From: Chitinophagales bacterium
GTDB taxonomy: Bacteria > Bacteroidota > Bacteroidia > Chitinophagales > S012-47
DNA length: 37,074 bases
Assembly (NCBI GenBank): GCA_026981615.1
Contig: JALSIH010000228.1
Coordinates: 1 to 37,074, forward strand
Direction of reading: 5' to 3'
Part shown: positions 1 to 37,074 of the stretch, piece after piece
Layout: every line of letters begins with the position of its first letter
Position numbering within the stretch: the stretch's first letter is position 1
Notes under the pieces: generated by a model
Told to the model about the DNA's origin: nothing
Database searches by the model: none
The model's input: the letters and a program-made list of their open reading frames with translations, nothing else
Made by a program: the position numbers and the translations under genes

Positions 1-1069
1 CCTCGGGCCAGGTATAGGCCACGCCCGGAATCAGATTGTAATTGATATGGGGCTTTTGTCCGGCCATATGTTCGGCCACCAGCACCCCTTCTTCTTCCGC
101 CTTGTGGGCAAGCATGGCCCCCCGGATCACGTCTCCGATGGCGTAGATATGGCTTACTTTCGTTTGCAGGTTTTCGTTTACGTCTATCTGTCCGCGTTCA
201 TTCACGGCCAGGCCGGCTTTCTCCAGTTGAAGCCCTTCGGTATAGGGCCTTCGGCCCACGGCCACCAGGCAGTAATCGGCCTTCCAGGTGATCTCTTTTC
301 CGCTTTTCTCGTCCGCCTTCACCGTCACCTGGCGGGTGCTGCTTTTTACTTCTTTCACTTTGTGCGAAAGATGAATCTTCATTCCTTTTTTGCTCAGTAC
401 CTTCTTCAATTCGCGGCCCAGGTCTTTGTCCATGCCCGGGATAAGGCGGTCCATGTATTCCACGATATGCACCTCCGTGCCGAGGCGGGCATAGACCGAG
501 CCGAGTTCCACCCCGATGATCCCTCCGCCAATGATGACCATGGACTTGGGAAGTTCTTTGAGCGAGAGGGCTTCGGTGGAGGTGATGATGCGTTTTTTGT
601 CAATTTTTATAAAGGGGAGGGAGGCCGGCTTCGATCCGGTGGCAATGATGATCCGTTCCGCCTTCACTTCCCGGGGCTTGTCTCCGGAGATGGCAAGCGT
701 ATGCGGGTCTTTGAATGCAGCCGTACCCGTGATCACGTCAATCTTATTCTTCTTCATGAGGTAGGCCACCCCGTCCACGTTTTGCTTTACCACATCGGCT
801 TTGCGGGCCATCATCCGACCGATGTGGACAGAGACCTCTCCGGTTTCGATGCCGTGTGTTTTGAAGTCGTTTTTCAGTTTTTCGACATGTTCGGACGAGT
901 CGAGCAGTGCCTTTGACGGAATGCATCCCACATTGAGGCAGGTGCCGCCCAGGGTAGGGTATTTCTCAATGATGGCCGTTTTCATTCCAAGCTGTGCACA
1001 GCGAATGGCTGCCACATAGCCTCCGGGGCCCGATCCGATTATTGCCACATCATATTCGTAGTTTGCCAT
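1..1069 (-). CDS. lpd: Dihydrolipoyl dehydrogenase (E3), 3' partial at window edge
   Basis: Minus-strand reading from ATG at 1069: MANYEYDVAIIGSGPGGYVAAIRCAQLGMKTAIIEK..LGGTCLNVGCIPSKALL, with the FAD GxGxxG and redox-active CxxxxC motifs. Open to the window edge. Not in the ORF track because no stop lies in the window. Follows sucA-sucB. Confidence 0.97.
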   Translation of the reverse strand, partial: MANYEYDVAIIGSGPGGYVAAIRCAQLGMKTAIIEKYPTLGGTCLNVGCIPSKALLDSSEHVEKLKNDFKTHGIETGEVSVHIGRMMARKADVVKQNVDGVAYLMKKNKIDVITGTAAFKDPHTLAISGDKPREVKAERIIIATGSKPASLPFIKIDKKRIITSTEALSLKELPKSMVIIGGGIIGVELGSVYARLGTEVHIVEYMDRLIPGMDKDLGRELKKVLSKKGMKIHLSHKVKEVKSSTRQVTVKADEKSGKEITWKADYCLVAVGRRPYTEGLQLEKAGLAVNERGQIDVNENLQTKVSHIYAIGDVIRGAMLAHKAEEEGVLVAEHMAGQKPHINYNLIPGVAYTWPE

Positions 1070-1100
1070 TGCTCTTTTTTTTGTGTGATGAATGCCAATT

Positions 1101-2414
1101 CTATAATTGCAGGAGCTCCTGCACGGGGTCTTTCCCGCTGAGCATCTTTTCGGGATGCTCCAGATAATCTTTGACCGATACGAGGAAACTGACCGATTCC
1201 TTGCCGTCCACCACGCGGTGGTCGTAGCTGAGGGCCACATACATCATCGGTTTGATCACGACCTGGCCGTTTTCCGCTATCGGGCGTTGCTCTATTTTGT
1301 GCATACCGAGGATGGCCGATTGCGGAATATTGATGATGGGTGTGGAAAGCAGGGAGCCGAAGACGCCTCCGTTGGTGATGGTGAAAGTGCCGCCCTGCAT
1401 TTCATCCATGTCGAGTTTTCCATCGCGGCCGCGGGTGGCCAGATCCATGACGCGGGCTTCGATCTCGGCCATGCTCAGCGACTCGGCATTGCGAATGACC
1501 GGCACGATCAGCCCGCGGTCGGTAGAAACGGCAATGCCCACGTCTACATAGTTGTGATAGACGAGTTCGTTGCCGTCAATGCGTGCATTGATGGCCGGAA
1601 ATTTTTCGAGCGACAATACGCAGGCCCGGGTAAAGAAACTCATAAATCCAAGCCCTACACCATGCTGCTTTTTAAAGCTTTCTTTGTATTGCTTGCGAAT
1701 ATTCATGATCGGCTCCATGTTCACTTCATTGAAAGTGGTCAGCATGGCCGTTTCGTTTTTGGCAGTCACCAGGCGCTGGGCGATGGTTCTTCGCAGCCGC
1801 GACATGGGTTCCCTTTTTTCTTCCCGGCTGAAGGATTCTTTTGAAAATTCAAACCGGGGGGCCGGGGCAGGACTGCTTTTCGGAGCAGCGGGAGCCGAAG
1901 TGGCCGCACTTGCCTCGCTTTCGGCCGGCTTGCTTTCGGCTTTTTCTCCTTCTTCAATGGCTTTCAGCACATCCTCTTTGGTGATGCGCCCGTCTTTGCC
2001 GCTGCCTTTGATATCTCCGGATTTCAGACCATGCTCTGCCATCAGCTTTTGTGCTGCGGGCGAGGGATACCCTTCGGCATAGGAGCCTGTCTTTTCTTCG
2101 GCCTGCGAATCTCCGGACGGGGCGCTTTCTTTCTGCTCTCCGGCCGGGGCTTCCTTTTTTTCTTCCGGGGCTTTGGCTGCGCTTTCGTCAATCTCGGCAA
2201 TGACGGCACCGATCTCCAGGTCGTCTCCTTCTTGCGCGATGAGGTGGATGCGCCCGGCTACTTCGGCCGGCAGCTCCAGGGTGGCCTTGTCCGATTCCAG
2301 TTCGCAGATCTCCTGATCCACTTCCACATAGTCACCCTCGTTGACCAGCCATTTGGAGAGGGTTACTTCGGTGACCGATTCGCCCACATTGGGGACTTTG
2401 ATTGCTGTTGCCAT
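1101..2414 (-). CDS. sucB: 2-oxoglutarate dehydrogenase E2, dihydrolipoyllysine succinyltransferase
   Basis: 437 aa: N-terminal lipoyl domain ([13 protein letters not shown]), E3-binding domain ([28 protein letters not shown]), C-terminal catalytic [11 protein letters not shown]. Confidence 0.97.
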
Positions 2415-2425
2415 GATTTGATCTT

Positions 2426-5149
2426 TTATTCGAATATTTTGTCCAGTATTTCCTGCTGTTCCTCTTCATGAATTTTGTGATATCCCGTAGCGGGCGATGC
2501 GCTCGATTTGCGACTGGCAAGCTCCCAGTTGACCCTGCGGTAGCAGCTCAGCATATACACCCATGCGCCCATGTTGGCCGGCTCCTCCTGTGCCCACATT
2601 TTCACGGCTTCGGGGTAGCGATTCATCACTTCGTCCAGCTGCCTGTAGGGGAGAGGATACAATTGCTCCAGGCGCACAATGACGAGGTCCTTTCTTTTTT
2701 CTTTTTCCTGGCGGGCCAGAATGTCGTAATACAATTTTCCCGAACAGCAGACCACCTTTTTTACATTTCCGGCTTTTCCTTCCGACCAGTCGTCCACAAT
2801 CAACTCGCGAAATTTCCCCTGTGTGAAATCTTCAACCGGAGAAACACATTTGGGATGGCGCAGGAGCGACTTGGGCGACATGATGACGAGGGGCTTGCGG
2901 AAAGGCCAGGCCAGCTGCCTGCGCATGACGTGAAAGAGGTTGGCCGGAGTCGTCATATTGACCACACTCATGTTAAACTCGGCACACATCTGCAGGAAAC
3001 GCTCGAGGCGGGCACTCGAATGCTCGGGGCCCTGCCCTTCGTAGCCGTGGGGCAAAAGCAGGGTGATGCCACTCATACGCTGCCACTTGCTCTCGGCACT
3101 GGTAATAAACTGATCGATGACCACCTGTGCCCCGTTGGCAAAATCACCGAATTGGGCTTCCCAGATGGTGAGAACAGCGGGCGAGCCGAGCGAGTAGCCG
3201 TATTCAAAGCCCAGCACTCCGTACTCGCTCAGAGGACTGTTGTAAATGCGAAAACGGGCTTCCTGATTTTCAAAGAGATGGTCGAGCCGGTTGTACGGTT
3301 CATTGCTTTCTTCATCAAAGAGCACCGCATGGCGGTGAGAGAAGGTGCCGCGCAAGGAATCCTGTCCGCTCAGGCGGATGTCGTGTCCTTCGTGCAGCAG
3401 GGTGGCATAGGCCAGCAGTTCGGCCGAAGCCCAGTCCATGAGCTTGGTTTTGAAAAACTGCTCCCTGCGTTTTTTCAGCATCTTTTCGATCTTTCGTAGG
3501 GGATGAAAGCCCTCGGGAATGGAGATAATGCGCTGGATCAAGTCCATCAAAGTTTCTTCGTCAATGGAGGTATCCGGAGATTCTTCAAAATCTTCGGGCC
3601 TTGATTTTCGAAGCTTTTTCCAGAGCAATTCGGGCTCCTGATAGTGATAGGGCAGCGGGTGCTCTTTGACCAGCGTCAGGGCCTTGTTCATGAGTTTTTT
3701 GTACTCCGCATTCATCTGTTCTGCGAGGCTGCGCTCAAATTCTCCTTCGTTGATAAGTTTCTTGAGATAGATTTCGCGGGGACTGGGGTGCTTGCCGATC
3801 AACTCGTAGAGCTTCGGCTGGGTAAACTTGGGGTCATCGCCTTCGTTGTGCCCGTGCTTGCGGTAACAAACCATATCCACGAAAAAGTCACGCTTGAACT
3901 TCTGCCTGAAAGCCACGGCCAGCTCTGCGGCATATACCACGGCTTCCACATCATCGCCATTCACATGAATGACCGGTACTTCTGTAGTCGCAGCCACGCT
4001 GGTGCTGTAGTGGGATGAGCGTGCATCGTCAAAATCGGTGGTGAATCCGATTTGATTGTTGATGACAAAATGAATGGTGCCGCCCACGTAGTAACCTTTG
4101 AGCCGGGCCATCTGGATGAGTTCATACACAACACCCTGCCCCGAGAGGGCCGCATCGCCATGGATGGCAATGGGCATTACGCGGTCGCGCCTGCCTTCAT
4201 AGAGGATGTCTCCTTTGGAACGCACGTAGCCGATGACTACGGGCGAAACGGCTTCGAGGTGCGAAGGGTTGGGCGCCACCTTTACATTGACGGTCTTTCC
4301 TTTTGTGGTTTCAATTTCGGATGAATATCCCAGATGGTATTTTACATCGCCATCGCCCATGGTCAGGTCGGGGATGGCTTCGCCTTCGAATTCATTGAAT
4401 ACCTGCTCGTAGGTTTTCCCGAGGATATTGACCAGGACATTGAGGCGCCCCCGGTGGGCCATCCCTATGACGAACTCGTCAATGCCCATTTCGGCCCCTT
4501 TGTTGATGATGGCATCAATGGCCGGAATGGTGCTCTCACCGCCCTCCAGCGAAAATCTTTTTTGTCCTACATATTTGATGCTGAGGAATTCTTCAAAGAC
4601 CTGGCTTCCGTTGAGCTTTTGAAGGATGTGTTCTTTCTTCTCTATCGGAAAGCGTATCTGATCGGCACTGCTTTCGATTTGTTGGCGAAGCCACTCCCGC
4701 TCTTCGCTATTGGTGATATACATATACTCGAATCCAAGATGGCGGCAGTAGATGTTTTGCAGCTTCTCCAGTATCTGGCGGAGTGTGGCCCTGCCCAGTC
4801 CCAGCTCGCGGCCCGAATAGAACGTGCGGTCAAGGTCTTCTTCGCTCAATTGGTAGTGCGGAAGGTCGAGATCGGGGTGCCGGTCTTTGCGTTTTCGAAT
4901 GGGGTTGGTATCCGAAAGAAGGTGCCCTTTTCTGCGATATCCGTCAATCAGGCTGAATACCATTAATTCTTTATGGAGGTCGTCATCGCTCAGGGCCGGT
5001 GCGCCCTCGTCTGCGGCAAGGGCAAAATCAAAGCCGGAAAAAAAACTGCGCCACTCTTTGCCGATCGACTGAGGGTCTTTTTTATACTGATCGTAGAGCG
5101 ATTCAATATAGCTGGGATGAACGTTGGCCAGGGCTTCAAATGGATCCAT
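2426..5149 (-). CDS. sucA: 2-oxoglutarate dehydrogenase E1 component
   Basis: 907 aa: N-terminal '[30 protein letters not shown]', TPP-binding '[14 protein letters not shown]', '[23 protein letters not shown]'. Confidence 0.98.
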
Positions 5150-5174
5150 GTTTTATGGTATCTGATTAAGTGGG

Positions 5175-5182
5175 CAAAATTA
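5175..5182 (-). promoter_or_regulatory. Candidate sucA -7 element (TAATTTTG on minus strand)
   Basis: CAAAATTA on plus is TAATTTTG on minus, matching the Bacteroidota TAnnTTTG -7 consensus, about 26 nt upstream of the sucA ATG. No clear -33 TTG at 19-21 nt. Confidence 0.35.
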
Positions 5183-5269
5183 GATAATCACAACGCAATA
5201 CCGGGCGCATTCTGATGACAAAATGGGAGATTTGCTTCAAAAATAGCAGAAAGTGGCTTAATTAAAATA

Positions 5270-5297
5270 CCGATAAGTATAAAACAATATTTTTCGG
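5270..5297. repeat. Near-perfect 28-nt inverted repeat (11-nt arms, 6-nt loop) in the sucA/rpsT divergent region
   Basis: CCGATAAGTAT-AAAACA-ATATTTTTCGG; one T-T mismatch and one G-T wobble across 11 positions. Confidence 0.6.
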
Positions 5298-5315
5298 CTA
5301 TTTTTAAGTACTTCC

Positions 5316-5345
5316 TTGGGATTTTAGAGGAAAGCATTATCTTTG
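5316..5345 (+). promoter_or_regulatory. rpsT promoter, Bacteroidota type (TTG-N19-TATCTTTG)
   Basis: TTG at 5316-5318, 19-nt spacer, TATCTTTG at 5338-5345, 20 nt before the rpsT ATG. Confidence 0.8.
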
Positions 5346-5365
5346 CACATCCAAAAAAAGAGCAC

Positions 5366-5620
5366 ATGGCACATCATAAGTCCGCAAAGAAAAGAATCAG
5401 GCAATCGCTGAAGAGGCGGGATCGCAATCGCTACTACGGCAAGACGACCCGGAACCTCATTCGTAAATTGCGCGCCACCACAGACAAGAGTGAAGCAGAA
5501 GAAATGCTGACAACGGTTATTTCGATGGTTGACAAGCTGGCCAAGCGAAATATTATTCATGACAACAAAGCGGCCAACCTCAAATCCAAACTGACCAAAC
5601 ACGTCAACAGTCTGAAATAA
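5366..5620 (+). CDS. rpsT: 30S ribosomal protein S20 (bS20)
   Basis: 84 aa [36 protein letters not shown]..., characteristic S20 N-terminus. Confidence 0.97.
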
Positions 5621-5639
5621 AAAAAATCCCGGAGGGATT
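5619..5639 (-). terminator. Minus-direction intrinsic terminator-like hairpin after rpsT
   Basis: AATCCC-GGA-GGGATT (5625-5639) preceded by eight A on plus, so read on minus it is a stem-loop followed by a U tract. Confidence 0.55.
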
Positions 5640-5652
5640 GCAAATCATAATG

Positions 5653-5684
5653 AAGCACATCGGTGAAAGCCTATGTGCTTTTTT
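5653..5684 (+). terminator. Rho-independent terminator of rpsT
   Basis: AAGCACAT (5653-5660), loop CGGTGAAAGCCT, ATGTGCTT (5673-5680) followed by a T run. Confidence 0.85.
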
Positions 5685-5704
5685 ATTTTCCCTTATATTT
5701 GACT

Positions 5705-6403
5705 GTGGCTTCGTATGAAAACCGGTTAAACATCAAGGCATGGGCCGAAGAAGACCGCCCGCGTGAGAAATTGATAGCGCAGGGGCGGCAGGCCTTAAGC
5801 AATGCCGAATTGCTGGCCATCCTGATCCGCTCGGGCAGCCGCGATGAAACGGCCGTAGCTCTTTGTCAAAGGCTCTTGAGCGATTTTGACCAGGACCTGA
5901 ATGCGCTGGGGAAGTTGTCTGTCGGTCAATTGACGCGTTACAAGGGCATTGGCACGGCCAAGGCGTTGAGCATAGTGGCAGCCCTCGAACTGGGCCGCAG
6001 AAGACAATCCAACGAAATACGCAAAAAAAGACAGATCAGCGGGAGCCGCGATGCGTTTGAATTTTTATCTCCCTTGCTGTGCGATCTGGCCCACGAAGAG
6101 TTTGTCGCCCTTCTGTTGAACCGGAGAAACAAGGTGCTGTTTACGGATCAAATCAGCGTGGGCGGTGTCAGCGGAACGGTGGTGGACATGAAAAAACTTT
6201 TTCTGCATGCCGTGGAGCAGCAGGCATCGGCCATGATCATTGCACACAATCATCCTTCGGGAAATCTGCGGCCCAGTGAGGCCGACCGGCAATTGACCCG
6301 GAAAGTAAAAAAAGCATCAGAATTGCTGGATATTTCTCTGCTTGATCATTTGATCGTGAGCGAAGAGGGGTACTTCAGCTTTGCGGATGAGGGGCTTCTG
6401 TAA
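5705..6403 (+). CDS. radC: RadC/JAB-domain (MPN+) protein
   Basis: JAB metalloprotease-like motif 'AMIIAHNHPSGNLRPSEAD' and N-terminal helix-hairpin-helix. The ORF-track start (GTG 5663) lies inside the rpsT terminator; GTG 5705 (VASYENRLNIKAWAEEDRPREKL) is more plausible. Confidence 0.9.
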   Translation: MASYENRLNIKAWAEEDRPREKLIAQGRQALSNAELLAILIRSGSRDETAVALCQRLLSDFDQDLNALGKLSVGQLTRYKGIGTAKALSIVAALELGRRRQSNEIRKKRQISGSRDAFEFLSPLLCDLAHEEFVALLLNRRNKVLFTDQISVGGVSGTVVDMKKLFLHAVEQQASAMIIAHNHPSGNLRPSEADRQLTRKVKKASELLDISLLDHLIVSEEGYFSFADEGLL

Positions 6404-6497
6404 AAGCCCCGACTTTAAGACAAGGCCGTTCTTCATACAAGTATTGTTGGAAAAGAAAATACGTGAATAAAGGAGCAGGAGTGCGCTTGGAGCTGGT

Positions 6498-7184
6498 TCA
6501 GCCGGTTTTTTTCTTATCTCTTCCGGCAATGACGATGACAAACTCTCCTTTCACGGGGTGCGTTTGAAAATGCTCCAACAGGGAAGCGAGGCTGCCCCTG
6601 CGCGTTTCTTCAAATTTCTTGCTCAGCTCCCGCGATACCGAAGCGCTGCGTTCGGCTCCCAGAAATTCGGCCAGCTGTGCGAGGGTCTTCAGCAGGCGAT
6701 GCGGTGATTCGTAGAGCACCATACTTCGCTCTTCGGCCTGCAGTTTCTCGAGCCGGGTCTTTCGCCCTTTCTTATGAGGCAAAAAGCCTTCGAAGACGAA
6801 ACGCTCGGCCGGAAGCCCCGAGTTGAGCAGTGCCGGGACGAAGGCCGTGGGGCCCGGCAGGGTCTCTACCTCTATTCCTTCGCGCAGGCACGCACGAATA
6901 AGCAAGTAGCCGGGATCGGATATTCCGGGTGTGCCGGCATCGCTGATAAGGGCCGTCTTCTGTCCCGCCCTGATGGCTTCCACCACTTTGCCAAGGATGC
7001 GGTGTTCGTTGGCAAGATGAAAAGATTTCATGGCAGTAGCTATGCCGTAATGATCGAGCAAGACACGGCTTTTGCGGGTATCCTCGGCCAATATCAGATC
7101 CACCTCCTTCAGCATGCGTATGGCCCGCAGTGTCATGTCTTCCAGATTGCCGATGGGAGTCGGAATTATGTAAAGTTTCGACAT
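6498..7184 (-). CDS. rsmI: 16S rRNA (cytidine1402-2'-O)-methyltransferase RsmI
   Basis: 228 aa MSKLYIIPTPIGNLEDMTLRAIRMLKEVDLILAEDTR..SDAGTPGISDPG..LPGPTAFVPAL, all RsmI hallmarks. Confidence 0.96.
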   Translation of the reverse strand: MSKLYIIPTPIGNLEDMTLRAIRMLKEVDLILAEDTRKSRVLLDHYGIATAMKSFHLANEHRILGKVVEAIRAGQKTALISDAGTPGISDPGYLLIRACLREGIEVETLPGPTAFVPALLNSGLPAERFVFEGFLPHKKGRKTRLEKLQAEERSMVLYESPHRLLKTLAQLAEFLGAERSASVSRELSKKFEETRRGSLASLLEHFQTHPVKGEFVIVIAGRDKKKTG

Positions 7185-7205
7185 GGTTTAAAGATAGGAA
7201 TGCTT

Positions 7206-7213
7206 TAGCTTTG
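7206..7213 (+). promoter_or_regulatory. Candidate pepD -7 element TAGCTTTG
   Basis: Exact TAnnTTTG 43 nt upstream of ATG 7257; no clear -33 TTG. Confidence 0.45.
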
Positions 7214-7256
7214 TGTGCATCAATTAAACGATTCTTCCAGGCAAAATAAGATCAAA

Positions 7257-8714
7257 ATGAATGATGCAGCAAGGCAACTCAAGCCGGCTCAGGTATGGCA
7301 AAACTTTGCCGACCTCAACGCCATTCCCCGGTGTTCAAAAAAAGAAGAGCGCGTAAGGCAGTTTATTAAAAAATTTGGCGAATCACTGGGCCTCCCGACT
7401 GTGGTGGATTCCATTGGGAATGTGATAATTAAGAAGCCGGCAAGCCCCGGAATGGAAGAGCGGAAGACAGTCGTTATGCAGGCACACCTCGATATGGTCT
7501 GCCAGAAGAATGCCGATACGGACTTTGACTTTGACAAAGAAGGAATCCGCATGAAAGTCAACGGTGACTGGGTGGAAGCCGAAGGAACCACGCTCGGTGC
7601 CGACAACGGCATCGGTGTGGCCATGATCATGACTCTGCTGCAATCCGACAACATTCCTCATCCACCCATCGAAGCTCTTTTTACCATTGACGAAGAGACG
7701 GGTATGACCGGGGCACTGGGGCTGGAGCCGGGCGAACTGGAAGGGAAAATACTGCTGAACATCGACACGGAAGACGATGATGAACTGACCATCGGCTGTG
7801 CCGGTGGCATCGACATCACAGCAACAGCATCCTACAATACGGAAGACTGCAATGGCCTCGAAGCCTGTAAAGTTGTGGTTCGCGGCCTGACAGGCGGGCA
7901 CTCGGGGATGGACATCCACCTCGGGCGGGCCAATGCCAACAAGGTGATGAACCGCCTGCTCTGGCATGCCGAAAACGAAGTGAATGCCCGCGTGGCCGAA
8001 ATAGACGGGGGAGGCCTTCGAAATGCCATTCCGAGAGAGTCTTTTGCCGTTGTACTGACGGATGCGGGGCAGGGAGAAGCTTTGAAATCGCTGATTGACC
8101 GCCTGGCTGCTGATATTTGCGCTGAATTTTCTACTACCGATCCCGATATGTTTATTGGCGTGGAGGCCTGCGAGAAACCGGCCCGCATGCTGGATAAGGA
8201 TGCACAGTATCGCCTTCTGAGGGCCATCTATTCTTGTCAGAACGGCATCTATCGTATGAGCCCGGATATTCCGGGTCTGGTGCAGACATCGAACAATCTG
8301 GCGCGGGTCAGCCTTTCTGACGGAAAACTTGAAATTCAGTGCCTGACCAGAAGTTCGAGCGATTCGGAGAAGATGGATCTGGCGCACAGCATACAGTCGG
8401 CTTTTGAACTGGCCGCTGCCGATGTGCAATTTGGAGGCTCGTATCCCGGCTGGCAGCCCGAGCCGGGCAGCAGCATCGTGCATCTGATGGAAGACCTGTA
8501 CCGCGAAATCTTTAAATCGGAGCCGAAAGTCAATGCCTGCCATGCCGGACTGGAGTGCGGCATCATCGGCAGCAAGTATCCCGGAATGGAAATGATCAGT
8601 TTCGGGCCCAATATCCGCGGTGCACACAGCCCCGATGAGAAAGTGCAGATCAGCTCGGTACAGAAAAGCTGGGAATTTCTGCTGAAAACCCTGGAACGCA
8701 TTCCCAAAGCCTGA
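7257..8714 (+). CDS. pepD: Aminoacyl-histidine dipeptidase (M20 family, PepD-type)
   Basis: 'VVMQAHLDMVCQKN', 'GTTLGADNGIGVAM', 'FTIDEETGMTGA', 'HAGLECGIIGSKYPGMEMISFGP'. ORF-track GTG 7215 directly follows the -7 box, so ATG 7257 is preferred. Confidence 0.93.
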   Translation: MNDAARQLKPAQVWQNFADLNAIPRCSKKEERVRQFIKKFGESLGLPTVVDSIGNVIIKKPASPGMEERKTVVMQAHLDMVCQKNADTDFDFDKEGIRMKVNGDWVEAEGTTLGADNGIGVAMIMTLLQSDNIPHPPIEALFTIDEETGMTGALGLEPGELEGKILLNIDTEDDDELTIGCAGGIDITATASYNTEDCNGLEACKVVVRGLTGGHSGMDIHLGRANANKVMNRLLWHAENEVNARVAEIDGGGLRNAIPRESFAVVLTDAGQGEALKSLIDRLAADICAEFSTTDPDMFIGVEACEKPARMLDKDAQYRLLRAIYSCQNGIYRMSPDIPGLVQTSNNLARVSLSDGKLEIQCLTRSSSDSEKMDLAHSIQSAFELAAADVQFGGSYPGWQPEPGSSIVHLMEDLYREIFKSEPKVNACHAGLECGIIGSKYPGMEMISFGPNIRGAHSPDEKVQISSVQKSWEFLLKTLERIPKA

Positions 8715-8716
8715 AT

Positions 8717-10063
8717 TCAGGGCCGGCAGACACTGTCGGAGAAGTCCGGCAAAAGCCGGAAAAGGGCTTCGTAGCGTGTGAGGGGGAGGGTCTCGGCCCG
8801 GTCCCAAACATTGTGGTACGCAGGGATGCCGCCCATGGTATAAATGAAAAATGCCGGTACTCCTTTCTCTGTAAAAAAGTAATGATCGCTGTTCGCAGCT
8901 TTTCCCCTGGCTTTTATGCGGGGAAAATAATTGCTCCGTGCGTTCAGGGTTTTTAATTCTTCAAAGGCCTCTCCGAACACCTTGGCATTGACTACGGCAA
9001 TGCCCTCATCTCCCGTTCCAACTATGTCCAGGTTGATCATAAAACAAATGCTGTCAAGCGGCAAGAGGGGGTGCTCGGTGAAATAGCGCGAGCCGATCAG
9101 TCCCGCTTCTTCGGCACCGAAGGCCAGAAAAGCAACTGAGAATTCGGGCGGGTGTTCTTTAAAATAGCGCGCAAGATCGAGCATCATGGCAATGCCGCTG
9201 GCATCGTCATTGGCCCCCGGTATGTAGGCTTTGCTCCCCATCTGTCCCAGATGGTCGTAATGGGCGCTGATGACAAGGAAGCGATCCGGATATTTGCTGC
9301 CTTCGATAAATCCGCATACATTTTGGGTGCGTATGTCGTTTTTGACTTCCGACTCAATAAGCAGAGAGAGCGCTTTGATTTTTCTGCGGGGCAGCGAATC
9401 TTTTATGATTTGAATGACGGGGCGCCTGCAGGCCTGGCGGGCGATGTGCCAGGTGAGGGTTTTTTGCACAAGAACAATAAGCCCTTCGAAGCGAACCGCT
9501 TCACTTTCTTTAAATGCCGTCTCTACAGAGGAGAGCAAATCCCGGTATTTCTCTTTGCCCGTCCAGGCTTTGCTTTCATCTATCAAAAGAAATCGACCGC
9601 TGAAGCGGGGGTCGGAGAGGGCGTTGGACAGGCTTTTTTTGTTTTTAAGCCATCTTTTTTTCAGAAATACAACGGGGCCCCTGCCTGAATAAGCGGGCGA
9701 GCAGGGATCGGGTTGATAGTCGTATGCGGCATCGAGCTTATTTCCGTTGATGCGCAGGTTGAGCTGCCCCGGAAAGGTATTGGCACTTATCTCAAAGTAT
9801 TGGAAGTAACTTTTGCCCGCCAGCGGTATGAGGCCGGTCTCGCGAAAAGATTCGGAAATGAACCGGGCGGCTTTGATATGTCCGTTGGCACTGTAGCCCC
9901 TGCCGGCCATCTCGGGCGAACTGAGCGTGTCGATGATTTTTCGTGCAAAGTCAATGTCCTGGGCGCGAACGGCACGCCCGGCCCCCAGGAAAAGAAGAAG
10001 CAGGAATATGATCTTACGGCTTAAGCAATGGTGCTCAGCCGGCCGGATGAAGCTGATATTCAT
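8717..10063 (-). CDS. Secreted M28-family metallopeptidase
   Basis: Signal-like N-terminus (KIIFLLLLFLGAGRAVRAQ) and M28 motifs 'VISAHYDHLG', 'GANDDASGIAMML', 'FGAEEAGLIGSRYF'. Confidence 0.9.
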   Translation of the reverse strand: MNISFIRPAEHHCLSRKIIFLLLLFLGAGRAVRAQDIDFARKIIDTLSSPEMAGRGYSANGHIKAARFISESFRETGLIPLAGKSYFQYFEISANTFPGQLNLRINGNKLDAAYDYQPDPCSPAYSGRGPVVFLKKRWLKNKKSLSNALSDPRFSGRFLLIDESKAWTGKEKYRDLLSSVETAFKESEAVRFEGLIVLVQKTLTWHIARQACRRPVIQIIKDSLPRRKIKALSLLIESEVKNDIRTQNVCGFIEGSKYPDRFLVISAHYDHLGQMGSKAYIPGANDDASGIAMMLDLARYFKEHPPEFSVAFLAFGAEEAGLIGSRYFTEHPLLPLDSICFMINLDIVGTGDEGIAVVNAKVFGEAFEELKTLNARSNYFPRIKARGKAANSDHYFFTEKGVPAFFIYTMGGIPAYHNVWDRAETLPLTRYEALFRLLPDFSDSVCRP

Positions 10064-10289
10064 AATACTCGATTACCGGATTGGCCAGCAGCTTTTTGCA
10101 GGCCAGTTCCACTTGTTCCGTAGCGCTTTCTATTGAATCGGCTTCGAGGTGTAGGGTAATGTGCTTGCCAATGCGGGCATCCGTGATTTGCTCCAGATGC
10201 AAATTCTTAAATCCCTGTAAAACGGCTTTCCCCTGCGGGTCGAGGAGTTCGCGCAGAGGCATCACATCGATTTCAGCGATGAACTTCAT
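10035..10289 (-). CDS. purS: Phosphoribosylformylglycinamidine synthase subunit PurS
   Basis: 84 aa MKFIAEIDVMPLRELLDPQGKAVLQGF..ITDARIGKHITLHLEADS..CKKLLANPVIEYYEYQL: PurS-type 'DPQGKAV', 'VRVGK'-like and 'LLANPVIE' motifs. Confidence 0.88.
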   Translation of the reverse strand: MKFIAEIDVMPLRELLDPQGKAVLQGFKNLHLEQITDARIGKHITLHLEADSIESATEQVELACKKLLANPVIEYYEYQLHPAG

Positions 10290-11103
10290 TTTTTTCTTTT
10301 TTTACGGTGAGGCTGAAAAGTATATAAATAAGTAGAATGACCGGTATGCTTAGGAAGATAATATGAAGGAAGAAGAAGCCGCCCAGCCAGAGAAGGGCCG
10401 CCAGCAGCAAAAGTATCTTGCGTGGGCGGTTGTCCTTGCTGCCTTTTACAAATTTCAGGTTGAGCAGGGTGAGGCGTGAAATCATAAGCCAGGAAAGGAG
10501 CAGTGTGAAAGCATAAAGCAACCAGGGCTTGAAGAGCCATCGGCTGATATGCATTTCATCGAAAAAAAGTGCAAGGGGCAAAGACATCACCGCGAGTGCG
10601 GCTGCCGGTACGGGAAGACCCGAAAAATGAGCTTCGGGATGCACTACATTGAAACGTGCCAGGCGGTAGGCGGCCGCCAGCGTGAAGAGAAAGCCCGGCA
10701 TAAATGCAAAAATGCCGATTTCGAAAGCAAAAGGGCTGTCGAAGAAAGAAACAGCAAGCAGTTGAAAAAGGACCATGCCCGGAAGCACTCCAAAACTTAC
10801 CACATCGCTCAGGCTGTCGAGTTCTTTTCCTATTTCGCTGCGGGCATTGAGCAGGCGGGCCGCAAAACCATCCAGAAAATCTACCAGAACGGCAAAAAAG
10901 ATGAGCAGGGCTGCCATGTGCATTTTGCCCAGATAGAGGCTGCTGAGAACAACCTTCCCATCGAAATAGGCCCGCTCGCTCATGCCGTTGGAAGTCGCAA
11001 GACGCAGTTCAATGTGATCATAAAAAAGAAAGACCAGAGCCATGCAGCCGAGCAGGAGGTTGACCAGGGTCAAAAAATTGGGTATCTTTTTATAGTAGCT
11101 CAT
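10273..11103 (-). CDS. pssA: CDP-diacylglycerol--serine O-phosphatidyltransferase
   Basis: 276 aa with multiple TM segments; CDP-alcohol phosphotransferase motif 'DFLDGFAARLLNARSEIGKELDSLSDVVSFG'. Confidence 0.93.
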   Translation of the reverse strand: MSYYKKIPNFLTLVNLLLGCMALVFLFYDHIELRLATSNGMSERAYFDGKVVLSSLYLGKMHMAALLIFFAVLVDFLDGFAARLLNARSEIGKELDSLSDVVSFGVLPGMVLFQLLAVSFFDSPFAFEIGIFAFMPGFLFTLAAAYRLARFNVVHPEAHFSGLPVPAAALAVMSLPLALFFDEMHISRWLFKPWLLYAFTLLLSWLMISRLTLLNLKFVKGSKDNRPRKILLLLAALLWLGGFFFLHIIFLSIPVILLIYILFSLTVKKEKNEVHR

Positions 11104-11277
11104 CAGCGGACGAAGTTAACCATTGTGCTGCGATTAAGAATCGGGCAGAGACAATAAAATGGGGCTTTGCCATTCCTTTGCACATTGAGGTGTTGGTATC
11201 AAATGGCGGGCTTATGACACGAAGCCAGCGATATTCGCCTAAATTTGAGAGAACCGATATTCATCAAACACTGTTAT

Positions 11278-12669
11278 ATGCCCACAGCCGGGGTCAAAGA
11301 AAGGAAAAAAAGACACGGGGCTGCTTCCAATGTTTTAAAATCCGGAACACTGAAAAAGATATTTGTACTCGACACTTCGGTCATTCTCTATGACCATCGC
11401 TCCATCATGGAATTTGATGAGCACGATATCGCCATACCGATTCAGGTGCTGGAGGAGCTGGACAACTTTAAAAAAGGCAATGACCATATCAATTTCGAAG
11501 CCAGGGAGTTCATCCGTTTCCTGGATCAAAAATTAAAAGGGGACTATCTGAATGACTGGTTGCCACTGAACGGACGATCAAAAGGCCGCCTGAAGGTGAT
11601 CATGACCCCGGGCCGGATGAGGCTCAATGCGGAGGAAATATTTGACAGCCGGAAATTTGATCATAAGATTCTGAATGCAGCCCTGGCCCTTCAGGATGAG
11701 ATGCCCGGGAAGAAAGTGGTATTGGTGAGCAAAGACGTGGCCCTGCGGCTGAAAGCCAAATCGCTGCATCTTCATGCCGAAGACTTCGAAACCGGAAAAA
11801 TCAAGGACCTGTCGAAGCTCTACACCGGCAGACGGGAGATACAGAAGGTGCGCAGCACCCTGATTGATAAGATATTTGAAAACGGGGAGATCGAAGCGGA
11901 GAAGCTGAAAATCCCGGATTTGATCGACAATGAGTTCCTCATACTTAAGAATGGAAAGAAATCGGTACTGGCATGGTATCAGGGCAGCAGCGGCAAAGTG
12001 ATCCGCATCGAGAGACATCAGGTTTATGGTGTAAAAGCCCGCAATGCCGAACAGGCATTTGCCATTCATGCCATCCTGAACCCGGAGGTGAATCTGGTTT
12101 CCATTCAGGGGGTGGCCGGAACGGGAAAGACACTGCTGGCGCTGGCAGCGGCCCTCGAGCAGCGCAGAAACTTCCATCAAATCTATGTGACGCGCCCCAT
12201 TGTACCGCTCAGCAACAAGGACATAGGCTATCTGCCGGGCGATATTAAGAGCAAAATCAACCCCTACATGGAACCCCTCTGGGACAATTTGAAGTACATC
12301 AAATCGCAGTTTAAGGAAAACGACAAGGCGGCCAGGGCCATTGAGCAGATGATCGAATCGGAGAAAATACAAATCACTCCGCTCACGTACATCCGGGGCC
12401 GGAGCATGAGCAATGTCATCTTTATTGTGGATGAGGCACAGAATCTGACGCCCCACGAAATTAAAACCATCATCACCCGGGCAGGAGAAAATACCAAGAT
12501 CATATTTACGGGCGATATCCGGCAGATTGATACGCCTTATCTCGATTCTCACTCAAACGGACTGACGACCATGATCGAGAAGCTGAAAGGCAAGCATTTG
12601 TTTGCCCATATTACGCTTGAGAAAGGCGAGCGCTCCGAGCTGGCCAATCTGGCCAACGAGCTGCTCTGA
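11278..12669 (+). CDS. PIN domain plus PhoH-like ATPase fusion (YlaK-type)
   Basis: N-terminal PIN 'KIFVLDTSVILYDHRSI..VLEELD'; C-terminal PhoH Walker A 'GVAGTGKTLLALA', Walker B 'VIFIVDEAQNLTPHE', 'TGDIRQIDTPYLD'. ORF-track TTG 11245 overlaps TAAATTTG (11240-11247); ATG 11278 is more plausible. Confidence 0.93.
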   Translation: MPTAGVKERKKRHGAASNVLKSGTLKKIFVLDTSVILYDHRSIMEFDEHDIAIPIQVLEELDNFKKGNDHINFEAREFIRFLDQKLKGDYLNDWLPLNGRSKGRLKVIMTPGRMRLNAEEIFDSRKFDHKILNAALALQDEMPGKKVVLVSKDVALRLKAKSLHLHAEDFETGKIKDLSKLYTGRREIQKVRSTLIDKIFENGEIEAEKLKIPDLIDNEFLILKNGKKSVLAWYQGSSGKVIRIERHQVYGVKARNAEQAFAIHAILNPEVNLVSIQGVAGTGKTLLALAAALEQRRNFHQIYVTRPIVPLSNKDIGYLPGDIKSKINPYMEPLWDNLKYIKSQFKENDKAARAIEQMIESEKIQITPLTYIRGRSMSNVIFIVDEAQNLTPHEIKTIITRAGENTKIIFTGDIRQIDTPYLDSHSNGLTTMIEKLKGKHLFAHITLEKGERSELANLANELL

Positions 12670-12671
12670 TC

Positions 12672-13961
12672 TCAGCCATTCATCAGGGCTTCGATTTCAT
12701 CGGCTTCGAGCGGAATGTCGCCCATCAGGTCATCAAAACCATCTTCGCGCACGATGATGTCGTTTTCAAGGCGAATGCCGAGGCCTTCCTCCCGGATATA
12801 GATGCCGGGTTCCACGGTAAAGGCCATTCCCGCTTTGATGGGTTCGGTCCAGAGGCCTACATCGTGGGTGTCAAGGCCGATAAAGTGGCTCGTTCCGTGC
12901 ATGAAGTATTTTTTGTAAGCCGGCCACCCGGGGTCCTGGTTTTTGATGTCTTCTTTCGTGAGGAGGCCGAGGCCGAGAAGTTCTTTCTCCATCAGAAGCC
13001 CGACCTCTTTCTGGTAATCGTCCAGGTAAACGCCCGGACGCAGCATGGTCTTGGCTTCTTTCATCACCCGCAACACGGCATTGTAGACATCTTTCTGCCG
13101 GGGAGTGAATCGTCCGCTGACCGGAATGCAGCGGGTCATATCAGAAGCATAATTTGCATACTCGGCCCCGATATCGAGGAGGATGACATCACCGGCTTTG
13201 CATTCTTGGTTGTTTTCTACGTAATGCAGTACGCAGGCATTGGCTCCTGAGGCAATGATGGGTTGATAAGCCGGGCCGCGGCTTCTGCGCTTCATGATTT
13301 CAAAATTGAAAAGCGCTTCGATGTCGTTTTCATTGACACCCGGTTTTACGAAAGCAAGCAATTCCAAAAATGCATCCCGGGTGATTCCGCATGCATGGCG
13401 CATCGTTTCAATTTCTTCAGGCTCTTTTACCGAGCGGAAACGGTGCATATGCGGGGCCAGTCTCTCATATCGATGAAGCGGATAGTGCTGCATGCACCAC
13501 TTCCGGAAGCGGTCGTCACGCGTTTCTACGGGATTGTTGCGCCTCAAGTGTTCGTTGCTGTTCAGAAAAATCATTTCGGCCTCGGCTGCGATGATCTTAA
13601 AGATGTTTTCAAACTCGTCCAGCCAGTAGACGTTTTGAACCCCGCTTAGTTCGCGGGCTTCCTCTTTCGTTAGCTTGGCTCCTTCCCAGATGGCAATTTC
13701 TTCGCTGGTCTCTTTGAGAAAAAGCATCTCGCGGTGTACTTCCCGGAAGGCATCGGGAAAGACAATGAGAATGCTTTCTTCCTGGTCAATCCCCGACATA
13801 TAGAGCAGATCGTTGTTTTGCCGGAAGGGCATGGTTCCGTCCGCATTGCTCGGAAGAATATCATTGCTGTTGAAAACGGCCATTGCTTTTGGCGGTAAGA
13901 CTTCGCGCAACTTGGCGCGGTTTTTCACATAAAGTGATTGCGGTAGCGCTTGATATTTCAT
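12672..13961 (-). CDS. pepP: Aminopeptidase P family protein (Xaa-Pro aminopeptidase, M24B)
   Basis: 429 aa: 'DIGAEYANYASDMTRCIPVSGRFT', 'HGTSHFIGLDTHDVG', 'FTVEPGIYI', 'IRLENDIIV' metal-ligand motifs. Confidence 0.94.
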   Translation of the reverse strand: MKYQALPQSLYVKNRAKLREVLPPKAMAVFNSNDILPSNADGTMPFRQNNDLLYMSGIDQEESILIVFPDAFREVHREMLFLKETSEEIAIWEGAKLTKEEARELSGVQNVYWLDEFENIFKIIAAEAEMIFLNSNEHLRRNNPVETRDDRFRKWCMQHYPLHRYERLAPHMHRFRSVKEPEEIETMRHACGITRDAFLELLAFVKPGVNENDIEALFNFEIMKRRSRGPAYQPIIASGANACVLHYVENNQECKAGDVILLDIGAEYANYASDMTRCIPVSGRFTPRQKDVYNAVLRVMKEAKTMLRPGVYLDDYQKEVGLLMEKELLGLGLLTKEDIKNQDPGWPAYKKYFMHGTSHFIGLDTHDVGLWTEPIKAGMAFTVEPGIYIREEGLGIRLENDIIVREDGFDDLMGDIPLEADEIEALMNG

Positions 13962-13977
13962 TATGGGAAATTTATTT

Positions 13978-13993
13978 TTTAGGTTTGCCTAAA
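13978..13993. promoter_or_regulatory. Candidate metalloregulator operator (DtxR/MntR-like palindrome)
   Basis: TTTAGG-TTTG-CCTAAA, perfect 6-nt inverted arms, in the divergent gap between aminopeptidase P (ATG at 13961, minus) and the ZIP transporter (ATG at 14057, plus). Confidence 0.55.
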
Positions 13994-14056
13994 TATTGAC
14001 AAAAAGCTTGTGAACGCAATTTCGAATTTTTGTAAATACTTTAATAATTAATTGGG

Positions 14057-14869
14057 ATGTATGCCTGGTTTTTAACATTAAATCCGATTCTGCAGGCCTT
14101 GCTGGCTACGATATTCACATGGGGTGTGACGGCCCTGGGTGCATCGCTGGTATTCTTTTTCCGAAGTGTCAATCAAAAGGTGCTGGATGCCATGCTGGGC
14201 TTTGCAGCCGGGGTGATGCTGGCGGCCAGTTACTGGTCACTTCTTGCCCCGGCCATCGAAATGTCTGAGAAGATGGGAGTTCCGGGATGGATGCCTGCGC
14301 TGGTGGGATTTTTGCTCGGAGCCGTTTTTATACGCCTCATCGATCTGGTCTTGCCGCATCTTCATCCTTTCAAGCCTACGAGCGAAGCGGAAGGGATACA
14401 TACCTCCTGGCAACGGAGTGTTCTGCTCGTATTGGCCATCACCCTGCACAATTTCCCCGAGGGCCTGGCCGTGGGCGTGGCGTTTGGTGCCGCAGCCCTG
14501 GGCATGCCCGAAGCCAGTATCGGAGCAGCCATTGCGCTGACCATCGGCATTGGTCTGCAGAACTTCCCTGAGGGAACGGCAGTGTCGGTACCCTTGCGCA
14601 GAGAGGGGGTGTCCACGGGAAAAAGTTTTTGGTATGGTCAGCTCTCGGGATTTGTAGAGCCCATTGCCGGAGCCATCGGTGCAGCTGCGGTCCTCGTTGT
14701 TCAGCCATTGCTTCCCTACGCACTGGCTTTTGCCGCGGGTGCCATGGTTTTTGTCGTCATCGAAGAACTGATACCTGCCTCCAATGAATCGGGCAACACG
14801 GACATTGCCACCATGGGGGCCATTCTGGGGTTTGCCGTGATGATGACACTGGATGTGGCATTGGGCTGA
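14057..14869 (+). CDS. ZIP family metal transporter
   Basis: 270 aa membrane protein with ZIP motifs '[18 protein letters not shown]' ([11 protein letters not shown]) and '[17 protein letters not shown]', C-terminal '[11 protein letters not shown]'. Confidence 0.95.
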
Positions 14870-14959
14870 GCGGATCACAGACGAAAGCTCGGTGCCTGTA
14901 CCATATTAATATAGAGAATACGACCGTGAAAAGGCCCTTAAAAAATCTTCAAAAGCCGG

Positions 14960-14990
14960 TTGTTTATTAATTCAAATATTTCTAACTTTG
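14960..14990 (+). promoter_or_regulatory. Promoter of the ribosomal super-operon (TTG-N20-TAACTTTG)
   Basis: TTG 14960-14962 and TAACTTTG 14983-14990, 29 nt before the rpsL ATG. Confidence 0.75.
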
Positions 14991-15019
14991 CCCTTCCAAA
15001 AATTTAAGCAAATAGCGGT

Positions 15020-15391
15020 ATGCCTACAATACAACAATTGGTAAGAAAAGGAAGGAAGCAAATCAAGGCCAAAAGCAAGTCAAGAGCATTGGGTTCTTGT
15101 CCTCAGAAAAGAGGGGTTTGCACCCGAGTGTACACGACCACACCGAAAAAACCAAATTCCGCCCTGCGCAAGGTAGCCAAAGTGCGCTTGACCAATGGCC
15201 AGGAAGTAATTGCTTACATCCCGGGCGAAGGCCACAATCTGCAGGAGCACTCGATTGTGCTTATCCGCGGAGGAAGGGTGAAAGATTTGCCGGGTGTAAG
15301 GTATCATATTATTAGAGGTGCACTGGATACAGCCGGTGTGCAAGACAGAAGACAATCAAGATCGAAATACGGAACCAAAAAACCGAGCTAG
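15020..15391 (+). CDS. rpsL: 30S ribosomal protein S12
   Basis: [46 protein letters not shown]. Confidence 0.99.
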
Positions 15392-15407
15392 GAAAAGCTG
15401 AGATACA

Positions 15408-15875
15408 ATGAGAAAAAGCAGAGCCAAAAAACATCCGCTTCAACCCGATCCGAGATATAAAGACACACTGGTGACCCGGTTTGTCAATAACCTCATGTGG
15501 GATGGAAAGAAAAGCATTGCATACGAAATATTTTATGATGCAATGGACAAGATCAAGGAGCAAACGGGGGAAGAAGGATATGATGTCTGGAAAAAAGCGT
15601 TGAACAATGTGATGCCGAGCGTGGAGGTGCGAAGCCGCAGGATCGGAGGGGCCACCTTCCAGATTCCGACCGAAATCCGGCCGGATCGCAAAATTTCCAT
15701 GACCATGAAGTGGATTATTCAATATGCCCGCGGACGGGGCGGAAAATCCATGGCTCAGCGTTTGTCGCAGGAATTGATAGCTGCCTCCAAGGGCGAAGGC
15801 GGTGCCGTGAAGAAAAAAGAAGATGTGCACAGAATGGCTGAGGCCAACAAAGCCTTCTCACATTTCAGATTTTAA
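15408..15875 (+). CDS. rpsG: 30S ribosomal protein S7
   Basis: MRKSRAKKHPLQPDPRYKDTLVTRFVNNLMWDGKKSIA; synteny. Confidence 0.98.
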   Translation: MRKSRAKKHPLQPDPRYKDTLVTRFVNNLMWDGKKSIAYEIFYDAMDKIKEQTGEEGYDVWKKALNNVMPSVEVRSRRIGGATFQIPTEIRPDRKISMTMKWIIQYARGRGGKSMAQRLSQELIAASKGEGGAVKKKEDVHRMAEANKAFSHFRF

Positions 15876-15908
15876 GTAAAAGCCCGGTAAAAAAAGAACA
15901 AAGGAAAG

Positions 15909-18062
15909 ATGGCAAAAAGAGATTTACGCAAGACCAGAAACATAGGTATTGCAGCTCATATTGATGCAGGTAAAACGACCACAACGGAGCGCATTCTGTT
16001 TTATACGGGATTGACGCACAAACTGGGCGAAGTGCATGAAGGCGGAGCCACCATGGACTGGATGGAGCAGGAGAAAGAGCGGGGAATTACCATTACCTCG
16101 GCCGCTACTACGACTTACTGGAAATATCCCACCGTTCAGGGCAAGCCTACCGATGAAACACAGGAGTATAAAGTCAATATCATCGACACTCCGGGCCACG
16201 TAGATTTTACCGTAGAGGTGGAGCGTTCGTTGCGGGTACTGGATGGTGTGGTGGCGCTTTTTTGTGCCGTGGGGGGTGTAGAGCCTCAGTCCGAGACCGT
16301 ATGGCGCCAGGCCAACCGCTACAAAGTGCCCCGCATCGGTTTTGTAAACAAAATGGACCGCATGGGTGCCGACTTCCTGAATGTGGTCAAAGAAGTGCGC
16401 GAAAAACTGGGGGCCAACCCGGTGCCGCTTCAGTTGCCCATCGGCAGCGAAGAAACTTTTAAAGGAGTCGTGGACCTCATCACCAACAAGGCCATTATCT
16501 GGGACGATGACACGCTGGGAATGACCTACAAAACCGTGGATATCCCCGAAGATATGGCAGAGCAGGTGCACGAATATCGTGCGAAGCTGGTCGAAGAGGT
16601 GGCCGAGTATGACGATGCCATTCTCGAGAAATTTTTCGAAGACCCCGAATCCATTACGGTAGCTGAGCTCAAGGCCGCCATTCGCCAGGCAACCATTGAT
16701 CTGAAGATCATTCCGATGCTGGCCGGTTCGGCCTTTAAGAACAAAGGCGTTCAGGCCATGCTCGATGCAGTCATCGAATATCTGCCGTCTCCGCTGGATA
16801 TTGAAGCCATTACAGGTGTCAATCCGAAGACCGGCAAGGAAGAAAAAAGAAAGCCCGATCCGGACGAGCCCTTCGCAGCGCTGGCTTTTAAAATTATGAC
16901 CGACCCGTATGTGGGCCGGCTGGCATTCTTCCGCACCTACTCCGGAAGACTCGAATCGGGCTCCTATATTCTGAACAACCGCACCGGTAAAAAAGAAAGG
17001 ATATCAAGAATCCTGCAAATGCACTCCAATCAGCAAAAACCCATCGACTTTATCGAAGCGGGCGATATCGGGGCGGCTGTCGGGTTTAAGGACATTCGCA
17101 CGGGCGATACCCTCACCCATGAGAAACATCCGATCGTTCTGGAATCAATTGACTTCCCCGATCCGGTCATCGGTATTGCCATTGAGCCGAAAACGCAAAA
17201 AGACGTGGATAAAATGGGCATGGCCCTGGCCAAACTCGCAGAGGAAGACCCGACATTCAAGGTCAGGTTTGATGAAGAAACCGGTCAGACCATTATCCGT
17301 GGAATGGGCGAGTTGCACCTGGAGATCATTGTGGACCGCCTGCGCAGGGAATTCAAAGTGGATTGCAATGTGGGAGCACCGCAGGTAACTTATAAAGAAG
17401 CTCTAACTTCAACGATTGAGCATCGCGAAGTCTATAAAAAGCAAACCGGTGGACGCGGTAAATTTGCCGACATTCAGTTTGAAATCGGTCCGGCCGAGCC
17501 TGCAGAGGGTGAGGAAGAAGTAAAGGGTTTGCAATTTGTCAATGACATATTCGGAGGGGCGATTCCCCGTGAGTTTATTCCGGCTGTCGAGAAGGGCTTT
17601 CTGGAAGCCATGAACAACGGCCCCCTGGCCGGCTATCCGGTGGATTCCATGCGGATACGCCTCTTTGACGGATCTTTTCACCCGGTGGATTCGGATTCCG
17701 TATCCTTTGAGCTGGCTGCGAAGACAGCATTCCGGAATGCCGCAAAAAATGCCGGCCCGAAATTGCTCGAACCCATCATGAAACTGGAAGTGGTCACTCC
17801 GGAGGAGTATACCGGAGATGTAGTGGGTGACCTCAACAAAAGAAGAGGAATGATGGAGGGGATGGAGCTGAAAGGCAACTCCCAGGTCATCAAAGCCAAA
17901 GTGCCACTTTCGGAGATGTTCGGATATGTAACCCAATTGAGAACCATCACTTCGGGAAGAGCCACATCGATTATGGAATTCAGTCATTTTGCCCCCGCAC
18001 CCGAAAGCATCGCTGAAGAAGTGATTGCCAAGGCCAAAGGCAAAGTAAAAGTAGAAGAATAA
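15909..18062 (+). CDS. fusA: Elongation factor G
   Basis: 717 aa: '[24 protein letters not shown]', '[21 protein letters not shown]', 'NKMDR'. Confidence 0.99.
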
Positions 18063-18367
18063 TGACACAGAAGATTCGAATTAAATTGAAGTCCTACGAT
18101 CACAATCTGGTGGACAAGTCTGCCGAGAAGATCGTCAAAACCGTACGAAGCACCGGTGCCGTAGTTACCGGTCCTATTCCTTTGCCGACAAGGAAAAAGA
18201 TCTTTACGGTATTGCGATCGCCTCATGTCAACAAAAAAGCCATGGATCAGTTTGAGCTGAGTACCTACAAGCGACTGCTTGATATTTACAGTTCAACCTC
18301 CAAAACGGTCGATGCACTGATGAAACTGGAACTGCCCAGCGGAGTGGATGTGGAGATCAAAGTGTAG
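18062..18367 (+). CDS. rpsJ: 30S ribosomal protein S10
   Basis: [30 protein letters not shown] overlap with fusA. Confidence 0.99.
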
Positions 18368-18397
18368 TAATAAATAACAGCGCAAAAACTAATTGAG

Positions 18398-19015
18398 ATG
18401 ATAGGCCTTATAGGAAAAAAAATTGGAATGACGAGCATCTTCCTCGAAGATGGTACCAATATTCCATGTACAGTGCTGGAAGTAGGCCCATGCATGGTAA
18501 CACAGGTGAAGACCGAGGAGAGTGACGGGTACAATGCCGTGCAGATTGCTTTTGGAGAAAAGAAAGAAAAAAACACGCCCAACCCGATGAGAGGCCACTT
18601 TAAAAAGGCCGGTGTTTCACCTGCGAAAGTGCTGCGGGAAGTAAGAAACTGCGACCTTGAAGTGAACCCGGGTGATGAGATCACGCTGGAAGTCTTTGAA
18701 GAAGGGGACATGGTCAATGTGTCGGCCCGTACCAAAGGAAAGGGATTCCAGGGAGTTGTGAAACGACACGGCTTCAAGGGAGTGGGAATGAGAACACACG
18801 GCCAGCACAACCGCGAGAGAGCTCCGGGGTCCATCGGTATGTCATCGGATCCTTCAAGGGTCTATAAAGGCATGCGCATGGCCGGAAGAATGGGCAATGT
18901 GAATGTAAAGCAGAAGAACCTGAAAGTGGTGAAAGTGATGCCGGAGCGGAATATACTCCTTGTAAGAGGTGCCGTACCGGGACATAAAGGCACTTTTGTA
19001 TTTATCGAAAAATAG
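18398..19015 (+). CDS. rplC: 50S ribosomal protein L3
   Basis: [31 protein letters not shown]; synteny. Confidence 0.98.
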
Positions 19016-19037
19016 CGGAAGCTAAAAGGCAGAAATA

Positions 19038-19688
19038 ATGAAAGTTGATTTACATAAAATAGACGGAAGCAAGGCGGGCAAACAAATTGATTTGCCCGAG
19101 TCCATCTTTGGCATTGAGCCCAACGAGCATGTGGTATATCTGGCTGTGAAACAGTTTAGAGCCGCACAGCGACAAGGCACACACAAAGCCAAGGAGCGAA
19201 GTGATGTGAAGGGGTCTACCCGGAAAATCAAAAAACAAAAAGGTACGGGAACGGCCCGGGCCGGTGACATCAAAAACCCGCTCTTTCGCCACGGTGGAAC
19301 CATTTTCGGCCCCCGTCCGCGCGATTACAGCTTCAAACTGAATAAAAAGGTAAAAGACCTGGCCCGGAAATCGGCACTGAGTGCAAAACTGCGGGACGGT
19401 GAAATCCTGATTGTAGAAGACTTTCAACTTGAGGATCACAAAACGCGCACCTTTATCGAAGTAATGAACAATCTGGGGGTATCATTGGACAAGGCGTTGT
19501 TTCTGCTTTCGGAGATGGACCCGAATACGGCCCTGGCGGCACGGAACATACCGAATGCGCGTGTGAGTGAATCACGGAGTGTAAACACCTATGACCTCCT
19601 CAATGCCGACAAACTGATTTTTACAGAGTCGGGTGTAAAGACGCTGATTGAAATTTTAGAAAAAAAGGATGTAAAGGCAACTGCTTAA
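19038..19688 (+). CDS. rplD: 50S ribosomal protein L4
   Basis: 'RQGTHKAKERSDVKGSTRKIKKQKGTGTARAGDIKNPLFRHGGTIFGPRPRDY'. Confidence 0.98.
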   Translation: MKVDLHKIDGSKAGKQIDLPESIFGIEPNEHVVYLAVKQFRAAQRQGTHKAKERSDVKGSTRKIKKQKGTGTARAGDIKNPLFRHGGTIFGPRPRDYSFKLNKKVKDLARKSALSAKLRDGEILIVEDFQLEDHKTRTFIEVMNNLGVSLDKALFLLSEMDPNTALAARNIPNARVSESRSVNTYDLLNADKLIFTESGVKTLIEILEKKDVKATA

Positions 19689-19698
19689 GACCATAGAT

Positions 19699-19992
19699 AT
19701 GAAAAATATACTTGTAAAGCCTGTTGTGACGGAAAAGATGGAGATGTTAAGCCAAAAGCTTAATCAATATGCTTTTGTTGTTCGCAGAGAGGCCAATAAA
19801 ATTGAAATTAAAAAGGCAGTGGAGGCCATGTACAATGTGAAAGTGACCGATGTCAGCACATTGATCATGCCGGCCAAAGCCAAAACGAGAATGACCAAAG
19901 GTGGAGTCATACAGGGACGCAAGAGTGCTTACAAAAAAGCATTTGTGACCCTGGCCGAAGGAGATGAAATTGATTTTTACAGCGAAATCTAA
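19699..19992 (+). CDS. rplW: 50S ribosomal protein L23
   Basis: 97 aa: 'ILVKPVVTEKMEML..YAFVVRREANKIEIKKAVEAMYNVKVTDV'. Confidence 0.98.
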   Translation: MKNILVKPVVTEKMEMLSQKLNQYAFVVRREANKIEIKKAVEAMYNVKVTDVSTLIMPAKAKTRMTKGGVIQGRKSAYKKAFVTLAEGDEIDFYSEI

Positions 19993-19998
19993 CGAGCA

Positions 19999-20829
19999 AT
20001 GCCATTAAAGAAATTAAAACCAATCACACCGGGCAGCCGCTTTACCGTGCTCAATGCTTTTACAGAGCTGACCACGGACAAGCCTGAAAAAAAGCTTCTG
20101 GCCAAGAAGAAGAGCTCGGGCGGGCGAAACAACCAGGGACGCATGACCATGCGCTATCTGGGAGGCGGACACAAACAGCGCTATCGTATCATCGATACGA
20201 AAAGAGATAAGGTCGGTATCCCGGGAACAGTGAAAACAATTGAATACGATCCGAACAGGACGGCCTTCATTGCCCTGGTAGTTTATAAAGACGGTGACAA
20301 GCGCTACATAATTGCTCCGGAAGGGATCAAAGAAGGGCAGCAGGTCATCTCGGATGACAACGCCCCGATCGAAGCAGGCAACACGCTGCCTTTGGCCAAC
20401 ATTCCGCTGGGTACGATTGTGCACAACATTGAGCTGGCCCCCGGCCGGGGCGGAGCCATGGCAAGAAGTGCCGGCACCTTTGCACAATTGGCCGCTCGTG
20501 AAGGCAAATATGCCATCCTGAAGCTGCCTTCGGGTGAAACCCGCATGGTGTTGATACGTTGCAAAGCGACCATCGGCTCGGTATCCAACTCGGATCACAG
20601 CCTGATGGTAATCGGAAAAGCAGGTCGCAATCGCTGGCTGGGCAGAAGACCCCGGACAAGAGGTGTGGCCATGAACCCGGTCGATCACCCCATGGGAGGG
20701 GGCGAAGGAAAAGCATCGGGAGGGCAGCCCCGTTCCAGAACCGGGCTCTATTCAAAAGGAAAGAAAACCAGAAACCCGAAGAAGCCTTCCGGTAAATTAA
20801 TTATTAGCAGAAAGAAGAAAAAGAAATAA
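19999..20829 (+). CDS. rplB: 50S ribosomal protein L2
   Basis: 276 aa: '[24 protein letters not shown]', '[17 protein letters not shown]'. Confidence 0.99.
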
Positions 20830-20837
20830 GATAAACT

Positions 20838-21107
20838 ATGGCTAGATCACTAAAAAAAGGGCCTTACGTTGATTTCAAACTCTACCGCAAGGTGAGCAGG
20901 CTGAACGAGACAGGAAAAAAAACGGCCATCAAGACCTGGTCGCGCAGGTCCATGATCATTCCTGATTTTGTCGGTCATACCCTGGCTGTTCACAATGGAA
21001 ATAAATTTATTCCGGTGTACGTAACGGAAAACATGGTGGGACACAAACTGGGTGAATTTGCTCCGACAAGAAACTTTCGCGGGCACTCATCCAAGAAAAT
21101 AAGATAA
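20838..21107 (+). CDS. rpsS: 30S ribosomal protein S19
   Basis: [35 protein letters not shown]. Confidence 0.99.
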
Positions 21108-21110
21108 GAT

Positions 21111-21503
21111 ATGAAAGCAGTTGCGAGATTAAGAAACAATAAGGGATCGGCCCGGAAAGCACGACTGGTGCTGGACCTCATCCGTGGAAAGGACGTGGAA
21201 GAGGCGTTGAATATCTTGAAATTCAACCACAAGCACGTATCGAAGAAAGTGGAGAAGTTGCTGGAATCGGCCATCAACAACTGGGAGCAGAAGAATGAAG
21301 GCATGCGGGTAGAAGAAAGCGAGCTCTATGTGAAAGAGGCTTATGCCGATGGTGCCTCGGTGCTGAAGCGCTTTCAGCCGGCTCCTTTCGGGCGTGCATA
21401 TCGTATTCGCAAGAGATTAAGCCATATAACGATTGTAGTCGACAGCCGCATTCAATCGCAAGAGATGGACGAAGTATCAGAAAACATTGAAACAGAAGAA
21501 TAA
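21111..21503 (+). CDS. rplV: 50S ribosomal protein L22
   Basis: 'SARKARLVLDLIRGKDVEEALNIL', 'KRFQPAPFGRAYRIRKRLSHITIVV'. Confidence 0.98.
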   Translation: MKAVARLRNNKGSARKARLVLDLIRGKDVEEALNILKFNHKHVSKKVEKLLESAINNWEQKNEGMRVEESELYVKEAYADGASVLKRFQPAPFGRAYRIRKRLSHITIVVDSRIQSQEMDEVSENIETEE

Positions 21504-22208
21504 ATGGGACAAAAAATAAATCCAATAGGCCTGCGATTGGGCATCATCCGGGGATGGGATTCCAACTGGTTTGGAAAGAAAAAAGACCTCTCGGAGAAAC
21601 TGATAGAAGATCAAAAGATCAGAAAATATCTGAATGCCCGCTTTTCAAAAGGCGGTATTGCGCGCATCGTGATTGAGCGTACATTGAACCGGATCACCAT
21701 TACGATCCACACCTCCCGTCCGGGCATCATAATCGGAAAAGGCGGATCGGAAGTGGACCGCCTGAAAGAGGAGATGAAAAAACTGACGAAGAAAGATGTG
21801 CAGATCAATATATCGGAAATACGCAGGCCCGAGTTGGATGCGCAAATCGTAGCCGAAAACATTGCCAAGCAGATTGAAGGCAGGGTCAACTTCAGGCGGG
21901 CAATGAAAATGGCCATAGCATCTACGATGCGAATGGGAGCCGAAGGAATCAAAACCCGTGTATCGGGCCGGCTCAACGGAGCGGAAATGGCAAGAATAGA
22001 AGAATATAAAGAAGGACGTATCCCGCTTCATACTTTCCGTGCCGATATTGATTATTCTCTAGTGGAGGCCCAAACGGTATACGGAAAGATCGGAGTGAAG
22101 GTATGGATTTGCAAAGGGGAAGTGCTAGGCAAGAGAGACCTTTCGCCCAACCTCGAAAAAGGCAGACCGGGCGGCAAACGGCAGCCCAGAAGAGCAAAAA
22201 ATAACTAG
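21504..22208 (+). CDS. rpsC: 30S ribosomal protein S3
   Basis: [25 protein letters not shown] domain '[16 protein letters not shown]'. Confidence 0.99.
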
Positions 22209-22223
22209 TAAAAGGAAAATACG

Positions 22224-22658
22224 ATGTTACAACCTAAAAGAGTAAAACACAGAAAGCAGCAAAAAGGCAGAATGAAAGGCCTTTCGCAAAGGGGGCATAC
22301 CCTGGCCTTCGGCAGCTTCGGGCTGAAAGCCATGGAAAGTGCCTGGATCAGCGACCGGCAGATTGAAGCCGCAAGGATTGCTTTCACGCGATATATGAAA
22401 AGAGAAGGACAGGGATGGATCCGCATTTTCCCGGACAAGCCGGTGACATCAAAGCCTGCAGAAGTGAGAATGGGGAAAGGTAAAGGAGCCCTCGACCATT
22501 GGGTGGCAGTCGTACGTGCCGGACGCATCATGTTCGAACTGGATGGAGTGCCGCAGGCCGTGGCTGAAGAGGCCCTTCGTTTGGCAGCACAGAAAATGCC
22601 CATCCGTTGCAAATTTGTGGTGCGCCCCGATTATGTAGAGACAAAAACGCTGAAATAA
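22224..22658 (+). CDS. rplP: 50S ribosomal protein L16
   Basis: [36 protein letters not shown]. Confidence 0.98.
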
Positions 22659-22876
22659 TGAAAAAAATAGCAAAAGAGGAAATACGCGAGATGAGTCTTG
22701 CAGACCTGGTCGAACGCATAGAACGGGAGGAAGCCATCCTTACACAAAAGAAGTTTGCCCATGCCGTCTCAATGATCGAAAACCCGCTCGAGCTGCGCTG
22801 GATCAGAAGAGACATCGCCAGGTTGAAAACCGAGTTAACCAAAAGAAAGAAACTAAACAATAGTATAAATGGCTGA
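22658..22876 (+). CDS. rpmC: 50S ribosomal protein L29
   Basis: 72 aa from ATG 22658 (TAATG overlap with rplP): [28 protein letters not shown]..; the ORF track extends it 51 nt too far 5'. Confidence 0.95.
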
Positions 22877-23126
22877 GCGAAATCTAAGAAAAACAAAGAT
22901 TGGTACCGTTGCCAGCAACAGCATGGACAAATCCATCACGGTGTTGGTAGAGCGAAGGATGAAACATCCAATCTATGGCAAATATTTAAAGAAGTCGAAG
23001 AAATTTATGGCTCACGATGACAAGAATGAGTGCAATGTCGGAGATACGGTGAAAATCATGGAAACCAGGCCCTTGAGCAAAAGGAAGACTTGGAGACTGG
23101 TGGAAATAATCGAAAGAGCCAAGTAA
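22869..23126 (+). CDS. rpsQ: 30S ribosomal protein S17
   Basis: '[44 protein letters not shown]'; overlaps rpmC by 8 nt. Confidence 0.98.
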
Positions 23127-23153
23127 TATTTATCATTTAATAATAAGAAAACA

Positions 23154-23519
23154 ATGATTCAACAGGAAACAAGATGTGCGGTTGCAGACAACAGCGGGGC
23201 CAAAAGAGTCCTTTGCATCCGTGTGTTGGGTGGCAACAGAAGGTATGCCTCGGTTGGAGATAAAATTGTAGTGACCGTAAAAGATGCCATGCCCAACGGG
23301 CAGGTGAAAAAAGGAACGGTCTCGAAAGCGGTGGTGGTACGTGTGAAGAAAGAATACAGACGCAAAGACGGGTCTTATATCCGCTTTGACGACAATGCCG
23401 TAGTACTGTTGAACAACCAGGATGAACCACGGGGAACCCGGATTTTCGGACCGGTGGCCCGCGAACTCCGCGAAAGAGAGTACATGAAAATTATTTCATT
23501 AGCGCCAGAAGTATTGTAA
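23154..23519 (+). CDS. rplN: 50S ribosomal protein L14
   Basis: [27 protein letters not shown]. Confidence 0.99.
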
Positions 23520-23521
23520 TT

Positions 23522-23863
23522 ATGAGCAAGAAACAAATTAGCAGCCCCAAAAAGCTGCACATAAAAAAAGGGGATACGGTAAAAGTGATTGCCGGTGACG
23601 ACAAAGGCAAGCAGGGACGCGTGCTTTTCGTTGAGCGCAAAAAATACCGGGCCATTGTGGAAGGTGTGAATATCGTACACAAACACACCCGTCCGAATGC
23701 CACCTATCCCAACGGAGCCATCGAAAAGAAAGAAGCTCCGGTGCATTTGAGCAATCTGATGCTGGTAGATCCGAAATCAAACGAGGCCAGCCGGATCGGC
23801 CGAAAAGTAGTAGATGGAAAAATAAAACGATATGCTAAAAAATCCGGGGAGGTAATTGACTGA
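23522..23863 (+). CDS. rplX: 50S ribosomal protein L24
   Basis: KOW motif '[25 protein letters not shown]'. Confidence 0.98.
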
Positions 23864-24417
23864 TGGAATACACACCTAGATTATTTAAGAAGTACAAGGA
23901 GGAAGTCATTCCGGCCATGATGGAGAAATTTAATTACAGATCGGTGATGGAAGTGCCGGTATTGGTAAAGATCGCCCTGAATCAGGGTGTCGGAAGGGCT
24001 ACCCAAGACAAGAAACTGGTGCAAAATGCGGTTGAGGAATTGACCTCGATTGCCGGCCAGCGGGCCGTGGCTACCTATGCCAAAAAGGCCATATCCAATT
24101 TCAAGTTGAGAGAGGGCATGCCGATCGGTGCACGGGTAACCCTCCGCAGCACACGGATGTATGAGTTTCTGGATCGCCTCGTATCGGTAGCGCTGCCAAG
24201 GGTGCGCGACTTCAGGGGAATCAGCAACAAAGGTTTTGACGGGCGCGGCAACTATACCCTCGGCATTACCGAGCAAATTATTTTTCCGGAAATTGATATT
24301 GACCGTGTGGACAGCATCAACGGAATGAACATCACATTTGTAACCACTGCAAAAACAGACGAGGAGGCAAAAGAGCTGCTGAGGTTGCTCGGTCTTCCGT
24401 TTCAAAAAGTAAAATAA
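23863..24417 (+). CDS. rplE: 50S ribosomal protein L5
   Basis: '[42 protein letters not shown]'; TGATG overlap with rplX. Confidence 0.98.
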
Positions 24418-24686
24418 TGGCAAAAGAATCAGTAAAAGCACGACAAAGAAAACGTGAACGGCTTGTGGAGCAATATGCGGAAAGAAGAAGGGCATTGAAA
24501 GAAGCCGGAGATTTCGAAGCACTGGACAGGCTGCCCAGAAACGCTTCACCGGTCAGATTGCGCAATCGCTGTCAGCTTACCGGAAGAGGAAGAGGGTATA
24601 TCCGCCTTTTCGGAGTTTCACGGATCAAATTCAGAGAACTGGCATCTTACGGTAAGATACCGGGTATTAAAAAAGCAAGTTGGTAA
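24417..24686 (+). CDS. rpsN: 30S ribosomal protein S14 (Cys-poor, long form)
   Basis: 89 aa [73 protein letters not shown]. Confidence 0.98.
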
Positions 24687-24698
24687 AAAGAGATTAAA

Positions 24699-25106
24699 AT
24701 GGGAATTGTAACAGACCCGATAGCGGATTATTTAAACAGAATCAGAAATGCACAGCAGGCCGGCAAGCGCGTGGTGGAAATACCCGCCTCCAACCTGAAA
24801 AAACGCATTACGGAGATTCTTTATGAGCAGGGTTATATCCTGAGATACAAATTTGAAGACACCCCCAACGGGCAGGGTCTCATCAAAATAGCCATCAAAT
24901 ACGATAAAGTGACTGGTGAACCGGTGATAAAGAATATGAAGCGTGTCAGCCGGCCCGGGTTAAGAGCCTACCGCTCTGCAGATGAACTTCCACGGGTAAT
25001 CAATGGCCTCGGTGTGGCCATCGTATCTACCTCCAAGGGAGTGATGACGGATAAGCAGGCCCGCACTGAAAATGTAGGCGGTGAAGTGTTGTGTTCCATA
25101 TATTAA
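24699..25106 (+). CDS. rpsH: 30S ribosomal protein S8
   Basis: '[28 protein letters not shown]', '[26 protein letters not shown]'. Confidence 0.98.
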
Positions 25107-25123
25107 AAGAAAATAGCTGAGCA

Positions 25124-25678
25124 ATGTCAAGAATAGGATATAAACCCATACCGGTACCTTCCAATACGGAAGTGAAGATTATGGACAACAATGAGGTGAC
25201 GGCAAAAGGCCCCAAGGGGGAATTGCATCTTCAGGTGGATCCGGATTTGATCCTGAAACTGGAGGAGGGCATATTGACGGTAGACCGCCCTACGGAACAA
25301 AAGCGCCACAAGGCGATGCACGGGCTCTATCGCTCGCTGCTGGCAAATATAATACAAGGTGTTTCGGAAGGATTTAAGAAAGAGCTGATTATGAACGGGG
25401 TCGGATTCAGGGCCTCTTCGCAGGGTCAGGTGCTCGAGTTGAGTGTGGGATTCTCGCACCCGGTCATCATGGTGGTGCCTCCGGAAGTGAAGGTAAAAGC
25501 CGAAACCGTAAAAGGAAAAAGCCCGACCATCACGCTGGAAAGCCACGACAAGCAATTGCTGGGGCAGGTAGCGGCCAAAATCAGAGCAGTGAGGAAGCCG
25601 GAACCATACAAAGGAAAAGGAATACGATACTCGGATGAATATATCAGAAGGAAAGCAGGCAAAGCTGCTGCCAAATAA
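25124..25678 (+). CDS. rplF: 50S ribosomal protein L6
   Basis: '[19 protein letters not shown]', '[24 protein letters not shown]'. Confidence 0.98.
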
Positions 25679-25689
25679 AAAATAAGGCT

Positions 25690-26058
25690 ATGATCAAGAG
25701 TAAGAATTTAATAAAAGAGGCCAGAAGGCAGAGAATCAGGAAGAATATCCGGAAAAAGATTTCAGGCACGCCTGAGATCCCGCGGTTGAGTGTCTTCAGA
25801 AGCAACCGGGAGATCTATGTACAGATCATTGATGACGAGCAGGGGCATACCCTGGCATCGGCTTCTTCCCGCGAGCCTTCCATTGCCGGAGAGAAAGCCA
25901 CGAAAAAAGAAAAAGCGGCCAAAGTGGGAAGCCTGATAGCCGAACGCGCAAAAGCTGCCGGAGTGGAGAAAGTGGTATTTGACCGCGGAGGATACCTCTA
26001 CCACGGAAGAGTAAAAGCATTAGCAGACGAAGCCCGCAAGGGAGGTCTTAAATTTTAA
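25690..26058 (+). CDS. rplR: 50S ribosomal protein L18
   Basis: '[29 protein letters not shown]', '[28 protein letters not shown]'. Confidence 0.98.
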
Positions 26059-26070
26059 AAAACAGCATTA

Positions 26071-26589
26071 ATGGCTCAAGCAAACATTCATAGAATCAAA
26101 GCAAGCGAACTCGAGCTTAAAGAGAAGGTCGTGGAGATCAGACGGGTTGCCAAAGTGACCAAAGGAGGAAGAACATTCGGATTTTCCGTAGTTGTCGTGG
26201 TGGGCAATGAAGACGGGATCGTGGGTCACGGCCTCGGAAAAGCCCGGGAAGTGACGGAAGCTATTTCGAAAGGAATAGATGATGCCAAGAAAAACCTGAT
26301 ACAGGTGCCGGTATTGAAAGGCACCATTCCGCATCCGCAAAACGGAAAATTCGGTGCGGCAAAAGTCATCCTCAAGCCGGCATCCGGTGGTACGGGTGTC
26401 ATTGCCGGAGGCGCCATGCGGGCCGTACTTGAGAGTGCAGGTATCCGGGATGTATTGGCAAAATCACTCGGTACCTCCAACCCGAACAACGTAATCAAGG
26501 CCACCATAAATGCCTTGCTGAGCCTGCGCCAACCGATCGAAATTGCACAAAAAAGAGGCGTCTCTTTACAAAAAGTATTTAACGGATAA
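26071..26589 (+). CDS. rpsE: 30S ribosomal protein S5
   Basis: '[43 protein letters not shown]'. Confidence 0.98.
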
Positions 26590-26592
26590 GCC

Positions 26593-26772
26593 ATGGGAAA
26601 AGTAAAAATAACACAGGTAAAGAGCGGAATCGATCGCACGAAGAAGCAAAAAAATACGCTGATAGCACTCGGATTGAGAAAAATCAATCATAGTGTGGAG
26701 GTCGAGCTGAATCCGCAAATCGAAGGGATGATCAATAAGGTTAAACATTTAATTACCGTAGAAGAAAAGTAA
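26593..26772 (+). CDS. rpmD: 50S ribosomal protein L30
   Basis: 59 aa read directly: MGKVKITQVKSGIDRTKKQKNTLIALGLRKINHSVEVELNPQIEGMINKVKHLITVEEK. Below the ORF-track cutoff; located between rpsE and rplO. Confidence 0.96.
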   Translation: MGKVKITQVKSGIDRTKKQKNTLIALGLRKINHSVEVELNPQIEGMINKVKHLITVEEK

Positions 26773-26776
26773 GGAA

Positions 26777-27226
26777 ATGAAGCTACACAATTTAAAGCCG
26801 GCTGAAGGTGCGGTGAAGAAAGGAAAACGCATAGGTCGCGGACAGGGATCAGGCAAAGGCGGAACTTCTACCCGGGGGCACAAAGGTGCCCAGTCGCGTT
26901 CGGGTTATAAAAGACGGCCCGGCTTCGAAGGAGGCCAGATGCCATTGCAACGCAGATTGCCCAAGCGCGGGTTTAAAAACATCAACCGGGTGGAATACCG
27001 GGTGCTAAACCTCTCAACGCTGCAGCATCTGGCCGACAAATTCAATATCAGCAAAGTCGATGTAGAGGTTTTGCGCAGCTTGAAAATGATTGGCAGGCAG
27101 GATCTGGTGAAAGTATTGGGCAATGGTGAGCTAAAGGCCAAGATGGATGTCAGTGCACATGCATTCAGCAAAAGCGCCAAAGAAGGAATCGAATCAGTAG
27201 GCGGTACCGCAAACATTATTCAATAG
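26777..27226 (+). CDS. rplO: 50S ribosomal protein L15
   Basis: 'GKRIGRGQGSGKGGTSTRGHKGAQSRSGYKRRPGFEGGQMPLQRRLPKRGF'. Confidence 0.98.
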   Translation: MKLHNLKPAEGAVKKGKRIGRGQGSGKGGTSTRGHKGAQSRSGYKRRPGFEGGQMPLQRRLPKRGFKNINRVEYRVLNLSTLQHLADKFNISKVDVEVLRSLKMIGRQDLVKVLGNGELKAKMDVSAHAFSKSAKEGIESVGGTANIIQ

Positions 27227-27227
27227 G

Positions 27228-28568
27228 ATGAAAGGATTAATCAGCACGCTTCAAAATATCTTCAAGATTGAAGATCTCCGTAAAAGGATCATTTTCACAC
27301 TGGGCCTTATTTTTATATATCGCTTTGGCTCTTACGTGGTGTTGCCGGGTATCGACCCGGCCGCTCTGGCCCAGGGCGAGGCACCGGGAGGTATTTTAAA
27401 CCTGATTAATATTTTTGCCGGTGGTGCTTTCGCAAGAGCATCCATTTTCGCATTGGGAATCATGCCCTATATCTCCGCATCGATTGCAGTGCAACTTCTG
27501 GGCATGGCGGTTCCTTATTTCCAAAAACTACAGAAAGAGGGAGAGAGCGGGCAGCGGAAAATGAACCAGATTACCCGCTATCTGACGGTGGTGGTTACCG
27601 CCTTTCAGGCCATCGGATACAATGTGTTTCTGCGAAGCACATTTACCGATGCCATTGTGATCAACAATTCGCTTTTCCTTTTCTCATCGGTGGTCATTCT
27701 TACCACAGGTACGGTTTTCGTAATGTGGCTTGGTGAAAAAATAACCGACAAGGGCATCGGAAACGGTATTTCCCTTCTGATTATGGTTGGAATCGTAGCC
27801 AACCTGCCGGGTGCCCTGATGCAGGAATTTACCAAAAGAACAACCGATGCCGGTGGGCTGGTTCAGTTGGTGATCGAACTTGCATTTCTTGTCCTGGTCG
27901 TCATGGCCACCATCGCACTGGTGCAGGCCGTACGCAAAATACCGGTGCAATACGCAAAACGAATCGTAGGAAGCGGGGCCCGCAGAATGCAAATGGGCGG
28001 CCACAGGCAATACCTTCCTTTGAAAATCAACGCAGCCGGGGTGATGCCGATCATCTTTGCACAGGCATTGATGTTCCTGCCCTCGACCATCGGCACCTTC
28101 GTAGGCTTTGAGTCATCGGGCTTTGTCAGGACTTTTACCGACTATACCTCGTTTGGATACAATATGGTGTACTTCCTGCTGGTGGTTGCCTTTACCTACT
28201 TCTATACGGCACTGGTGGTCAATCCGCAGCAAATATCAGAGGACCTGAAGCGCAACGGTGGATTTATACCGGGTGTAAAACCGGGCAAACGTACAGCGGA
28301 GTATATCGACACCATTCTTACGCGCATCACCCTGCCGGGTTCGGTATTCCTGGGCATTGTGGCTATTCTGCCCGCTTTTGCCCAGAAATTCGGAATCAGC
28401 CAGCAGTTTGCCCTCTTCTACGGAGGTACTTCCCTGTTGATTATGGTGGGTGTGGTTTTGGATACTTTGCAGCAAATTGAAAGTCATCTGCTGATGAGGC
28501 ATTATGACGGATTGATGAAATCAGGACGAATAAAGGGACGGGCATCGGCCGGAGTATCAAGTATATAG
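27228..28568 (+). CDS. secY: Preprotein translocase subunit SecY
   Basis: 446 aa multi-TM protein; 'YRFGSYVVLPGIDP', 'LGIMPYISASIAVQLL', 'GIGNGISLLI'. Confidence 0.98.
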   Translation: MKGLISTLQNIFKIEDLRKRIIFTLGLIFIYRFGSYVVLPGIDPAALAQGEAPGGILNLINIFAGGAFARASIFALGIMPYISASIAVQLLGMAVPYFQKLQKEGESGQRKMNQITRYLTVVVTAFQAIGYNVFLRSTFTDAIVINNSLFLFSSVVILTTGTVFVMWLGEKITDKGIGNGISLLIMVGIVANLPGALMQEFTKRTTDAGGLVQLVIELAFLVLVVMATIALVQAVRKIPVQYAKRIVGSGARRMQMGGHRQYLPLKINAAGVMPIIFAQALMFLPSTIGTFVGFESSGFVRTFTDYTSFGYNMVYFLLVVAFTYFYTALVVNPQQISEDLKRNGGFIPGVKPGKRTAEYIDTILTRITLPGSVFLGIVAILPAFAQKFGISQQFALFYGGTSLLIMVGVVLDTLQQIESHLLMRHYDGLMKSGRIKGRASAGVSSI

Positions 28569-28657
28569 CATAATTAATATGCTTGAACATTCGGGAATTA
28601 GCGAATTTTTTGAGAAATTTGCACCCGCTTTTGAAAAATAAAAAGAGAGAGCTATCA

Positions 28658-28876
28658 ATGGCAAAACAGGATGTAATAAAACAAGACGGGACCATCATCG
28701 AGGCGTTGTCAAACGCGATGTTCCGGGTACAGCTTGAAAACGGCCATGAAATAGTTGCGCATATTTCGGGAAAAATGAGGATGAATTATATCCGAATCTT
28801 GCCCGGAGACAAAGTTGCCGTGGAACTGTCACCTTATGACCTTTCCAGAGGAAGAATCACATACAGATACAAGTAA
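28658..28876 (+). CDS. infA: Translation initiation factor IF-1
   Basis: 72 aa from ATG 28658: [75 protein letters not shown] track start (28583) is too far 5'. Confidence 0.98.
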
Positions 28877-28887
28877 AAGGATAGAAA

Positions 28888-29004
28888 ATGAAGGTTAGAG
28901 CATCAGTAAAGAAAAGAAGTGCGGACTGCAAGATTGTCCGCAGGAAAGGTCGCATTTATGTGATCAATAAAAAGAATCCGAAATTTAAACAACGTCAAGG
29001 ATAA
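28888..29004 (+). CDS. rpmJ: 50S ribosomal protein L36
   Basis: 38 aa read directly: [38 protein letters not shown]; too short for the ORF track. Confidence 0.97.
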
Positions 29005-29010
29005 TAAGAT

Positions 29011-29388
29011 ATGGCAAGGATAGCTGGAAACGATTTACCGCGAAATAAAAGAGGCAAGATTGCCCTGACCTACATCTATGGCATTGGCAGGACCACAGCC
29101 GTGAAAATATTAACGGATGCCGGAGTGGATCCGGAGAAAAAGGTGCAGGACTGGACGGATGAGGAAATCACCAAAATCCGCAGAGAAATCAATGACAACT
29201 ACAAGGTGGAAGGGGCGCTCCGTTCGGAAGTGCAGACCCACATCAAACGTCTGATGGACATTGCCTCCTACAGAGGCATCCGCCACAGACGCGGGCTGCC
29301 TCTTCGCGGTCAAAGAACCCGGACGAATGCCAGAACACGCAAAGGAAGAAAGAAAACCGTAGCCGGTAAAAAGAAAGCAACTAAATAA
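29011..29388 (+). CDS. rpsM: 30S ribosomal protein S13
   Basis: '[30 protein letters not shown]', '[22 protein letters not shown]'. Confidence 0.99.
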
Positions 29389-29420
29389 TAATTCGCATCA
29401 ACTGAACAGATCAATATAAA

Positions 29421-29816
29421 ATGGCCAGAACGAAAGGAAGAAAAGCAAGTAAAAAAAGAGTTGTAAAAGTGGATGCTTTCGGGCAAGCTCACATCAGCGC
29501 GACTTTTAACAATGTGATGGTAACACTCACCAATGCAAAAGGGGAAGTGATCTCCTGGGGCTCGGCCGGCAAAGCCGGGTTTCGCGGTTCCAAGAAGAAC
29601 ACGCCCTATGCTGCGCAGGTAGCGGCTACGGATGCCGCTCAGGTAGCCTATGATGCAGGTCTTCGCAAGGTGGAAGTATTTGTGAAAGGCCCGGGTTCGG
29701 GTCGTGAATCGGCCATCCGGGCGCTGGCAGCTGCCGGCCTCGAGGTGACGGTTATCAAGGATGTGACACCGATTCCCCACAACGGCTGCCGGCCTCCGAA
29801 AAGAAGAAGAGTTTAA
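29421..29816 (+). CDS. rpsK: 30S ribosomal protein S11
   Basis: '[47 protein letters not shown]', '[15 protein letters not shown]'. Confidence 0.99.
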
Positions 29817-29840
29817 AATAAAACCGAAAGAACTAAGAAG

Positions 29841-30446
29841 ATGGCAAGATATACAGGACCTACATCCAAGAAAGCCCGCTCATTTGGCGAGCCGATCTTT
29901 GGCTTTGACAAGGCTTTTGAAAAGAAAAAATACCCCCCGGGGCAGCATGGCAACTCGCGAAGAAGAAAATCGCAAAGCGAATATGCCGTTCAGCTGAAAG
30001 AAAAGCAAAAAGCCAAATATACCTACGGCCTGCTGGAGCGACAGTTTGCCCGCATGTTTGCGGAAGCATCGAGGCGCCAGGGTGTCACGGGTGAGATTCT
30101 GCTTCAATTGCTTGAGTCGCGGCTCGACAATGTCATCTACCGCCTGGGCGTGGCACGCACAAGGCGTCAGGCCCGGCAGCTGGTCACACATAAACACATT
30201 ATGGTCAACGGAAAAGTGGTCAATGTGCCCTCTTATCTGCTCAATCCGGGCGATGTCATCACGCTCCGCGAGAGATCCAAAGGAATGGAAATCATTCAGG
30301 ATGCCCTCGCAAAAAGGGTGGACAAGTATCCCTGGTTGGTGTGGGACGCAGCCTCAATGACCGGAAAATATGTGGAAGTCCCTCCGCGTGAAAGCATTCC
30401 CGAAAACATTCAGGAGCAGCTTATCGTGGAATTGTACTCTAAATAA
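29841..30446 (+). CDS. rpsD: 30S ribosomal protein S4 (cysteine-free form)
   Basis: '[21 protein letters not shown]', S4 domain '[35 protein letters not shown]'. Confidence 0.99.
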
Positions 30447-30466
30447 ATAACTAAAAAGGAAAATAA

Positions 30467-31465
30467 ATGGCTATACTTTCATTTCAGAAGCCGGATAAAA
30501 TCATATTGCAAAAAGCTACGGACTACGAAGGTTTGTTTGAGTTCAAACCGCTGGAACCCGGCTTTGGTGTCACCATAGGAAATGCCCTCAGAAGAGTTTT
30601 GCTTTCCTCACTCGATGGATATGCCATCTCCGGACTTAAAATCAACGGAGTGGATCATGAATTTGACACCATCAAAGGCGTGATTGAGGATGTGTCCGAA
30701 ATTATCCTGAATCTGAAGCAGGTTCGCTTGAAAAGAGTGTTGGAAGACGATGACTCTTCCTCCGAAAAAATATTCCTTTCCATCAAGGATCAGGAAACTT
30801 TCACAGCCGGGGATATTGAAAAGCACACCAATGTTTTTCAGGTTACCAATCCGGACCTGGTAATTTGCCATATGGAGACTTTTGTAAACCTTGAAATGGA
30901 ACTGACCATTACAAAGGGAAGAGGCTATGTGCCGGCAGAAGAGGGTAAAACGAAAGATGTGCCGGTGGGCTACATCGCCATGGATGCCATCTATACACCC
31001 ATCAAGAATGTAAAATACACCGTGGAGAATACCCGTGTGGAGCAAAGAACGGATTACGAAAAACTGGTGATGGATATCAAAACGGACGGAACCATCCATC
31101 CGGAAGAAGCCATCAAAGAGGCTTCGAAGATTTTGATTCAGCACCTCATGCTTATCTCCGATGAAAATATCACCTTTGACAAGCCGGGCGTGAAAGGAGA
31201 TGATGTAGTGGATGAGGAAGTTTTGCATATGCGCAAGATTCTCAAAACGCCTCTCGAAGACCTCGACTTGTCGGTCAGGGCATACAACTGCCTCAAAGCG
31301 GCAAAAATCAATTCGCTCGCAGACCTGGTACAATACGATACGAATGAACTGTTGAAGTTCAGAAACTTCGGACGCAAGTCGCTGGTGGAAATCGAGAATC
31401 TGATCACGGAGAAAGGACTTTCCTTCGGAATGGACCTGTCAAAATATAAACTTAACGAAGAGTAA
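30467..31465 (+). CDS. rpoA: DNA-directed RNA polymerase subunit alpha
   Basis: 332 aa: '[29 protein letters not shown]', C-terminal HhH '[23 protein letters not shown]'. Confidence 0.99.
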
Positions 31466-31489
31466 TCTTTAATAAAGAACTGAGGAATC

Positions 31490-32107
31490 ATGCGTCACGG
31501 AAAGAAAATAGCAAAGCTGGGAAGAACAAGCGCTCACAGAAAAGCAATGTTGTCAAACATGGCTACGAGCCTTATTCTGCACAAGCGCATCAAAACGACA
31601 GTGCCCAAAGCAAAAGCATTGCGTAAATATATTGAACCCCTTATTACCCGGTCGAAAACAGACGACACACACTCCAGAAGGATGGTTTTTCGTAAATTGA
31701 AGCACAAAGAAGGAGTGAAAGAACTTTTTGACAACATCGCTCAGGTCATTGCAGACCGTCCGGGCGGCTATACGCGCATATTGCGTACAGGCTTCAGGCA
31801 GGGGGACAATGCGGAGATGTGCATCATCGAACTGGTGGATTACAATGAGAGCTACACGCAGAATGAAGGCAAGAAGAAAAGCAAGCGCAAGCGAACGAGG
31901 AGGACGAAAAAGAGCAGTGCGGAGCGTGCAGCCGTAGCGGCCGAAAGCAGCGAGGAGACAGTGGCAGCGGAAGGAGAAGCGGAAACAGCTGCTCCGGAAG
32001 CAACTGCGAGCGACACTCCTCAAAGTGAAGCCGGGACAGCGGCCGGTGATGCGGGAGAAACGAAAAAAGAAGATGCCGGCCCTTCGGAAGAAGAAAAGGC
32101 AGAATAA
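31490..32107 (+). CDS. rplQ: 50S ribosomal protein L17 with long C-terminal extension
   Basis: '[53 protein letters not shown]', then a basic linker and Ala/Glu-rich tail. Confidence 0.98.
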
Positions 32108-32139
32108 TGATACAATTTCAGACGGTATGAAAATGGGAA

Positions 32140-32173
32140 GGGATGCTAACTTAAGGGGAGCATCCCTTTTTTT
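32140..32173 (+). terminator. Rho-independent terminator of the rpsL-rplQ block
   Basis: GGGATGCT (32140-32147), loop AACTTAAGGGG, AGCATCCC (32159-32166) followed by TTTTTTT. Confidence 0.88.
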
Positions 32174-32208
32174 ATGCCAATTCTTTTACGAATTTTACAA
32201 ACGCAATC

Positions 32209-34616
<2,408 letters not shown>

Positions 34617-34708
34617 GAGGGAGGGTGTAGCATTTGATAAGCAGGGTCCGCGGGATTGTGGATGCCGCCACTTGTGTTATCGGGGGCTAAGAGCGTAAGT
34701 TTATATCT

Positions 34709-35017
34709 ATGAAAAATCCCCTGAGCCGTTGGAACGAATTGCCGGCATTCTTCAGAAACAAGTACATACTGGTCACACTGGCATTCCTCATTTGGATGCT
34801 TTTTTTCGACAATTATAATTTTTTTGTTCGAAGCGAAATAAGGGGCGAGCTCCGGGAAGTGCGGCAGAAGAAAGCCTATTACGAAGCGCAGATTGAGGAA
34901 GTGAAGACCGAGCTCAACAGCCTCTTCGGCTCGGAAGAATCTCTCGAGAAATTTGCCCGCGAGAAGTATTATATGAAACGGGCGGACGAAGATGTTTTTA
35001 TCATTGTGGATGAATAA
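34709..35017 (+). CDS. FtsB/DivIC-like septum formation initiator family protein
   Basis: 102 aa: short cytoplasmic N-terminus, one TM (YILVTLAFLIWMLFF), coiled coil, C-terminal 'EESLEKFAREKYYMKRADEDVFIIVDE'. Confidence 0.88.
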   Translation: MKNPLSRWNELPAFFRNKYILVTLAFLIWMLFFDNYNFFVRSEIRGELREVRQKKAYYEAQIEEVKTELNSLFGSEESLEKFAREKYYMKRADEDVFIIVDE

Positions 35018-35053
35018 TTCTATCTTCGGATTGTATATGAACTCTTGAATCAC

Positions 35054-35521
35054 ATGCTTCGTCTTCAGCCCATGCCACACAGCGATTTTGAAGAATTCAG
35101 GTCTCTTTCCGTGCAAAACTATGCAAGAGCGCTGAGCCGGAATCTTCGTATTAATTACCGGAGGGCCGGACAAATGGCAGTAGAAGAGATGAAAGGCATT
35201 CTCCCGCGCGGATTTTTTAGCGATGACCACTATTTCTACAATCTGCTGGCAGACGGGGAAGCGCACGAAGTCGGTAAGCTGTGGTTTTATATCAATCGGA
35301 AACTAAAAAGTGCTTTTCTCTACGACCTGATGATTTTCGAAGCATTTCAGCGCAAGGGCTATGGCAAAGAAGCGCTGCAGGCGATGGAGAAAGAACTGAA
35401 GGAAAAAGGAATAACGGTCATACGGCTGAATGTCTTTAATGACAACCGCATCGCCCGCAAATTGTATCAGGCGCAGGGATATGACAACTGCAACCAGATT
35501 CTGCAAAAATTCCTCGACTGA
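35054..35521 (+). CDS. GNAT family N-acetyltransferase
   Basis: C-terminal acetyl-CoA motif 'LMIFEAFQRKGYGKEALQAMEKELKEKGITVIRLNVFNDNRIARKLYQAQGY'. Start ambiguous: TTG 35045 or ATG 35054. Confidence 0.85.
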   Translation: MLRLQPMPHSDFEEFRSLSVQNYARALSRNLRINYRRAGQMAVEEMKGILPRGFFSDDHYFYNLLADGEAHEVGKLWFYINRKLKSAFLYDLMIFEAFQRKGYGKEALQAMEKELKEKGITVIRLNVFNDNRIARKLYQAQGYDNCNQILQKFLD

Positions 35522-35526
35522 TTTTT

Positions 35527-37074
35527 TTAATAGCTGCCGAAGTATTTTCTTAAAAACCATTCCAATGCCAGGAAAGAGAGGATCAGGAAGAAAATCCACT
35601 TCATGTCCAGCAGCAGGGTGCTTTTGAACGAATCCCGCAATACGGGCTTCAGCTCCTCATTCTTCATCAGCTCTGCAATCAGCTGATCGCTCTCATCGGG
35701 GGTGAAGGTGCGGCCTCCGGTCTCTTCGCTCAGCCGGTAAAGCAAATCATGGCGCGCCCTCGTGCTCAGCGACTCCAGGTTGACCTTGCGGACAATGAAC
35801 TGCCCGTTGGCCTCCATTTCACGGCCATTGTATACCAATCGGGCGCGATAGCGATAATGGCCGGCCGGGAAATAACCGGCATCGAGTCGATAGCTCTTGC
35901 CCGTTTTGCTTAAACGAAATTCAAATTCTTTTCCCTCATTGTCCTCTATTTTCAATTCTATGTCCGGGTCATTGACCAACTCATAATTCTCGTTGTAGAG
36001 CTCGGCAGAAAAACGAACGGTTTCGGTTTCGTCAAAGACTTTTTTGCTAAGCTTGACCCGGAATTGCCGTTTGTCGTCCGTCACGCTCAGGTATTGGCAA
36101 CTTTGGGTGATGAGGGCATCGACATTTCTATGGTCTCCGTGAATGAGGTAGTCATAGAGCCGCCATCGCCAGAGGCCCGTTCCCAAGAGGATGCCGATGC
36201 GCTGTCCGTCCTCCCGGCTTCCATAGATGAGCAGGGGATATTTTGTTTCCACATTGCCGATTTTCTGGGTCAGCAGGGAGCGGGCTTCGGGGCCCGGTGT
36301 AAAGCTGCCGAAAGGCACGATCATGGGCGGGAAATCTTCCAGTGCCTGCGCAAGGCTCCCGGGCAGGCCAAAGAGTGAAAAATCGGGGTTGACAATGCCC
36401 CGGGCTTCATTGTTTCCTCCGCTCGAAGAGCGAAGGCGCAGCAGATCCTGTGCACCGTTGAGTGCATTGAGATCGCTGTGGAGGCTGTAGATAAACCATA
36501 TCGACTGCCGGGCTTCGCGGGCTTCTTTGAGGAGGGAAGCCATGGGATAACGGACGGAAGGCAAACCGTGTAAAACAATCAGGTTGTAGGCCTCCGGGGA
36601 GATGTCCCCGTCATCCGCATAAGCCAGCGTCACTTCATAGTTCCTGCTTTCGAGCAGCGCCTGGCGCAGGGCCGAGATATCGGGGTGCGGAGCATCGGCT
36701 ACAATGAGTACTTTCTTGCGGCTCTCAAGCACATCTATAAAAAAATGCCTGGAGTTGTTTTCCGTATTCACTTCGTCACGAAGCGGCAAAACAGCAACCC
36801 TGTACTGAAGCACTCCGGCACGTTCCGGCTCTATTATTATCGATTCTTCCTTTAGCTCTTCCCTCTTGCGAAATGACAATTTTTTTGAAAAGATCACCTT
36901 GCTCCGGCCGTCAGGGGCCAGCTCTTCCACCCGCAAGGTACTCTCCATATTGCGGGCGTTGGCCGCCTCAATATCGATTTTTACTTCCATTTTATCTCCG
37001 AGATAGAGAATGGAGTTGTGATAGACTTCCGGAATGCGCAGATCCCGCTTGAAGCTCGTATCTCCAAGGGCAAG
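35527..37074 (-). CDS. Large C-terminally membrane-anchored protein of unknown function, 5' partial
   Basis: The frame stays open past the listed Met (36990) to the window edge (LALGDTSFKRDLRIPEVYHNSILYLGDKMEVKID...). Ig-like/CARDB-like segments, a GATase-like 'VLIVADAPHPDISALRQAL' segment, and C-terminal TM 'WIFFLILSFLALEWFLRKYFGSY'. Confidence 0.75.
   Translation of the reverse strand, partial: LALGDTSFKRDLRIPEVYHNSILYLGDKMEVKIDIEAANARNMESTLRVEELAPDGRSKVIFSKKLSFRKREELKEESIIIEPERAGVLQYRVAVLPLRDEVNTENNSRHFFIDVLESRKKVLIVADAPHPDISALRQALLESRNYEVTLAYADDGDISPEAYNLIVLHGLPSVRYPMASLLKEAREARQSIWFIYSLHSDLNALNGAQDLLRLRSSSGGNNEARGIVNPDFSLFGLPGSLAQALEDFPPMIVPFGSFTPGPEARSLLTQKIGNVETKYPLLIYGSREDGQRIGILLGTGLWRWRLYDYLIHGDHRNVDALITQSCQYLSVTDDKRQFRVKLSKKVFDETETVRFSAELYNENYELVNDPDIELKIEDNEGKEFEFRLSKTGKSYRLDAGYFPAGHYRYRARLVYNGREMEANGQFIVRKVNLESLSTRARHDLLYRLSEETGGRTFTPDESDQLIAELMKNEELKPVLRDSFKSTLLLDMKWIFFLILSFLALEWFLRKYFGSY

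Follow-up and report, generated by a model that had tools for sequence, protein, structure and literature searches.

The corynebacterial DtxR and mycobacterial IdeR regulators recognise a box with the 19-bp consensus TTAGGTTAGSCTAACCTAA. Streptococcal ScaR and SloR and treponemal TroR are Mn-responsive, three-domain DtxR-family repressors of metal importers, their targets being ABC transporters. The tro promoter oligonucleotide of T. denticola contains TTTTGATATATCAAAA, with a half-site unlike the one described below (PMC2628430), and a TTTAGG...CCTAAA text match in the same TroR paper was discarded as an operator, as it is actually a troR cloning primer (PMC2628430). Within the Bacteroidota, PgMntR (PG1044) of Porphyromonas gingivalis binds the promoter of FB2-mntR, the Mn-transporter operon to which its gene belongs, with Mn strengthening and Fe weakening the interaction (PMC4805248). 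Binding was obtained with a 385-bp promoter fragment, and the parts of that source drawn upon here contain no operator sequence (PMC4805248). Similarly, no operator sequence for the bacterial group considered here was found in the literature searched.

The window, the whole stretch of 37,074 nucleotides analysed, is contig C228 of a 2.66-Mb Chitinophagales genome (G000) that is 94% complete; the relevant features are collected in Table 1. The 95-bp divergent gap between pepP and the ZIP gene (13962-14056) contains the two-fold symmetric site tttaggtttgcctaaa, a perfect 6-4-6 inverted repeat of 16 bases, present where a preliminary description of this DNA had placed it. The palindrome is 17 bp from the pepP start codon and 63 bp from the ZIP start, and on the minus strand it overlaps a weak -7-like TATTTAGG on the pepP side. 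A clear TAnnTTTG box was found on neither strand of the gap. The site is very probably an MntR/DtxR-family operator for the ZIP importer, because of its position and its conservation, both in a genome of the same genus and through its repeated occurrence ahead of dtxR genes and dtxR-ZIP pairs. Judged from sequence, it is highly likely that the palindrome serves as the operator of the sole, MntR-like DtxR-family regulator of the genome and that the metal-loaded dimer of this protein represses the importer.

Table 1. Features of the pepP-ZIP region, in window coordinates.
Feature	Position	Strand	Basis
Predicted MntR/DtxR-family operator TTTAGG-TTTG-CCTAAA	13978..13993	.	Sequence; genome-unique; 16/16 in G001; 27.5 bits
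ZIP-family divalent metal transporter, 270 aa, main predicted target	14057..14869	+	Pfam Zip PF02535; nearest solved structure BbZIP
pepP, M24B Xaa-Pro aminopeptidase, 429 aa, possible second target	12672..13961	-	Pfam AMP_N + Peptidase_M24
Conserved ZIP leader, probably promoter and ribosome-binding region, boxes not identified	14006..14056	+	Near-invariant between G000 and both G001 copies

The palindrome shares with the DtxR/IdeR box its TTAGG and CCTAA half-sites and a regulator of the DtxR family. In contrast to the classical 19-bp box it is a single 6-4-6 palindrome: the CCTAAA is followed by TATTGACA, which provides no CCTAA third half-site, and by eye about 13 of the 19 positions agree with the consensus. 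PgMntR is likewise a Bacteroidota DtxR-family regulator with a FeoA-type C-terminal domain and is encoded in one operon with its Mn transporter, an arrangement comparable to the dtxR-ZIP pairs of the relatives described below (PMC4805248). It differs in its twin FeoA domains, in the presence of Cys108 in the metal site and in its partner, the FeoB-type FB2 in place of a ZIP protein (PMC4805248).

In the same-genus genome G001, where pepP also adjoins a ZIP gene whose product is 96% identical to that of G000, all 16 bases of the palindrome are kept in the orthologous gap, while the approximately 10 bp directly to its right, including a TTGACA, have diverged; the conservation for which the preliminary description had proposed to look is observed in this gap, beside a flank that has changed. 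The TTGACA at 13996 was rejected as the -35 box of ZIP, as it is not conserved in G001, whereas the 51 bp preceding the ZIP start are near-invariant. The ZIP locus of G001 occurs on two contigs, L003 (G001:C74) and L019 (G001:C92), at contig ends in both cases and with near-identical sequence, which probably reflects an assembly or strain-variant effect and not a duplication.

In two genomes of another family, G007 and G040, the orthologous ZIP gene follows dtxR in a dtxR-ZIP pair, and versions of the palindrome, TTTAGGCATGCCTAAA and TTTAGGATAGCCTAAA, respectively, start 46 bp before dtxR. The same pair is found in G011, Cnuella takakiae, a Flavobacterium MAG, an uncultured Flavobacteriaceae, a Bacteroidia MAG and a Flavobacteriales MAG, and each of these six further pairs carries the palindrome upstream with 0-2 mismatches. 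Among the named ZIP relatives, the dyad lies within 1,100 bp upstream of ZIP in 6/21 Bacteroidota-type loci versus 1/59 others, the two classes being separated by hand from record titles. DtxR-family genes were also gathered by protein profile. In the first set, which included a few loci already known through the motif, TTTAG-N6-CTAAA is located within 150 bp upstream of 31 of the 39 dtxR loci; in 1,000 first-order Markov sets the count averaged 0.02 and never exceeded 1, and an unguided enumeration of all palindromic dyads (5-base arms, gaps of 0-16) ranked exactly this dyad first. In the cleaned set of 51 loci, from which motif-derived loci were removed and to which near relatives were added, the dyad is found within 150 bp upstream in 33, compared with 5 sites in the remaining 197 kb of these loci, or about 0.2 expected in the 7.65 kb of upstream sequence. 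Since the loci are relatives of one another, the counts cannot be taken as independent. A matrix built from 29 dtxR-upstream sites, none originating from the window or its genus, gives the palindrome 27.5 bits, its highest score in the window, the next best place reaching 9.3 bits. The preliminary description had proposed a DtxR-family operator and suggested asking whether the motif clusters upstream of DtxR-family genes; the operator proposal is supported by the relatives, where the same element precedes dtxR genes and dtxR-ZIP pairs far above chance.

The regulator left unnamed in that description is probably the product of C194:700-1347, the only DtxR-family gene of the genome, which is located on a different contig from the window. 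The protein comprises three domains, Fe_dep_repress, Fe_dep_repr_C and FeoA, and SloR and ScaR are among its closest relatives of solved structure, before DtxR and IdeR; its best NCBIfam model is an MntR, with a score below the equivalog cut-off. The BsMntR ligands Glu99, Glu102 and His103 are kept as E101, E104 and H105, and the position of DtxR Cys102 is not occupied by a Cys, so that in these respects the metal ligands are MntR-like, in contrast to those of DtxR. The position of BsMntR Asp8 is occupied by Asn, as in most aligned relatives, and by Asp in G007 and G040. Manganese is therefore the likely sensed metal, since the Glu/Glu/His set is retained and an MntR is the best model, yet the score is below the cut-off and Asp8 is replaced. 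A mainly iron-sensing protein of the IdeR/DtxR type, with ZIP acting as an iron importer, would agree with this replacement, with the TTAGG half-site common to DtxR/IdeR boxes and with the ability of ZIP proteins to carry several metals. It is nevertheless rather unlikely, considering the MntR-type ligands, the higher scores of MntR and ScaR/SloR-type proteins over DtxR/IdeR and the feoAB operon devoid of a site.

Under the preferred reading, when metal is plentiful (most likely Mn(II), possibly Fe(II)) a metal-loaded MntR dimer would occupy TTTAGG-N4-CCTAAA and lower ZIP transcription, and when metal is scarce the site would be freed and import would rise. The same binding may also act on pepP. 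Binding, the metal and the effect on pepP are predicted, and repression is proposed on the model of DtxR-family repressors. In the dtxR promoters of relatives, the TAnnTTTG box that first follows the palindrome on its downstream side stands 7-8 bp away in three loci and 26-32 bp away in 18; the former placement overlaps the core promoter and the latter suits other modes too, so the sign of control is put forward as probable repression. Several dtxR promoters (for example L173, L182, L194 and L207) display an additional TTTAG-N6-CTAAA-like element, weaker than the main one and 21-23 bp away from it. Across the dtxR promoters, 15 weak sites paired at about 22 bp from the main site were observed versus 0.73 expected, a count not taken as support because the -7 box TAnnTTTG, or its complement, is present within some of these sites. 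Four of the paired sites are only one base off and have no TAnnTTTG box inside; these could reflect cooperative binding two helical turns apart.

M24B aminopeptidase P is typically Mn-dependent. Among the 96 ZIP loci examined, pepP is a neighbour of ZIP in G000 and G001 only, so co-control of pepP is a plausible reading based on the position of the palindrome. It is highly improbable that the palindrome serves pepP and not ZIP, as a pepP promoter element or the site of a different regulator: the shorter distance to the pepP start and the overlap with the weak -7-like sequence would favour such a role, but the restriction of the pepP-ZIP neighbourhood to this genus, the association of the palindrome, in other families, with dtxR genes and dtxR-ZIP pairs and the lack of pepP beside the motif-first matches with identified neighbours argue against it.

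The exact palindrome has a single copy in the 2.66-Mb genome, and allowing up to 2 mismatches yields no second match in the window, where shuffled sequences give a mean of 1.49 matches at that looseness. The relaxed dyad TTTAG-N6-CTAAA occurs three times in the 2.66 Mb, the same as its reversed control and thus with no genome-wide enrichment, and in 299 genomes of the order the exact word is about as frequent as the background. Counts of the bare word were therefore dropped as operator evidence, since at background-like frequency they are unable to decide function, which position and conservation decide instead. In the loci read, a partial look and not a census, many of the exact copies elsewhere in the order lie inside genes. 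One such copy, at 1419-1434 of L146 (G003:C216), falls within a dtxR coding sequence and was discarded as a site: the conserved F-L-G-Y-P-K codons can spell the word, TTTTTAGGCTATCCTAAA, which is a trap for genome scans using the motif. A functionless chance palindrome in an AT-rich gap would suit these frequencies and intragenic copies, but it is extremely improbable in view of the full conservation in the G001 gap beside a diverged flank, the dyad in the dtxR upstream regions and the palindromes of dtxR-ZIP pairs in other families.

The further sites that the preliminary description predicted at mntH, feoAB or the regulator's own gene were not found in this genome: no site was detected upstream of dtxR in G000, as also in G001, and neither the feoAB operon nor a weak Nramp homologue of G000 has a good site. 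The region before feoA-feoB, at 1177-1199 of L161 (G000:C222), displays an imperfect palindrome with 7-base arms, TTATTTAAAATGATTCTAAATAA, which, at just 9.4 bits under the MntR matrix, may belong to a different regulator, for example Fur. An additional candidate is TTTAGCTTATCCTAAA at C116:6200, a possible second target of the regulator. It has 1 mismatch and scores 21.1 bits, and a 299-aa protein that has no Pfam match begins 33 bp further on; the stretch has no match in G001, in a test that had no positive control. At 569-2542 of L022 (G000:C116) two tandem related proteins of 298-299 aa are encoded, with signal peptides and no Pfam match, the C116 site preceding the second. Two lesser candidates were rejected, C4:6610 (19.3 bits), which sits by the junction of unrelated genes, and C156:4466 (15.4 bits), a weak match. 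In a partial, motif-first look across the order, the exact intergenic copies at gene starts included two that precede DtxR-family genes (L053, L153) and two that precede TonB-dependent receptors (L154, L158), the receptors being among the locations where the preliminary description had suggested looking for the motif. In L154 (G009:C21) and L158 (G174:C1) the word lies 25 and 32 bp, respectively, before receptors with a Cys-x-x-Cys plug motif. In some relatives the regulon may therefore extend to metal-specific uptake at the outer membrane.

Neither G000 nor G001 has its dtxR gene next to ZIP. This could be explained simply by the splitting of an ancestral dtxR-ZIP unit, with the operator staying with ZIP; the events may also have run in the reverse order. 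A more speculative extension, which we hold to be doubtful, is that the genus lost the regulator's own operator together with the ZIP link and that the remaining site became a two-way switch coupling metal import to aminopeptidase P; if true, peptide turnover would follow metal supply. The type of regulation is itself ordinary, and what is new is one more operator of a known kind, in this group. The sites define an operator consensus for MntR-like regulators across a class of Bacteroidota, with a TTTAG-N6-CTAAA core that often reads TTTAGACTNNTCTAAA or TTTAGGNNNNCCTAAA. With this consensus metal regulons, comprising ZIP, the regulator's own gene and some TonB receptors, would become predictable, for example at the FB2-mntR promoter of P. 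gingivalis.
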